DNA from: Pseudovibrio axinellae
Lineage (GTDB): Bacteria; Pseudomonadota; Alphaproteobacteria; Rhizobiales; Stappiaceae
Assembly (NCBI RefSeq): GCF_900110875.1
Contig: NZ_FOFM01000001.1
Coordinates: 1 to 64,000, forward strand
Direction: 5' to 3'
Length of the DNA: 64,000 bases
Below are positions 1-64,000 of the stretch, piece after piece. The position numbers were made by a program, and so were the translations under genes. Within the stretch, counting starts at the first letter, position 1; each line of letters begins with the position of its first letter. Under the pieces are notes generated by a model. It saw nothing but the letters and a program-made list of their open reading frames with translations, made no database searches and had not been told where the DNA came from.

Positions 1-529
1 ACAGAGGCTTCAACGGTGTAAGGCCCTCCTGCTGAGGCATTGGCGCTCACGCTCAAGGAAGCTTCACCTGCACTGTTGGTGGTTGCTGTTTGTGAAACCG
101 AACTCAGTCCAGCCCCGCTGGACGGCGCTGTAAAGGTCACAGGTTCCCCAGCAACCGGATTGCCGCCTGCATCTTCAACCGTGACAACAAGCGGGTTGGA
201 AAAGCTGGAGGAGATTGTCGTGTTCTGGTTGTCTCCGGAAGTAACCGACAGGGATGCAGCTGCACCTGCATCGTTGGTCAGCGAGAAGTCTGCTGTTGAG
301 CCAACGCCAACAACAGAGGCTTCAACGGTGTAAGGCCCTCCTGCTGAGGCATTGGCGCTCACGCTCAAGGAAGCTTCACCTGCACTGTTGGTGGTTGCTG
401 TTTGTGAAACCGAACTCAGTCCAGCCCCGCTGGACGGCGCTGTAAAGGTCACAGGTTCCCCAGCAACCGGATTGCCGCCTGCATCTTCAACCGTGACAAC
501 AAGCGGGTTGGAAAAGCTGGAGGAGATTG
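1..529. repeat. Tandem 312-bp repeat with a 217-bp identical block
   Basis: Bases 1-217 recur without a visible difference at 313-529, a period of 312 bp or 104 codons, inside the Ig-like repeat gene. Outside this block the units differ at many positions (from 218 versus 530). Since synonymous sites are also identical, recent duplication or gene conversion is likely; more units probably lie to the left. Confidence 0.9.
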
Positions 530-1076
530 GCGCGCTCTGGTTATTGCCGGAAGTGACAGAGATGGATGCAGGAACAGCCGAATTGACCGGCACGAAAGGA
601 GGGACAGTTAAGACTCCAGTGCTTGGGATATTAAGAGTAATTGAAAATGTACCACTAACTCCAAATTCACCGCTGACATTTATAGTGCAACCAGCTGCAG
701 AACATGTTCTATCTTCGCTTATTTTTCCCGATCCGTCAGGGGCATAAGGCGTCCCATCAATAGTAAGACTTGAGACGCCGTCGCCAGAGCTGGGGTTGTT
801 TCGGAAGGTTTCGATAGTGATGGTATTAATGTCAAATAGATTATAGATCGCAATTTGAGAGTTGTTTCCGTTACCATCTGCCACGCACGTTTCATTGGTC
901 AAATCAATATTAAGTGACGCTGTATAGCTTGGGGCAAAACTTGGGCAGCTGATAGTTCCTGCGATTGCGTTATCTTGCAAGGCAACGAAGTACGACATCG
1001 CCACAACTAAAAAAGTAGAAAGCAATCTAATCATTCTACCATAGGTTTTATGATTAGATTGCTTTAGCGTAGACAT
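1..1076 (-). CDS. Secreted Ig-like (Big-1 type) repeat protein, 5' part
   Basis: The N-terminal 358 residues of a gene that continues past the left edge. The ATG at 1076 is preceded by a good ribosome site (AAAGGAAA, 6-7 bases upstream). An alternative ATG at 1034 would begin directly with a signal peptide (MIRLLSTFLVVAMSYFVAL, then a likely cleavage after NAIAG). Residues about 40-175 are a unique beta-rich domain with several cysteines. From about residue 176 onward there are 104-residue repeats of the type SVTSGDNQ...NPLVVTVEDAGGNPVAGEPVTFTAP...TNSAGEASLSVSANASAGGPYTVEAS...TADFSLTNDAGAAA, characteristic of bacterial Ig-like domain 1 (invasin/intimin-like) repeats. One full repeat and most of a second lie in the window. 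The protein is probably an exported or surface structural protein or adhesin; export route and ligand are not visible. It is divergent from the tail-collar cassette, so a link with it is possible but unproven. Confidence 0.8.
   Translation of the reverse strand, partial: MSTLKQSNHKTYGRMIRLLSTFLVVAMSYFVALQDNAIAGTISCPSFAPSYTASLNIDLTNETCVADGNGNNSQIAIYNLFDINTITIETFRNNPSSGDGVSSLTIDGTPYAPDGSGKISEDRTCSAAGCTINVSGEFGVSGTFSITLNIPSTGVLTVPPFVPVNSAVPASISVTSGNNQSAPISSSFSNPLVVTVEDAGGNPVAGEPVTFTAPSSGAGLSSVSQTATTNSAGEASLSVSANASAGGPYTVEASVVGVGSTADFSLTNDAGAAASLSVTSGDNQNTTISSSFSNPLVVTVEDAGGNPVAGEPVTFTAPSSGAGLSSVSQTATTNSAGEASLSVSANASAGGPYTVEAS
1019..1065 (-). other. Perfect 16-bp hairpin over the start of the Ig-like gene
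   Basis: On the minus strand AAAGCAATCTAATCAT (1065-1050) is followed after 15 bases by its exact complement ATGATTAGATTGCTTT (1034-1019). The hairpin lies in codons 4-20 counted from the ATG at 1076. The first three bases of its 3' arm are the alternative ATG at 1034, immediately before the signal-peptide coding sequence. Such an arrangement could block an internal start or slow early translation. The structure is seen directly; a regulatory role is inference. Confidence 0.7.
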
Positions 1077-1640
1077 CGAAATTTCCTTTGAAATACAAAG
1101 TATAAAGAAAAATATTATTTATGTGAGCGAGTAGGCCACGTCTAAGATAGTTAAATTTTTGGCTGTAACTTTGTCTTGCAGCGTCCTGCTGCAGCAAGGA
1201 ATCTGCGCATAGATCACCATTGTATTTTAATAATGTCAATATTTCGAAATGAAATTAACCGGAATCCTCCAATATATATGGGTTGATTTGATAGTATTGA
1301 TAACGTGAGCAAAGCGCGTTATCCAAACAATATTCATAGTTCATTCTAGGGAAATCAAAATTCGACGGACATCATCTTATTGCCTCCTATTAAAACCTTA
1401 TGATTACGTTATCTATCTATTTTTTATCATAAAATTAGTATGCATAATGAATGTAATTGCGATCACCAAGCTGTCTTTTCCGAAACTACGCTCAGGTTTT
1501 CAGGTGATTTTCTCTCATGAATTTTCTCTATCGTCGCTTTTGTACATTTACATACCATCGTTCTTCGTTAACACTTATAGTAACTGATATTTCTACCCCA
1601 CCTATTGCCGCAGAGTAATTTTTAGAGAGTAGGAGCATTC
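1077..1640. other. AT-rich divergent intergenic region
   Basis: A 564-base non-coding stretch between the divergent Ig-like gene and the first collar gene. It is clearly AT-richer than its neighbours. It should hold both promoters, but no convincing -35/-10 pair stands out. A short hairpin (GCAGC/GCTGC arms) lies near 1179-1195. AGGAG just before the ATG at 1641 is the ribosome site of the first collar gene. Confidence 0.5.
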
Positions 1641-2159
1641 ATGTCCGAACCATTTCTTGCTGAGGTACGAATAATGGGGTTCAATTTTGCCCCAAGAGGT
1701 TGGGCCTTCTGTGACGGGCAAATTTTGCCAATCAACCAAAATCAATCCCTTTATTCATTATTAGGGACAACCTATGGTGGCGACGGTGTAACATCGTTTG
1801 CATTGCCGGATTTTCGTGGTCGAACACCAATCCATGTAGGTGCTTCCAACGGCATATTTCACTCGCAAGGGCAAAAGTCTGGCCAGGAAACTCACACGCT
1901 TTCCTCCGCTGAAATGCCACAGCACCGTCACTCGTTTTACGCCAGCACAGAGCCCGGGGCTACTATTACACCGCAAGGAAATTACTTGGCGAAAGCTCCA
2001 GCAGGATTAGATACATACACAGAGCCGGAAAACCTGAAAGCCATGCATGCATCGAGTGTTTCCGCCTCCGGCGGAGGCCAGGCTCATGAGAATATGCAGC
2101 CGTATCTTGCATTAACCTACTGCATCGCACTGCAAGGTCTATTTCCTTCTCGCAACTAG
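1641..2159 (+). CDS. Phage tail collar (MdpB-like) protein, copy 1
   Basis: A 172-residue protein of the tail-collar family (the collar fold of T4 short tail fibre gp12; often annotated microcystin-dependent protein MdpB). Family hallmarks seen are the N-terminal SEPFLAEVRIMGFNFAPRGW, CDGQ at 24-27, LLGTTYGGDG at 40-49, LPDFRGR at 55-61, an H-x-H pair at H95/H97 and the end MQPYLALTYCIALQGLFPSR. No signal peptide is visible. It is first of three tandem paralogues and the most divergent, separated from the next by 11 bases, so cotranscription is very likely. Related proteins occur outside phages with unknown function. Here no capsid, sheath, baseplate or lysis gene is near, so a prophage tail fibre is unlikely. 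Confidence 0.88.
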   Translation: MSEPFLAEVRIMGFNFAPRGWAFCDGQILPINQNQSLYSLLGTTYGGDGVTSFALPDFRGRTPIHVGASNGIFHSQGQKSGQETHTLSSAEMPQHRHSFYASTEPGATITPQGNYLAKAPAGLDTYTEPENLKAMHASSVSASGGGQAHENMQPYLALTYCIALQGLFPSRN

Positions 2160-2170
2160 GAGCCTTTGAT

Positions 2171-2686
2171 ATGTCAGAACCTTTTGTTGGTGAGATCCGC
2201 ATGTTCGCTGGTAGTTTCGCTCCCCGAAGCTGGGCGTTTTGCGATGGGCAGTTGATGGCTATCAGCCAAAATGATGCGCTGTTCTCATTACTGGGCACCA
2301 TATACGGCGGAGACGGCCGAACAACTTTTGCTCTGCCGGACTTGAGAGGACGCATTCCTATCCATCAAGGATCGGGACCTGGTTTGAGTTCACGGAGTCT
2401 TGGCGCGCGAGGTGGTTCGGAGAAAGTAACTCTTACAGTAAACCAGATCCCGAGCCATACGCACACTTTTACTGCAAGCGACAACTTAGCATCGGATGCA
2501 GCGCCGGGAGGTAAAGTCCTGGCCAGACAAGCGGATGATTTTTACAATCCTGATACCGCGACTGCAAGTATGGGTGCTAACTCCATTTCGAGTACCGGCA
2601 ACTCCGGTTCGCACGATAATCTGATGCCTTACCTATGCATCAACTTCATCATTGCTCTTTTCGGCATATATCCCAGCAGACAGTAG
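2171..2686 (+). CDS. Phage tail collar (MdpB-like) protein, copy 2
   Basis: A 171-residue paralogue of the genes on either side. It shares SEPFVGEIRMFAGSFAPRSW, CDGQLMAISQN, LLGTIYGGDGRTTFALPDLR, IPIHQGSGPG, an H-x-H pair at H96/H98 in IPSHTHTF and the end MPYLCINFIIALFGIYPSRQ. AGGAG overlapping the end of copy 1 serves as ribosome site for the ATG at 2171. The conserved ends and the variable centre (about residues 100-145) suggest a constant framework with a variable surface, as in trimeric fibre tips; this is inference from the family fold. Confidence 0.88.
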   Translation: MSEPFVGEIRMFAGSFAPRSWAFCDGQLMAISQNDALFSLLGTIYGGDGRTTFALPDLRGRIPIHQGSGPGLSSRSLGARGGSEKVTLTVNQIPSHTHTFTASDNLASDAAPGGKVLARQADDFYNPDTATASMGANSISSTGNSGSHDNLMPYLCINFIIALFGIYPSRQ

Positions 2687-2695
2687 GAGACAGAT

Positions 2696-3214
2696 GTGTC
2701 AGAGCCATTTATTGCAGAAATCAGAATATTTGCAGGTAATTTCGCGCCGCGCAGCTGGGCATTTTGTAACGGTCAGTTGCTCCCTATCGCGCAAAATACT
2801 GCGCTTTTTTCGCTGATAGGAACAACCTATGGCGGTGATGGTAGAACAACAACAGCATTGCCAAACCTTCAAGGGCGAGCACCAATGCATCCTGGCAGGG
2901 GGCCAGGCTTAACATCGCGCAGGCTTGGTCAGTTTGCAGGAGCCGAAACCACAGCTCTGAGTGAAACACAACTGCCTAAGCATCTCCATAGTGCGATGAG
3001 TACTCCGGATCTTGCAGATTCCGCAGAGCCTAGCAATAAGGTTGTCGCCATTACACCAGGTGAGTTCAGATTTTCATCCAAACTCACTTCGGAGGACCTC
3101 TCGTCTGAGGCACTTCAGACAGCCGGTGGAAGCCAAAGTCACAATAACATGCAGCCCTTCATAGCAATCAACTACATCATTGCCCTTCAGGGACTATACC
3201 CTTCACGTAGCTAG
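2696..3214 (+). CDS. Phage tail collar (MdpB-like) protein, copy 3
   Basis: A 172-residue third paralogue that starts at GTG 2696; GGAGA lies a few bases upstream and the start aligns with those of the other two copies. It has SEPFIAEIRIFAGNFAPRSW, CNGQLLPIAQN, LIGTTYGGDGRTTTALPN, an H-x-H pair at H96/H98 (LPKHLHS) and the end MQPFIAINYIIALQGLYPSR. The aspartate of CDGQ is replaced by asparagine. Nine bases separate it from copy 2. H-x-H motifs coordinate metal in T4 fibre tips; whether they do here is not known. Confidence 0.88.
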   Translation: MSEPFIAEIRIFAGNFAPRSWAFCNGQLLPIAQNTALFSLIGTTYGGDGRTTTALPNLQGRAPMHPGRGPGLTSRRLGQFAGAETTALSETQLPKHLHSAMSTPDLADSAEPSNKVVAITPGEFRFSSKLTSEDLSSEALQTAGGSQSHNNMQPFIAINYIIALQGLYPSRS

Positions 3215-3262
3215 GATTTTGTATTGCCTGTTTAATTTATGTCCAACTAAAGGACTTTTCTC

Positions 3263-4483
3263 ATGTCGATCGAAGAAATTATTCCCGAATTCTTTTCACC
3301 TCCTGAAGAGCAGCCCTCTGCGTATTTTAGAATATTTATCGCAGCGATAAATCGTGATGGGAACCTCGCTTACACTGAGCAAATGGCTCAAGATGGCAAA
3401 TTCTCAAAAGAGTTTAAACCTCTGACAAATTTAGCCTATGACCATGAGACCCTGAGTGCCTTTACAACCGCCAATGGCGATGTCGCCCTGTTGGCGAAAC
3501 AGGCAGACAAGGACAGCCTTGTCTATGTGAGCGAGAAGCGAAATGGCACCAGCACGGACCGTTTCTTTGCGCCCTACGATTTAGGTATGCCACCTGATGC
3601 AACAGCTTTGCGATACACCGAGGTAATTCATGGCCTGAATGGCAAGGTTAATATTTTTGCTGGAAATACTTCCGATGACGGGCAACTTTGGTGGAAATAC
3701 CAAAACCCTAACGTAATTAAAGAAGAAATTCAGTACGTTACCCCTCCAGGGTCAAATGAACCAATTGAAGTTCATGCGCAGGTAGAGGCCCAGCCGGACG
3801 TGCCTTGGTCAGCTTGGCACCCAATTTCAGCCTACATGGAAATGTTAAGTTCGGCCAACAATGCAGATGGGCGAATTATTTTGGCCGGTCTGGATAGTGA
3901 AGGCATTCCCTACCTAAACTTCCAAAGCAGTCAGGATCCTTTCGCAGAGGAAAGTTGGTTGGGGTGGCAGGACATCTCAGGAGGCAATCTAAGCTTGAGT
4001 GACATCAAGATTGCCAATGATACTGACGGCCGTGTTTACCTCTTTGGAGTTGCGGGCAAATCCGTTTATTTAAAACACCAGATGCAGCTCGGTCAGGACC
4101 AATTCACTCCATGGATGCATTTCTCACGGTTTGATAAATCCGTTTCTCAACTCCTACTGGGTATGACAGCTGACGGTGGAATTTACTTCTTGGCAAAAAC
4201 GGGTGATCAAAAGCGCAGTTTGCTTTATGGGTGTCATCAAATCCCGGGTGAACTTAATCTTTGGACCCAACCGGCAGTGATTGAAACGTGCGGTGGCGAT
4301 AGTATTCTTGCAATGCATCCCAACGCTAACTCAAAACTAAGCCTGTTTGCCTTTAGCCCGAGAGACCAGCAGCTGAGTTACAGCACACAGGCTTCCCCTG
4401 GTTTTTGGGAGGTTTTCTCATCTATTGGTGGCCCTGTTACCAATTTTGCAGTGACAGCCGACATAACGCCCAACAGTGAATAG
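3263..4483 (+). CDS. Unknown W-repeat protein, probable beta-propeller
   Basis: A 406-residue protein not assignable to a named family by eye. It contains degenerate repeats of about 50 residues marked by an aromatic motif followed later by DGR/DGG-x-x-x-LF: W182-x-x-W185, W232-x-x-W235, W284, W334 and W382, with weaker units earlier (near 50 and 104). DGR or similar lies at 202-204, 255-257 and 304-306. This periodicity resembles PLL/tectonin-like lectin propellers, so a sugar- or surface-binding propeller is plausible. No signal peptide or membrane segment is seen. It begins 48 bases after collar copy 3, with AAGGA before the ATG, and ends 9 bases before the GNAT gene, so all five genes probably form one operon. 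Confidence 0.6.
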   Translation: MSIEEIIPEFFSPPEEQPSAYFRIFIAAINRDGNLAYTEQMAQDGKFSKEFKPLTNLAYDHETLSAFTTANGDVALLAKQADKDSLVYVSEKRNGTSTDRFFAPYDLGMPPDATALRYTEVIHGLNGKVNIFAGNTSDDGQLWWKYQNPNVIKEEIQYVTPPGSNEPIEVHAQVEAQPDVPWSAWHPISAYMEMLSSANNADGRIILAGLDSEGIPYLNFQSSQDPFAEESWLGWQDISGGNLSLSDIKIANDTDGRVYLFGVAGKSVYLKHQMQLGQDQFTPWMHFSRFDKSVSQLLLGMTADGGIYFLAKTGDQKRSLLYGCHQIPGELNLWTQPAVIETCGGDSILAMHPNANSKLSLFAFSPRDQQLSYSTQASPGFWEVFSSIGGPVTNFAVTADITPNSE

Positions 4484-4492
4484 ATCTAAGAA

Positions 4493-4993
4493 ATGACTGT
4501 GTCTCCTTCCTCAAATCTGGCGTGGTCTCGTCATGTGAAATTCCGTGACATAACGTCGGCGGATATGGGTTTCCTTCAAGCTCTCTACGGTTCAACGCGT
4601 GCAATAGAGCTTGATCGCACCGGATGGTCGAAGGCGCAAAAAGATGCATTCATCCAAATGCAATTTAATGCGCAACACTCGCACTACCAATTGCATTACC
4701 CAGATGCGCTGTGGCTGATAATTGAACAGAAAGATGTGCCCATTGGGCGCCTCTATCTGGAATATTGGGAGAGCCAACACCGAATAATTGATATTGCGCT
4801 CCTGCCTGAAATGCGTGGCAAGGGTTTGGGGACTGAAATCCTCTTGGGTGTTATGAAGAAGGCTGCTCATGACGGAAAAGCAGTCAGCATTCATGTAGAA
4901 AAAGATAACCTGGCGATGGAGCTCTACAAGCGCCTTGGTTTTAAAAGGATTGAAGACAAAGGCGTCTACGACCTATTGGAATGGAGAGAATAA
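4493..4993 (+). CDS. GNAT family N-acetyltransferase of the collar cassette
   Basis: A 166-residue single-domain GNAT protein. The acetyl-CoA binding motif A is seen as IDIALLPEMRGKGLGTEIL (about residues 100-118), with the usual (R/Q)-G-x-G-x loop RGKGLG. Motif B follows (VEKDNLAMELYKRLGFKR, about 138-155). It acetylates an unknown amine from acetyl-CoA in the cytoplasm. The start is 9 bases after the propeller gene, which implies cotranscription. Position suggests a substrate made by the same cassette, perhaps an N-terminus or lysine of a collar or propeller protein, but this is inference; an unrelated small-molecule acetyltransferase cannot be excluded. Confidence 0.85.
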   Translation: MTVSPSSNLAWSRHVKFRDITSADMGFLQALYGSTRAIELDRTGWSKAQKDAFIQMQFNAQHSHYQLHYPDALWLIIEQKDVPIGRLYLEYWESQHRIIDIALLPEMRGKGLGTEILLGVMKKAAHDGKAVSIHVEKDNLAMELYKRLGFKRIEDKGVYDLLEWRE

Positions 4994-5056
4994 GACCAAG
5001 ATCACGTCTCAGCTCAGGCCCTATAATGGCACTGAGCACGTTACTAGCTAGTCTTT

Positions 5057-5350
5057 TTAGGTGAAAACAGCTTCATATTTAAAACCATCGGTATTGTGCG
5101 CGATTGGAACAATAAAGAGCTCCATCGATCCAAGGGTTTCTTGCGTCAGCTGATAACTGCCCTGCTCCAGAGATGGCTGTAGCGGGCCTTGCCAAACCAT
5201 CGAAAACGCCCCGCCTTTTCGTTCGCCAGAACGCAGCGGAACAACCTCAACTAACTTGAGAATAACGTTCTGGTCTTCCAATTTCAGTTGGAACTCTTCG
5301 CTTTCCAGGTTCTCAAAACTTTTTGCGGTAATATCTTTAAGATCAATCAT
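5057..5350 (-). CDS. Small DUF6916-like protein
   Basis: A 97-residue protein, MIDLKDITAKSFENLESEEF at the start, with a beta-rich pattern and the segment FSMVWQGP...GSYQLTQETLGSMELFIVPI. This resembles the small DUF6916 family found beside tail-collar genes in other bacteria; the assignment is from memory of the pattern and is tentative. No signal peptide or membrane segment. It is convergent with the GNAT gene (63 bases between the stops), so it is not in the same transcript but probably belongs to the same functional cassette. Confidence 0.55.
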   Translation of the reverse strand: MIDLKDITAKSFENLESEEFQLKLEDQNVILKLVEVVPLRSGERKGGAFSMVWQGPLQPSLEQGSYQLTQETLGSMELFIVPIAHNTDGFKYEAVFT

Positions 5351-5750
5351 TTAATACTCTCACTTATAAAATGCGTTTATAGATATGAGCTGTCAGCGGA
5401 TATAAATTATGCTGTGCGCCGCCATATAAAGTTGGTAATTCTCGCTTTTATATCAGGGTGTATTGAGACTCTTTGAAGTTGATATTAAGCGGCTTGTGCA
5501 TGCTGGTGCAAGCCGTGGCAAAAAAGTATTTTGCACATATTCGTCTGGCGTTGCCCCGATCATTTGCTGCGCCGGGTGTTTGATAAAACGAATGTTTATT
5601 GCTCTGCGCGGATGGCTCCATTTTTGTGGTTTGCGGCAAGTTGCACCCCACCTGCAGGTCAAGGGTGGCATGATTAAATCAACATACCTCAATACAGTTT
5701 CCCCCTAACCGGCGTAAAGTTTGGGAGAGAGTGATACATTTCATAAGTCA
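5351..5750. other. Intergenic region upstream of the siderophore operon
   Basis: About 400 bases between the DUF6916-like gene and the siderophore promoter. One short hairpin (CGGCTTG 5490-5496 with CAAGCCG 5509-5515) is visible. A plus-strand open frame at 5463-5708 has no ribosome site and no recognisable protein features, so it is not called as a gene. The minus-strand promoter of the DUF6916-like gene should lie near 5360-5420 but is not obvious. Confidence 0.4.
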
Positions 5751-5752
5751 GC

Positions 5753-5779
5753 TTGACACAACTGCTGTCGCATTATAGT
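5753..5779 (+). promoter_or_regulatory. Sigma70-type promoter of the siderophore operon
   Basis: TTGACA at 5753-5758 and TATAGT at 5774-5779, with a 15-base spacer (short, but the -35 is perfect). It lies about 35 bases before the MFS start codon and directly upstream of the iron-responsive operator, which would cover the transcription start. Confidence 0.5.
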
Positions 5780-5794
5780 TGAGTTTAATACTCA
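5780..5794 (+). promoter_or_regulatory. RirA-type iron-responsive operator (IRO box)
   Basis: TGAGTTTAATACTCA is a perfect 5-bp inverted repeat that fits TGA-N9-TCA, the IRO motif bound by the iron repressor RirA in rhizobia and relatives. It sits immediately after the predicted -10 box, ideal for repression of the siderophore genes in iron-replete cells. The motif is seen; binding by RirA is inferred from the known motif and from the iron-uptake context. Confidence 0.6.
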
Positions 5795-5814
5795 TATTTA
5801 ATACGCCCTTATGA

Positions 5815-7041
5815 ATGCGTCTGCTGTGGTGCCGTTTCTTGTTTAAGCTCCTTGTAATTATGCCAAGTATTGCCACGAGTGCATTCCATCAAGCCTGTTT
5901 GATGGTCATGGTTCCGTTATTGCAAGAAGTCTTTCATCTTTCTTTGAGCGAGATTGGAATGGTTGTTGGGATGGGCCTGATGGCAACAGCGATCAGTGTG
6001 CCTGCCTGGGGCCATCTTGCGGCATCTATTGGAAGTGTCTACGCCATAAGAGTTATTTTGTGTTTTGCACTGCTTAGCGTGTCAGCGATTGCACTCAGCT
6101 TTGTGCTGGTCAATTCCTCTTTGTTACTGCCTCATTATGGGGTGGTCATGCTTGTTGTTGCACGGCTTGTTTACAGCGTAATGGCTCCAGCCCTGCTTCC
6201 AATTGCTCAAGCTATCATTGTACAAAACACGCAGGAACCTGCGCAAGTACTGCCATCCATAGGCCGTTTAAACTCGATGTCGGGGCTTGGACGACTTGCA
6301 GGAAACGCGATGGTAGCTCCGCTCTTGTTTGTTAGTAAGTCGGCACCGCTCATTGCGCCAATTCCTATCTATGCGATCTGTACTTTTTTCGCCTTCCGGC
6401 ATTCCTCACCTGCGATTGCTAAGGTGAAAGAGGGCTGTAAATCTGACAAGCAGACGACCTTTGCAAAACGCCCGCTTCTGGTCGCATTTTCCCTACAGAT
6501 GTGCCTTAGCATTACATATGTTCTTCTCGGGCCTCTCCTTAAAGAACGATTGCAGCTGGACGCCCTTCAGGCGACAGGCCTGGCAAGTTACTGTCTGACT
6601 GCTGCTGTTTTAGGTGGTTTGTTTGCTCAGATGGGACTTCTCCCGGTCTTGCGTGCCAGCAAGAGCGCTATACAAATCGCCAGTGCAATCGGCGTTGCCG
6701 CAGGTCTTAGTCTACTTTGCATCGCACCTACGCTGTCCACCATTGTTGCAAGCGTGACGGTGATCGGGGCTTCAGCAGCCCTGCTTTCAGCGACTAATTC
6801 GGTATATATGTTCAATATGTTGCCAGCTGCCTCAAAAACAAAAGCTTCAACCTATCTTTCTAGCATTCAGTTTACCGGCTTGGCCACAGGCTCTCTTCTT
6901 GGAGGGTTTGGTGGAGAGTGGGGACTGACTCATACTTTAACAATCGCCGCGCTACTTGCAATTGTTCTTTGCGTAGGCGGTTCCAGGTTCGTGATCAGCC
7001 AAAAGCCAGTTACGCCTCCTCTGCGTCCCTCTGATATTTGA
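5815..7041 (+). CDS. MFS transporter, probable siderophore exporter
   Basis: A 408-residue inner-membrane major facilitator with about 12 hydrophobic segments and the break between halves near residues 200-220 (charged loop KVKEGCKSDKQTTFAKR). As the first gene behind the iron-responsive promoter, with the hydroxylase gene 21 bases downstream, it most likely exports the newly made aerobactin-type siderophore, like the MFS exporters of other NIS clusters (for example AlcS of the alcaligin locus). The ribosome site for the ATG at 5815 is weak; an internal ATG at 5860 is possible. Specificity cannot be read from the sequence. Confidence 0.8.
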   Translation: MRLLWCRFLFKLLVIMPSIATSAFHQACLMVMVPLLQEVFHLSLSEIGMVVGMGLMATAISVPAWGHLAASIGSVYAIRVILCFALLSVSAIALSFVLVNSSLLLPHYGVVMLVVARLVYSVMAPALLPIAQAIIVQNTQEPAQVLPSIGRLNSMSGLGRLAGNAMVAPLLFVSKSAPLIAPIPIYAICTFFAFRHSSPAIAKVKEGCKSDKQTTFAKRPLLVAFSLQMCLSITYVLLGPLLKERLQLDALQATGLASYCLTAAVLGGLFAQMGLLPVLRASKSAIQIASAIGVAAGLSLLCIAPTLSTIVASVTVIGASAALLSATNSVYMFNMLPAASKTKASTYLSSIQFTGLATGSLLGGFGGEWGLTHTLTIAALLAIVLCVGGSRFVISQKPVTPPLRPSDI

Positions 7042-7062
7042 CTGAACACAAGGAACCTTTAT

Positions 7063-8409
7063 ATGCCCCAGATAGTCAAGATGCCGGAACGAAATCAACA
7101 CTCCAGCGCCTATGACCTGCTTGGTTTAGGGATCGGGCCATTCAACTTGAGTGTGGCTGCGCTTGCCCAAAGCATTCCGCAAATGCGCACGGCATTTTTC
7201 GATCAGAAACAAGAGTTTAAATGGCATCACGGGCTAATGTTCTCTGGCTCTATTTTGCAAACTTCGTTTTTGAAAGACTTAGTTACGCCCGTTGAACCAA
7301 CCAGCCCGTATTCCTTCCTGGCCTTTCTGGTTGAGAAGAAGCGCTTTTATGATTTCCTAGCGGGCGGGTTTACCGGGGTCACCCGCGTTGAATTCAACGA
7401 GTATCTGGCATGGGCAGCAGGTAAAATGAGCAACTTGCAATGGGGTCGTTCTGCGCAAGATGCCACCCTAAAAGATGATGCCCTGACCGTTACCTTTGAC
7501 GATGGCCGTGTGGTATCTTCGAAAAACCTGGTGATTGGCACCGGTATGACGCCGTTTCTGCCTCATTGGTCGCAACCGCACCTGGGTGAAAATTGTTTTC
7601 ATGCAAGCAATTACCTTTCCCAAGACCGCTGCTTTGATAACAAATGTGTTACGGTGATTGGCGGCGGTCAAACTGGTGCGGAGATTGTGCTTGATCTTCT
7701 TACAAACCAGCAGCGAAAGCCGAAGGAGGTCCTTTGGATCAGCAATCTTCCGCGGTTTTCGCCATTGGAAGAAGGCGGTTTTGTTGACCAGGTGTTTACA
7801 CCGGGATACGTCAGTAGCTACCAGAGCTTGCCTGAGCGCAGCCAACTGCAAGAGGTTGCAAGCCAGAAACTTGCCAGCGATGGCCTGACGCCGAGCACGG
7901 TGGATGAGCTTTATGCTGAGGTCTACCGTCGCAAACACCTAAGCAACAACGAATGTAACATCACTTTGCTTTCTGGCCGCAATGTAATCGCCATGGAGCG
8001 TAACGGGCCAAGCTATCAGCTCACGTCACAGTCCGCGATCAGCGAACAGGTCGAGCAACAACAAACGGACATCGTTGTGCTAGCAACAGGTGCAAGACCT
8101 GCCCTTCCCGACTTTATGGAGCCACTCCTTCCACGTCTTAGTATGGATGAAAATGGCCTGCCAGAATTGGACAGCTCGTACAAGCTGGCATGGGATGGCC
8201 CGAAGAACCTGCAGATTTTTGGTCTGAACTTGGGCCTCTCCTCTCACGGCATTGTTGATCCTCAAATGAGCCTAATGGCCTGGCGCGCCGCGACCATTCT
8301 CAACCGTGTTGTGGGATCAGAGTTGTTTGATCTGGATGAAGACGAACAGATGATTAAGTGGCCAAGCGTGCCGCAGGAAAGTGTTTTGGCACAGGTTATG
8401 CCTGCCTGA
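7063..8409 (+). CDS. iucD: L-lysine N6-monooxygenase (aerobactin type)
   Basis: A 448-residue flavin-dependent N-hydroxylating monooxygenase that hydroxylates the side-chain amine of lysine, the first step of aerobactin synthesis. The FAD motif GLGIGPFNLS is at 21-30, the NADPH motif VIGGGQTGAE near 198-207, then ATGARP near 343-348. The C-terminal block NLGLSSHGIVDPQMSLMAWR is typical of IucD/AlcA proteins. AAGGAA precedes the ATG. Ornithine or a diamine is an alternative substrate, but two NIS synthetases with no decarboxylase in the operon favour lysine and an aerobactin-like product. Confidence 0.88.
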   Translation: MPQIVKMPERNQHSSAYDLLGLGIGPFNLSVAALAQSIPQMRTAFFDQKQEFKWHHGLMFSGSILQTSFLKDLVTPVEPTSPYSFLAFLVEKKRFYDFLAGGFTGVTRVEFNEYLAWAAGKMSNLQWGRSAQDATLKDDALTVTFDDGRVVSSKNLVIGTGMTPFLPHWSQPHLGENCFHASNYLSQDRCFDNKCVTVIGGGQTGAEIVLDLLTNQQRKPKEVLWISNLPRFSPLEEGGFVDQVFTPGYVSSYQSLPERSQLQEVASQKLASDGLTPSTVDELYAEVYRRKHLSNNECNITLLSGRNVIAMERNGPSYQLTSQSAISEQVEQQQTDIVVLATGARPALPDFMEPLLPRLSMDENGLPELDSSYKLAWDGPKNLQIFGLNLGLSSHGIVDPQMSLMAWRAATILNRVVGSELFDLDEDEQMIKWPSVPQESVLAQVMPA

Positions 8410-8450
8410 CCTAACAGTACGCTCCATTCAATCAAGGCTTCAAAACCGTC

Positions 8451-10271
8451 ATGAATAAAACCTTTCATTTGAGTCAGGCGCACGCTGATCGTGCGTCTGT
8501 TCTACCTACACCTGTGCAGCAGGCAGAACACGCTACAACCAATGCATTCCTCAATGCATTACTGCGGGAATGGTCAGACTGGTGGTTTCTTACAAGCGAG
8601 CAAAAAAAGCTGCATTCGTTTGATGAAGAAACAGCTTGTCTGCCCTTGGCAGACAACACCTGTTTACTGGTGAGAATTCCAAGTCACACGGCAGCGCGCT
8701 TTGAGGTGCAACTGCCGTTATACCACTGGAGCGGCACAGGCGATCCAAAGCCGATCAGCCCGATTAATGCGCTCACCCTATTGGCGACGGACAAGCAAGT
8801 CAGCCCCGGCGAGGATCAAAGACAGCTCACCTTGTTGTCTCGCATTCTAGATAGCCATCAGGGCCAGATACGCGCTTATGAGTTTGAGGCGAAACAAGAG
8901 CCTTCCCTTGCTAAGGCGTGGAATTTTCAGCAAGCTGAACAAGCACTTGTCTCCGGTCACCCGACCCACCCAAATCCACGCAGCAGAGATGAGCTTAGCA
9001 CAGGGGAAGCAGCCTTTTATGCGCCAGAGCTTCAAGGTCGTTTCCCATTGTTCTGGGTTCTGGCGCACCGTTCAATTCTGGCGTCAGGCTCCGGCGTTTC
9101 CATGAAAGCGTTTGACATGTGCCGCGTCCTTGCCAAGAGCGATGAAACATTGCCTGAATCTTTGTGCACGGCGCAGGACGACGCTTATGTTCCAGTGCCT
9201 TGGCATCCATGGCAGGCGAAACGCTTGCTGGCCAAACCGCAGGTGATTGAATGGCTTCAACAAGGTCTGTTTAAATCTCTTGGCTGCATTGGCCTGCCAT
9301 TTGCTGCAACTGCATCCATGCGCGGCGTACACGCATTTCATGCGCCATACATGCTGAAATACTCGCTCTCCATGCGGATCACCAACTCCAAGCGCGTTTT
9401 GGCCCGCAAAGAAGTTGAGCGCGGCGTTCAAATGGCAGAGTTACTTTCTGGTGACTTTGGAACCCAGCTTGGCGAGGAGTTTCCAGCAGTTACTATCCTC
9501 ACTGAACCAGGGTACGTCGCCCTTCGCGCGCCAGATGGCGGTGCAATGGAAGACAGTTTTGTAATCCTGCGCGACAATCTTTTCCGCAAGGAAGAGCAAG
9601 GTGGCGCAATCATGCTCGCCAGCTTATGCGAGCCACGCCTTGCTGCACCTTCGCCTCTGGGTGAGTTGATTTGCAACCGGGCTGTTCAGACAGCCCAACC
9701 GCCAGAGACCGTTGCAAAAGACTGGCTGACATCCTTTATGCAAGTGGCGATCATGCCACTATTGGAAATTCGCGCCAAACACGGCCTTCTGTTTGGCTCA
9801 CACCAGCAAAATATGATGGTGGGTTTGAGTGATGGCATACCCTCTCACCTTTATATCAGAGACTGTCAGGGTACAGGTCATCTGACGACCCATCATGATA
9901 ATTTGGCATCTTTTTTGCCGGAGATTGGCGAGAATGCAGAAAACGTTGTGCCTCCAGAGCTAGGCGACGAACTGCTTTGCTACTACGTGATCGTCAATAA
10001 CCTGCTGCACACCGTGAGTACTTTGGTGTTCGACGGTTTGATAGATGAGCGCTACGCGTACGACTTGATCCGCAAACAGCTAAAACATGCCTTTAAGACA
10101 ACTTCTGGCGATCCAGCGTTCTATGAGTATTTGCTGACATCCCCACAGCTGGTGAGCAAAGGCAATTACCGCACGAGTTTGAGCGGCGTGAATGAAGCCT
10201 CCGGCGACGGATCAGGCCAGCTGGCAGCCTTCCTTAAAATAGACAACCCATTTCTCGAGCCGAAGACCTAA
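8451..10271 (+). CDS. iucA: IucA-like NIS siderophore synthetase
   Basis: A 606-residue member of the IucA/IucC (NRPS-independent siderophore) synthetase family, which joins N6-acetyl-N6-hydroxylysine to citrate using ATP. Family landmarks are GHPTHPNPRSR (about 164-174), VPVPWHPWQ (about 245-253), ATASMRGVHAFHAPYMLKYS (about 286-305, nucleotide-binding region), the catalytic-site block GSHQQNMMV (about 449-457) and YIRDCQGTG (about 466-474). It is separated by 41 bases from iucD and by 2 bases from the acetyltransferase gene. The IucA versus IucC assignment rests on sequence style and presence of the second synthetase downstream. Confidence 0.85.
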   Translation: MNKTFHLSQAHADRASVLPTPVQQAEHATTNAFLNALLREWSDWWFLTSEQKKLHSFDEETACLPLADNTCLLVRIPSHTAARFEVQLPLYHWSGTGDPKPISPINALTLLATDKQVSPGEDQRQLTLLSRILDSHQGQIRAYEFEAKQEPSLAKAWNFQQAEQALVSGHPTHPNPRSRDELSTGEAAFYAPELQGRFPLFWVLAHRSILASGSGVSMKAFDMCRVLAKSDETLPESLCTAQDDAYVPVPWHPWQAKRLLAKPQVIEWLQQGLFKSLGCIGLPFAATASMRGVHAFHAPYMLKYSLSMRITNSKRVLARKEVERGVQMAELLSGDFGTQLGEEFPAVTILTEPGYVALRAPDGGAMEDSFVILRDNLFRKEEQGGAIMLASLCEPRLAAPSPLGELICNRAVQTAQPPETVAKDWLTSFMQVAIMPLLEIRAKHGLLFGSHQQNMMVGLSDGIPSHLYIRDCQGTGHLTTHHDNLASFLPEIGENAENVVPPELGDELLCYYVIVNNLLHTVSTLVFDGLIDERYAYDLIRKQLKHAFKTTSGDPAFYEYLLTSPQLVSKGNYRTSLSGVNEASGDGSGQLAAFLKIDNPFLEPKT

Positions 10272-10273
10272 CA

Positions 10274-11296
10274 ATGACACTTGATCAAACACTTAGTAGA
10301 TCCACACTTGCTGGTACACAAGCACCGCTTTGCACAGGCTCATGGAGCGACGGGGAGCTGACCATTCTTCGGGGCAACGAAGCCTTTGCCTATGCCTGTC
10401 TGGATAATGCAAGGCACGCCCGCTTACAGCTTTCTTTTAATGCTGAGGCGTCATCTGACGATGCAACGCGCGCAATTCTTCTTGGTTTAGAGGCCTGTTT
10501 TGCAGCCCATGAAGAGATACAGGAGATCAACCTAACGCTGCCTGAAGGGTTTGTGAGCCCGCGCGACCTGCCATTCCTTGCTGTATCCAACAATGAACAT
10601 TGGGCACACCGCTCTGGCTTCTATCAAAACCCAGATCTCTGGATCTTTCATAAAACATCTGGCCGTCTTCGTACCGGACTGGTTGAAGGCCCCAATGGCA
10701 GAGATTTTCCACTACGCCCGCCTCACCCGTCCGGTCTTTGCTATGAACGTTATGACCCGGTTGCGGACGTCGTTGTTTCGTTCCGTGCGGTCGACATTGA
10801 CCGTGATCTGGACACCTTCCATCGCTGGATGAATGATGGCCGCGTAGCGTATTTCTGGGAGTTGGCGCAGTCGAAAGACGAGCTCAGAGCCTACCTTGAA
10901 GTGCTGCAATCAAAACCCCACACCTACCCCCTCATTGGTTGCTTTAACGGAGAAGATGCTGGTTATTTTGAAACCTATTGGGCACGGGAAGATCGGCTTG
11001 GAGCTTATTATGCGTCGCAAGCATATGACCGCGGATGGCACGGGCTGATTGGAGAACGCAAACATCTGGGCAAGGTAAAAACAGGTGCTTGGCTACGTGG
11101 GTTGACGCACTACCTGTTTTTGGACTGCCCGCTGAGCGAAAACATCATGGGGGAGCCGCGGGTAGACAACGCCAAACTGCTCTCCTACGCAGATTCGCTT
11201 GCCTACGAAAAGCTCAAGGAGTTTGACTTCCCGCACAAACGCTCCGCGTTGATGTGCTGTCGCCGCGACAGTTTCTTCTCCAAGGTGCGCCTATGA
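10274..11296 (+). CDS. iucB: N6-hydroxylysine O-acetyltransferase (IucB-like)
   Basis: A 340-residue siderophore-type GNAT acetyltransferase. It acetylates N6-hydroxylysine to give the hydroxamate arm of the siderophore. The catalytic domain is C-terminal (about 170-335) and shows the family signs VDIDRDLDTFHRWMNDGRV, YFETYWAREDRL, DRGWHGLIGE and GEPRVDNAKLL. The N-terminal 150 residues form the non-catalytic domain usual in this family. The ATG lies 2 bases after the IucA stop, and the stop overlaps the start of the next gene (ATGA), so translation is coupled. Confidence 0.88.
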   Translation: MTLDQTLSRSTLAGTQAPLCTGSWSDGELTILRGNEAFAYACLDNARHARLQLSFNAEASSDDATRAILLGLEACFAAHEEIQEINLTLPEGFVSPRDLPFLAVSNNEHWAHRSGFYQNPDLWIFHKTSGRLRTGLVEGPNGRDFPLRPPHPSGLCYERYDPVADVVVSFRAVDIDRDLDTFHRWMNDGRVAYFWELAQSKDELRAYLEVLQSKPHTYPLIGCFNGEDAGYFETYWAREDRLGAYYASQAYDRGWHGLIGERKHLGKVKTGAWLRGLTHYLFLDCPLSENIMGEPRVDNAKLLSYADSLAYEKLKEFDFPHKRSALMCCRRDSFFSKVRL

Positions 11297-13071
11297 GTAT
11301 GCAGCAGCAAAACACAACCACAAAGGCAACGCAGGTGTCACAGTTGTGGGCGCAGGTCTGCCATGCTGCCTTGGCAAAGTTGCTTAGCGAATTAACATAT
11401 GAAGAGGTTCTGGCGCCGGTTTTGACTGGTGCTGAACGCTTTGAGTTGCAGCTCGCTTGCGGTGTGTATTACACGTTTCAGGCACAAACCATGGCCTGGG
11501 GCAACCTTTGGGTAGAACCTGAAAGCATCGCACGACATGGCGACACAGACATGCCTGTGTCGCCACTTCAATTTGCAATCGATGCGCAAACAGAGCTTGC
11601 CATGAAACCAGAGACACTCGCGACTTTCTTGCGTGAGATGTCCAACACGCTGCGTCAGGATTTGCATCTGGCACGAACAAATGGTGGTCTGGATGCAGAA
11701 CAGCTTCTTCAGCTGAAAAGCCACGAGCTTCATACATTGCTGGAAGGGCACCCAAAAGCTGTGGCAAACAAAGGTCGCCTTGGCTGGGGTGCTGAGGACA
11801 CGGCCCGCTTTGCACCAGAGGCGCGCCAGCCTTTAACGCTGATTTGGCTCGCCGCCCTGCGTGAGAATTGCGAGCTCAGCCATCGTGAAGTCAATGAGGA
11901 ACGTCGTTTCCTGAAAGAGGCTTTGGGGAAGGCTGAAAGCGAGCGTTTGTTTGCAGCGTTTGCAGAAAAAGGCGTCGATTTTGAAAACTACTGTGTGATC
12001 CCTGTGCACCCGTGGCAGTGGGATCATGTGATACAGCAGACCCATGTCCATGATCTGCATACAGGCAAGTTGATTGAGCTAGGCACCTTTGGTGGTCGTT
12101 ATGTTTCCGGTCCGTCCTTGCGCACCCTCACCAGTGTGGACCGGCCCGGCAGCCCAGATGTCAAAGTTGCTTTGATGATCCTGAATACCTCTGCATGGCG
12201 TGGTATTCCCGGTAAGTACATTACCAACGGGTCTGCCCTGTCAAATTGGCTGCATGGTATTGTGCAGGAAGACGATCAGTTGAAAGATACTGTGCTCATT
12301 CTGCGCGAACAGCGAGGTGTTTGGTATCGCCACCCCTTTTACGATCAACTCTCCAACATCCCATACCAGCATAATGAATCTTTGGGTGCAATCTGGCGGG
12401 AAAACGCAAGTGGCCGGGTTGGAGCGAATAAAGTGGCCCATCTTTATGCCGCCTTGCTACACATGGACAATGCAGGAGTACCCTTAGCAGCCCGGCATGC
12501 TCAAAAAACTGGAATGGCCCTTAGCGAATGGATCCGGCGCCTGTTCGAAGTCACCGTCGTCCCACTCTATCACATGCTCTGCGTCTATGGTGTTGGCTTC
12601 ATTGCGCATGGACAAAACATAACAGTGGTGTTGGAAAACCACATACCCACCGGCATGGCGATCAAAGACCTGCAAGGCGACGTCGATCTCGTCAACCAAG
12701 TTTATCCTGAACAGTGTGATCTTAGTGATGACTTGCGCGCGCTACTGCCTGCAAAACCTGCAGCCTACATCGTGCACGACATCCAAACCGCACACTTCAT
12801 CACAGTCCTGAGGTTCTTATCTTCTGCGCTTCAAAACGCAGAACAAATGCACGAAAGCGACTTCTATCAGATACTTGGAGCCACGTTGAAGGACTATATG
12901 GCGCAGCATCCACAGTATGAAGCGCGGTTCAAAACCTTTGAGCTATTTGCCCCAACTATCCCTCGTGTCTGCATCAACAAAGTTCGCTTTCAAATTGGCT
13001 ACGGCGACAACGCAGAGCGCCCATTACCAGCCCTGGGCACCGATTTAAAAAATCCACTCGTGGGTGGGTGA
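11293..13071 (+). CDS. iucC: IucC-like NIS siderophore synthetase (aerobactin synthase)
   Basis: A 592-residue second IucA/IucC-family synthetase, which would couple the second hydroxamate arm to complete the siderophore. Landmarks are LEGHPKAVANKGRLGW (about 152-167), IPVHPWQWDHV (about 237-247), the block SLRTLTSVDRPG followed by ALMILNTSAWRGIPGKYI (about 276-312), AHGQNITVVLENH (about 440-452) and IKDLQGDV (about 458-465). The chosen ATG at 11293 overlaps the IucB stop as ATGA. A longer reading from 11254 lies wholly within iucB and lacks a ribosome site. No TonB-dependent receptor or ferric reductase gene follows. Confidence 0.87.
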   Translation: MSMQQQNTTTKATQVSQLWAQVCHAALAKLLSELTYEEVLAPVLTGAERFELQLACGVYYTFQAQTMAWGNLWVEPESIARHGDTDMPVSPLQFAIDAQTELAMKPETLATFLREMSNTLRQDLHLARTNGGLDAEQLLQLKSHELHTLLEGHPKAVANKGRLGWGAEDTARFAPEARQPLTLIWLAALRENCELSHREVNEERRFLKEALGKAESERLFAAFAEKGVDFENYCVIPVHPWQWDHVIQQTHVHDLHTGKLIELGTFGGRYVSGPSLRTLTSVDRPGSPDVKVALMILNTSAWRGIPGKYITNGSALSNWLHGIVQEDDQLKDTVLILREQRGVWYRHPFYDQLSNIPYQHNESLGAIWRENASGRVGANKVAHLYAALLHMDNAGVPLAARHAQKTGMALSEWIRRLFEVTVVPLYHMLCVYGVGFIAHGQNITVVLENHIPTGMAIKDLQGDVDLVNQVYPEQCDLSDDLRALLPAKPAAYIVHDIQTAHFITVLRFLSSALQNAEQMHESDFYQILGATLKDYMAQHPQYEARFKTFELFAPTIPRVCINKVRFQIGYGDNAERPLPALGTDLKNPLVGG

Positions 13072-13092
13072 AACTCCCGTTTAGATAGAAAA

Positions 13093-13126
13093 AACAGCAG
13101 CTCTTGGTTCTAACAGAGCTGCTGTT
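13093..13126. terminator. Hairpin after the siderophore operon
   Basis: AACAGCAGCTC (13093-13103) pairs perfectly with GAGCTGCTGTT (13116-13126) around a 12-base loop. It lies 22 bases after the iucC stop, consistent with operon termination. The T-run, however, follows on the minus strand, not the plus strand. Confidence 0.6.
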
Positions 13127-13255
13127 GTAAAACGTAATGTCCTGCTCGCTTCATTCTTATTCCCCATCTTGGGTGGGTTCTTTTTCCTTGCGCGCTTTGT
13201 TTCTCTTCACTACCTATGCCCCTATTAGAAACAATGTTATTTGAAGGAACGTAGT

Positions 13256-14080
13256 GTGGCTGTTGAACAAGATGTAGCGCAAACTCTGGGCGTACGCAGT
13301 GATCTGCTTGTAGAGTACAGCAATAGCCAGATTGAGGTCCACCCAGACAGACTTGTTCTACGTACACCAGATGAGCCTCACTATTGGGCCGGTAATATGG
13401 TTTTCTTCCGGGGAAATACCGTCGACCCTGAACAGCAGATCACGCAATTTCGCAAGGATCTCCCAGAAGCCGCGCATACGATGTTCGGTTGGGATACGCC
13501 TGATATGAAGATCGGGAAAGAGCACGCACCATTTTCTGACCTTGGGTATGAATTGGAACAAATCGATGTCCTAAGCCTGAGCGGACCTCTTAACCGTGCA
13601 CCTCTCCCAGAGGGGATCAGCATACGCCCTGTTGAGACTGACGAGGAGTGGGAACAAGTCATCGCCCTGCAAATTGATACCGCTGTAGAGCAAGGTTACG
13701 ATCGTGCTAGCTTTGGGGTCTACGTATCGACACGCTTTGCTGCTCGTCGCCGCCAAATCAAAGCAGGACTGGCAATTTGGTTCGGTGCTTTCGACGGAGA
13801 TCTCTTAGTTGCAGATTTGGGCGTCTATTCTGGTGCAAGTGTTTCGCGGTTTCAAGAAGTCGAAACGCGCCCAAGCCATCGTAGACGCGGTATCTGCGCT
13901 GCGCTCGTAACTGCCGGAGTAGATTGGGCCAGGGCGCAGGCTCCGGCAACAATACCCGTTCTCCAGGCTCATAGTGAAAGCCCTGCTGGTCGGATCTACA
14001 GACGCTCAGGATTTGAGCACCAGGAAACCCTCGTCTTGGCAATCCTTCCCCCACAAGGCACCTTCGAACGTCCTGAATAA
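13256..14080 (+). CDS. GNAT family acetyltransferase
   Basis: A 274-residue protein starting at GTG 13256, chosen because AAGGAA at 13244-13249 is well spaced before it; a TTG at 13241 would add five residues without a ribosome site. The C-terminal half (about 125-260) is a GNAT domain with motif A VETRPSHRRRGICAALV and the later SPAGRIYRRSGF. The N-terminal half is a second, degenerate GNAT-like region. Substrate unknown. It lies 184 bases after iucC beyond a hairpin, so it is probably a separate unit, although a link with the siderophore cannot be excluded. Confidence 0.75.
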   Translation: MAVEQDVAQTLGVRSDLLVEYSNSQIEVHPDRLVLRTPDEPHYWAGNMVFFRGNTVDPEQQITQFRKDLPEAAHTMFGWDTPDMKIGKEHAPFSDLGYELEQIDVLSLSGPLNRAPLPEGISIRPVETDEEWEQVIALQIDTAVEQGYDRASFGVYVSTRFAARRRQIKAGLAIWFGAFDGDLLVADLGVYSGASVSRFQEVETRPSHRRRGICAALVTAGVDWARAQAPATIPVLQAHSESPAGRIYRRSGFEHQETLVLAILPPQGTFERPE

Positions 14081-14095
14081 AGGCGTAACTTGATA

Positions 14096-14140
14096 CCTGC
14101 ACAGTGGATTTGTATCCAATGAAACAGCCCACTGCGCAGG
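14096..14140 (+). terminator. Hairpin after the GNAT gene
   Basis: CCTGC-A-CAGTGG (14096-14107) pairs with CCACTG-C-GCAGG (14129-14140) with one internal mismatch. It starts 15 bases after the GNAT stop. A short T-run appears only about 16 bases further on, so termination is possible but not certain. Confidence 0.4.
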
Positions 14141-14317
14141 ATCGCACGATATCCCTATTTTTGCGCAACCTCTTAGAGTGCGAAATGCCAAGGCTGAACA
14201 GCTAGCCCCTTGCGCCAGACATGACTATTGAAGGCATCATCAAACTGGCGAATGCAGAGACCTCTCCTTCTCCAGATTGTGGGATCACACCTGACAAACT
14301 GTCAGTGGGGGCATGAT

Positions 14318-15283
14318 CTAACTCCTGGTATCTGCGATTAAGGCTAGATTGGTGTGACCTTTTTTGTGCAGGATCTCTGCACTGCGCCATGCGCGTAGGC
14401 CGGTTTTGCAACAAAGGACAATGCGTTTTGCATTGCTGAAATTGTGACTAGCAAGGTCTTCTGGTAGGAGCCGAACGGCTCGTTCGCAGGTCGCCTGTGG
14501 TGTCTCGCAAATGTCTCTTAGCTCAATCACCATATCATCCTGGTGAAGGTCTTGGAGCGATATAAACGGGGTATAGCGCTCAGGTTCTTTGGCGCTGGCA
14601 AATGAGAAGCCGCCGAACTGAAAACTTCTCAGGTCGAGCGTGACAAGGCGTCCCAACGGGTTTGGTGAAAAGCCCAGCAAAACTGCAAGCGTCATTTGAG
14701 CTTGCAGTGTTCCGATGGTTCCGACCGATGGCCCGAGAACTCCGGCACTGGCGCAATTGGCACTGTTGGTTGTGGGGGCCGGAAAGACTGCTCGCAGCGA
14801 TGGCGCACCGCCACAAAAACCTCCAAGATAGCCGGATGTTCCAAGTGCAGAGGCTGAGATAAGCGGTTTACCTTGCAGGTAGCATTCATCTGAGAGCGTA
14901 TAGGATGCGGCGAATGTGTCGGCAGCATCCACGATGACATCGGCCTGCGCAACCAGCTCACTTGCATTTGACGGGTCCAGCGCAACGTTGAGCGCACGCA
15001 GTTCCACCTCTGGATTATACCCGTGTAGGCGCGCCGCCGCCGCATAGGCCTTGCTTTCGCCCACGTCTGCCAATGAGTATAAGGGTTGGCGATGCAAGTT
15101 GCTTTCTTCAACCACATCAGGGTCAACAATCGTGATGACACCTACGCCAGCACCTGCAAGATACTGCATTACCGGGCAGCCTAAGCCACCTGCCCCGACA
15201 ACAAGAACGTGAGCTGCTTGTAATCTCTCTTGGCCCTTTGTTCCAACGTCAGGCAAAATCATCTGGCGGTCATAACGCGTCAT
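14318..15283 (-). CDS. thiF: ThiF-type adenylyltransferase fused to rhodanese domain
   Basis: A 321-residue E1-like enzyme that would adenylate the C-terminal glycine of ThiS for sulfur loading. The Rossmann/ATP loop GAGGLGCP is at 30-37, DPDVVEESNLHRQ at 54-66 and DAADTF at 119-124. A C-terminal rhodanese-like domain (about 238-321) carries the active-site loop CKTGLR at 292-297, which could donate or transfer the sulfur. Unusually, the zinc cysteine pairs of MoeB/ThiF proteins are absent: the first position reads PSLRAVFP (161-168), and no second C-x-x-C appears before the rhodanese domain. Last gene of the thi operon; its ATG overlaps the ThiE stop (ATGA). Confidence 0.85.
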   Translation of the reverse strand: MTRYDRQMILPDVGTKGQERLQAAHVLVVGAGGLGCPVMQYLAGAGVGVITIVDPDVVEESNLHRQPLYSLADVGESKAYAAAARLHGYNPEVELRALNVALDPSNASELVAQADVIVDAADTFAASYTLSDECYLQGKPLISASALGTSGYLGGFCGGAPSLRAVFPAPTTNSANCASAGVLGPSVGTIGTLQAQMTLAVLLGFSPNPLGRLVTLDLRSFQFGGFSFASAKEPERYTPFISLQDLHQDDMVIELRDICETPQATCERAVRLLPEDLASHNFSNAKRIVLCCKTGLRAWRSAEILHKKGHTNLALIADTRS

Positions 15284-15873
15284 CGCTTACAAGCCTCCAC
15301 CCATTCCTGAGTTCGGGCGATCGGGTCGTGTGCCTGCAAAATATCAGTCACCACGGCAGCGCTGTCTGAACCAGCTTGAAAGACGCCAGCTAGTCGCTCT
15401 GGTGTTAAGCCGCCAATGGCAACAAGAGGCGTCTCACCAACCATCTGTTTCCAGCGACTGATGCGCTCCAACCCCTGCGGTTTCCACTTCATTTGCTTCA
15501 GCTTCGTTGGGTAGACCGGCCCCAGAGCAACATATTCTGGTTTATAGGATAGGGCGCGGTCCAATTCTGCTTCATCATGGGTGGAAAGACCAAAGCGAAC
15601 ACCAGCTTTACGCATTGCTGCAAAGTCTGCGTTGCCCATGTCCTCCTGCCCAAGGTGAACGAAGTCACAGCCAAGCTCCAATGCTAGCTCCCAGTAATCA
15701 TTGATGACCAGTTGAGCACGATGCTGCCGACAAAAGTCACGGGCCTTCGTGATTTGCTGACGCACGACCTCATCAGAGCGATCTTTGATGCGGAGCTGAA
15801 CAAACTTCACGCCATGAGGGACCAGCTTTTCAATCCAGGCGATATCACCGGTAATAAGATAAAACCGTTCCAT
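15280..15873 (-). CDS. thiE: Thiamine phosphate synthase
   Basis: A 197-residue TIM-barrel enzyme that joins HMP pyrophosphate and thiazole phosphate to thiamine phosphate. Family signs are QLRIKD (near 26-31), LVINDYWELALELGCDFVHLGQED (about 55-78, with the pyrophosphate/Mg region), FGLSTH, YVALGPVYPTKLK and VAIGGLTPE. It is slightly shorter than average. The start shares one base with the ThiG stop (TGATG), and the stop overlaps the thiF start. No thiD or thiM is in the operon, so HMP phosphate kinase must be encoded elsewhere. Confidence 0.9.
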   Translation of the reverse strand: MERFYLITGDIAWIEKLVPHGVKFVQLRIKDRSDEVVRQQITKARDFCRQHRAQLVINDYWELALELGCDFVHLGQEDMGNADFAAMRKAGVRFGLSTHDEAELDRALSYKPEYVALGPVYPTKLKQMKWKPQGLERISRWKQMVGETPLVAIGGLTPERLAGVFQAGSDSAAVVTDILQAHDPIARTQEWVEACKR

Positions 15874-16640
15874 CAGATCAACTCCGCCATGCCGAGAGTT
15901 GGGGTAGAGGGAACTGCCATATCGCGCGGTTCCATAGGGTCTGCATTGTATCCATTTCGCCCAGCTTCAACTGCCTGCGCCATAGCCTGAGCCATCAAAA
16001 CTGGATCACCTGCTTTTGCGACTGCGGTGTTGAGCAACACCGCGTCCATACCCAATTCCATTGCGCGTGTGGCATCAGATGGTCGTCCAATACCTGCATC
16101 CACGATCATGGTAATGTCTGGGAAGTGCGCGCGCATGGCTCGCAAGGCATCAGGATTACGCAGTCCCTGACCTGACCCGATGGGTGCACCCCATGGCATT
16201 AGTAGCTCACACCCAGCTTCCAGAAGTTTCTCACCAACCACAATGTCGTCAGTTGTGTAAGGGAATACTTTAAAACCATCGGCACAAAGAAGCCTTGCAG
16301 CTTCAACCAATCCGAACACATCAGGCTGCAGGGTATCTGAGTTGCCGATGACCTCCAGCTTGATCCAGTTCGTTCCAAATAACTCGCGGGCCATTTGCGC
16401 CGTCACAACAGCTTCCTGCACGCTATGGCAGCCTGCGGTATTGGGCAGAACTTTGCAGTTGCTGTCCTTAAGGAGCTCCCAGAACCCGGCGCCAGACCCA
16501 TCTGCTGTCTCGCGGCGCAAAGAGACTGTGATGATCTCAGTGCCGCAGGCTTCAATTGCTTGTTTGAGCACCGTTGGCGAAGGGTATTGCGCTGTCCCCA
16601 GTAACAAACGAGAGCTGATGTTTGTGCCATAAATCTGCAT
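15873..16640 (-). CDS. thiG: Thiazole synthase
   Basis: A 255-residue enzyme that makes the thiazole phosphate ring from deoxyxylulose phosphate, ThiS thiocarboxylate and dehydroglycine. The start [20 protein letters not shown] at 16640 matches the family and has GGAGGG four bases upstream. A longer reading from 16733 would lie inside thiS and is rejected. Family signs are [15 protein letters not shown] (with the Schiff-base lysine region), [13 protein letters not shown] and [11 protein letters not shown]. One base separates it from thiS. Confidence 0.93.
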
Positions 16641-16641
16641 G

Positions 16642-16835
16642 TTACCCTCCCTGCATGGGGGCAAGAACCTCAAGCCGGTCGCCTTGGGAAAGGTTTGTCT
16701 TAGAGTAGTCTTCTTGAGGAACAAAAATGCCATTCAAGGCGGTTGCAATGGCAGGACTGTTGAAGTCCAGCTCTGCAAGCGCATCGGCTAGTATAGTTGT
16801 GGTGATCTCACGAGATTCTGCATTCACGGTGATCT

Positions 16836-16839
<4 letters not shown>
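16642..16839 (-). CDS. thiS: Sulfur carrier protein ThiS
   Basis: A 65-residue ubiquitin-like sulfur carrier ending in the obligatory Gly-Gly (VLAPMQGG), which is adenylated by ThiF and carries the thiocarboxylate sulfur to ThiG. The N-terminus [12 protein letters not shown] is typical. The start overlaps the ThiO stop (ATGA). Confidence 0.93.
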
Positions 16840-19678
<2,839 letters not shown>

Positions 19679-19699
19679 CTACTATACAGGCCCCGCGAC

Positions 19700-19808
19700 C
19701 CGTGCTTCCTACGCCAGTATCAACTGGGTCAGGTTCTAAGGGTCGCGTCGCCGAGCTTGCGCTCTGTCAGCCTCTCAGTCTCCTTGGTGAGACTCCCCTG
19801 CATGCATG
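19700..19808 (-). ncRNA. TPP riboswitch (THI element)
   Basis: On the minus strand the conserved THI-box pieces occur in order: GGGGAGTC, GACTGAGAGG, the variable GC-rich arm, ACCCTTAGAACCTGACCCAG, and TACTGGCGTAGGAA. It lies about 130 bases before the thiC start and should lower thiCOSGEF expression when thiamine pyrophosphate is abundant. The exact ends are approximate. Confidence 0.95.
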
Positions 19809-19811
19809 ATT

Positions 19812-19840
19812 TAGCTAGAACGATTATGAACTACTGTCAA
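19812..19840 (-). promoter_or_regulatory. Sigma70 promoter of the thi operon
   Basis: On the minus strand TTGACA (19840-19835), a 17-base spacer and TAGCTA (19817-19812). The predicted start of transcription is a few bases before the riboswitch aptamer, which supports both calls. Confidence 0.6.
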
Positions 19841-19895
19841 GACAGGTTTTCTCGCATGGGTCGAGTTGATGGTATCCTTGCAGCGCCTGTCTAGG

Positions 19896-20804
19896 TCAGG
19901 TTTTCAGCTTGAATTGTTCTGAAACGTAGTCAATCCATGCTCTGACGCATGGGTTATGCTTATTTTCTTTCGAATAAACGACAAATATGCCGGTTTCAAA
20001 AGCAGTTGAAGTGACCTCATAGTCGGAGAGGATCGGAACCAAACTGCCATTCTTGATCTGGTCTTGCACCGCCCAAATTGGCTGAATGATGATACCCACA
20101 CCTTCCACCGCAGCTGCTGTGATGAGGTCAGCATTATTCGTTGCCAACTTCCCTTCACGAGCAGGAACGCGGTAGGTGTGTCCGCTCTTCTTCAGCTTCC
20201 AACTATCGTTAGCGGCGGCGTACGAAAATGTGAGTATGGTATGCCCTTCAAGATCGTCATGAGTTTCGATCCTGGCGTGCTGCCTTAAGTATGAAGGAGC
20301 AGCAGCGAGCACAAAGCTCTGTTCTGCGATCTTTTTCGCGATCAAACTTGAATCAGCCAGCCGACCGATACGTATAGCTGCATCAAATCCTGCATCGACC
20401 AGGTTCACCATCCTGTCATCGCTTACAATTTCAACGCGAATGTCAGGATAAAGCTTCATAAATCCGCTCAAGATTGGAGCGATATATAACCTGGCATAGC
20501 GCCATGGGACGGAGAGCCTTAATAGCCCGGAAACACGCCCGTCTTGCGCATGAACTGTGCGCTTTAGCTCGTCTACCTTGTGCAAAATGTCCATGGCGTG
20601 GACATAGGCCCCTTCGCCCGCTGGTGATAGTCGTACCAAACGCGTCGTCCTGATAAAAAGGGCAACGCCAAGTTCTTTCTCAAGGCTTGCAATGTGACGC
20701 GTCACCGAAGAATTCGCCATGTTCAGCTCCCGAGATGCCTCTGCAAAACTCTTGTGCTCTGCCACCTTTGTGAAAACGAGCAAACTTTGAGCAAGGTCAG
20801 ACAT
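19896..20804 (-). CDS. LysR family transcriptional regulator
   Basis: A 302-residue LysR-type regulator. The N-terminal winged helix-turn-helix is clear (VAEHKSFAEASRELNMANSSVTRHIASLEKELGV, about 13-46), followed by a substrate-binding domain of two alpha/beta lobes (about 90-295). It is divergent from the oxygenase/dehydrogenase operon with about 160 bases between the starts, the classic position for a local LysR activator. The ligand is unknown. It converges on nothing at its 3' end; the thi promoter lies about 55 bases downstream. Confidence 0.9.
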   Translation of the reverse strand: MSDLAQSLLVFTKVAEHKSFAEASRELNMANSSVTRHIASLEKELGVALFIRTTRLVRLSPAGEGAYVHAMDILHKVDELKRTVHAQDGRVSGLLRLSVPWRYARLYIAPILSGFMKLYPDIRVEIVSDDRMVNLVDAGFDAAIRIGRLADSSLIAKKIAEQSFVLAAAPSYLRQHARIETHDDLEGHTILTFSYAAANDSWKLKKSGHTYRVPAREGKLATNNADLITAAAVEGVGIIIQPIWAVQDQIKNGSLVPILSDYEVTSTAFETGIFVVYSKENKHNPCVRAWIDYVSEQFKLKT

Positions 20805-20965
20805 CTTCGTATCCCTCTTTCTTCATCGCTTAGAGAAAGCGGACCGCCATTATTGCAAAATCAGGAATGATCTATTCCACAATATGCGGTTTTTCTCAAC
20901 AGTAGCTCAAACTATATATTCTGCAATGTCACGAATGAATGGCAACGGGATGTAAGGATGACCCT

Positions 20966-21760
20966 ATGGCCCAAGCGGAAAAACAAAACGTAGAAGCAAG
21001 ATTGAACTACCAGCTGGTGAAGTCAGGTAACCCTCAAATCTTAATCGACCCTGACGGAGAAGTCGGTAAACGCGTTGAACCGGAATTCGACAATACAGTT
21101 GTGGCACTTCACGATGTGCGCGTTGATGGAATGCCAAGCTTTCAAACTCATGGGATTGAGTTCCGGACCGCCCCGAGCCAACTTTCTGACTTTGATAATC
21201 AAAATTCATTCAGAGCAGTTTATGACTGCGAGGTAGAAAACCTCATTAAAGAAGTGACCGGCGCGTCAGACCTTGTCATTTTCGACCATACGCTGCGCAC
21301 GGATGATAATAGTGTTCGCCGCCCTGCCCGACATGTTCATGGTGATTACTCGGCGCGTTCTGGGCCAAGCAGGTTGCACGACGTGCTTGATGAAAACCAG
21401 GCAACGCAATGGGAGCGAGGGCACTACGGTATCATCAACGTCTGGCGCCCGGTCAATCATAGTGTGCAGACTGCTCCCCTTGCATTTGCAGAGCCAGATA
21501 CGGTGGACGCAAACGACTGGACAGATATCGATCTGGTTTACCCGCATAGACGAGGCCAGATCACCGGGTTGAAGCGCAATGGCGCTCATCGCTGGATTTA
21601 CATGTCCAACATGACCCCACAGGAGACGGTCGTCTTCACCACATTTGACAGTATGGGCAAGCCACCTGTTGCTCATTCTGCGGCCGATTTGTTGATCACG
21701 CCGCAAAACGCGAAACCAAGACAAAGCATCGAAACGAGAGCGCTCGTTCGGTTCAGCTGA
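20966..21760 (+). CDS. CmcJ/NvfI-like oxidoreductase
   Basis: A 264-residue protein of the CmcJ/NvfI group (also called GA4 desaturase-like), whose members act as non-haem iron oxygenases or hydroxylase partners in secondary metabolism. Signs are PARHVHGDYSARSGP (H-x-H-G-D-Y, about 121-135), INVWRPVNHSVQTAPLAF and YMSNMTPQETVVFTTFDS near the C-terminus. The ATG at 20966 has TAAGGA well placed; the ATG at 20939 does not. It opens a three-gene operon divergent from the LysR gene. The substrate is not known. Confidence 0.7.
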   Translation: MAQAEKQNVEARLNYQLVKSGNPQILIDPDGEVGKRVEPEFDNTVVALHDVRVDGMPSFQTHGIEFRTAPSQLSDFDNQNSFRAVYDCEVENLIKEVTGASDLVIFDHTLRTDDNSVRRPARHVHGDYSARSGPSRLHDVLDENQATQWERGHYGIINVWRPVNHSVQTAPLAFAEPDTVDANDWTDIDLVYPHRRGQITGLKRNGAHRWIYMSNMTPQETVVFTTFDSMGKPPVAHSAADLLITPQNAKPRQSIETRALVRFS

Positions 21761-21785
21761 AGACGGCAAGAAAGCTAGGAAGAAA

Positions 21786-22538
21786 ATGTCCGACAATTTA
21801 TACATCATTAATCGCGAAGCCGGCTTTGGCCCAGAAGCACTCCCTATTTGGACTGATAAAGAGGGTAGGATTAACCCATTCGAGCAGCGCGACCCAAGTG
21901 AAGTCACACGTGTTGATTTACCTGAAGTTCCTGGTGCCTTTCAGTTGCTGAACGTGCTTTCAGATAGCGAGGCCGACAACATTGTCAAAATCGCAGAGCA
22001 GCTTGGGTTTCACAAGGACTCCCCTGTATCGCTGCCTCATGAAATTCGCCACAACAAGAATGTGAATTGGGTGGTCAGTAAAGCGATTGACTCAGTCTTA
22101 TGGGATAGATCAAAGCACCTGGTCCCAGAGGTTGTGGGCGGTCAGAAGGCAACTGGCATTAATGCTAGGTTCCGGTTCTATCGATATGACGCAGGCGACT
22201 ATTTCAAGCCGCACTCCGACGGCGCTTGGCCTGGTAGCCGCGTGATTGACGGCAAGTTAATCGCGGATGCATACCCAGGGCAGCTCAGCCAGTACACCTA
22301 TCTGATCTTCTTAAGTGACGGTTATGAGGGGGGCAGGACACAGTTCATGGTGAGCAAATCGGATTCATCCAAACCGGCACAGCGTCAGGATGACGTTAAT
22401 CTCGTTGAAGTGCGCACACCAAAAGGTGCAGTGCTGTGTTTCCCTCACGGACATCACCCCTTGCACTGTCTGCATTCAAGCGAGCAGATCGCATCAGGTG
22501 AAAAGTACATCATTCGCTCCGATATTCTGTTCGGCTAA
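21786..22538 (+). CDS. 2-oxoglutarate-Fe(II) oxygenase
   Basis: A 250-residue prolyl-4-hydroxylase-like (P4Hc) dioxygenase. The iron ligands are visible as H143-x-D145 in YFKPHSDGAW, with a distal histidine at 227 or 230 (HPLHCLH). The 2-oxoglutarate-binding basic residue is probably K240 or R244. It starts 25 bases after the CmcJ-like gene, so the two oxygenases are cotranscribed and may act on the same molecule. Substrate unknown. Confidence 0.82.
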   Translation: MSDNLYIINREAGFGPEALPIWTDKEGRINPFEQRDPSEVTRVDLPEVPGAFQLLNVLSDSEADNIVKIAEQLGFHKDSPVSLPHEIRHNKNVNWVVSKAIDSVLWDRSKHLVPEVVGGQKATGINARFRFYRYDAGDYFKPHSDGAWPGSRVIDGKLIADAYPGQLSQYTYLIFLSDGYEGGRTQFMVSKSDSSKPAQRQDDVNLVEVRTPKGAVLCFPHGHHPLHCLHSSEQIASGEKYIIRSDILFG

Positions 22539-22617
22539 CGCCAGCAAACGAAGTCAGTGTGCACCCCAACAGATCTGATGTACGCATTGAGCTGTGCCAA
22601 AAGAAAGAACAATTGTA

Positions 22618-23943
22618 ATGTTGAAATCATTTGATCCTAGCAATGGCGATTTAGTCGGCGAAGTTGCAACGACACCCGCTGAAGACATCGATGCGATTGT
22701 CGCTGATGCCCACCTTGCACAAAAGAAATGGGCGAAGCTCAACGTGACTGAGCGGGTCGCTATATTGAATAGCGCTTATGAGGACCTTGCCCAGCAAATA
22801 AATCCGCTCGCTGAACTCTTGAGCCGAGAAATGGGAAAAGACCTACGTCGCTCTTCGGGTGAAGTAACAGGTGTTGCCATGGGCTCACCTTATACAACGG
22901 ATGGCGTTGCCAGAGCTATCCAACCCAAACAGATAGATGGCGGCATGATAGAATATGTTCCACTCGGTGTTGCCGCCGTTATCTCGCCCTGGAACTATCC
23001 TCTGGCTATGGCAAACAACCTTATCGTTCCTGCCTTGATCGCTGGTAATAGCGTTGTGTTCAAGCCATCTGAGGAGACCCCGCTTATTGCTCAGGCTTTT
23101 GCTGAGACGCTGAACAGACACCTTCCGAGCAACGTTCTCCAGATTGTTCACGGTGGGCGTGATCTGGGCAAAGCCATAGTGGAGGCTGATGTCAACATCA
23201 TCGCATTCACAGGCTCACAAGCGGCAGGCAAAGACATCATGCGACGTTCAGCTTCTGGGTTGAAGCGTTTGGTGATGGAGCTTGGTGGCAACGACCCTAT
23301 GATCGTGTTGCCTGATGCCGATCTCAAGAGAGCTGCACAATTTGCCGTTGCTAGCAGCTTTGAGAATGCGGGACAGATGTGTACTTCGACAGAACGGATT
23401 TATGTTCATGAGAGCGTTGCAGATCGGTTTGAAACAATCGTTTTTGATATTGCACAGCGCTATCAGTCCGGTCCCTGGGATCAGCAAGGTGTTAATATCG
23501 GCCCGATCATCAACAACACCCAAAGAGGTAAAGTCATTGATCACATTGACGATGCGATCAGTAAAGGCGCCCGCGTGTTGTTAGGTGGCGGTGATCATCC
23601 AGAACATTATGTTGCCCCGACTGTACTGGCAGATATTACGCCAGATATGAGGATGGAAACAGAGGAGACTTTCGGCCCGGTTGTCGCGATTAGTCGCTAC
23701 AAAGACATAGATACAGCGGTGGATCGTGCAAATGATTCAGAGTTTGGTCTTGGTGCTGTTGTGTTTGGCAACAAGGCAGCTGTTGAAATCGGGCGCAGGC
23801 TCGAAGCTGGAATGATCGGTATCAATGGTGGTCCTGGTGGCGGCGGAGACGCGCCTTGGGTCGGCGCTAAACAAAGCGGGATCGGCTTCCACGGCTCCGA
23901 TGATGGACATCGCCAGTTCACTCAGGTTCGCGTCATCGGTTAA
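22618..23943 (+). CDS. NAD(P)-dependent aldehyde dehydrogenase
   Basis: A 441-residue member of the aldehyde dehydrogenase superfamily, close to the succinate-semialdehyde dehydrogenase type in style. Conserved signs are SPWNYPLAMANNLIVPALIAGNSVVFKPSE (cofactor region, PWN), FTGSQAAGKDIM, the general-base glutamate in MELGGNDPMIVL and the catalytic cysteine in GQMCTSTERIYV. The ATG at 22618 was preferred to a GTG at 22594 because MLKSFDPSNGDLVGEV is the usual family start. Third gene of the operon, about 80 bases after the oxygenase. It probably oxidises an aldehyde released by the two oxygenases. Confidence 0.88.
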   Translation: MLKSFDPSNGDLVGEVATTPAEDIDAIVADAHLAQKKWAKLNVTERVAILNSAYEDLAQQINPLAELLSREMGKDLRRSSGEVTGVAMGSPYTTDGVARAIQPKQIDGGMIEYVPLGVAAVISPWNYPLAMANNLIVPALIAGNSVVFKPSEETPLIAQAFAETLNRHLPSNVLQIVHGGRDLGKAIVEADVNIIAFTGSQAAGKDIMRRSASGLKRLVMELGGNDPMIVLPDADLKRAAQFAVASSFENAGQMCTSTERIYVHESVADRFETIVFDIAQRYQSGPWDQQGVNIGPIINNTQRGKVIDHIDDAISKGARVLLGGGDHPEHYVAPTVLADITPDMRMETEETFGPVVAISRYKDIDTAVDRANDSEFGLGAVVFGNKAAVEIGRRLEAGMIGINGGPGGGGDAPWVGAKQSGIGFHGSDDGHRQFTQVRVIG

Positions 23944-23951
23944 TGACCATG

Positions 23952-23995
23952 TATCGCCACAGACCTCGGTCGAGGTTTTGAGGGCTGTGGCGATA
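23952..23995 (+). terminator. Long hairpin after the aldehyde dehydrogenase gene
   Basis: TATCGCCACAG (23952-23962) pairs perfectly with CTGTGGCGATA (23985-23995); inside it ACCTCG and CGAGGT form a second stem. It begins 8 bases after the stop codon. No T-run follows, so it may act as a Rho-assisted terminator or mRNA end stabiliser. Confidence 0.5.
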
Positions 23996-24146
23996 GCGCG
24001 GTAATTGACAGAAAACTATCATGATTGCACGAAAGCCAGAGACAGCTGGTTTGCATAGCATGCTGACCCCAAGGGCAGTTAACTTGTTGGGCGGCTCTGG
24101 AGCTGCTTTTCACAAGATTGCTGCCCTCGGGTGCACCACAAACGCC

Positions 24147-24983
24147 CTATTGGGGCTTTCCAAGCACTGCGAGTGCGTCTTCCTTTGAAATGATGCCCTG
24201 ATAGCCCATCTCACCGCGAATATGGGCAACTATCTGAATGCGTTCGGCGTTGTTCTTGGCCAGCTTTCCTGTCCCATGACGCAGGCTGTTCTCAAAGCCA
24301 ATGCGTGCATGGCCACCGTGAGCAAACGAAAGAGCAGCACAAGCTGTCTCGGCGCGGCCAAAGGCACACAGCATGAACGGGTTGGCCTGTTCTATATGAG
24401 TTGCTGCATCACGGGCGAGTAAGAAACCAAGAAGATCCGTTGGATCGCTTTCCTGATCCTTTGCATAGCGACCCAGCACATATAGCTGACTGCCGTAACC
24501 TTTTGGAACAACACCTTTTGCCATCAGATCATCCAAACGCGTGATGTCTTCTGGAGCATACAAGATATGCTGGAGGGCGCGGCCAGCCTCTTGGGCTTCA
24601 TGGTAGAACCGGCGAGCCAAATCCAAGTCACCGCCCTCAGGCGCCATCTCGCGCATGGCAACTGAGACGGCTTCTGGCTCAACAGCTGCAACCACATCAA
24701 ATTGCTGTTGCGCAGTATAACGCCCAACAGCTTCTGTTGTGATCTGTACAGTCAGTTCAGGACAAATGGCTGTCACTTCAACCAGCAGTTCTTTGTAAAG
24801 ACCCGCGTCAAGAACATGTTGCCCCTCGCCGTCGCGGACATGGGCGTGGAGCGCATCAGCGCCCTCCGCTTCCACATTGACGGCACAGGCCACAACCTCT
24901 TCAATGGTAACAGGCAGTTGTGGGTGATCAGCTTTCCCTCTGCGCGCGCCGTTTGGCGCGCTCATGATGAGACGCTTCGTCAT
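24147..24983 (-). CDS. Beta-keto acid cleavage enzyme (BKACE, DUF849)
   Basis: A 278-residue member of the BKACE family, zinc enzymes that react a beta-keto acid with acetyl-CoA to give acetoacetate and a new CoA ester (the type member Kce acts in lysine fermentation). Seen are the start RLIMSAPNGARR, the zinc-binding DALHAHVRDGEGQH (about 43-56), YGSQLYVLG, HGGHARIGFENSL and the C-terminal GYQGIISKEDALAVLG, all usual. Its ATG overlaps the stop of the transaminase (ATGA), so the two act together. The keto acid substrate cannot be told by eye; it probably carries or derives from an amino group. Confidence 0.88.
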   Translation of the reverse strand: MTKRLIMSAPNGARRGKADHPQLPVTIEEVVACAVNVEAEGADALHAHVRDGEGQHVLDAGLYKELLVEVTAICPELTVQITTEAVGRYTAQQQFDVVAAVEPEAVSVAMREMAPEGGDLDLARRFYHEAQEAGRALQHILYAPEDITRLDDLMAKGVVPKGYGSQLYVLGRYAKDQESDPTDLLGFLLARDAATHIEQANPFMLCAFGRAETACAALSFAHGGHARIGFENSLRHGTGKLAKNNAERIQIVAHIRGEMGYQGIISKEDALAVLGKPQ

Positions 24984-26323
24984 CTGGCAGGAACTCCAGC
25001 TTGAGCAAGACTTTCATCAATTGCAGAGCTGAGTTTTTCTACAATTTCAGCAATGTGACTTTCATCCATGATAAATGGAGGGGCCAAGAGAACATGATCC
25101 CCCTGCTTGCCATCAATAGTGCCGCCCATAGGATAACAGATCAGGCCACTTGCTTTCGCAATCGATTTGATCTTGGCATTAATCTTCAATGCAGGGTCAA
25201 AGGTCTCTTTGGTTTGGCGGTCTTTGACCAGCTCAAGTCCGCGAAAAAGACCGCGCCCGCGGATATCACCAATGTTGGGGTGCTGACCGAAAGCAGCCTC
25301 TAGTGCACTTTGCAGCTTTTCGCCCATATCGCGGACATGCTCCATCCGACCTGGCTCAGTCAACTGCTCCAGTACCGCAAGGCCAGCTGCCGCTGCTGCT
25401 GGGTGGCCCATATAGGTGTGACCATGCTGGAAGAAGCCTGTGCCAGCGGCAATTGTGTCGTAGATCTGCTTTGAACACAGCATTGCACCAAGCGGCTGAT
25501 ACCCGGCGCCCAACCCCTTGGCAATCGTCAGAATGTCTGGTGATACGCCATCTTCAACACACGCGTAGATATGACCTGTCCGGCCCATGCCGCACATCAC
25601 CTCATCAAGCACAAGCAGCACACCATACTTATCGCAAATCTGACGAATACGCTTTAAGTAACCAGGGGCTGCAGGGACCGCGCCCATCGTTGCACCAACG
25701 ACAGGTTCAGCGAAGAAAGCGGCCACTTTTTCAGGGCCAACGCGCAGGATCTCTTCTTCAAGCAAGTTAGCTGCACGCAAACCATATTCTTCAGGTGTTT
25801 CATCTTCGCGCTGATGGCGGTAGGCATAACAAGGCTCAATATGAGACATATCAATCAGCAGTGGCGCGAACATTTCGCGGCGCCATTTGTTACCACCTGC
25901 CGACAAGGCCCCCAACGTGTTCCCGTGATAGCTTTGCCAACGCGCAATTACGTGAGTTCGCTGGTGCTCACCCTTTTCGACAAAGTACTGGCGCACCAGT
26001 TTAATAGCAGCTTCAACAGCCTCGGACCCGCCGGACACCAGATAAACGCGGTCAATGCCTTCAGGCGCATGCTCTACCAGTTTGTCTGCCAGCGCTTCAG
26101 CTGCATCACTGGTAAAAAAACCAGTGTGAGCGAAAGCAAGTTTATCCAGCTGGTCTTTAACGGCCTGAATCACCTTTTTATTTGAGTGACCGAGGCAGGA
26201 GACAGCGGCTCCCCCACTGGCATCAAGGTACCGTTTGCCGTCCTCATCAATGAGGTAACAACCGTCACCTTTAACTGCGGTGGGAAGGGTAACACGCATA
26301 TTTCTTGGAAAGATATGGCTCAT
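24980..26323 (-). CDS. Class III PLP-dependent aminotransferase
   Basis: A 447-residue fold-type I aminotransferase of class III. The cofactor contacts are LVSGGSEAVEAAIKL (about 96-110), the aspartate of VLDEVMCGMGRTG (about 228-240) and the Schiff-base lysine in TIAKGLGAGYQPLG (about 256-269). A substrate is not assignable. Translational coupling to the BKACE gene suggests that it removes the amino group from an omega-amino or beta-amino acid whose keto product is then cleaved, or the reverse. A ribosome site near the ATG at 26323 (GGAGG, on the minus strand) is visible. Confidence 0.87.
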   Translation of the reverse strand: MSHIFPRNMRVTLPTAVKGDGCYLIDEDGKRYLDASGGAAVSCLGHSNKKVIQAVKDQLDKLAFAHTGFFTSDAAEALADKLVEHAPEGIDRVYLVSGGSEAVEAAIKLVRQYFVEKGEHQRTHVIARWQSYHGNTLGALSAGGNKWRREMFAPLLIDMSHIEPCYAYRHQREDETPEEYGLRAANLLEEEILRVGPEKVAAFFAEPVVGATMGAVPAAPGYLKRIRQICDKYGVLLVLDEVMCGMGRTGHIYACVEDGVSPDILTIAKGLGAGYQPLGAMLCSKQIYDTIAAGTGFFQHGHTYMGHPAAAAAGLAVLEQLTEPGRMEHVRDMGEKLQSALEAAFGQHPNIGDIRGRGLFRGLELVKDRQTKETFDPALKINAKIKSIAKASGLICYPMGGTIDGKQGDHVLLAPPFIMDESHIAEIVEKLSSAIDESLAQAGVPAR

Positions 26324-26623
26324 TATACAGCCTCCGGGCTGTAGTTCTTTTGTTCGTTCAACCGTTCATATCCACGCATTAAAGCGTATGATATTTGCAC
26401 TGCTTCACATTGCCTAGGTCAAAGTACTTGTCCATACAAAACTGTAAAATATCTCCAGATTGTGATGACCCAATCCTCCAAAGTCTTGCTTTGTGATATT
26501 TTAGAACGGTTTTGGCTTATATAGTTATCAGGAGGCGAATTTATCGCCTCCAAAAAAGGACGGTCAATGCGATGCCCGGGGCACCTGAAGCAGGAAAAAA
26601 CTCAGAGCAATGACATCATGAGT
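26324..26623. other. Intergenic region with hairpin
   Basis: A 300-base stretch upstream of the transaminase and downstream of the MATE gene. GGAGGCGA (26531-26538) and TCGCCTCC (26544-26551) form a perfect 8-bp stem with a 5-base loop, flanked by an A-run on the plus strand; it could end the MATE transcript. No gene is seen. Confidence 0.4.
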
Positions 26624-28000
26624 TTATTGAGCTTCAATGGCAAAGCGACGGGTCTTCCAAACGATGCTATGTGGCTTCTTTTTCAGAAACAATGCAATCG
26701 TAAGCACCATGGTCAACGCTTCTGCAATTGGCAGAGCATAGAACACGCTCATTGGCCCAGTCACCTGCCATAGGCCCACAATCAGAAGCAATGGCAAAGC
26801 CAATGACCGGGAGACGGCAATAAGAGCAGACTGGGTCGCGCAATGCATTCCGGTGAAGTAGCCTGAGAACGCTATATTTGCACCACTAAACAAAAAGACA
26901 GGCCAGATGACAGCGATGATTTGAACAGTCATATCGATCGTAGCCTGCTCACCTGACTCCAAGAACGCGCTCGCAAGCATTACGGGTTCTAAGATGAGCA
27001 GCGCAGCCAGACACAAACCAATTGCAACATTGGTGCCTACTCCAATTTTCAGAAACTGAAAAATCCGGCGTGGTTTACGCGCTCCATAGTTTACGCTCAC
27101 TAGAGGCCCTAGCCCCTCACCCACCCCGTAAAAGATCATAATTCCAGTGAAGAACAGGTAGCTGACGATCGTAAACGCGGCAACACCTTGCGCCCCAATT
27201 TCGGTAATCAAAATCCAGTTGCACAAAAACGCAACCAAACCAGCAGAACTGTCATTGATGAACTCCGAAAACCCGTTATAGGCCGCTGTTTGCATTACCT
27301 TCCATGATCCAAAAGGACGGATTGGTTTCAGCTTTGCATCCTTCTTGAAAAAGTGGAAAAGCATGAACACCATACCAACCTGACTGGCAATACCAGTGGC
27401 CAGAGCTGCGCCCCAAACGCCCCATCCCCAATACCCGATCATCAAAGCATCTAAGATAATATTTACAAGTGTGATCAGCACGAGGCTTGCAAGGGAAAAA
27501 TTTGGTCTGCCATCGACACGCAGAAAGTGCGACATCGAAACAGCAAGGCTCAAGCCGGGAAAGAACCAGGCAACAGTGCGTATGTAGACCTCAACCAGCT
27601 CAGCCGTTTCAGCATTAGCGCCGAGCGCTTTTGCCACTGTTGGCGTAAAGACAATAAGCAGCAGTGCAAACAGCGTGGAAACGCCCACCACGCTTATCAG
27701 TGCCTTGGTGAAAATGTTCGATGCATCCGCATAGCGCCGCTCGCCGATGAACTTTCCGGCAATGACTGCAGCACCAACGGTGAGCATCACAACCACGCCA
27801 AAGAAAAGAGAAAACATGGGTGTGATAAGGCTAATGGCTGCAAGTGCAGTTGAACCAACATAGTTGCCGACAAATATTCCATCTACGATACTGGCCGATG
27901 CAATGGAGATGAGCCCCAGCACCGCTGGCACGGCAAAGCGAGTAAACTCCTTTGCCGGACGACCGGTGATCATCTGTTCTTCTGCGGAAACTACTGACAT
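26624..28000 (-). CDS. MATE family multidrug/drug efflux transporter
   Basis: A 458-residue inner-membrane transporter with about 12 hydrophobic segments and the two-fold repeat of the MATE family (for example SIASASIVDGIFVGNYVGSTALAAIS near 31-56 and EIGAQGVAAFTIVSYLFFTG near 250-270). It would export cationic or other small molecules driven by Na+ or H+. It is divergent from a TetR-family gene with an inverted-repeat operator candidate between them, which suggests local control of efflux. Substrate unknown. Confidence 0.88.
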   Translation of the reverse strand: MSVVSAEEQMITGRPAKEFTRFAVPAVLGLISIASASIVDGIFVGNYVGSTALAAISLITPMFSLFFGVVVMLTVGAAVIAGKFIGERRYADASNIFTKALISVVGVSTLFALLLIVFTPTVAKALGANAETAELVEVYIRTVAWFFPGLSLAVSMSHFLRVDGRPNFSLASLVLITLVNIILDALMIGYWGWGVWGAALATGIASQVGMVFMLFHFFKKDAKLKPIRPFGSWKVMQTAAYNGFSEFINDSSAGLVAFLCNWILITEIGAQGVAAFTIVSYLFFTGIMIFYGVGEGLGPLVSVNYGARKPRRIFQFLKIGVGTNVAIGLCLAALLILEPVMLASAFLESGEQATIDMTVQIIAVIWPVFLFSGANIAFSGYFTGMHCATQSALIAVSRSLALPLLLIVGLWQVTGPMSVFYALPIAEALTMVLTIALFLKKKPHSIVWKTRRFAIEAQ

Positions 28001-28058
28001 TGGGCACCTTATGCTTCTGGAAACGGGCTCCTACAGCCTTCATTGGGATCAAAGGAAA

Positions 28059-28094
28059 TTGAACACACGCTCAACTTGGACATACGCTCAAGTT
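28059..28094. promoter_or_regulatory. Candidate TetR operator between MATE and tetR
   Basis: Two overlapping imperfect palindromes: TTGA-N8-TCAA (28059-28074) and AACTTG-N10-CAAGTT (28073-28094), the latter with a perfect 6-bp arm. They are located between the divergent MATE and TetR genes. Such adjacent dyads are usual for TetR-family operators; binding is inference. Confidence 0.35.
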
Positions 28095-28145
28095 TGTGGT
28101 AAGTCAAGAATACTGCACATAATCGCAATTCATATGGATCTGCCA

Positions 28146-28769
28146 ATGGCTTACCTGGCGAAAGACGAACGCCGCAAAGCAATCATTATAGCAACACTGC
28201 AAGTTGTCGCTGAAAAAGGGTTTGCTGGTATTACCACCAGAGCAGTCGCAACCCAGCTGGGTGCTGCAACGGGCATTCTGCATCATCACTTCAGTTCGCT
28301 CTCAGAGTTAAAATGCGAAGCACTGCGCTTTCTCTCGCGCAAAAACGAGATGAAATCCAGAAAGATGGCACAGGAGTTGACGCCTACTCAGAGCTTACTC
28401 AAAATCTTGAGTTTTGACGCGACCCCTGAAGAAAAATCAGAGGCGTGCATCTGGATCAGTGCGGCAGATGAAGCAGCCAGAGAGCCTGAGTTTGGCCGCG
28501 TTTATGCGCAGGAATCCAACAGGTATCATGAATGGGTCTGTGAAAATTTGAAGGCGGGTGCCAAAACGGGCGAATTCACGCTCTCCCTTTCCCCAGAGCT
28601 GGCTGCCTGGAAGCTGATGACAGTCGCTCATAATTTATACGATGTTTCCAGCCTGCCGCACACGGACCTTTCACCACAAATGGCTGTTGAAATTCTCAAA
28701 CAAGAGCTTATTGCTACCCTTGGTTTAAAGAGCAAAGACCTTGCGTCTCAGTTGCTTTCCAGTCAATAA
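28146..28769 (+). CDS. TetR family transcriptional regulator
   Basis: A 207-residue regulator starting MAYLAKDERRKAIIIATLQV; a further ATG at 28134 would add four residues. The open frame extends upstream into the MATE gene region, but that part has no regulator features. The helix-turn-helix is clear (GFAGITTRAVATQLGAATGILHHHF, about 25-49). The C-terminal domain (SEACIWISAADEAAREPEFG...YHEWVCENLKAG) resembles BetI-like regulators. It probably represses the divergent MATE pump and itself. The aroQ gene follows after 38 bases and may be in the same transcript. Confidence 0.87.
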   Translation: MAYLAKDERRKAIIIATLQVVAEKGFAGITTRAVATQLGAATGILHHHFSSLSELKCEALRFLSRKNEMKSRKMAQELTPTQSLLKILSFDATPEEKSEACIWISAADEAAREPEFGRVYAQESNRYHEWVCENLKAGAKTGEFTLSLSPELAAWKLMTVAHNLYDVSSLPHTDLSPQMAVEILKQELIATLGLKSKDLASQLLSSQ

Positions 28770-28807
28770 AGAACAAGTCACCTACATTTAACCTCAGAGA
28801 CCTGCGC

Positions 28808-29251
28808 ATGAAGAAGATCCTCATTCTCAACGGCCCAAACCTCAACCTGCTTGGAATGCGCCAGCCGGACGTTTATGGCTCAACCACACTTGCTGAGATT
28901 GAGGACCAGTGCCGTATGCATGCCAAGACACTGGGTGTTGAGGTTGAGTGTAAACAGTCCAATCATGAGGGCGAGCTGATTGACTGGATCCATGCAACGC
29001 GTCAGTCCCACACAGCAATAGTGCTCAATGCTGGAGCATACACCCACACCTCAATTGCAATTATGGACGCAATTTCCAGTGTGGAGCGCCCTGTCATTGA
29101 GTTGCATCTATCCAACATTCACCAACGTGAATCGTTTCGTCACACTTCCTACATCTCGAAGGTGGCAAAAGGTCTGATCTGCGGACTTGGTGCGCATGGT
29201 TACACGCTGGCTATGGATGCAGCGCTTCGCATTTTAGAGGAAGAAGGCTGA
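28808..29251 (+). CDS. aroQ: Type II 3-dehydroquinate dehydratase
   Basis: A 147-residue dodecameric dehydroquinase of normal length, which dehydrates 3-dehydroquinate in the shikimate pathway or in quinate catabolism. Active-site residues are present: R18 and Y23 (GMRQPDVYG), NHEGELIDWIH, LNAGAYTHTS, ELHLSNIHQRESFRH. In many alphaproteobacteria the housekeeping aroQ lies beside accB-accC; here it follows a TetR gene, so it may be a second copy with a separate role. Confidence 0.93.
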   Translation: MKKILILNGPNLNLLGMRQPDVYGSTTLAEIEDQCRMHAKTLGVEVECKQSNHEGELIDWIHATRQSHTAIVLNAGAYTHTSIAIMDAISSVERPVIELHLSNIHQRESFRHTSYISKVAKGLICGLGAHGYTLAMDAALRILEEEG

Positions 29252-29281
29252 GGCTCAGCCAGAGCTGCTCTTCCCTCAGTG

Positions 29282-29728
29282 CTAGTCGTAATTTTTGGAG
29301 TTGCGCAACTTTTTCACGTTTCCGCGTTGCTTCTTGCCCTCTATACGCCGCCGCTTGGACGCAAGTGTTGGCCGCGTCGCTTTTCGTGTTTTGGGGACGT
29401 AGGCTGCTTTGCGGATCAACTCCAGCAGGCGCTCCAACGCATCGTCGCGATTGCGCTCCTGGGTGCGAAAGCGATCCGCTGTGAGAACAATCTCCCCTTT
29501 CAGTGTCAAACGCGAACCGGCGATTGTTCTTAGGCGAGCCTTCAAATCATCGGGAAGAGTCGTATTCCCATCCAGATTGAATCGCAATTGCACGGAGGAA
29601 GACACTTTATTCACGTTCTGGCCGCCTGGCCCCGACGCCCGAATAAAGTCTTCTTTGATGTCGCGCTGTTCAATTGAGTAGCGCTCGTTTACTTGAATTG
29701 TTTTGCGCTCACTCACTGCTCTCACCAA
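29282..29728 (-). CDS. arfB: Alternative ribosome-rescue factor ArfB
   Basis: A 148-residue peptidyl-tRNA hydrolase of the YaeJ/ArfB family that frees ribosomes stalled on truncated mRNA. The catalytic GGQ is at 35-37 (ASGPGGQNVNKVSSSVQLRF), and the C-terminal basic tail (KRRRIEGKKQRGNVKKLRN) enters the mRNA channel. The length matches stand-alone ArfB and excludes full release factors RF1/RF2. It converges with aroQ. Confidence 0.93.
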   Translation of the reverse strand: MVRAVSERKTIQVNERYSIEQRDIKEDFIRASGPGGQNVNKVSSSVQLRFNLDGNTTLPDDLKARLRTIAGSRLTLKGEIVLTADRFRTQERNRDDALERLLELIRKAAYVPKTRKATRPTLASKRRRIEGKKQRGNVKKLRNSKNYD

Positions 29729-30024
29729 CTGCGCCTATCATCCATAGTATTGATTGAAATAGTATATTTTACTCTTTGGTCAAAAATAAAACCTCAAGCT
29801 GCGCCTTCCGCTATAATACCAGCCTTCCAGATTTGCAAAGTTTTAGGCATTAAAACATTTCTCGACCACAAGGACGGTTGAACGTAAAATCCACCTATAT
29901 GTTTGATATCGCTTGATTTAGTCAGGTCTTCTACCTAGTCTCAAACCACATGTTGTCATGAAGCTATTAATTTGTGACACCTAGCAGACCAGCACTATTC
30001 GTCTCAAGCGTATTTGGAGGGGAC

Positions 30025-31377
30025 ATGACTGAGGTTAACGCATTGGCGCGGGGCGAAATCGCCGGCCTGACCACAAACAACCTTGATGCCCATTGGATGC
30101 CTTTTACGGCAAACCGACAGTTCAAGAAAGATCCTCGCCTTCTTGTGAAGGCCAAGGACATGCATTACACCTCCGCCGATGGTCGCCAGATTTTGGATGG
30201 CACCGCCGGTCTTTGGTGCTGCAATGCAGGTCATGGTCGCCAGAAGATCGTTGAAGCTGTACAAAATCAGGTCGCCGAGCTGGATTACGCCCCTCCTTTC
30301 CAGATGGCACATCCAAAATCTTTTGAGCTGGCTGCACGCCTGGCAGCTTTGATGCCAGACCCACTCAACCACCTCTTTTTCACCAACTCCGGCTCGGAGA
30401 GTGTTGAAACCGCCTTGAAAATGGCGCTTGCTTACCACAAAGCCAATGGCCAAGCCTCGCGTACGCGCTTGATCGGGCGCGAGCGCGGCTATCACGGGGT
30501 CAACTTCGGTGGTATTTCCGTCGGGGGCATGGTTGCCAACCGCAAGCAGTTTGGGACCATGCTGGCAGGTGTAGACCACATGCGCCACACCCATAATATT
30601 GCTGGCAACGAGTTTAGTAAGGGTGTGCCGAAAAACGGGGTTGAGTATGCAGAGGACCTGATGCGCATGGTTCAGCTGCATGACCCTTCAACCATCGCAG
30701 CTGTGATTGTAGAACCTGTTGCAGGCTCTGCTGGCGTTATTTTGCCGCCGGAAGGCTATTTGCAGCGCCTGCGTGAGATCTGCGATGAGCACGGCATCCT
30801 GCTTATCTTTGACGAAGTCATCACTGGATTTGGCCGATTGGGGACGCCGTTTGCAGTTGACTACTTCGGTGTGGTTCCGGATTTGGTGACAACGGCAAAA
30901 GGCCTTACCAGCGGCGTTGTGCCGATGGGTGCCGTTTATGCCAGTTCCAAGATCTATGATGCATTCATGACTGGCCCAGATCACTTGATCGAACTGTTTC
31001 ACGGTTACACCTACTCCGCCCACCCACTGGCTTGTGCTGCTGCTTTGGCAACACTTGATGTTTATGCCGATGATGAGCTGCTGACACGAGGCGCTCGTAT
31101 CTCCCAGTATTGGGAGAACGCACTGCACTCGCTTCGCGACTGCAAGCATGTGATCGACATCCGCAACATCGGTCTTATCGGGGCCATAGAGCTGGAACCA
31201 ATGGCTGGGGAGCCAACCAAGCGGGCGTTTACTGCCTTCCTCAAAGCCTATGAGAAGAACATTTTGATCAGAACAACTGGCGATATCATTGCTATGTCGC
31301 CGCCATTGATCATTTCTGAAGATCAGATTGACGAGCTGACCGGAACACTGCGTGGTGTTCTTAACGCGCTGGATTAA
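30025..31377 (+). CDS. Omega-amino acid:pyruvate transaminase (class III)
   Basis: A 450-residue class III aminotransferase whose sequence fits the beta-alanine/omega-amino acid:pyruvate group. Seen are DAHWMPFTANRQFKKDPRL near the start, the substrate region GLWCCNAGHGR, FTNSGSESVETALKMA (about 113-128), LIFDEVITGFGRLG (about 254-267) and the lysine in TTAKGLTSGVVPMGA (about 284-298). The ATG at 30025 has a strong GGAGGGG; upstream starts lack one. Monocistronic: a good terminator follows. The 296-base region upstream, shared with the divergent arfB, shows no clear promoter. Confidence 0.9.
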   Translation: MTEVNALARGEIAGLTTNNLDAHWMPFTANRQFKKDPRLLVKAKDMHYTSADGRQILDGTAGLWCCNAGHGRQKIVEAVQNQVAELDYAPPFQMAHPKSFELAARLAALMPDPLNHLFFTNSGSESVETALKMALAYHKANGQASRTRLIGRERGYHGVNFGGISVGGMVANRKQFGTMLAGVDHMRHTHNIAGNEFSKGVPKNGVEYAEDLMRMVQLHDPSTIAAVIVEPVAGSAGVILPPEGYLQRLREICDEHGILLIFDEVITGFGRLGTPFAVDYFGVVPDLVTTAKGLTSGVVPMGAVYASSKIYDAFMTGPDHLIELFHGYTYSAHPLACAAALATLDVYADDELLTRGARISQYWENALHSLRDCKHVIDIRNIGLIGAIELEPMAGEPTKRAFTAFLKAYEKNILIRTTGDIIAMSPPLIISEDQIDELTGTLRGVLNALD

Positions 31378-31406
31378 GCACAGCTTCAACCTGTCACTGA
31401 CATTAA

Positions 31407-31427
31407 GGGCGCTTCGGCGCCTTTTTT
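31407..31427 (+). terminator. Rho-independent terminator
   Basis: GGCGC (31408-31412), TTCG tetraloop, GCGCC (31417-31421), then TTTTTT. It is 30 bases after the transaminase stop. Confidence 0.85.
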
Positions 31428-31470
31428 CGTTTAAACCATTATTTTCAATGCGTTATCTAACACACCTCAA

Positions 31471-31492
31471 GTTAAAGTTGATTAACTTTAAC
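31471..31492. promoter_or_regulatory. 9-bp palindrome upstream of mazG
   Basis: GTTAAAGTT-gatt-AACTTTAAC is a perfect inverted repeat, 111 bases before the mazG start. Its core AAGTTGATTAACT also occurs, on the minus strand, upstream of pdhA (58776-58788). It could be an operator; the regulator is unknown. Confidence 0.35.
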
Positions 31493-31602
31493 CACTTACT
31501 GAGCTGCAAACTCCACGTAATCACCACAAGCGGGCTCGCCATGGGTAATCTCGCCTGATAGTGTGCCGCTCACTTTACAAGACAACACCCCTCAGGATCA
31601 GC

Positions 31603-32433
31603 ATGTTACCCTCCCGCGATATTTCTCGTCTCATCGAAATCATGAAGGCACTTAGAACACCTGGCACTGGCTGCCCATGGGATCTGGAGCAAAACTTCAA
31701 AACCATCTCACCGTATACCATTGAAGAAGCCTACGAAGTTGCTGATGCCATTGAGCGCGAGGACCTTCTTGATCTAAAGGAAGAACTCGGCGATCTCCTG
31801 TTCCAGGTGGTCTATTATTCCCAAATGGCGCAGGAAGAGAACGCTTTTGCATTTGAAGATGTGGTGGAAGCCATTGCTAAGAAGATGATCCGTCGCCACC
31901 CACACGTGTTTGGCGATGACGAGCAAAAAGCTGCGGGCTTTCCTAAGGGTGCGTGGGACAAGATCAAAGAAGAAGAAAAGCAAGAACGCAGAGAACAACG
32001 CGCAAAGATGGGCCTTTTGGAAAAGCAGCCAAGGTTTCTTGATGAGGTTCCAAACGTTTTCCCGGCCTTGACCGAAGCAGAAAAACTCCAGCACCGTGCC
32101 TCCAAAGTGGGTTTTGATTGGGGTGCAGCAGAACCTGTGCTTGCAAAAATCAAAGAGGAAGTTGACGAGCTTTCCGCCGAAGTCAAAGCTGATACGCCAA
32201 ACCGCAGCAAGATTGAGGACGAGCTGGGGGATGTCTTGTTTGCGGTCGCGAACCTTGCCCGTCATCTGGAAATTCAGCCAGAAGCCGCGTTAAAGCGCAC
32301 CAACGCAAAGTTTCGCCGCCGCTTTGCGCATATCGAGGATGCTGCGAAGGAAGAGCAACGCCCGCTTGCAGACCTGTCTCTTGATGAGATGGAGGCCCAT
32401 TGGCAATCGGCAAAGCAGTTTGATCCAAAATAA
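31603..32433 (+). CDS. mazG: Nucleoside triphosphate pyrophosphohydrolase MazG
   Basis: A 276-residue enzyme with two all-alpha MazG domains that hydrolyses (d)NTPs to monophosphates and pyrophosphate. The first domain has GCPWDLEQNFKTISPYTIEEAYEVADAI and EELGDLLFQVVYYSQM (metal-binding E-x-x-E/D motifs, about 55-72). The second has the matching EVDELSAEV and EDELGDVLFAVANLARH (about 207-223). The ATG at 31603 begins the family sequence; a GTG at 31561 is less likely. It converges with the DUF218 gene (4 bases between the stops). Confidence 0.93.
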   Translation: MLPSRDISRLIEIMKALRTPGTGCPWDLEQNFKTISPYTIEEAYEVADAIEREDLLDLKEELGDLLFQVVYYSQMAQEENAFAFEDVVEAIAKKMIRRHPHVFGDDEQKAAGFPKGAWDKIKEEEKQERREQRAKMGLLEKQPRFLDEVPNVFPALTEAEKLQHRASKVGFDWGAAEPVLAKIKEEVDELSAEVKADTPNRSKIEDELGDVLFAVANLARHLEIQPEAALKRTNAKFRRRFAHIEDAAKEEQRPLADLSLDEMEAHWQSAKQFDPK

Positions 32434-32437
32434 CAAG

Positions 32438-33055
32438 CTAGTCTATCAAGGGGCATGTTTGCGGGCTTAACTCTTTTAAATAGCCCGCATCCAGATACGG
32501 CTGTATTTTATTCCATTCTCTTAGCACATCTGCAGCAAACTCTGGATGCTCATGCCATTTGTCGGCACTCACTGGATACCTGTTGGATGCCATGAGCATT
32601 TTTACCAGATCAGGCCAGTAGCGCTCCAATGTCATGAGGTAACGCCGTGACGCACTGGCACTGCCAACCGCGATCACGGAGTGAATATCATCATACAGAT
32701 CAAGCTGCTTAAGAAGCTCAATAGAGAAGCGGACATTCTCACCAGTATTGGTAGCCCTCGTTTCCAGAACAATCTTTTCTTCGGGCACACCAGCAGCCAC
32801 CAGCCCCTCACACATCACCTCTGCTTCCAGCTGCCCTGTTCCAGTCACTTGCCCGCCTGTGACTAAGATACGCGCGACGAGACCATCACGCCACAGCTTC
32901 AACGCAACCTGAACACGCGCTTGCATGCTTCTACTGGACCCAAAAAGAAAGCAAAGATCGGCTTTGCGGATCTGTGTTCTAACGATCATATACCGCGTTA
33001 TCTCATCAACAAGCTGCGGTGTTAATCCGGCTAATAATTGAATTGGACAGCTCAT
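32438..33055 (-). CDS. YdcF/DUF218-family protein
   Basis: A 205-residue soluble protein with one DUF218 (YdcF-like) domain of Rossmann type. Family signs are ADLCFLFGSSRSMQARVQVALKLW (about 33-56), ILVTGGQVTG (about 63-72), VPEEKIVLETRATNTGENVRFS (about 94-115) and VIAVGSASASRRYLMTLERYWP (about 128-149). There is no membrane anchor, unlike SanA or ElyC. YdcF binds S-adenosylmethionine in E. coli, but its role is not known. Confidence 0.8.
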   Translation of the reverse strand: MSCPIQLLAGLTPQLVDEITRYMIVRTQIRKADLCFLFGSSRSMQARVQVALKLWRDGLVARILVTGGQVTGTGQLEAEVMCEGLVAAGVPEEKIVLETRATNTGENVRFSIELLKQLDLYDDIHSVIAVGSASASRRYLMTLERYWPDLVKMLMASNRYPVSADKWHEHPEFAADVLREWNKIQPYLDAGYLKELSPQTCPLID

Positions 33056-33122
33056 AACATGACCAACTTACCGCTTATTCCCAGTCGTGTCACGTTCAGC
33101 ACTTAAGCACGGAAGAGCCGGT

Positions 33123-33171
33123 AAATCTCGCCGGAAACTGTAATCACTCACACCCCAGAACGGCGAGATTT
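33123..33171. other. Hairpin upstream of an orphan gene
   Basis: AAATCTCGCCG (33123-33133) pairs perfectly with CGGCGAGATTT (33161-33171) over a 27-base loop; a T-rich stretch follows on the plus strand. No plus-strand gene ends nearby, so it may belong to a leader or a small RNA rather than terminate a gene. Downstream, an AT-rich dyad (CTCAAA 33178-33183, TTTGAG 33204-33209) lies before the orphan gene. Confidence 0.4.
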
Positions 33172-33258
33172 TCTTACTCAAAATTTCGGTAATGTCGCAA
33201 AATTTGAGATTTGGATACACTTGAGTGATGCTTTAGGGAATTGAGAGAAAGTTAGAGG

Positions 33259-33834
33259 ATGCCCTCAACAACCATCAGAGACTTAAGAGAATTTCTTCAG
33301 GAAAGGAACCTGCAAACCATCCGTACAAAAATTGATCGCGGGCACGCGGACGAACGCCCTTTCGATTTCATAATTGTAGTCAATACATTAGACCTTCACT
33401 CTTCGTTATCATGCCTTAAAAGTACTTCAATCATTGGCGCTCAAAACAGCGAATGTGTACGACATTTAGCCTGTGACCTTGCAGAGATTACATTGAATTT
33501 CATTGATGACGCGAGAGATGAAATAAAACAAATAATTGAAACATGCAGGACGGAGAATCCAAAGCTCAATGAAGCTAGGCAAACGATATCTGAACAGTTA
33601 GCCAGAACCGCTGATGCAAAGAACACTGCGGTTCAAAGTAATAGCGAATTCATGCGGCTTTCCAGAGCAGAAGCTGCATGGGCAGCAATGCTTGGGTTAA
33701 CTGCCTGCGATCCATACGTGTCAGTTAGAGTAGTGGCTTTACAAACCGAGCTAGCTGCTCCTGACCCTGCCGATGTTATTAAAAAAATGTCCGAGACACT
33801 TCGAAGATGGCTAGCTAATACCAGGATCAGTTAG
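33259..33834 (+). CDS. Hypothetical protein (orphan)
   Basis: A 191-residue protein not recognised. It is soluble, largely alpha-helical and acidic/polar, with no signal peptide, membrane segment or known motif; residues about 75-130 look like long helices (DARDEIKQIIETCRTENPKLNEARQTISEQLART). The gene has a lower G+C content and different codon use than its neighbours, and it sits between core genes flanked by hairpins on both sides, which suggests a recent arrival. The ATG at 33259 is preceded by AGAGG. Confidence 0.6.
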   Translation: MPSTTIRDLREFLQERNLQTIRTKIDRGHADERPFDFIIVVNTLDLHSSLSCLKSTSIIGAQNSECVRHLACDLAEITLNFIDDARDEIKQIIETCRTENPKLNEARQTISEQLARTADAKNTAVQSNSEFMRLSRAEAAWAAMLGLTACDPYVSVRVVALQTELAAPDPADVIKKMSETLRRWLANTRIS

Positions 33835-33985
33835 AAGCGTCTGTATTGCAAATATACAGAGTTCAGGCGTTGTCTTTGAATCTCCCATACTTAGAGGTGT
33901 TACAGCAGGTTAGTTCTTGTAGAGAGATGCCCCGAGTGAACGCCCAAGCAAGGCTTTCGTCAGTTCGTGAGGTTTAATCCTGTCT

Positions 33986-34014
33986 CGTTTTGGCCGTGCA
34001 CTTTGGCCAAAACG
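33986..34014. other. 10-bp perfect hairpin
   Basis: CGTTTTGGCC (33986-33995) and GGCCAAAACG (34005-34014) with a 9-base loop, between the orphan gene and the hflX terminator. Function not clear; possibly the terminator of the orphan gene, although no T-run follows. Confidence 0.4.
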
Positions 34015-34027
34015 CCTATTTGAAGCG

Positions 34028-34057
34028 AAAAGCCCCACTCTTTCGAGCAGGGCTTTT
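34028..34057. terminator. Terminator hairpin downstream of hflX
   Basis: AAAAGCCC (34028-34035) pairs with GGGCTTTT (34050-34057), with an inner CTC-TTTC-GAG. The stem ends in T-runs on both strands, so it can work in both directions; it lies 24 bases after the hflX stop. Confidence 0.7.
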
Positions 34058-34080
34058 ATGTCTTTATCAGCACAACACAA

Positions 34081-35541
34081 TCAGATAGGCGAGTAACCGC
34101 TGTCGTCTTCTTGTGTTGGCTCATCTGGTAGTTCCAGGCCTGTCACAAAGTACTTTGCGAACCGCTCCCGAACCCTTGAGCGATGGGCTTCTGGTACACG
34201 CACATCAAGACGAATGCCGTTCTCAGTATCCTCCCGAGTGAGAATTTCACAGTTCTGGTAAAGCCACGCATGGCCCTCTCCATCACTGTGCGGCAACACC
34301 ATAGAAACCGTATCCAGCTGCTCAGCCAAACGGGCTTCAATCCGCGCAATAAGGTCAGAAACGCCCTCACCACTTACTGCTGAAAGAGCAATAGGCCCTT
34401 CTTCAACCGAGTTGGCTTCAAGCAGTTTCTCCCGATGGTCCTCTTCAAGCCTATCGATCTTGTTGTGGACCTCAATGACCCGATCACTCTCAGAGACTTT
34501 CAGTCCGAGCATTTCCAATGTCTCGTTCACGTCTTGAGACTGCGCCTTGGTGTCTTCATGAGCAATGTCACGCACATGAAGCACAATATCAGCCTGAATC
34601 ACCTCTTCCAGTGTCGCCCTGAAAGCGGCAACCAGATTGTGCGGCAGCTCTGAAATAAACCCAACCGTATCGGAAAGGATCACCTCGCGGCCATGCGGCA
34701 GCTTGAGACGACGCAGAGTTGGATCCAGTGTCGCAAACAGCAGATCCTTGGCAAACACATCTGCATTGGTCATGCGGTTAAACAACGTGGACTTGCCCGC
34801 ATTGGTGTAGCCAACAAAGGCAACCACCGGGTGCGGAACTTTCTTACGTGCTTTACGGTGCAGCTTTCGGGTCCGCTGAACCTGCTCAAGATGTCCTTTA
34901 AGCAGAGTAATGCGATCCTGAATGACCCGACGGTCAGCCTCGATCTGGGTTTCACCTGGCCCACCCACAAAGCCAAGACCACCACGTTGACGCTCAAGGT
35001 GCGTCCAAGAGCGGACAAGGCGTGACTTTTGCCAGGAGAGGTGCGCAAGCTCGACCTGTAAACGCCCCTCTTTTGTTTGGGCGCGTTCACCAAAGATCTC
35101 AAGAATGAGACCTGTCCGATCGATGACTTTGCAGTTCCAATCTCTTTCAAGATTACGCTGCTGGATCGGAGTTAGCGGATGATCGACAACGACCAACTCA
35201 ATCTCTTCGGCTTCCAGCTGCTGGCGAATTTCTTCCACCTTGCCGGAGCCAAACAGACTTGCAGGTTTCACAGCAGACAGCCGCACCAAACCAGAGGAGA
35301 CAATCTCCAACTCGATTGCTGCCGCTAGTCCAACGGCTTCTTCCAGCCGCGCCTGTGGGCTTCGCTCAGCGCCGAAAGGACGCTCTGGCGCACCCTTCCC
35401 TCTCGCCAAAGCTCTGCTTTGAATGATCGGTACGACGACGAGTGACCGAGTTCCCCGGGTCACCTCGTCTTCGCCGGCCTCAAGGTTCGCATCGCGTTGC
35501 TTGCGGTTAAGACCGGCTTCTTTTTTAGATTGGGGCTTCAA
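34081..35541 (-). CDS. hflX: Ribosome-associated GTPase HflX
   Basis: A 486-residue GTPase that splits stalled ribosomes after stress. An N-terminal HflX domain (about 36-180; VDHPLTPIQQRNLERDW, GLGFVGGPGETQIEADRR) precedes the G domain: G1 GYTNAGKS at 244-251, G3 DTVGF, G4 NKID. The start is a TTG directly after the hfq stop with a strong GGAGG inside the hfq 3' end, so translation is coupled to hfq. The hfq-hflX pair is conserved in proteobacteria. Confidence 0.95.
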   Translation of the reverse strand: MKPQSKKEAGLNRKQRDANLEAGEDEVTRGTRSLVVVPIIQSRALARGKGAPERPFGAERSPQARLEEAVGLAAAIELEIVSSGLVRLSAVKPASLFGSGKVEEIRQQLEAEEIELVVVDHPLTPIQQRNLERDWNCKVIDRTGLILEIFGERAQTKEGRLQVELAHLSWQKSRLVRSWTHLERQRGGLGFVGGPGETQIEADRRVIQDRITLLKGHLEQVQRTRKLHRKARKKVPHPVVAFVGYTNAGKSTLFNRMTNADVFAKDLLFATLDPTLRRLKLPHGREVILSDTVGFISELPHNLVAAFRATLEEVIQADIVLHVRDIAHEDTKAQSQDVNETLEMLGLKVSESDRVIEVHNKIDRLEEDHREKLLEANSVEEGPIALSAVSGEGVSDLIARIEARLAEQLDTVSMVLPHSDGEGHAWLYQNCEILTREDTENGIRLDVRVPEAHRSRVRERFAKYFVTGLELPDEPTQEDDSGYSPI

Positions 35542-35799
35542 TCAGCCTCCTGCTTTTTCGCCTTCTTCTTCAGCTGGTTCGAACAGCTGTATAGGGCTAT
35601 TTGGCATAATTGTGGAGATAGCGTGTTTGTAAACGAGCTGGGAATGCCCGTCACGGCGTAATAATACGCAGAAATTATCGAACCAAGTAACTACACCTTG
35701 CAGTTTTACACCATTGATCAAAAAGATTGTCAGTGGAGCCTTCTGCTTCCTGACGTGATTTAAAAATGTATCTTGAAGATTTTGAGCGCGGTCAGCCAT
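35542..35799 (-). CDS. hfq: RNA chaperone Hfq
   Basis: An 85-residue Sm-like protein, which binds sRNAs and A-rich mRNA as a hexamer. Sm1 is [20 protein letters not shown] and Sm2 is YKHAIST, both fully typical. The ATG at 35799 ([18 protein letters not shown]) is the family start; the reading from 35847 adds an unrelated segment. The C-terminal tail is short and acidic ([12 protein letters not shown]), as in alphaproteobacteria. Confidence 0.97.
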
Positions 35800-35959
35800 A
35801 TCTATTTTTTTCCTATTCTCAGTGGACACGGCCGCGGCATCCACCATTTACTGTTCCCATCCTCGAAACGGCCAAGAGACATTCACAAACGCAAGTGAGG
35901 TGTCTCAAACACTAAGGTCCGCCGTCTTTTTAAGTTCCCTTCAGCAAACACCGGAGGCG

Positions 35960-36838
35960 CTAACCTCCGGCAACTTCCAGTTTAATCAACTCTGACGCGT
36001 CATGGAATGATTTTCTTAAGTCCTGAACTATTGGCCCTGGCTTGCCATCACCCAAAATTGTTTCATCAATCTTCACGACAGGCATAACAATGCCGGATGC
36101 ACTTGTTATAAATGCCTCCTTAGCACTTTTTGCCTCATCGATTGAAAAGCCACGCTCTTCAACGGAAAGTCCGTTCATTTCCGCCAGTTTAAGAACACCC
36201 GCACGGGTAATTCCTTTTAGAATTCCGTGGTTAGCAGGTCTGGTCACCAAAGTGCCGTTGCTTAAGATTATCCATGCATTAGTTGAGCCACCTTCAGTTA
36301 CCAGCCCATCTTTATCCACAAACCATGCTTCGCGGGCCCCTGCAACCTTAGCCTTTTGTTTAGCAAGGACATTAGGCAAAAGACCAACTGTCTTAATATC
36401 AACGCGGTCCCAACGATTCTCTTCCACGGTAATAACACCAACACCCTTAGCCGCAATTTGGTCTAATTTTTGTGAATTGATCGATTTTGCGGTCATGACC
36501 ACGGACGGTGGAGTATCATCTGAGGGAAAGTAGTGATCGCGTACTGCGACGCCGCGCGTCACTTGCATGTAGATGATACCCTCTTTCACCCGGTTCAGCG
36601 AAATGACCTCTTTCATCACGTGTGAAAGAGCGGCACGGGACATGGGGGCTTTGATCTGCAGCTCTCTTAAAGAACGATCCAGCCGATCCAAATGCGCTCC
36701 CATATCCACGATATGGCCCTTCCAGATCTCACAGACTTCATAAACGCCATCTGAGAACTGGTAGCCCCGGTCCTCAATGTGCACAGCAGCTTGGGAGTGC
36801 GGTACATATTGTCCATTTACGTAGGCAACGCGGCTCAT
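35960..36838 (-). CDS. dat: D-amino-acid transaminase (fold type IV)
   Basis: A 292-residue fold-type IV PLP enzyme (branched-chain/D-alanine aminotransferase family). MSRVAYVNGQYVPHSQAAVH, IEDRGYQFSDGVYEV, the lysine in DIKTVGLLPNVLAKQ (about 145-159), EGGSTNAWII and GITR are usual for D-alanine transaminases. It would make D-glutamate or D-alanine for peptidoglycan or degrade them. The ATG at 36838 was chosen over 36850 by family alignment. Located between trkA and hfq as in related genomes. Confidence 0.85.
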   Translation of the reverse strand: MSRVAYVNGQYVPHSQAAVHIEDRGYQFSDGVYEVCEIWKGHIVDMGAHLDRLDRSLRELQIKAPMSRAALSHVMKEVISLNRVKEGIIYMQVTRGVAVRDHYFPSDDTPPSVVMTAKSINSQKLDQIAAKGVGVITVEENRWDRVDIKTVGLLPNVLAKQKAKVAGAREAWFVDKDGLVTEGGSTNAWIILSNGTLVTRPANHGILKGITRAGVLKLAEMNGLSVEERGFSIDEAKSAKEAFITSASGIVMPVVKIDETILGDGKPGPIVQDLRKSFHDASELIKLEVAGG

Positions 36839-36978
36839 CAATCTCTCCATATCCGGAAGTATTCAACACGTTACATCTAAGGGTATTTACCAAATACACT
36901 CAAGGGCCAACCATCGGATAAAACTAGATATTTCCACCTTGAAACACTGAGAAATTTATAAATTCCACCGCTGCAAGC

Positions 36979-37014
36979 GCATACCCTCACCGGGGACGTA
37001 GGGTCAGGGTATGC
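36979..37014. other. Hairpin between trkA and dat
   Basis: GCATACCCT (36979-36987) pairs with AGGGTATGC (37006-37014), with inner G/C-rich sequence. It lies downstream of the trkA stop and may stabilise or end the ntrYX-trkA transcript; no T-run follows on the minus strand. Confidence 0.4.
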
Positions 37015-37068
37015 AAAAACAGAGCGGGCGTGCAAATACAGGCATTTTTTTGATTTTGGTCCGCGCGC

Positions 37069-38445
37069 TTAAAAGAACTCAAGAGAAACGCGGAACATCT
37101 GTTCAACCTGGCGCACCTTGTCGGCAACTGCAAAAATCACCACGCGGTCATGTGCCTGAATTCGTTCATCGCCACGAGGCGTGATCACTTCACCATCGCG
37201 TAAAATACCGCCGATGCGAATACCCTCGGCCAACTCGACTTCACGCAAAGGTCGCCCGACCAGCGGGGATGTATCAAGTGCTTCCGCCTCGATAACTTCT
37301 GCCGCCCCATTTTGAAGCGCATGCACGGCCCGAATACGACCACGACGCACGTGCTGCAGGATCTTGGAGATTGTGACCTGACGTGGGTTCACGAAGGCGT
37401 CGATGCCAAGCGCATGTGCAAAGGCTGGGTAGCTCGTGTTGTTGAGCAGCGACAGGTTCCGCATGCAGCCCATTTTCTTGGCCATCACGCAGGACAGGAT
37501 GTTGACCTCGTCTTCATTGGTCAATGCCACCATCATGTCGGAGTCTTCTACATCGGCTTCCTGCAGCATCACCTGGTCAAGCGCGCTGCCGTGTAATACC
37601 ACGGTTCTGCGCAGTTCATCGGCAATACGGATCGCACGATCGCGGGAATGTTCAATGATCTTAACTTTGGTTCTGCTTTGCTTGCCTTCCAGCCGGCGAG
37701 CCACGTAGGCACCAATATTACCGCCACCAGCAATCAGAACTCGCTTTGCCTCGGGCTCTTCATGCCCAAAGATGCCAAGGGTCCGGCGCACTTGGCCACG
37801 CGCGCAGCATACATAAGCCAAGTCTCCTTCCCGCATCATATCTGAGCTATGAGGAACAAAAACCTTACCGTCGCGCGCAATACCCACGACAACGGAGGAC
37901 AGATCAGGAAACAGCTCAGTGAGCTGTCGTAGCGGCGTATCCAGAACAGGGCAATCTGCGCTGCAATCAATCCCGACGATAATCATATTATCATCGGCAA
38001 AACGCACAGTTTCCATCGCGCCGGGCAGCGACAGGCGCCGCAAAATCATCTCACCTACTTCAATTTCCGGTGAGATAATCACGTCGATAGGCATGTTATC
38101 GCGCGAAAAAAGGTTGCGGTAATGAGATTGCAAATAGCTTTGCGCTCGCACACGTGCCACTTTGATCGGCACATTGAAGAGCGAGTGAGCCACCTGACAT
38201 GCCACCATGTTGATCTCGTCATACAAGGTCACAGCAATAAACATATCAGCCTGATCAACGCCAGCCTGTGCCAAAATATCGGGGTGAGCGCCATGGCCAA
38301 TAAAGCCGCGCACGTCCAGCGTATCACGAATGGCATGAACCAGCTGCGGGCTGGTATCAATTACAGAGACGTCGTTTTGCTCTGCTGCAAGCTTTTCAGC
38401 AATGCCGTACCCAACTTGTCCGGCGCCACAAATTACAACCTTCAT
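37069..38445 (-). CDS. trkA: Trk system potassium uptake regulatory protein TrkA
   Basis: A 458-residue peripheral membrane protein with two tandem RCK units (Rossmann plus RCK_C). It binds NAD(H) and gates the Trk potassium channel. The first nucleotide motif is VVICGAGQVGYGIAEKL (3-19), the second RVLIAGGGNIGAYVARRLE (about 232-250). RCK_C parts follow each (about 145-220 and 375-455). It lies 36 bases after ntrX in the conserved ntrYX-trkA order. Confidence 0.95.
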   Translation of the reverse strand: MKVVICGAGQVGYGIAEKLAAEQNDVSVIDTSPQLVHAIRDTLDVRGFIGHGAHPDILAQAGVDQADMFIAVTLYDEINMVACQVAHSLFNVPIKVARVRAQSYLQSHYRNLFSRDNMPIDVIISPEIEVGEMILRRLSLPGAMETVRFADDNMIIVGIDCSADCPVLDTPLRQLTELFPDLSSVVVGIARDGKVFVPHSSDMMREGDLAYVCCARGQVRRTLGIFGHEEPEAKRVLIAGGGNIGAYVARRLEGKQSRTKVKIIEHSRDRAIRIADELRRTVVLHGSALDQVMLQEADVEDSDMMVALTNEDEVNILSCVMAKKMGCMRNLSLLNNTSYPAFAHALGIDAFVNPRQVTISKILQHVRRGRIRAVHALQNGAAEVIEAEALDTSPLVGRPLREVELAEGIRIGGILRDGEVITPRGDERIQAHDRVVIFAVADKVRQVEQMFRVSLEFF

Positions 38446-38481
38446 ACTTCAGTCCTTTGCTCTGCTCTTAGAAATCACCTG

Positions 38482-39849
38482 TTAGGTGAGACCAAGAGAC
38501 TTGAGCTTTCGGTGCAATGCTGACCGTTCCATACCAATATATTCAGAGGTACGCGAGATATTACCGCCAAAACGTTTAACCTGGGCTTGCAAATATCCCC
38601 TTTCAAACTGCTCACGGGCTTCACGAAGCGGCAAGGAAAGCAACTCCTCTCCCCCGCTTGAGCCCGGCATGCTCGGCACAGTTGAAGCAACTTCTGCTGG
38701 CAGAAGATCAGCGGTGATCACAGCCTCAGGGTCTGCACGTGTCAGGATCATCAAGCGCTCAACATTATTGCGGAGCTGGCGCAGGTTACCCGGCCAGTCA
38801 TGCGTCTGGAGCACGGCCATTGCATCCTCACCGATGCGGCGCATTGGCAGGCCAGTAGAGTTGGAAATCTGCTTCATGAAGAAGTGAATCAGCTGAGGAA
38901 TATCCTCGCGTCGCTCTTCCAGTGCTGGCACGCGTAGTGGCACAACAGCCAAGCGGTGGTAAAGATCCTCACGAAACAGACCTTCGGAGATGCGGTTTTC
39001 CAGATTATAGGCGCTGGAAGACAGAATGCGCACATCCACCTTTACTTTGTTATGGCCGTTTTGGCGGGTGAATGTCTGGTCCACCAGCACACGCAGGATC
39101 TTGTTTTGTGTCTCCAGCGGCATGTCCGCGATTTCATCGAGATAGATGGTGCCGCCATGTGCCTCTTCAAAGGCACCAACCTTGCGCGCAGATGTGTCTG
39201 TCTCTTCAATCCCGAAGAGTTCTTCTTCCATCCGCTCTGGCGTAATATTTGCAGCGGAGAGAACGACAAACGGAGATTTTGAGCGCGGTGATGCCTCATG
39301 GATTGTGCGCGCCACGGTCTCCTTGCCCGAGCCGGATGGCCCGGTCACCATGACGCGGCTGTTAGTGAGGCAGATGCGCTCGATGGTCATGCGCAGGTTG
39401 TTGATGGAGGAGGAGCTTCCAACCAGATTGGATACGTCACCTGCTCGTTGTTTCAACTCTTTGATTTCGCGCTTCATGGACGAGGCTTCTAGAGCACGTT
39501 CTGTAATCAGAACCAACCTGTCAGCTTTAAACGGCTTTTCGATGTAATCGTAAGCGCCTTTTTTTATCGCAGAGACCGCTGTTTCCACGTTGCCGTGACC
39601 AGAAATGATCACAACGGGTAGATCAGGGTTTTCTTTCTTGATCTGCTCAAGAACTTCAAGCCCGTCAAGCTTGCTGCCCATCAGCCAGATATCAAGAATA
39701 ATCAAAGAAGGTCGACGGTCGGCAATGGCTGCCAATGCCGCATCACTGTCACCAGCGGTACGGGTGTTGTAGCCATCGTCCTCTAAAATACCGGCGATCA
39801 GCTCACGAATATCTGCTTCATCATCAACAATCAGAATGTCACTAGCCAC
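38482..39849 (-). CDS. ntrX: Response regulator NtrX
   Basis: A 455-residue NtrC-family regulator paired with NtrY. The receiver domain has the acceptor D53 (LIILDIWLMG); the AAA+ domain has Walker A GPSGSGKE (about 168-175); the C-terminus has a Fis-type helix-turn-helix (NISRTSEYIGMERSALHRKLKSLG). The GAFTGA loop needed to contact sigma54 is missing: the equivalent region reads LFGIEETDTSARKVGAFEEA. This is usual for NtrX of alphaproteobacteria and implies that it does not open sigma54 promoters. Linked to nitrogen, redox and cell-envelope control. Confidence 0.94.
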   Translation of the reverse strand: MASDILIVDDEADIRELIAGILEDDGYNTRTAGDSDAALAAIADRRPSLIILDIWLMGSKLDGLEVLEQIKKENPDLPVVIISGHGNVETAVSAIKKGAYDYIEKPFKADRLVLITERALEASSMKREIKELKQRAGDVSNLVGSSSSINNLRMTIERICLTNSRVMVTGPSGSGKETVARTIHEASPRSKSPFVVLSAANITPERMEEELFGIEETDTSARKVGAFEEAHGGTIYLDEIADMPLETQNKILRVLVDQTFTRQNGHNKVKVDVRILSSSAYNLENRISEGLFREDLYHRLAVVPLRVPALEERREDIPQLIHFFMKQISNSTGLPMRRIGEDAMAVLQTHDWPGNLRQLRNNVERLMILTRADPEAVITADLLPAEVASTVPSMPGSSGGEELLSLPLREAREQFERGYLQAQVKRFGGNISRTSEYIGMERSALHRKLKSLGLT

Positions 39850-39867
39850 GGCTTATCACCACCATTC

Positions 39868-42105
39868 TTAAGTTTCACTTTGAGTAACGGAAAGATCTTC
39901 AACACTGCGGAGTGTCAGCCGAACCATGGCACCATGTCCGCCCTCGGCAACTGATGGCGCATCAAGCAGCTCAATTCCACCCCCATGATCTTCCATAATT
40001 TTCCGCACAATCGCGAGCCCAAGACCGGTCCCCTTTTCCCGGGTGGTCATATAGGGCTCTAAAAGACGTGCGCGGTGCTCGGTTGGAAGCCCAATTCCAT
40101 TATCGATTACATCAATCGTATGGATCGAGCCTTCCGAATATAGTTTCACCAGAACATTGCCCTGCTCCGGGGTTTCTTCTTTCGCCAGATAGGCCTCAAC
40201 GGCCTCTGATGCGTTTTTGATCACATTTCCCAGAGCCTGACCCACCAGACGACTGTCGAAGGTCACTTTCAAGGGCTCTTCCGGCACAACCGTTTCGAAG
40301 TGCACCTGTGAATTCGCAACGGACACCATGAAGGCGGTTTCGCGAACAACAGCGCGCAAATCGGAGGTTTCCATCTTTGGCTTTGGCATACGTGCGAAGG
40401 AGGAGAATTCGTCCACCATGCGTCCGATATCCCCGACCTGACGGATGATCGTATCCACACATTGATCGAAGACCTTGCGATCATCATCAGCAATGCGCTT
40501 GCCATAGCGACGGCGGATACGTTCTGCTGAAAGCTGGATCGGCGTCAGCGGATTTTTGATCTCGTGCGCGATGCGGCGGGCCACATCAGCCCAGGCTGAG
40601 TTGCGCTGTGCAGCGACAAGATCGGTAATATCATCCAGTGTCACCACAAAGCCATGCTCTGAGCGGGTGGCCTCTTCTGTTGTCACACGCACGTTAAGTG
40701 TGCGCTCACGCCCTTTGCGCATGATGGCAACCTGAGCCACCTGCGAGCGGTTACTACTTTCTTTCAGGGCCTGTGAAACAACTGTTTGAACCTCTGGAAT
40801 ACTATCGTAAATCGGCTTTTCCAGCAGTTCATCTTCGCCCTGATTGAGCAGGCGTTTTGCGGACCGGTTGACCATTGTCACATCGCCTTCGTCATCGATG
40901 CCAATGACCCCGGAAGAAACTCCGGCAAGCACGGCTTCGCTGAAGCGGCGGCGGCGGTCGATCTGGTCGTTTGCCGCCAACAGTGCGTCACGCTGCCCAC
41001 GCAGCTGCCCAGTCATATTGTTAAAGGTTCGTCCAAGGTTCTCAAGATCACCGCTTGCTTTCTCGGCTTCAACTTCAACGTAATAGTTGCCTTTGGAGAC
41101 CTGGTCGGCTGCGCCAATGAGGTTACGGATTGGCAGCACAAGTTGGTTTGCAAATCCAAAGCCAACCCAGATAGACGACAAGAGCAGCACCAGCGCCACG
41201 CCGACATAAACAAGGGCAAAGGCAAGCTGCACCCCAAAGCGGCGTTGTTCCAACTCGGCGTATTCACTGACCCCAGCTTCAGCAAGGCGTTGATACTCCA
41301 CAACACGCGGATCAAGCGCACGGGTCACATAAAGATACAGATCATCATAGTCGGACAGTTTCATCACACCGCCCACCAGGTTGGAAACACCTGGTGCAAT
41401 AAGGACAGGCGCTCCGTCCTTTGCCTGGTTCATTGCTACAGGAGGTGGTAGTAGCGGCTCAACTTTCGGGTCGCGCAGTACCCGTAAGACGACGGTCCCG
41501 TCCTCCTTCAAGATATAGGCACCAAGCAAACCACGTACCCATGTCTGTGTTTCAAAGAAACGATCAAACCGTGTTGGGTCATAGTAGTAGGAATTGCGGT
41601 TTTGATCGACATCGCCAGCCATGCTGATCAAGGTTGAGCGCAGAGAGTTTCCATGTTCTTGAACATAAGCTGCTGCAACAGATTGCGCATTGGAAATGAT
41701 CTGGCGCGTTCTGGTTTCAAACCAGCGATCAAGCCCTTGATCGAGCGTAATTGTTGCAACCACGGCAACGATAAACGCTGGCAAAGCGGCCACCAGAGAG
41801 AACATCGTGACGATGCGCACATGAAGGCGAGCTGCTGCGCGTCCGCGGCGGCGGGCCTGCAACAGCTTCACCAATTCAACGATGATCAGCCCAATGAGCA
41901 AAAACACCAGCGCGCCGTTAAAGCTGAGCGCGACATAGACGACGTTTTGTGAAGGAACGATGGGCGTTACACCCAACAGCACCAGAAAAGAAACACCGAT
42001 AGAACAAAGCGCCAGCAACACAACGGCAAGGCCGAACATGCGGGACTTACGGCCCTTACCAGCAAGCTTTCGGTTTTGGTCTTCTGCTTTTGGTTTGAAA
42101 ATCAT
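39868..42105 (-). CDS. ntrY: Sensor histidine kinase NtrY
   Basis: A 745-residue membrane sensor. Four hydrophobic segments in the N-terminal third (about 22-130 and 298-325) surround a periplasmic region (about 130-295). Then follow HAMP (about 326-380), PAS (about 385-480), the HisKA box [19 protein letters not shown] (phospho-acceptor His near 516) and the ATPase domain (VIDNGIGLP, GTGLGLAIVRKI). It phosphorylates NtrX, whose gene begins 18 bases downstream. Confidence 0.95.
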   Translation of the reverse strand: MIFKPKAEDQNRKLAGKGRKSRMFGLAVVLLALCSIGVSFLVLLGVTPIVPSQNVVYVALSFNGALVFLLIGLIIVELVKLLQARRRGRAAARLHVRIVTMFSLVAALPAFIVAVVATITLDQGLDRWFETRTRQIISNAQSVAAAYVQEHGNSLRSTLISMAGDVDQNRNSYYYDPTRFDRFFETQTWVRGLLGAYILKEDGTVVLRVLRDPKVEPLLPPPVAMNQAKDGAPVLIAPGVSNLVGGVMKLSDYDDLYLYVTRALDPRVVEYQRLAEAGVSEYAELEQRRFGVQLAFALVYVGVALVLLLSSIWVGFGFANQLVLPIRNLIGAADQVSKGNYYVEVEAEKASGDLENLGRTFNNMTGQLRGQRDALLAANDQIDRRRRFSEAVLAGVSSGVIGIDDEGDVTMVNRSAKRLLNQGEDELLEKPIYDSIPEVQTVVSQALKESSNRSQVAQVAIMRKGRERTLNVRVTTEEATRSEHGFVVTLDDITDLVAAQRNSAWADVARRIAHEIKNPLTPIQLSAERIRRRYGKRIADDDRKVFDQCVDTIIRQVGDIGRMVDEFSSFARMPKPKMETSDLRAVVRETAFMVSVANSQVHFETVVPEEPLKVTFDSRLVGQALGNVIKNASEAVEAYLAKEETPEQGNVLVKLYSEGSIHTIDVIDNGIGLPTEHRARLLEPYMTTREKGTGLGLAIVRKIMEDHGGGIELLDAPSVAEGGHGAMVRLTLRSVEDLSVTQSET

Positions 42106-42429
42106 GAAACGCGAACCTGCGCACCTGCAATAACTTTATCAATTTTAGAAACAGACTCCTACCACACAATGTTGCTAAAATGCGACAATGGGTTTTATTA
42201 GTCACACTCTTCATGGGGAAAACTGAGAGCAGAACCATCAAGAAGTGTATGCCGCACACGCTTGGCACGCAGGTTGATCTTCACAACACCTTCATGCAGA
42301 TAACAAAAACCTTTCCGTTTCCAAGCAAATTACGCAAAGAACGTTCTGCGTAAAACCGGGTTCTTGGAGTAAAACGCGAAATGGCGCCCGACGAGGCGCC
42401 ATTTTTCATTTCTTCATAATCGCAAAAAG
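42106..42429. other. Intergenic region ntrC-ntrY with terminator
   Basis: A 324-base space that holds the ntrC terminator (42379-42404) and, towards 42105, the presumed ntrY promoter. No clear promoter boxes are seen, nor a gene. Confidence 0.5.
42379..42404. terminator. Terminator of the dusB-ntrBC transcript
   Basis: AAATGGCGCC (42379-42388) and GGCGCCATTT (42395-42404) form a perfect 10-bp stem with a 6-base loop, 25 bases after the ntrC stop. T-rich flanks occur on both strands. Confidence 0.75.
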
Positions 42430-43869
42430 CTATCTTGAACTGCGGATCACCTGCACATCCAGATCGCGAATTTTCTTGCGCAGTGTATTGCGGTTCACAC
42501 CCAGCAATTCTGCTGCTTTGATCTGGTTCCCGCGCGTTGCAGCCAGCACCACGCTGATCAACGGGTACTCAACCTCACGAAGAATACGGTGATACAGCCC
42601 TGGCGGGGGCAACTCTTCACCAAACTCGCCAAAGTAATCACTCAAAAATCGCTCAACTGAACCGCTTAGATCGTGCGCAGCGTGCGCTTCTCCCTCGCTG
42701 GATGCGGCGGCGGGCTGCGATAGCTCAAGGTCGATGAGGCTTGCAGTAATATCGTCTTGCGGGTAGAGCGCAGCCAAACGGCGCACCATATTTTCCAATT
42801 CGCGCACGTTTCCCGGCCAGCGATAGCGGCGCAGCTTATCCAAAGCTGCAACTTCCATCTGCTTGGCTGGCAGGCCTTCACCTTCTGCAACAGAGAAGAA
42901 GTGGCGCACCAGATCCGGGATATCTTCGGTACGCTCACGCAATGGCGGGAGGCGGATTGGAACCACATTGAGGCGGAAATACAAATCCTCACGGAACAAA
43001 CCCTGATTAATCAGTTGCTGCAAGTCCTTGTTGGTTGCCGCGATAATACGCACATCCGTCTGGATTGGGGTACGTCCACCCACAGAGGTGTACTCGCCCT
43101 GCTGCAACACCCGTAGCAACCGGGTTTGAGCCTCCATTGGCATGTCACCAATTTCATCAAGCAGCAATGTCCCACCATCTGCTTGTTCAAAGCGACCAGA
43201 GGATCTTGCTTGTGCGCCGGTAAACGAACCTTTTTCATGACCGAACAACTCAGATTCAATCAGATCTTTGGGAATTGCCGCCATGTTCACAGCCACAAAT
43301 GGTCCGTTACGACGCTTGCCGTAATCGTGCAGCGCGCGGGCAACCACTTCTTTACCTGTACCGCTTTCCCCGTTGATCATCACGGTCAGGTCCGTCTGCA
43401 TCAAGCGCGCCAGAACTCGGTAGACTTCCTGCATTGCAGGTGAGCGACCAACGAACGGAATGTTATCATTCCCCTCTTCGCTCATATCAAACTGGCGCCC
43501 CTTTGGCTCTGCCAAGGCTCTGCCCACAATACTGGTAAGCTCTTTGAGGTCAAACGGCTTTGGCAGGTATTCATACGCTCCCTGCTCTGAGGCCTTGATG
43601 GCCGTCATGAAGGTGTTTTGCGCACTCATAACAATGACTGGCAATTCAGGACGCAGCTTACGGATGCGAGGCAGCACATCGAAGGCGTTTTCGTCTGGCA
43701 TAACCACATCGGAAATCACCAGATCCCCTTCCCCAGAACTCACCCAGCGCCATAGCGTTGTAGCGTTGGAGGTAAGCCGCACGGTGTAGCCAGCGCGTGA
43801 GAGAGCTTGATTGAGAACGGTACGGATCGCAGAATCGTCGTCAGCAACTAAAATGGTTCCACTAGGCAT
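42430..43869 (-). CDS. ntrC: Nitrogen regulator NtrC
   Basis: A 479-residue sigma54 activator. Receiver D54 (LVISDVVMP), AAA+ domain with Walker A GESGTGKE (about 165-172) and the sigma54-contact loop GSFTGA (a GAFTGA variant) in [13 protein letters not shown], and a C-terminal Fis helix-turn-helix ([19 protein letters not shown]). The ATG at 43869 has GAGGA upstream and lies 4 bases after the ntrB stop. It activates nitrogen-scavenging genes when phosphorylated by NtrB. Confidence 0.96.
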
Positions 43870-43873
43870 ACTC

Positions 43874-45022
43874 TTAGTCCTCAATTCCAGAATTTAAATC
43901 GGGCCCTGTAAAGGCAGGCATCAGAATGCGGAACTTTGTTCCGCTATTCCCACTTTCGCACTCCACTACGCCGCCATGATCCCCCACGATCTTGGCAACC
44001 AGCGCCAGCCCAAGGCCGGAGCCATTGGTTTTTGTTGTAATGAACGGATCAAATAGATGTTGCTTCAGGTCATTAGGCACACCGTGCCCATTGTCTCGCA
44101 CACAAAACTCTAGCGGCAAGCTTACGCGTTCTTGAACGCCGGGCACTGAAAGGCGAACACCGGGCCGGAATGCTGTTGAGATTACAATTTCCGGTTTATT
44201 CACTCCGTTTAATGCTTCACTGGCGTTCTTGATGAGGTTGATGAACACCTGCACCAGTTGGTCCCGATTGGCAAAAACAGGTGGTAGTGAAGGGTCGTAA
44301 TCTTCCGTGATCTTCACGCCCGCAGCAAAGCCGCTAGCTGCAACGCGCTTTACATGATCCAGCACAACGTGAATATTGACTGGCTCGCGATCAATGGGCC
44401 GCTCGTCGGAGAACACTTCCATCCGATCAACCAGTTTTACAATCCTGTCAGTCTCATCTGTAATCAGACGGGTCAGCTGACGGTCTTCTTCGCTGGCCGA
44501 TTGTTCAAGTAATTGCGCGGCTCCGCGGATGCCGGAGAGCGGGTTTTTGATTTCATGTGCCAGCATGGCAGCAAGCCCTGTTACGGTACGCGCGGCGCCG
44601 CGGCTGGTCAGCTGCTTATCCAGCTTTTCCGCCATGGTGCGCTCCTGAAACAGGAGCACGACACCGCCTGGAGCGTCACTTAAGGGAGAGGCATGGATAT
44701 CCACCAGCTTTTCTTGCCCAATACGCGGAGAGCCAATATCCACCTTGTATTCATTTACTGGGCCGCCACGCTCACGCACTTGCGCTATCAGCGCCAGCAA
44801 CGGGCTTCCAAACGGCACGAACCATGAAACTTCGCGGCGTTTCAATACAGACAGGCTGGCATGTAAAAAGCCCTCTGCAGCGCTGTTTGCACCGACAATT
44901 TTATCGTCCTCACCAACCACGATCACAGGGTGTGGCAGGGAATCGAGCACGGCTTGGCCCTGAATCCCATTCCCGATTGCGTTTTTGGCTTTCGTCAGAG
45001 TGTCCCCTCCCATCTCTAACAT
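43874..45022 (-). CDS. ntrB: Nitrogen sensor kinase NtrB
   Basis: A 382-residue cytosolic kinase with no membrane segment. A PAS domain (about 28-130) is followed by the HisKA box [20 protein letters not shown] (about 152-171) and an ATPase domain ([22 protein letters not shown]). The ATG at 45022 shares one base with the dusB stop (TGATG) and has GAGGAG upstream, which argues against the longer reading from 45058. It controls NtrC phosphorylation in response to PII. Confidence 0.95.
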
Positions 45023-46014
45023 CAAGCAGCGCTCCTCATTGGTGTTTTCATAAACCACTCATGCAACATGTTTCTTACATGCTCTCGATCCAAACTCGTC
45101 ATCAAGCCTTTCATGAAACCTTGCGGCGCTTGTGCCAGTGAACCATTTGCGTCTAGATACCAGCCTATGTGCTTGCGAAATGCCCTGACGCCGATCTCAA
45201 GGCCATATTGCCCCAGCATGGCGTCGTAGTGCCCCACGACCAACTCTGCCAGTTCTTCCCCATAAAGATCGCTGCGTTTCTCGCCAGTTTCCAGATAATG
45301 CGCGATGTGACCTGGCAGCCATGGCCGCCCATAGGCACCACGCCCCACCATCACCAGATCAGCGCCGGATTGAGACAGCATTTCATCTGCATCTTCAAAC
45401 GAACAACAATCACCATTGGCGACCAACGGCACATCAACGACATCACGCACTTTGCGAATGGCCTTCCAGTCCGCTTTGCCCTTGTAAAATTGAGAGCGCG
45501 TGCGTCCATGGACGGTGATCATCTGCACGCCTGCATCAACTGCCCGCTTGGCAAGTTCTGGGGCGTTTATTGAGCTTTCGTCCCAGCCCAGACGCATCTT
45601 CAACGTGACAGGTACTGATACGGCCTCCAGCGTGGCCTCAATGAGGGTCATGGCGTGATCCAGATCCTTCATCAAAGCAGAGCCGGAATAGCCAGATGTC
45701 ACCTTTTTCGCTGGGCATCCCATATTGATGTCAATCACATCCGCGCCAGCTTTTTCCGCCATGCGCGCGCCTTCGCCCATCCAGTGAGGGTCTTTGCCAG
45801 CCAGCTGAACGATATGGGGGTTGATCCCCTCGCCGTCAGCACGCATGAGGGATTCTGGGTGCCCCGTACACAGCGCCTCGCTGGCGACCATTTCACTAAC
45901 CACCAACCCAACACCGTAACGCAAAGCAATGCGGCGGAACGGCAGATCCGAAACGCCTGACATTGGCGCCAGAATTACTTTGTTTTTGAGAGGGATATTA
46001 CCTATCGTCAGCAT
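45022..46014 (-). CDS. dusB: tRNA-dihydrouridine synthase (NifR3/DusB)
   Basis: A 330-residue FMN enzyme that reduces uridines in tRNA. The active-site cysteine is C100 in [10 protein letters not shown], with [13 protein letters not shown] at 15-27, [14 protein letters not shown] and [11 protein letters not shown] as flavin- and tRNA-binding blocks. Known as nifR3 because of its constant position upstream of ntrBC; cotranscribed with it here (one-base overlap). Confidence 0.95.
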
Positions 46015-46241
46015 TATGTATATTTCTTAGAGGACCGAAGTTGCACATTTGGTGAGCAGTAATATAAGTTGCACATATTCTAACCAAACTAAAAATTTAG
46101 GCAAGGGAATATTAACGGGAGGTCATTGAGGTGTTGAGCTTCGCGGCCAAATCGAGCAAAACCGGGATCAACATAGTTCTTATAGAGTTGCTCTAAGCCT
46201 ACACTGGGGTTCCTGAGCCGCTCAAACCAGGTGATTCAGTC

Positions 46242-47456
46242 TTGCAGCCAACCCCAAAAATTGCGTGTATCATAGTAGCCGCTGGACGTGGCTCGCGGAT
46301 GTCCACGCAAGATGACAGCAGCCCAAAGCAATATCGCGACCTTGTCGGTAAATCTGTGCTTCAAAGAACACTGGAAGCAATCCTTGCCTCGCCTCAAATT
46401 AGTCAGGTATTGCCCATCATTCATGCTGAGGATGGGGAGGCATATAATTGCGCTGTGCGTACTGTGACAGACAGCCGGTTATCTGCGCCAATTTCCGGCG
46501 GGGCAACAAGGCAAGCTTCTGTGGCATGCGGGCTGAAGGCACTGGAAAGCGATGCGCCCGACTTTGTACTGATCCATGACGCGGCACGCCCTTTCCTTTC
46601 GCAAGCTGTGATTGAGGGTACGATCACAGCTTTGCAAGAAGGTGCGCAAGCTGCCCTTCCAGCCGTACAAGTGTGCGATACGCTTAAGCGGGCCGATGCA
46701 AACCAGCAGGTTCTGGAGACTGTTGACCGCAGCCAATTATGGGCAGCACAAACACCTCAAGGTTTTCCATACAGGCTCATCTGGGAGGCTCACCAAGCCG
46801 CACGGGAGCAAAGTCTGGACAGTTTTACAGACGACACCGCCCTCATAGAATGGCAAGGCAAGTCTGTTAGGCTTACAGCTGGTGACCCTCAAAACATCAA
46901 GCTTACGACATTAAACGACATGAAAAACGCACAGGACCAGATCGCCATGAAACAACTTGCAGAACTTGGCGACATTCGGGTTGGCACCGGGTATGACGTT
47001 CATGCATTTGAAGAGGGTGATGCGGTCATTCTTGGCGGCATCTCAATTGCACACACCCACAAGCTCAAGGGGCACTCTGATGCTGACGTTGGCCTGCATG
47101 CTTTGACGGATGCCATTTTCGGGGCGCTGGCGGATGGAGATATCGGGTCTCACTTCCCGCCAAGTGATATGAAGTGGAAAGGCGCGGCCTCTGACCAGTT
47201 CCTGAAATACGCAGTAGAACGGGTTCACAAACGCGGTGGTATGATCGCACACTTGGATTTAACAGTGATCTGTGAATCTCCAAAAATAGGCCCTCACAGA
47301 GAAGAGATGCGCAAACAAATCGCTGAGATCTGCGACTTGCCGGTTGGCCGCGTTGCTGTGAAAGCAACGACCTCTGAAAAACTGGGTTTCACTGGTCGTA
47401 ATGAAGGCATTGCAGCGCAAGGGTGCGCCACCATCCGGCTTCCGTTTGAAAACTGA
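46242..47456 (+). CDS. ispDF: Bifunctional IspD/IspF (MEP pathway)
   Basis: A 404-residue fusion of the MEP cytidylyltransferase (residues about 1-230; IIVAAGRGSRM at 10-20, DAARPF) and MECDP synthase (about 243-404; GYDVHAF, GHSDADVGLHALTDAIFGA, IGSHFPPSD). The fusion is usual in alphaproteobacteria. The start is a TTG at 46242: the first ATG would remove the GRGSRM nucleotide loop. Divergent from dusB with 227 bases between the genes. Confidence 0.95.
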   Translation: MQPTPKIACIIVAAGRGSRMSTQDDSSPKQYRDLVGKSVLQRTLEAILASPQISQVLPIIHAEDGEAYNCAVRTVTDSRLSAPISGGATRQASVACGLKALESDAPDFVLIHDAARPFLSQAVIEGTITALQEGAQAALPAVQVCDTLKRADANQQVLETVDRSQLWAAQTPQGFPYRLIWEAHQAAREQSLDSFTDDTALIEWQGKSVRLTAGDPQNIKLTTLNDMKNAQDQIAMKQLAELGDIRVGTGYDVHAFEEGDAVILGGISIAHTHKLKGHSDADVGLHALTDAIFGALADGDIGSHFPPSDMKWKGAASDQFLKYAVERVHKRGGMIAHLDLTVICESPKIGPHREEMRKQIAEICDLPVGRVAVKATTSEKLGFTGRNEGIAAQGCATIRLPFEN

Positions 47457-47481
47457 TTGCCGCGACTTATAGGAGAGAACC

Positions 47482-47982
47482 ATGACCGACATCCTATACC
47501 TTAAGGAAAGAGCACGCGTTCTCATTGCCAGATACGCCGAAAAAGACCTCAAAATCGCAACCGCAGAAAGCTGTACTGGGGGCTTGCTTGCAGGCCTTTT
47601 GACGGAAGTTCCGGGCTCCTCTGCCGTTTTGGATCGTGGGTTTGTAACCTACTCCAACGAAGCAAAGCACGAGATGATCGGTGTGCCAGTGGATTTACTG
47701 GTCAGTTACGGTGCGGTGAGCAGCGAAGTTGCTATGGCCATGGCGAGCGGAGCACATTTTTGCTCCAACGCAGATGTTGCTATCTCCATCACCGGCATCG
47801 CCGGACCAGACGGGGGCACCAAAGACAAACCGGTTGGACTTGTCTACTTCGGCCTTGCCCATGGTAAGACAGAAGCAAAGCACGTCCAATGTTTCTTTGA
47901 AAACACGGGACGCGATGGAATACGGTTTCAAGCTTTGGTGCAAGCACTGGAATTACTGGAAAATTTTATTGAAAATACTTAA
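47482..47982 (+). CDS. pncC: CinA-family nicotinamide-nucleotide amidohydrolase
   Basis: A 166-residue stand-alone CinA C-terminal domain, which deamidates NMN to nicotinate mononucleotide for NAD recycling. Signature blocks are ATAESCTGGLLAGLLTEVPGSS (about 28-49, catalytic Ser/Thr region), FVTYSNEAKHEMIGV and SITGIAGPDGGTKDKPVG. GGAGAG precedes the ATG; the gene is 25 bases after ispDF and probably cotranscribed. Confidence 0.92.
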   Translation: MTDILYLKERARVLIARYAEKDLKIATAESCTGGLLAGLLTEVPGSSAVLDRGFVTYSNEAKHEMIGVPVDLLVSYGAVSSEVAMAMASGAHFCSNADVAISITGIAGPDGGTKDKPVGLVYFGLAHGKTEAKHVQCFFENTGRDGIRFQALVQALELLENFIENT

Positions 47983-48087
47983 AATAAATTAACCCTACTG
48001 CCGAAAGAGCCCGAGCTAACAAGGACGCCATAAGACTTTTAGAGAAAACTTAGATAAAATATATCTTAAATTTAGATCGGATTACTA

Positions 48088-48603
48088 ATGAGATATATTT
48101 CTAGTTTATTTCTGAGTATCTGCTTGAGTAGCTCCGCATTTGCAGCCACGGACGTCTTCCTTATTTCACGGGGGCTTGACCAAGAGTTCATCGGCTCCCA
48201 CGAAGTGCAAAAAATGCCGCGCGAGGGTTATGTCGAGCTGCGGCTTTGCGGCACATCCTACTGGGTCCGTCCCTACTCGATCGCCTGGACAAAGTGGGAG
48301 GAGCGATTTGGGCATAACATCCGTCTGGAGTTGAATCAGGGTTATGGCTGGGTGGTGATGTGCAACAAGCCAACCACACAGATCAGCCTGCAAGATGTTG
48401 GCATTTACACCACGCTTGATGAAACCATGAAACAGGGTGATCCAGACAAGGAAACGGCCACTCGCTTTCAGGCAATTCGGCGCACGTTCATCATGCGCAA
48501 CGGCCTGACGCCTGAAGAGGCCGAAGCAGAAATTGCAAGAAGGAAGTATGAGAGCAGAGAATCTCTTCTCAACCAATTGCTGAATGAGCGTGAGGATCAG
48601 TAG
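48088..48603 (+). CDS. Secreted hypothetical protein
   Basis: A 171-residue protein with a signal peptide (MRYISSLFLSICLSSSAFAA, cleavage near 19-20). The mature part has two cysteines about 60 residues apart (LRLCGTSYW, VVMCNKP) that may form a disulfide, and a charged helical C-terminus (LTPEEAEAEIARRKYESRES). Family not recognised; probably periplasmic. It lies about 105 bases after pncC. Confidence 0.65.
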   Translation: MRYISSLFLSICLSSSAFAATDVFLISRGLDQEFIGSHEVQKMPREGYVELRLCGTSYWVRPYSIAWTKWEERFGHNIRLELNQGYGWVVMCNKPTTQISLQDVGIYTTLDETMKQGDPDKETATRFQAIRRTFIMRNGLTPEEAEAEIARRKYESRESLLNQLLNEREDQ

Positions 48604-48650
48604 CTCAAGGCATCATTGCAAAGCGCAATCCAGATACTTTGCAGAGTGAT

Positions 48651-49103
48651 TCAGGTGCCGTAGATTTCATCTGCGCGGTCTTCAAAAGCGACAGAGAACT
48701 TGCGAAATGCCCGGTCAAACATGGCGCCCATCATCGCACCTAAGGTGCGGCTCTTGAACTCATAGTTTATATAAAAACTGACATCGCATTCTTTTTCCGC
48801 CACGGAGTGAAAACTCCAGACGTTTTCCAAGTGGCGGAATGGACCATCCAGATATTCAACTGTGATTTTGTTCGTCTCGCGGTCCATCGTGACCCGACTG
48901 GCAAAGGTTTCCTTGAAAACTTTATAGGCAACCGTCATATCGGCGATCAGCATCTCACCATCATTGGCCATCTTGCGGCGTCCACGCACCCGCAAAGCAT
49001 GACACAACGGAACAAACTGAGGATATTGTTCCACATCTGCGACCAGATCAAACATATCACCAGCACTATGCTGAACTCGATGTGTACTTTCAAAAGACGG
49101 CAT
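48651..49103 (-). CDS. COQ10/RatA-like START-domain protein
   Basis: A 150-residue polyketide cyclase/START-fold protein of the COQ10-RatA group. Seen are the start MPSFESTHRVQHSAGDMFDLVADVEQYPQFVPLCHALRV (family hallmark V-x-x-Y-P-x-F-V-P) and FEFKS-type IN-YEFKSRTLGAMMGAMFDRAFRKFSVAFEDRA. In mitochondria and many bacteria it binds ubiquinone and aids respiration; in E. coli RatA affects ribosome association. The position near lipA fits the alphaproteobacterial core order. Confidence 0.85.
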   Translation of the reverse strand: MPSFESTHRVQHSAGDMFDLVADVEQYPQFVPLCHALRVRGRRKMANDGEMLIADMTVAYKVFKETFASRVTMDRETNKITVEYLDGPFRHLENVWSFHSVAEKECDVSFYINYEFKSRTLGAMMGAMFDRAFRKFSVAFEDRADEIYGT

Positions 49104-49579
49104 ATACTCGCGTTCTTTTTCTTCTCGTTTTTCAAAATTATCAGGTGTCTCTAAGCGACCTTTTTTGATTTGCCAAGTGTAATCTTAAAGTTTGCCCCAC
49201 AAGCGGTGACCCTACGCACCGCCTGATTGTCTAGACTATACGCTCACCTCACGTCTTTGATTTCGCTTCTTATGCGCGCCATACTAAATTTTCTGCACTT
49301 TCCAAAAACTATAAAGCAGCCTTACGATCTAATACAAATCTGCCCTTCAAGTGCTAAGAAGATGAACAGCGCCTCACCATCGTTCAAGACGATGAAGCAA
49401 CACTTTGTGAGAACCAAAGCGCAAGGCTCATGGGTGCGAAGACTGGCATAGCACTAGCAGTCTCATGTGCGGGCGCGATTCAAAACTGCGGATGCAACAA
49501 AAAGTGGCATTTCATTTCAATTAAATCTTAGATAGAATTTCTTCAGATTTTCAGAAATTTGTAGCAATAAAGGTTTGTT
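49104..49579. other. Intergenic region without clear gene
   Basis: A 476-base space. A 74-codon plus frame at 49227-49451 shows no ribosome site or recognisable protein feature. The promoters of the flanking divergent genes must be here, but no box pair stands out. Confidence 0.4.
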
Positions 49580-49993
49580 GTGAAGAAATTTTCCAAATTA
49601 GTTGTGCCAGTTTTGCTGAGCGCTTTCGCTATGGCTGGGGCCGCCAAGGCAGCGGAGCAGTTCAAGTTAACCTCCATCAAACAGCTGGGCATTCAGGTGG
49701 TTGTAGAATCTGACCCTGATCTTTGGTGTCAGGACCATATCAAGCTCAAATTCATAGCGATGGAGGAAGAAAGCCTGACAGACCTCTCCCAAATGGTGCT
49801 TTTAACCGAAACCGTCGCAAAGCTGCTCTATAAAACCTGCCCAGAGATCAAAACAGTAAAAGCGAACGGCAACGTATTTTTGTCTGAGGAGACGACCTTT
49901 AGTCTTCAACTGCCAATGAAACGCATTTTAGCAAAACAGCCCGTGCCTGCCGCCGTGGTCGTACCAGCCGGTTCACCAGCGCCTTCAAACTAA
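49580..49993 (+). CDS. Secreted small hypothetical protein
   Basis: A 137-residue protein starting at GTG 49580, with a signal peptide (MKKFSKLVVPVLLSAFAMAG, cleavage after AKA near residue 25). The mature domain has two cysteines (LWCQDHI, KTCPEIK). The C-terminus is proline/alanine/valine rich (QPVPAAVVVPAGSPAPSN). Family not recognised. It is 80 bases upstream of the peptidoglycan-binding protein gene and probably cotranscribed; envelope role possible. Confidence 0.6.
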   Translation: MKKFSKLVVPVLLSAFAMAGAAKAAEQFKLTSIKQLGIQVVVESDPDLWCQDHIKLKFIAMEEESLTDLSQMVLLTETVAKLLYKTCPEIKTVKANGNVFLSEETTFSLQLPMKRILAKQPVPAAVVVPAGSPAPSN

Positions 49994-50073
49994 CAACGCT
50001 TCTTGGGAGAGTTTGAGCTCTCAATTTGGTCGTCCGTTTCATTTAATGCAATTGAAGTATTGAGGTATTTGGC

Positions 50074-50766
50074 ATGCGCGTGCTTGTAAACAACTCTCTC
50101 AAAGTTATGGCAGTAACCGCTCTTTCGGCTACGTTTTTGATTTCTGCACACATTCCGCGCTCTTACGGCAATGAAGCTGTTGTGTTTGGTGCCGGAGCCG
50201 TTCTTGGAGCCGCACTTTCTGGTGCGCTCAATGGCCAACACAAACAAAGAAAACGAACAAGCAGCCGCAAGTCTGTCTTTGACTACAGAGTACAGGAAAT
50301 TCAAAGTGCACTTTTGCAAATGGGTTATAATCCAGGGCCGGCAGATGGCTTCATCGGCGGAAAAACGCGAAGGGCCGTTCAGGCCTGGCAGAGGAACAAC
50401 GGAACTCGTATCACTGGTGAGTTGACGGTGCGCGAGCACTGGCTTGTCGTTCATCGCATCCCACGGTTCTCAAACGTCGTTCCCAAAGTAAGCCCGGAAG
50501 TCATGCACCTGCGCGCGCTTGATGTGTTGCCTTTGCCACCTCAGCATTACCAAGTCTATGATCCGCAAGCGCCTTTGGCCGTTACGCCTCTTGCTCCAGC
50601 GGCACCGACACATATTGAGGCTCCGACGCATATCGCGGCCCCACAAGCTGTAGCACCACCTCCACACCCAGAACCAGATGACATGCCAGTGAGCGGTCGC
50701 CCCGCAGCCCTGCCCTCGCAAGCTGACTTTGAAAGTGCATTTGCAAACATCCTACCCGCATCATAA
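50074..50766 (+). CDS. Secreted peptidoglycan-binding domain protein
   Basis: A 230-residue protein with an N-terminal signal-like segment (about 1-33), a short glycine-rich hydrophobic stretch (VVFGAGAVLGAALSGAL, as in glycine-zipper regions) and a PG_binding_1 domain (about 73-112: VQEIQSALLQMGYNPGPADGFIGGKTRRAVQAWQ). The C-terminal third is low-complexity proline/alanine/histidine. It would bind the cell wall in the periplasm; no catalytic domain is seen. Confidence 0.8.
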   Translation: MRVLVNNSLKVMAVTALSATFLISAHIPRSYGNEAVVFGAGAVLGAALSGALNGQHKQRKRTSSRKSVFDYRVQEIQSALLQMGYNPGPADGFIGGKTRRAVQAWQRNNGTRITGELTVREHWLVVHRIPRFSNVVPKVSPEVMHLRALDVLPLPPQHYQVYDPQAPLAVTPLAPAAPTHIEAPTHIAAPQAVAPPPHPEPDDMPVSGRPAALPSQADFESAFANILPAS

Positions 50767-50818
50767 TGCCCGAATGGGTCTTTAGTTTGCAGGGAAGACA
50801 AGCTTCTTGCACCTAACA

Positions 50819-50852
50819 AAAAAGCGCCCCGCGATAGCGTGGGGCGCTTTTT
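50819..50852. terminator. Bidirectional terminator
   Basis: AAAAAGCGCCCC (50819-50830) and GGGGCGCTTTTT (50841-50852) around a 10-base loop, perfectly paired, with T-tracts on both strands. It separates the convergent peptidoglycan-binding gene and lipA. Confidence 0.92.
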
Positions 50853-50877
50853 GAATTTTGCTGTCGAGGGCTATTGT

Positions 50878-51873
50878 TCAGTTGCCTTGCTTTGCTTTGC
50901 GAGCGGCTTTCAGCTCTGCGAAATCTTCCCCAGCGTGGTGGGAAGAACGGGTCAGAGGGTTTGCAGAAACCTTTAAGAAGCCTTTTGCGTAGGCGATTTT
51001 TTCATAGGCCTTGAAGTCATCCGGTGTTGGGAAATTGATAACCGGATGGTGTTTTTTGGTTGGCTGCAGGTACTGGCCAACGGTCAAGAAATCCACATCA
51101 GCAACACGCAAGTCATCCATCAACTGAAGCACTTCGTTGCGCTCCTCGCCAAAGCCAACCATGATGCCGGACTTGGTGAACATTTCCGGGTCAATTTCCT
51201 TCACACGCTGCAACAAGCGGATGGAGTGGAAGTAACGTGCACCCGGGCGAACCTTCAGGTAGTTGGACGGAACAGTCTCAAGGTTGTGATTGAACACATC
51301 CGGCTTTGCCGCCACAACGATTTCCAGTGCGCCATCCTTACGAAGGAAGTCAGGTGTCAGCACTTCAATAGTTGTCTTGGGAGAGGCCTTACGGATTGCG
51401 GCAATAACATTAGCAAAATGGGTTGCACCACCATCATCAAGATCATCGCGATCAACTGACGTGATCACCACATGTTCCAGACCCATGGATGCAACGGCCT
51501 TGCCAATGCTCTCAGGCTCGTTTTGATCAACCGGGCCTGGCATGCCGGTGCGCACGTTACAAAACGCGCAGGCACGGGTACAGGTATCACCAAGGATCAT
51601 GAAGCTTGCATGCTTCTTGGACCAACACTCGCCAATATTCGGGCAACCTGCTTCTTCACAAACCGTTACGAGGTTGTTCTTGCGCACAAGCTCATGGGTT
51701 TCTTTGTAAACAGGGGAAGTGGGCGCCTTAACACGGATCCATTTTGGCTTGCGCTGAACTGGATTGTCCGGGCGATGTGCTTTTTCCGGATGGCGCGGAC
51801 GCTCTTTTTCCTGCACCGCCGACGCCGTTTGGCTTTTATGATTAGGATCGAGTGTATTTACCAGTGTAACCAT
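50878..51873 (-). CDS. lipA: Lipoyl synthase
   Basis: A 331-residue radical SAM enzyme that inserts two sulfurs into octanoyl groups on E2 and other lipoyl domains. The auxiliary cluster cysteines are C72, C77, C83 ([13 protein letters not shown]), and the radical SAM cysteines are C98, C102, C105 (CTRACAFC). It lies in the pyruvate dehydrogenase locus, the main user of lipoate. The ATG at 51873 gives a longer N-terminus than E. coli LipA. Confidence 0.96.
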
Positions 51874-52025
51874 TTCAGTCCCGTCACGTCAGAGACACCT
51901 ATTACCAGCTGGTCTTAACGAACAGTCTGGCAGTCCCTTTTAAATTTAGTGGTCCATAGCAGGAATTAAAGTGTCTCTCAATGTGAGAGATTGGTTCCAC
52001 TTCATTCCGCGGTCCAAAACCTCGG

Positions 52026-52304
52026 CTATTCAAAGCCAATCGCATTTCCACCAATCAATGTGGCGATAAGAGCAAATGCGATGGAACCAACCATCGCAAC
52101 AACAGCTTGATCGACATACTCATTTCCAAAGGAAACTTCCAAGTCCGCAAACTCGAAGAGGTAAACCCCTGAAATTCCGCCAAGAAATCCGGCAATGATC
52201 AACACACCGAACTCTCCGCCTAAGAGAGCCATCACCAGCAGGCTCGCAACAAGCGCACATACTGCAGATGTGGCGAGCCAAATGATAGAGTTCATAAAGT
52301 CCAC
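52026..52304 (-). CDS. Small membrane protein of unknown function
   Basis: A 92-residue protein with three predicted membrane segments (about 6-26, 29-50 and 66-88). It starts at GTG 52304, for which AGGAG seven bases upstream is decisive. Superficially like the YeaQ/GlsB class of small membrane proteins, but the family is not certain. It lies between lpd and lipA; the lpd hairpin separates it from lpd. Confidence 0.65.
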   Translation of the reverse strand: MDFMNSIIWLATSAVCALVASLLVMALLGGEFGVLIIAGFLGGISGVYLFEFADLEVSFGNEYVDQAVVAMVGSIAFALIATLIGGNAIGFE

Positions 52305-52349
52305 GGGCCTACTCCTTTTTTTTAGAAGAGTACCGGGGAAATTTTAAGC

Positions 52350-52380
52350 CCCTCTCACTGTTTCATGTTCAGTGAGAGGG
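52350..52380 (-). terminator. Hairpin after lpd
   Basis: CCCTCTCACTG (52350-52360) and CAGTGAGAGGG (52370-52380) form a perfect 11-bp stem, 8 bases after the lpd stop. A weak T-rich stretch follows on the minus strand. Confidence 0.6.
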
Positions 52381-52387
52381 AAATTTA

Positions 52388-53830
52388 TTAGATGTTGAGT
52401 GCACGTCCGTAGGCGTCCAACACACTTTCCTTCATAGTTTCAGAAATGGTTGGATGCGGGAACACAGTATGCATCAGCTCTTCTTCAGTGGTCTCAAGAC
52501 CCATTGAGATGACAAAGCCCTGAATAAGCTCGGTCACTTCAGCGCCTACCATATGTGCTCCAAGCAACTGACCGGTTTTCTTGTCAAAGACAGTTTTCAC
52601 CAGGCCTTCAGGCTCACCAAGAGCGATTGCCTTACCGTTGCCCATAAACGGGAAACGACCAACGCGAACTTCATAACCTGCATCTTTTGCACGCTGCTCT
52701 GTCAGACCAACGGAGGCGACCTGCGGATTACAGTAGGTACAACCAGGGATCTGATCACGCTTCATTGGGTGAACATCTTCGCCAGCGATTTTCTCGATGC
52801 AGATCACGCCTTCGTGCTCAGCTTTATGGGCCAGCATTGGAGGACCAGCAACATCACCAATTGCGTAGATGCCTGGAACGTTTGTGCGGCTAAAGTCATC
52901 TGTTACGATGCAGCCACGCTCGGTCTTGATACCAAGGGTTTCAAGGCCAAGGTTTTCAACATTGCCAACCACACCAACAGCAGAAATCAGTTTATCAGCT
53001 GTGATGTCCTGTTTCTTGCCGTCTTTGGTTTCAATGGTTGCTGTGATCTGGCCTGCGCCCTTCACAACTTTAGAAACCTTAGCGTCCAGTACAAACTTGA
53101 TACCCTGTTTTTCCATCTGCTTTTTGGCATGTGCGGAAATCTCAGGATCTTCGACCGGCATGATTGTCGACATCATCTCAACGACGGTCACATCAACGCC
53201 CATCGTGTTGTAGAAGGATGCAAACTCGATGCCGATCGCGCCTGAACCCATCACAACGAGGGATTTAGGCATTTCGGCTGGTACCATCGCTTCAAAGTAG
53301 GTCCAGATGCTGTCTTTGTCCGGCTCAAGGCCAGGAAGAACACGTGGTCTTGCACCTGTTGCAACAATGATGTGCTTTGCAGAGTATGTGCCGTGTCCCT
53401 TAACGGTTTTTGGCACTGGCGCTTGTGGCTCATAAGCCTTGCGCTTTGGTGCTTCAACCTTGATTTCGCCCGGCTTGGTGAGTGTTGCCTCACCCCAGAT
53501 GATGTCGACCTTGTTCTTCTTCATCAAGTAGCCAACACCGCCGTTCATCTGCCCGGCGACACCGCGCGAGCGTTTGACAACAGCCTGAGCGTCAAAACCA
53601 ATAGTTTCAGCAGACAGGCCAAAGTCCTTGGCGTGCTGCATGTTGTGGTAAACATCTGCCGAGCGCAAAAGCGCCTTGGTTGGGATACAACCCCAGTTTG
53701 AGCAGATACCACCCATATGTTCACGCTCAACCACCGCAGTCTTGAAACCAAGCTGCGCGGAGCGGATTGCGGTTACGTAGCCACCAGGACCCGAACCAAT
53801 GATAATCACATCGTAGGCGTTGCCACTCAT
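52388..53830 (-). CDS. lpd: Dihydrolipoyl dehydrogenase (E3)
   Basis: A 480-residue FAD disulfide oxidoreductase that reoxidises the lipoyl groups of the pyruvate dehydrogenase complex. FAD motif VIIIGSGPGGYVTAIRSAQLG (about 9-29), redox disulfide GGICSNWGCIPTKALLRS (about 40-57), NAD motif VMGSGAIGIEFASFYNTMG and the C-terminal histidine/glutamate pair HTVFPHPTISE. An insertion (about 130-150, KRKAYEPQAPVPKT) is present. It begins 4 bases after the glycosyltransferase stop. Confidence 0.96.
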   Translation of the reverse strand: MSGNAYDVIIIGSGPGGYVTAIRSAQLGFKTAVVEREHMGGICSNWGCIPTKALLRSADVYHNMQHAKDFGLSAETIGFDAQAVVKRSRGVAGQMNGGVGYLMKKNKVDIIWGEATLTKPGEIKVEAPKRKAYEPQAPVPKTVKGHGTYSAKHIIVATGARPRVLPGLEPDKDSIWTYFEAMVPAEMPKSLVVMGSGAIGIEFASFYNTMGVDVTVVEMMSTIMPVEDPEISAHAKKQMEKQGIKFVLDAKVSKVVKGAGQITATIETKDGKKQDITADKLISAVGVVGNVENLGLETLGIKTERGCIVTDDFSRTNVPGIYAIGDVAGPPMLAHKAEHEGVICIEKIAGEDVHPMKRDQIPGCTYCNPQVASVGLTEQRAKDAGYEVRVGRFPFMGNGKAIALGEPEGLVKTVFDKKTGQLLGAHMVGAEVTELIQGFVISMGLETTEEELMHTVFPHPTISETMKESVLDAYGRALNI

Positions 53831-53834
53831 CTAT

Positions 53835-54716
53835 TTAACCTCGCCAAATCGGCCTCTGCGCTTGAGGCTCCACATAAAGGTGAGAGAACTTTTCAAAGTT
53901 CTCCAAAACGTACTCGGGCAGTTCTCCGCTGTCCTTAGTGACAAGCTTTCCTCTGCCATCACCTGTTTCCAGTCGTTCCAGCGTTCGCTGTGCACGGCCC
54001 AGATAGGCGTCATTCATGTGTTCGGTGTGCGAATAAGCCTCAAGTTTCGTAACCACCTTGTCCATATCTCCCAAAAAGCTGAAGTGCCAACTGGAGGAAC
54101 GGATCAAATTGCGCCGCATAGCTCGTTTGTATCGGGCCAGAGCTTTCCATTGCCATAAAGCTGTTTCCAACACTGCTGGAAGGCTTTTGCTTTGGTACGC
54201 CCGCTCTCGTCTGAGAGCTTGAGCCCCCTTAAAAAACATAGCGCTGATCATTCTGGGACAAGATGTAAAGTCCGAAATATCGTCTTTATAGTTAAGGCGG
54301 TACCGGAAAATATCTGAGCCAAAGAAAGTCAGGCTACGTGCACTTTTAGGATCGTGTTTTGTTTTGAACAGTGCATCTGGCTTTGGAATTTCGTCCACGT
54401 CAGACACAAGGATCAAATCCTTTCCTGAAAGGTCTTTAAGGCCACGTTCTATGCTTTTGCGTTGGTGGTACTCCCTTGACCATGCGCTTTGCTCGCCCCC
54501 TGGCATATCCTCCACAATGATGTGTCGGATCTTGCTCATGAACGGTGCAAACCGCGACTTATTATCAGCAAAATAGAGCGGTTTTTCGTTTCCGGTAAAT
54601 GTTTTTGTTGCCTCTACCAGAACGAACTCATCCACCACATCAAAAAGTTCACCTAAGCGAATTTCCAGCGTATCGAGTTCATTGAAAAACGTGAAGCCAT
54701 CGACAACTTTGACCAT
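53835..54716 (-). CDS. Glycosyltransferase family 17 protein
   Basis: A 293-residue cytosolic protein similar to the GT17 family (beta-1,4-mannosyl-glycoprotein GlcNAc-transferase like). The start VKVVDGFTFFNELDTLEIRL, EFVLVEATKTFTGNEKPL and the D-x-D motif at D106-D108 (LVSDVDEIP) are typical, and SSWHFSFLG near 205-213 matches the acceptor-end block. The gene is unexpected here, between pdhC and lpd; it shares tight spacing (4 bases) with lpd, and a strong hairpin separates it from pdhC. Substrate unknown: most bacterial homologues serve surface polysaccharide synthesis. Confidence 0.8.
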   Translation of the reverse strand: MVKVVDGFTFFNELDTLEIRLGELFDVVDEFVLVEATKTFTGNEKPLYFADNKSRFAPFMSKIRHIIVEDMPGGEQSAWSREYHQRKSIERGLKDLSGKDLILVSDVDEIPKPDALFKTKHDPKSARSLTFFGSDIFRYRLNYKDDISDFTSCPRMISAMFFKGAQALRRERAYQSKSLPAVLETALWQWKALARYKRAMRRNLIRSSSWHFSFLGDMDKVVTKLEAYSHTEHMNDAYLGRAQRTLERLETGDGRGKLVTKDSGELPEYVLENFEKFSHLYVEPQAQRPIWRG

Positions 54717-54783
54717 TTGCTTTGGTCTCCTTGTTCAATTGGACTTCAGATTACTCCACTCTTTTTGCTCACACCTACCACTT

Positions 54784-54832
54784 GGATTTACCGGCAGAAA
54801 ATCAGGGTTTCCTGTGCTCTGCCGGTAAATCC
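54784..54832 (-). terminator. 15-bp hairpin between pdhC and the glycosyltransferase gene
   Basis: GGATTTACCGGCAGA (54784-54798) pairs perfectly with TCTGCCGGTAAATCC (54818-54832); a smaller CAGG/CCTG stem lies in the loop. It begins 5 bases after the pdhC stop. There is no T-run on the minus strand, so it may reduce read-through or protect the pdhABC mRNA end. Confidence 0.6.
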
Positions 54833-54837
54833 TTTAT

Positions 54838-56166
54838 TTAAACCAGCATGGACATCGGTTTTTCGATGAACCCTCTGAAGGCTTGCAATAGCTGAGCGCC
54901 CAAAACGCCATCCACAGCACGGTGGTCCGTGGAAAGGGTTGCAGACATCACGGTTGCCGGAACGATCTCATCGCCCTTAACAACAGGACGTTTCTGCCCT
55001 GCACCAACGGCCAGGATGGTTGCGTGCGGTGGGTTGATCACCGCTGCAAATTCCTTGATGCCGAACATGCCAAGGTTGGAAACAGAGGTTGTTCCGCCCT
55101 GGAATTCGGTTGGCGCGAGCTTACGCTCACGTGCACGTTTCGCCAGATCTTTCATTTCGTTGGAAATGGTAGACAGCGTTTTTTCTTCTGCACTGCGGAT
55201 GATCGGAGTGATCAGACCGCCATCAATGGAAACAGCAACACCAACATCAGCATGCTTATGCATAACCATGCCGCTCTCAAGATAAGACGCGTTTGCAGCT
55301 GGAATTGCTTTGAGTGCAAGCGCATGTGCCTTGATGATCATGTCGTTGACAGACAGCTTGTAGGCAGGTTTGCCGTCGGCGTCCTTTGGAGCTGATGCAT
55401 TGAGCTGCGCACGCAGAGCCAGCAATTCATCCAGCTCACATTCCAGTGTCAGGTAGAAGTGCGGAACCGTTTGCTTGGATTCTGTCAGACGCTTGGCAAT
55501 GATCTTACGCATACCGTCATGAGGAACCAGCTCGTAAGAGCCTTCCTCAAACAGCTTCAGGGTCTGCTCATCAGATGGAGCAGACGCCAGCGCAGCTTTT
55601 GGAGCTTCAGCCGCCTTTGGTGCTTCAACAGCCTTAGGCGCTTCTGCTTTGCCGGTGCCAGCTGCAATTGCTGCGTCCACGTCGCGTTTTACAACGCGGC
55701 CCTTTGGACCAGAACCTGCGATCAACGCAATGTCGACGCCGTTCTGTTTTGCCAGGCGGCGCGCCAGCGGTGAAGAGAACACACGCTCACCAGATGCAGC
55801 TACCGGAGCTGCAGGAGCTGGTGCAGGTGCAACTTCGGCTGCTGGTGCAGGAACTGCAGCTGGTGTTGCTGCAGGTGCAGCGGCTGCTACTGGAGCGGAG
55901 GTATCGATTGCAGATGCATCTTCGCCATCTTCAAGCAGAACAGCGATGAGTTCGTTCACCTTCACACCCTGAGCACCCTCAGGCACAAGGATCTTGCCAA
56001 CAACGCCTTCATCAATGGATTCAACTTCCATTGTTGCTTTGTCAGTTTCGATCTCTGCAATTACATCACCAGCGGAAACGGTATCGCCTTCTTTAACGAG
56101 CCATTTGGCCAGATTGCCCTCTTCCATGGTTGGAGAGAGAGCAGGCATCAAAATGTTGATAGACAT
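54838..56166 (-). CDS. pdhC: Pyruvate dehydrogenase E2, dihydrolipoyl acetyltransferase
   Basis: A 442-residue E2 subunit with one N-terminal lipoyl domain (lysine in [10 protein letters not shown], near 43), an alanine/proline linker (about 88-128), a peripheral subunit-binding domain ([29 protein letters not shown], about 130-160), a second Ala/Pro/Lys linker and the catalytic domain (about 215-442) with the active-site block [16 protein letters not shown]. It transfers acetyl groups to CoA and forms the core of the complex. 18 bases after pdhB. Confidence 0.96.
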
Positions 56167-56184
56167 ATCTTCGCCCCTTAGCCC

Positions 56185-57573
56185 TTAAGCGGTGTAAGTT
56201 ACGGCTTTCACCGCATCGATAACTTCCTTGGCATTTGGCAGAGCCAACTTCTCAAGGTTTGCTGCATACGGCATTGGAACGTCTTTGCCTGTCACACGCA
56301 GGATCGGCGCATCCAGCCAATCGAACGCTTCAGACTGAACCTGGTAGGCAATTTCAGCAGAAACGGAACAGATCGGGAAGGCTTCTTCTACAGTTACAAG
56401 ACGGCCGGTCTTACGAACGGAGGCAAGGACGGTATCCATGTCCAGAGGGCGAATGGTGCGCAGGTCGATCAGTTCAACTGAAACGCCCTGCTTTGCCAAC
56501 TCATCAACAGCCTGCAGCGCGTAGGTCATGCCGATGCTCCAGGAGACCATGGTCGCATCAGTACCTTCGCGAACAACCTTCGCCTTGCCGATTGGCAGAA
56601 CCAGATCTTCAACATCCGGCACGTCGAAGTGCTGTCCGTAAAGGATCTCGTTTTCCAGGAACACAACAGGGTTTGGATCGCGAATAGCTGCTTTAAGCAG
56701 GCCTTTTGCATCCGCTGCGGTGTAAGGCTGAACAACCTTTAGACCTGGGATAGAGGCATACCATGCTGCGTAATCTTGAGAGTGCTGAGCACCCACGCGC
56801 GCTGCTGCACCGTTTGCACCACGGAACACCATAGGCGCACCCATCTGACCGCCAGACATGTACAGTGTCTTAGCAGCAGAGTTGATGATGTGGTCAATTG
56901 CCTGCATTGCGAAGTTGAAGGTCATGAACTCAACGATTGGGTTCAAACCTGCCATCGCAGCACCAACTGCAAGGCCGGTAAAGCCATGCTCGGTGATTGG
57001 TGTATCGATAACGCGCTTTTCGCCAAACTCGTCCAGAAGTCCCTGGGAGATTTTGTAGGCGCCCTGATACTGAGCAACTTCTTCGCCCATCAGGAATACG
57101 TTTTCGTTGCGGCGCATCTCCTCTGCCATCGCGTCGCGCAAAGCTTCACGAACGGTCATGGAAACCATTTTGGTGCCCGCTGGGATTTCCGGGTCAGCAG
57201 GGGCAACACTTACAACAGGAGCTGCTGGCGCAGCCGGTGTCGCCGCCGGAGCTGGTTCTGCAACAGGTGCTGGCGCAGCTGCCGCGACTGGTGCTGCAGA
57301 TGCAACCGTGTCAGCCGCAGATGCGTCATCGCCTTCTTCCAAAAGCACAGCGATAGGTGAGTTCACCTTCACTTCTTCCGTGCCTTCAGCAACAAGAATT
57401 TTACCAAGAATGCCTTCATCAACAGCTTCCACTTCCATGGTCGCTTTATCAGTCTCGATTTCAGCAATCACGTCTCCGGCAGAAACGGTATCGCCTTCTT
57501 TCTTGACCCATTTGGAAAGCTTACCTTCCTCCATGGTCGGAGAAAGTGCAGGCATCAATATTTCAACAGCCAT
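56185..57573 (-). CDS. pdhB: Pyruvate dehydrogenase E1 beta with lipoyl domain
   Basis: A 462-residue E1-beta subunit. Residues 1-80 are an extra N-terminal lipoyl domain ([16 protein letters not shown]), followed by an Ala/Pro linker (about 85-130) and the transketolase-like domain (about 137-462: [44 protein letters not shown]). The lipoylated E1-beta is a known alphaproteobacterial variant. It decarboxylates pyruvate together with PdhA. 17 bases separate it from pdhA. Confidence 0.96.
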
Positions 57574-57590
57574 AATTTAGTATCCCGACC

Positions 57591-58640
57591 TTAGAGCAGT
57601 ATGTCTGTGTAGAGCTCAGAAGCATCCGGCTCAGGATCATTCGTTGCAAACTCCGCAGAAGCTGCCACAACGGCGCGCACTTCTTTATCAAGTGCTTTCA
57701 GCTCGTCCTCGCTAGCCCATTCTTTTTCAAGAAGGCGAGCACGGACCTGTTCGATCGGATCGTGCTCAGAGCGCATCTTCTGGACTTCATCTTTACTGCG
57801 GTACTTGGCAGGATCAGACATGGAGTGACCACGGTAACGGTAAGTGATCATCTCAAGGATGTATGGGCCGTTGCCTGTACGACACCAGTCCATAGCGTAA
57901 TCGGTTGCAGCTTTTACAGCGCGAACATCCATGCCATCAACCTGAACGCCCGGGATCCCGAAGGACGCGCCGCGCTGGGAAAGGTCGGTGGTAGAGGACG
58001 CACGTTCAATGGAGGTGCCCATGCCGTACTTGTTGTTTTCGATTACGTAAATCACTGGCAGATTCCAAAGCTTCGCCATGTTGAAGCTTTCGTAAATCTG
58101 ACCCTGGTTGGCAGCGCCATCGCCGAAGAAGGCCATGGAGACTTTGCCGTTCTCTTTATAACGGTTTGCAAACGCCAAACCGGTACCGAGTGCGACCTGA
58201 GCGCCAACAATGCCGTGTCCGCCATAGAATTCTTTCTCTTTGGAGAACATGTGCATGGAGCCGCCCTTACCTTTGGACAGACCACCGCTACGACCAGTCA
58301 GTTCGGCCATAACACCCTTGGGGTCCATGCCGCACGCGAGCATGTGAGCGTGGTCGCGGTACGAGGTGATCATCTGATCGCCTTGTTCCTTAGCCATCTC
58401 CATTCCAACAACAACAGCTTCCTGGCCGATATACAGGTGGCAGAAGCCACCGATCAGACCCATGCCGTACAGCTGACCTGCTTTTTCTTCGAAACGTCGA
58501 ATGAAAAGCATTTCGCGGTAAGCATTAAGCTCTTCTTCTTTGGAGAATTCTGCGATCGCGGGCGCGTTTTTCATCGCACCACGCGCTTTGGTAGCGCTTT
58601 TTGCGCGACCGCCTGAAGACTTGGATTGAGTTCCAGCCAT
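57591..58640 (-). CDS. pdhA: Pyruvate dehydrogenase E1 alpha
   Basis: A 349-residue thiamine-diphosphate subunit. The ThDP/Mg motif is GDGAANQGQIYESFNMAKLW...NN (about 173-203), with phosphorylation-loop region RYRGHSMSDPAKYR (about 270-283). The ATG at 58640 (MAGTQSKSSGG) has a GAGG upstream and fits the family; the reading from 58679 is less likely. First gene of the pdh operon. Confidence 0.96.
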   Translation of the reverse strand: MAGTQSKSSGGRAKSATKARGAMKNAPAIAEFSKEEELNAYREMLFIRRFEEKAGQLYGMGLIGGFCHLYIGQEAVVVGMEMAKEQGDQMITSYRDHAHMLACGMDPKGVMAELTGRSGGLSKGKGGSMHMFSKEKEFYGGHGIVGAQVALGTGLAFANRYKENGKVSMAFFGDGAANQGQIYESFNMAKLWNLPVIYVIENNKYGMGTSIERASSTTDLSQRGASFGIPGVQVDGMDVRAVKAATDYAMDWCRTGNGPYILEMITYRYRGHSMSDPAKYRSKDEVQKMRSEHDPIEQVRARLLEKEWASEDELKALDKEVRAVVAASAEFATNDPEPDASELYTDILL

Positions 58641-58764
58641 GAGCCTCGTCTCTTTTGACGTGAATTGGTAAATGCACACTATCGCCCACAGCGCCGCTTG
58701 CCAATATTAGCAGAAACACTTGGGGAATTACATAAGTCGTTGAATTTACATATACTTTTAGGTT

Positions 58765-58793
58765 AACTTAAATCGAGTTAATCAACTTAAATC
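58765..58793. promoter_or_regulatory. Direct repeat / candidate operator upstream of pdhA
   Basis: AACTTAAATC occurs twice (58765-58774 and 58784-58793), 19 bases apart start to start, about two helical turns. Between them lies AGTTAATCAACTT (58776-58788), the complement of the core of the palindrome upstream of mazG. Regulator unknown. Confidence 0.35.
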
Positions 58794-58824
58794 AACCGAA
58801 TTTCAGTTAATACACGCTGATGTT

Positions 58825-59142
58825 TCAGTTACGCATGATTGCAACTTCATTTGCGTGCGCTAAATTCAAGGATGCGCGGGCACGCTCATCCACCATATCC
58901 GGATCAAGATTTTCGGGGTCCAGCAGCATCACACGTCGTTGTAATTGCAAGCGTTCTGCTCGCAATTCACCAAGCTCCAGCTCAAGAGCCAGAATCTCAT
59001 GTTCAATTTGCGGCCGGCCAACAAGGCCTAGTTTACCGTTGAGCGCGTGAAATGCAAAGTAGCACAGCACACCAATGGCAATTCCCGGCACAAGGAGATT
59101 CTTCAGATACGAGTGTTTTCGCTGACGTGTGGTAGCTAGCAC
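58825..59142 (-). CDS. ftsB: Septum formation initiator (FtsB/DivIC)
   Basis: A 105-residue bitopic division protein: a basic N-terminus, one membrane segment (LLVPGIAIGVLCYFAFHALNG, about 16-36) and a periplasmic coiled coil (about 44-75, IEHEILALELELGELRAERLQLQRRV). The conserved end (LDPDMVDERARASLNLAHANEVAIM) is typical. It acts with FtsL and FtsQ in the divisome. Situated upstream of pdhA as in related genomes. Confidence 0.88.
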   Translation of the reverse strand: MLATTRQRKHSYLKNLLVPGIAIGVLCYFAFHALNGKLGLVGRPQIEHEILALELELGELRAERLQLQRRVMLLDPENLDPDMVDERARASLNLAHANEVAIMRN

Positions 59143-59486
59143 GGATTGACCTACTCATTACAAAAAATGGTCACTGGCTGGCACTATTTCACAGCGCCCT
59201 TAACCAAGAGTTTCCGTGTTCAGCAAAAACCAAACTTATCTGATAATTTTGTAAAAATAATGAACATCTCAGCGGGGCTAGCGCAAACCGGAATGATCGA
59301 CGCCGACCTGTGACCGCTTGAAGGTGCACTCAAGCCAATGTGACAAAAACCGCATGCAACAAAATCTACCCAGACTTTGAGCATAGGAATACAGCATGCA
59401 AGGAGGGTGGACGTTTAAAGCCGAGGCTTTCACCCCGGCCTGATCATTCCCGCAAGCTACGTCAAGCGCCCTTCACATGCCCCACA
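59143..59486. other. Intergenic region
   Basis: A 344-base space between ftsB and the EamA gene. It must contain the ftsB promoter; no clear boxes, RNA gene or repeat are seen. Confidence 0.4.
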
Positions 59487-60434
59487 TCAGCGCAATGTAT
59501 GTTGATCTAACTGAACCTTAGTCGACGTCCAAGGGAAGCCGGTCCTCTTCAAAACCCTAAGGGCACTGCCATCCTTAGCTCTGGCAAACATGACCAAGTT
59601 TCCCACCAGTATCAGCGAAACGCCAACGATAGCCGGGATCGTCCACTCAAAACCTTCTGCAAATGTTGAAAGAAGCAGGGCAACAACAGGAAAAACAACA
59701 GTTGCGTATCCAGCCTTTGCAGATCCAATGCGAGCGACCAGCACCAGATAGGTGGTAAAGCCAATAACGCTTGAAAACAGTGCAAGATAGATGAGCGCAG
59801 CCACATATGAAAATTTGCTCGGCACCACCAGTTGGTCACCCGTTACGCTCATAAGCGCAAGAAGAAACACCGCCGCAATTGCCATGCCCCACGCAATTGC
59901 TGTTGCCGGACTGATCCCCAGGCTCGTGTTCTTGCGCGAAACCATATTGCCCAAAGAAAAGAGAAAGGTTCCCAGCATAGCCAAGCCCACACCCTTAAGA
60001 GTATCTGTATCAAATGAGAGTGCCAAGCTTTGCCAGAAAATAAAACCGAGGCCCGTCACACCGAAAAATGCTGCAAGTACCACACGCCTTGCAATTTGAT
60101 CTCCGTAAATGAACCGGGCATTTACAGCATTTAAGATGGAGGCCAATGAAAAAATCACCGCAACAAGCCCGGAGGGAATGTAGGCAGTTGCATAATAAAA
60201 CGCGACGATGTTTACACTGAACAAGCAAAGCGCCTGTAAGACGATATAGCGCCACTGGGCCGGCAGAGTTAAGCGCTTGAGCGCAAGCAATCCAGCAAAC
60301 ATCAAGAGCGCTGCCAGCGCGAACCGGTAGAAAATAGAGGTAAGGATCGGCACCTCTCCGATTTGCCAGGCAACGGCCAGCCAGCTGGTTCCCCAGATAA
60401 AAACAGTGATCATAAAAAGCAGAGCTGTATTCAT
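59487..60434 (-). CDS. EamA/DMT family permease
   Basis: A 315-residue inner-membrane protein with ten hydrophobic segments in two five-helix EamA halves (about 4-140 and 150-288). The first half has the family pattern FIWGTSWLAVAWQIGEVPILTSIFYRF. It would export or import a small metabolite (amino acid, nucleotide or similar). The divergent AraC regulator is probably its controller. Substrate unknown. Confidence 0.85.
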   Translation of the reverse strand: MNTALLFMITVFIWGTSWLAVAWQIGEVPILTSIFYRFALAALLMFAGLLALKRLTLPAQWRYIVLQALCLFSVNIVAFYYATAYIPSGLVAVIFSLASILNAVNARFIYGDQIARRVVLAAFFGVTGLGFIFWQSLALSFDTDTLKGVGLAMLGTFLFSLGNMVSRKNTSLGISPATAIAWGMAIAAVFLLALMSVTGDQLVVPSKFSYVAALIYLALFSSVIGFTTYLVLVARIGSAKAGYATVVFPVVALLLSTFAEGFEWTIPAIVGVSLILVGNLVMFARAKDGSALRVLKRTGFPWTSTKVQLDQHTLR

Positions 60435-60551
60435 TTTTCGTATCTCCTTGCCAAGGAAATACGCTCAACTTGGCACCACCTCTTGCATAATCTTGCGGTT
60501 TAGTGCCCCCACAATCTTTGCATTGGTTTCAAGCTGTTATATTCTGCGTGC

Positions 60552-61388
60552 ATGAAACAGACTGTGACCAATATTTTAGAAACCTCCGGCAGTGCCCGTT
60601 CTTTTGATCAGCTCGATCTGGGATCTGGGCGAACAGTGATCCTTTGGGAAAACAGCGGTGGCCGGATAAATTATGTTCGCCCCCATGGTCACACTTTCAG
60701 CTTCTACCTTGAGGGCGGCACAGGTGTAAGGCGGCTGGATATCGGCGGTGCTACAGGGCATCCCGGCGCTGTTTGCGTTATGCCGGCAGAGCAGAGCTCA
60801 GATTGGGAAATTACATCCAGATTCAAGTTCGTCCATTTTCACGTACCTGATGCAATCTTGCGTGCAAGCTATGCTCATATTCACGACCGCGATGCACGGC
60901 GACTGGAAGTGCGAGAAAGTACATTTGCCCATCACCCTGAAATTGCCACCCCGATGTTTCAGATGGCCCAGGCAGCAATACAAGGCGACCGCCTCGCCGC
61001 CGAAGTCGCTCTTTCAACTCTGATTGCCCAGTTGCCAGAGGGGAAAATCATAGTGAATGGCGGGCTCTCTCCTCAGCAACTGCGCCGAACTGACGAATGG
61101 ATATCTGCAAATCTGAGTGGACCTGTGCTTCTGGCGGACCTTGCCAGCCAAGCCGGACTGTCGGAGTTCCATTTCCAACGCATGTTTACGCTCTCAAGGG
61201 GGATATCTCCCCACAAGTGGGTGATGAGCAAACGTGTGAATCTTGCAAAGTCCGAGCTGAGGGGTTCTCAAACCATCGCCCAGATCGCCAGCTCCTGTGG
61301 CTTCTCCTGTCAAAGCCATCTGACCAGAGCGTTCAAAGCCGAGGTTGGTACCACCCCAGCACGGTACCGCGCTGACGTTATGAAGTAG
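60552..61388 (+). CDS. AraC family transcriptional regulator
   Basis: A 278-residue regulator: an N-terminal cupin-like sensing domain (about 25-160) and the C-terminal double helix-turn-helix (about 175-276; VLLADLASQAGLSEFHFQRMF and TIAQIASSCGFSCQSHLTRAFKAEVGTTPARYR). It is divergent from the permease gene with 117 bases between the starts, so control of that gene is likely. The effector is not known. Confidence 0.9.
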   Translation: MKQTVTNILETSGSARSFDQLDLGSGRTVILWENSGGRINYVRPHGHTFSFYLEGGTGVRRLDIGGATGHPGAVCVMPAEQSSDWEITSRFKFVHFHVPDAILRASYAHIHDRDARRLEVRESTFAHHPEIATPMFQMAQAAIQGDRLAAEVALSTLIAQLPEGKIIVNGGLSPQQLRRTDEWISANLSGPVLLADLASQAGLSEFHFQRMFTLSRGISPHKWVMSKRVNLAKSELRGSQTIAQIASSCGFSCQSHLTRAFKAEVGTTPARYRADVMK

Positions 61389-61575
61389 CATTGAAGTCGC
61401 TCTTCTCGCCCCGGTTTCAGTTTGTAGAGATGCCAGAACCAGCCTCTGTCCACTTTCCCACCGCATAAGCTTTAGTAACGCGGAAAACACGCAATCAACG
61501 CAAATCCGCGCACATAGCAACGCAAAGCTGGGATTTATTTGAAACCCCAGCACCTTAGCCCAAACAGACGGTGAT

Positions 61576-64000
61576 TTAGCCAGCTTCTGCCAGTCGTGCG
61601 AGCTTGATTAGCACAGCTGCTGCGCCCTTCAGCCTGTCTTCTGCTGTTGGCCAGTCACGGGTCAGCACCACCTTTTGATCAGGACGGATCTTTGCGAGGA
61701 TAGTTTGCTCTGCAATGTAGGAAACCAAGCCAGCCGGGTTGTTAAACTCACCGTTCCGAAAGGCGATGACAATACCCTTCGGCCCCGCATCGATCTTCTC
61801 AACATTAGCCTTGTGGCATAATCCTTTGATGTAGACAATCTTCAGAAGGTGTTGAACTTCCTCAGGAACGGCCCCAAAGCGATCGATCAGCTCAGCGCCA
61901 AAACTATCAATATCTGCAAGCTCGGTCAGGTCTGCCAAGCGGCGATACAGCTCAAGGCGCAACTGGAGGTCTGGCACATAAGTATCGGGGATAAGTACCG
62001 GTGTTCCAATGGCAATTTGCGGCGACCACTGTTCTTCGGCAACATCGGCCCCACCAGACTTCAGCTGGGCAACCGCCTCCTCCAGCATCTGCTGATAAAG
62101 CTCAAACCCAACCTCTTTAATATGCCCAGACTGTTCTTCACCCAACAAATTGCCGGCTCCGCGAATATCAAGGTCATGGGAGGCCAGCTGGAAGCCCGCC
62201 CCCAAATTCTCCAAGCTTTGCAGCACCTTAAGGCGACGTTCTGCCGTTGCAGTCAGCGTTTTTTTCGCCGGAACCGTAAACAGTGCATAGGCCCGCGTCT
62301 TAGAGCGGCCCACTCGTCCGCGAATCTGGTAGAGCTGCGCAAGGCCGAACATATCTGAACGGTGAACAATCAGAGTGTTCGCGTTTGGTATGTCCAGACC
62401 AGATTCCACAATGGTCGTCGCCAAAAGCACGTCAAACTTGCCCTCATAGAAGGCATTCATGATGTCATCAAGTTCGCCAGCGGGCATCTGACCATGGGCT
62501 GAAACCACTTTAACTTCAGGCACATGCTCTTCAAGGAAAGCGCGAACTTCTGCAAGATCAGAGACACGCGGACACACATAAAAACTCTGACCGCCCCGGT
62601 AGTGCTCACGCAACAAACTTTCGCGGATAACCATCTGGTCAAACGGGGATATGAATGAGCGAACCGCCAAACGATCGACCGGCGGCGTTGCAATAAGGGA
62701 AAGCTCACGAACACCTGTCAAAGCCAACTGAAGGGTTCGAGGAATCGGGGTAGCAGACAGCGTCAGAACGTGAACATCACTTTTCAGTTCTTTCAACCGT
62801 TCTTTATGCTTCACGCCAAAGTGCTGCTCCTCATCGATGATCAAGAGCCCCAAGTCTCTGAAACCAATAGCTTTACCGAGAAGAGCGTGAGTGCCAATCA
62901 CCACATCAACTGAGCCTTCTTTGAGGCCTTTCTTGGTTTCGGAAAGCTCTTTGCCGGGAACAAGTCGCGATGCTTGTCGCACTTCGATCGGCAGACCATG
63001 AAAGCGATCAGCAAATGTTCTGTAATGCTGTCTTGCCAACAAAGTCGTTGGAACCACAACAGCCACCTGACGACCCGACATAGCAGCCAAAAACGCAGCG
63101 CGCAGAGCAACTTCCGTTTTTCCAAAGCCCACATCACCACAAATCAAGCGGTCCATCGGCCGACCTGATGCCATATCATCAAAAACCGATTCAATGGCAC
63201 TCATCTGGTCATCAGTCTCATCGTAGACAAAGCGAGCAGAGAATTCGTCATACGCCCCTTCTGGGGCCGTGATCGCTGGAGCGGTGCGCAACGCTCGTTC
63301 AGCTGCAATCTTGATTAGCCCATCTGCTATTTCAAGAATGCGTTTTTTCATCTTGGCTTTACGGGCCTGCCATGCGCCGCCGCCAAGTTTATCTAGTTGA
63401 ACTTCCTGATCTTCTGATCCATATCGCGTCAGCAGCTCAATATTTTCGACCGGGAGATAGAGCTTATCAGACCCTGCATATTGAAGTTCCAGACAGTCAT
63501 GCGGTGCACCAACAGCTTCAATGGTTTTCAACCCAATGAAACGACCAATACCGTGTTCCACATGAACGACGAGATCATTCGGTGAAAGCGCAGTCGCTTC
63601 CGTTAGTATATTTGCGCCTTTGGATTTTTTGCGGCGTTGACGAACCAGTCGATCACCGAGGATATCCTGTTCACCGATAAAGGCGAGGTCATCAATCTCA
63701 AAGCCATGCTCAAGACCAAGTATGATCAAGGCGGTCAACCCTACTGGTACCTTGCCAAGCTCCTCAGAATTGCCTGCATACCCAGTTTGTTTAAGCCCAT
63801 GATCTTCAAGAACTTGCCCCAAGCGCTCGCGAGAGCCTTCACTCCAGCACGATAAGACGGCCCTGCGACCATCCTTGGCTAAATTCGAGACATGGCTCGA
63901 CAGAGCATCAAAAATATTTATGTCGCCTGCAGCCCGTTCTGCTGCAAAATTACGGCCCTGACGCCCGCCCATATCAACCACAGTCTTTCCGGTCCCTGGA
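61576..64000 (-). CDS. mfd: Transcription-repair coupling factor Mfd, C-terminal two thirds
   Basis: 808 codons of a gene that continues past the right edge (upstream reading ...PGTGKTVVDMGGRQ at 63999-63960). The RNA polymerase-interacting domain (LVVHEHG-type LVVHVEHGIGRFIGL), RecG-like translocase motifs with Walker A ICGDVGFGKTEVAL, the DEEQ box IIDEEQHFGV, TLSATPIPRTL and the QIRGRVGRSKTRAYA motif, and a C-terminal TRCF domain (VPEEVQHLLKIVYIKGLC) are all seen. It removes stalled polymerase and recruits UvrA. Convergent with the AraC gene. Confidence 0.95.
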   Translation of the reverse strand, partial: PGTGKTVVDMGGRQGRNFAAERAAGDINIFDALSSHVSNLAKDGRRAVLSCWSEGSRERLGQVLEDHGLKQTGYAGNSEELGKVPVGLTALIILGLEHGFEIDDLAFIGEQDILGDRLVRQRRKKSKGANILTEATALSPNDLVVHVEHGIGRFIGLKTIEAVGAPHDCLELQYAGSDKLYLPVENIELLTRYGSEDQEVQLDKLGGGAWQARKAKMKKRILEIADGLIKIAAERALRTAPAITAPEGAYDEFSARFVYDETDDQMSAIESVFDDMASGRPMDRLICGDVGFGKTEVALRAAFLAAMSGRQVAVVVPTTLLARQHYRTFADRFHGLPIEVRQASRLVPGKELSETKKGLKEGSVDVVIGTHALLGKAIGFRDLGLLIIDEEQHFGVKHKERLKELKSDVHVLTLSATPIPRTLQLALTGVRELSLIATPPVDRLAVRSFISPFDQMVIRESLLREHYRGGQSFYVCPRVSDLAEVRAFLEEHVPEVKVVSAHGQMPAGELDDIMNAFYEGKFDVLLATTIVESGLDIPNANTLIVHRSDMFGLAQLYQIRGRVGRSKTRAYALFTVPAKKTLTATAERRLKVLQSLENLGAGFQLASHDLDIRGAGNLLGEEQSGHIKEVGFELYQQMLEEAVAQLKSGGADVAEEQWSPQIAIGTPVLIPDTYVPDLQLRLELYRRLADLTELADIDSFGAELIDRFGAVPEEVQHLLKIVYIKGLCHKANVEKIDAGPKGIVIAFRNGEFNNPAGLVSYIAEQTILAKIRPDQKVVLTRDWPTAEDRLKGAAAVLIKLARLAEAG

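Follow-up and report, generated by a model that had tools for sequence, protein, structure and literature searches.

The collar fold (Pfam PF07484) is typical of phage fibres. It occurs in the short tail fibre gp12 of phage T4, whose tip is trimeric and metal-bound, and in long-tail-fibre tips (1ocy, 8kec), and contractile injection systems and tailocins also carry collar-type fibres at their tips. Stand-alone collar genes are named 'tail fiber protein' in public records, and we take 'microcystin-dependent protein' (COG4675) to be another name for the same genes. COG4675 is reported among the functions represented in a soil metaproteome (PMC5579227). The locus analysed here encodes three proteins which by sequence share the collar fold of the T4-type fibres, together with a putative lectin which resembles the PLL/PHL lectins of Photorhabdus in both profile and fold.

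Layout and protein families of the locus

The window, i.e. the whole stretch of DNA that was analysed, comprises bases 1-64000 of a 1.07-Mb contig (C53) of a 5.13-Mb genome. The features considered here lie at its left end:

3..1076, minus strand: Ig-like (Big_1) protein, 5' end of the gene, divergent from the cassette and truncated at the contig start
1641..2159, plus strand: COL1, collar protein of 172 aa, leaderless (by eye), N-terminus MSEPF, HxH motif
2171..2686, plus strand: COL2, collar protein of 171 aa, leaderless (by eye), HxH at residues 96-98
2696..3214, plus strand: COL3, collar protein of 172 aa, GTG start, leaderless (by eye), HxH motif
3263..4483, plus strand: predicted PLL-type beta-propeller lectin, 406 aa
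4493..4993, plus strand: GNAT acetyltransferase, 166 aa, of a subfamily found beside collars
5057..5350, minus strand: DUF6916 protein, 97 aa, leaderless form, convergent

A recount of the open reading frames returned the same coordinates as the original prediction for all six cassette ORFs, with gaps of 11, 9, 48 and 9 bases between the five plus-strand genes. The Big_1 gene lies 564 bases from COL1 on the opposite strand, and the five genes to the right of the cassette, up to position 13071, form a siderophore-type cluster. Promoter and terminator scans of the window locus stayed at chance level. In a search of the whole 5.13-Mb genome, PF07484 was found at three places, all of them at the cassette. 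A known anti-phage defence system was considered and rejected, as none of the six cassette proteins matched the PADLOC-DB defence models.

The original prediction had assigned three phage-collar-fold proteins, a probable propeller, an acetyltransferase and a convergent DUF6916-like gene, and each of these assignments is borne out by profile searches. COL1 to COL3 matched PF07484 with E values of 8e-28, 2e-29 and 1e-27 and with scores of 96 to 102 bits against a curated cut-off of 24, which places them in the family. They are 171-172 aa long and start directly at the collar with MSEPF, the HxH motif following further on. This motif, which is characteristic of the T4 gp12-type tip, is present in each of the three chains and is aligned in the alignment with 8kec; H96 and H98 are invariant across the 16 collars of our alignment, and HxH was found in 151 of the 152 collars of the triplet-tree set and in 372 of 378 in a wider set. 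Sequence matches of the window collars in the PDB are tail fibres.

In a tree of 132 collars from 44 triplet loci (out of 60 collar loci, a Stappiaceae-rich set), the nearest relative of 120 collars holds the same position in its own locus, and in no case (0 of 132) does it come from the same locus. This points to an old triplication that has been maintained as three genes, and makes the collars distinct paralogues of long standing. Two genomes encode three collar units in a single polypeptide. Both chains show the same circular permutation in profile coordinates, in which the C-terminal piece of a unit comes first and the last unit is devoid of that piece (the short C-terminal pieces of the L143 chain score weakly), as would result from opening a ring at a different point. 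A PEP-CTERM tail is present on one of the two chains, whose N-terminus resembles a signal peptide by eye, and RTX repeats are present on the other. These fusions lend indirect support to a predicted trimer with a bound metal, and the three separate collar chains probably form one ring.

The 406-aa protein has no Pfam match above the cut-off. A profile built from its alignment, however, matched the Photorhabdus PLL/PHL lectins with a best E value of 1.6e-40 (PLL2), and its AlphaFold2 model (pLDDT 88) has PLL5 as best fold match (Foldseek E value 4e-16), so that the propeller call was right. By profile and model the gene product is a PLL-type beta-propeller lectin, for which sugar binding is predicted. 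The DUF6916 gene matched its Pfam family with an E value of 1.3e-25; the predicted structure (pLDDT 91) comprises a short helix and six strands and has no structural match at E < 0.001 in the PDB or BFVD, and a sequence search returned no PDB match.

The GNAT protein matched Acetyltransf_1 (E value 2e-12) and belongs to a subfamily with clear common motifs over 120 members; a strict acetyl-CoA-loop pattern was found in 91 of 124 GNATs. Queried with the window GNAT, 65 of 101 genomes (the window's own and its relatives) gave a match; the 28 best places (E <= 5.6e-9) all adjoin collars as judged by eye, and the matches below them are partial (E 1.8e-7 and weaker) and lie elsewhere in the genomes. 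In the collars of GNAT-bearing loci, with collar starts chosen by pattern, the residue after the initial Met is Ser, Ala, Gly or Thr in 287 of 319 cases and Asp or Glu in 29, which are the residues usual for N-terminal acetylation. The GNAT might acetylate the collar N-termini. Fusions found elsewhere, namely two collars with a GNAT in one chain and a GNAT with a DUF6916 in one chain, link the remaining parts of the cassette.

Conservation of the cassette and its giant neighbour

Among the 101 genomes, collars were found in 37, DUF6916 in 26 and the lectin in 15, and all 29 places with DUF6916 adjoin collars (by eye). The gene order in these relatives is COL-COL-COL-(lectin)-GNAT, with DUF6916 often convergent. 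In an even sample of the host phylum (398 genomes), collars are present in 100 genomes and DUF6916 in 44 (52 places), and 43 of the 44 genomes also carry collars. For 49 of the 52 DUF6916 places, a collar match is no more than 5 kb away (by eye), with G281:C210, which is not among the collar matches listed, counted as a miss. The other exceptions are G149, where DUF6916 lies 46 kb from a collar, and G169, which has no collar match and whose locus holds DUF6916 and a GNAT.

In a scan of named genomes with a collar alignment, the 80 best matches to COL2 were listed, and the resulting counts thus describe near relatives of COL2. Among the best 79 loci listed, at least three collars were found in 74, a GNAT in 72, DUF6916 in 66 and the lectin, within the fetched stretch, in 8. 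These loci, many of them from MAGs, span about ten phyla; their titles name Acidobacteria, Chloroflexi, Bacteroidota, Planctomycetota, Actinomycetes, Cyanobacteria, Gemmatimonadetes, Myxococcales, Verrucomicrobia, Hydrogenedentes and several proteobacterial classes, and COL2 identity across phyla is 51-72% among the bacterial matches listed. For example, a megaplasmid of Ruegeria sp. TM1040 shows the layout of the window including a divergent choice-of-anchor D giant, which is complete there. Its annotation reads 'tail fiber protein' for the three collar genes, 'GNAT' for the acetyltransferase and 'hypothetical' for the lectin and DUF6916 genes, and our profiles confirmed collars, lectin, GNAT and DUF6916. 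Neighbours varying at random across genomes, which the original prediction had named as evidence against a single system, were thus not found, order and content being conserved over about ten phyla. On this sequence evidence, collars, GNAT and DUF6916, joined here by the PLL-type lectin, are a conserved bacterial cassette and no phage remnant.

The original prediction had also considered a link of the cassette to the neighbouring Ig-like protein. The product of this gene has Big_1 repeats and a signal-peptide-like N-terminus (by eye), and the contig begins inside a 312-bp tandem repeat of the gene; a Roseibium C-terminal query found only this repeat in the window's genome. Of 99 non-redundant cassette loci, 68 are flanked by at least 4 kb to the left and to the right; the window does not belong to these 68. 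In 36 of the 68 loci a giant frame, defined as at least 1000 aa from stop to stop, is found no further than 300 bp away, compared to 23 of 140 pseudo-cassettes, and in 49 no further than 2 kb away, compared to 34; the pseudo-cassettes were taken from 20 other regions and are mutually dependent, and the control was counted generously. The link to the Ig-like neighbour is strengthened by this excess at 300 bp, well above the control, and by the same divergent giant in Ruegeria sp. TM1040.

The composition of 35 of the 36 giants is adhesin-like, the remaining one (L120) being a spurious arginine-rich frame. The 13 giants that were scanned, the window's included, contain Ig-like, cadherin-like, DUF11 or autotransporter domains, and the type of giant varies among loci. 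By single linkage, 39 giants have a common C-terminal region across phyla, and 18 others are linked via their N-termini, many of which begin with LEPR..FDGA; among the 92 giants listed, some of those further off are plainly not adhesins. An autotransporter barrel (PF03797) is present in the giant of the relative L163, the window's gene being cut by the contig start.

A possible surface device and its export

We consider it slightly better than an even guess that this non-phage cassette makes a surface device, in which a heterotrimeric collar knob serves a giant adhesin. The three collars would close into a 1:1:1 ring-like knob with an HxH metal site, similar to the tips of T4 short tail fibres, and would fold in the cytoplasm. 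The GNAT would acetylate the knob, most simply at free Ser or Ala N-termini, and DUF6916 would escort it. The knob would leave the cytoplasm folded, by the Tat pathway where DUF6916 carries a Tat signal, and outside the cell it would cap or anchor on the giant adhesin and bind ligands, and the lectin would enable it to bind glycans as well. The idea of one self-contained surface or fibre-tip system, as put forward originally, is supported by the conservation of the locus; trimer, metal, acetylation, escort, export, attachment to the giant and adhesion are steps that we infer. In its most far-reaching form, this proposal describes a widespread organelle with a metal-folded heterotrimeric knob, acetylation by its own GNAT and DUF6916-escorted folded export (Tat hitchhiking, in several phyla) that caps a giant adhesin, with signal-peptide collars in some lineages and a single-chain secreted ring in two genomes; in this comprehensive form it appears doubtful to us.

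By eye, no signal peptide was seen on the window's collars, lectin, GNAT and DUF6916, as would be expected if the cassette acted inside the cell, with a cytosolic metal- or ligand-binding collar heterotrimer, GNAT and DUF6916, and with the giant as a frequent neighbour only. Agreeing with this explanation, 32 of the 68 loci are without a giant within 300 bp, and most relatives with signal peptides are not triplets. We nevertheless regard an intracellular role as rather unlikely, as giants adjoin the cassette well above control, as homologous collars with Sec signals, PEP-CTERM or RTX tails exist, and as Tat-type DUF6916 copies occur. Since the window's collars and DUF6916 bear no export signal, an extracellular location is argued here from these relatives.

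Sec-type signal peptides on collars were found in 15 of 192 loci (script and eye); the script had given 19, of which L078, L123, L331 and L344 were removed after inspection by eye, being internal phage segments or spurious frames upstream. None of the 15 loci has a GNAT or DUF6916 in the stretch examined, which reached 1.1 kb to the right in L074, 2.4 kb to the left in L211 and at least 3.9 kb on each side in the other 13. Fourteen of these loci fall into six groups of the tree (6 changes; mean of shuffled labels 22), which was built without collars shorter than 120 aa (and so without L075), L078, L331, L344 and near-duplicate Stappiaceae loci. In two of the three collars of L211, SEPF or SDPF follows the apparent cleavage site, which resembles leaderless collars after removal of Met.

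In 80 fetched loci, which except for L347 are from the 398-genome sample and may include several per genome, at least one partner (GNAT or DUF6916) accompanies 49 of 66 leaderless loci and none of 11 signal-peptide or fused-secreted loci (Fisher 3e-6, kinship ignored). However, 10 of the 17 leaderless loci without a partner are single collars, and the 15 signal-peptide loci have one collar in seven cases, two in five and three in three. The absence of partners from signal-peptide loci may thus go with not being a triplet, and because of this confound our confidence in the surface device with the collar knob and in its most far-reaching form is slightly lower.

In 26 of 114 loci, a copy of DUF6916 bears a Tat-type signal, and in 21 of these it is a second copy (30 calls by script, of which five were dropped and to which L228 was added by eye). 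Such copies occur, for example, in a cyanobacterium, in planctomycetes, in a Pyrinomonadaceae bacterium and in Nocardioides, and also in Marinicella and Lysobacter sp. CAU 1642. As a control, the script was positive for 3 of 125 GNAT and 8 of 388 collar frames; by eye, the GNAT frames were spurious and the collar frames were spurious or carried Sec-type signals. The Tat pathway exports complexes in the folded state, with the signal carried by one partner, and leaderless partners would be accounted for in this way. No copy of this kind is present in the window, whose DUF6916 lacks a twin-arginine signal.

Alternatively, a surface device might exist whose collars leave the cell by lysis, in vesicles or by the secretion route of the giant, with GNAT and DUF6916 acting as regulators or chaperones unrelated to export. 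The giants do use several routes, with the autotransporter barrel in one locus and T9SS-like C-termini (by eye) in Dyadobacter, and most DUF6916 copies are leaderless. The Tat-type signals on DUF6916 speak against this explanation, as does the finding that signal peptide and GNAT or DUF6916 never occur together in the loci examined, and we thus consider such an exit unlikely.

Phage genes were looked for in several data sets. The window collars match PHROG tail families (best E value 1.7e-30) and the GNAT matches PHROG phage acetyltransferases (6.7e-10); at E 0.001, neither DUF6916 nor the lectin finds a PHROG, and a search of 50,697 phage records with DUF6916 was negative. COL2 has matches in 309 phage records, with identities below 40% among the 20 matches listed, and in 80 viral-contig loci listed, at least three collar matches were found in 20, a GNAT in 2 and DUF6916 in 1. 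Tail, capsid, lysis and integrase genes are absent from the five right-hand genes, the left side being the contig edge, and the annotated Ruegeria sp. TM1040 counterpart stretch contains no phage genes. Likewise, tube, sheath and baseplate genes are absent from the five right-hand neighbours and from three annotated counterpart stretches. Both a prophage, against which the missing DUF6916 in phage records and PHROGs counts in addition, and a contractile injection system were rejected for these reasons, in agreement with the original view that the locus is neither. A phage-tail remnant or captured set of tail-fibre genes without function as a unit, to which the fibre-type fold of the collars, their PHROG and PDB matches and the contig edge on the left could point, is highly improbable given the lack of DUF6916 in the phage records and PHROGs, identities below 40% among the phage matches listed against up to 72% for bacterial COL2 matches, the conserved collar positions and the lack of phage genes in the five right-hand genes and the annotated counterpart.

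Comparison with known systems

In the open-licence literature we found no description of the collar triplet, its partners or its function, and DUF6916 is not named there. If the proposed surface device exists, genes annotated 'tail fiber protein' and 'hypothetical protein', as in the counterparts of the cassette, would in many bacteria belong to a single conserved system of the cell surface that has a modifying enzyme and an export partner of its own. DUF6916 would thereby gain a role that can be tested, and the proposal predicts a 1:1:1 trimer, bound metal, acetylated N-termini and dependence on Tat.

Compared to T4-type fibres, the cassette encodes three short, separate paralogues that begin at the collar and have no shaft, and it includes a GNAT and DUF6916 as well, often next to a giant adhesin, with no phage genes seen. 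Contractile injection systems and tailocins differ from it in their tube, sheath and baseplate, which neither the five right-hand neighbours nor the three annotated counterpart stretches encode. In contrast to the PLL/PHL lectins of Photorhabdus, the putative lectin of the cassette is encoded within an operon, where its gene follows the collars and precedes the GNAT. The scanned giants belong to the large Ig- or cadherin-type adhesins and autotransporters, which to our knowledge are not known to need a collar triplet, GNAT and DUF6916. Measured against the open-licence literature, the cassette appears new at the level of the system, its collar, lectin, GNAT and adhesin folds being already known.

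Fused and rearranged loci

Cassette components are joined in single chains at the following loci from other genomes:

L142:6070-7569, triple collar in a single chain
L143:6567-8759, triple collar in a single chain
L141:5194-6873, collar-collar-GNAT fusion
L345:3398-4240, GNAT-DUF6916 fusion

The circular permutation is identical in the two single-chain triple collars, and their tails differ, with PEP-CTERM in one and RTX repeats in the other. Two adjoining collar triplets are found at each of the loci L182 and L194, and the genes of L150 alternate on the same strand in the order collar-DUF6916-collar-DUF6916-GNAT.

Lectin position and incomplete loci

At L378 on the Deinococcus ficus plasmid pDFI2, the position of the lectin is occupied by a 386-aa gene, whose annotation is that of an ABC transporter substrate-binding protein and which was not matched by the lectin profile; upstream, 36 bp separate the collars from a gene of about 900 aa. 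A decayed relative, L061 (G030:C1:122001-142000), has fragmented collar and lectin frames. DUF6916 is present without collars nearby at L130 and L131; at L131 it is accompanied by a cassette-type GNAT, and no collar match was obtained in that genome.

Signal end and flanking genes

The Tat-type DUF6916 at L122:8802-9254 carries a lipobox-like LMAGC at the end of its signal, as if the protein were lipid-anchored. In the window, the right-hand neighbour is as follows:

5815-13071, a cluster of siderophore type that comprises an MFS transporter, a lysine/ornithine monooxygenase, two IucA/IucC synthetases bearing FhuF domains, and an Acetyltransf_8 gene
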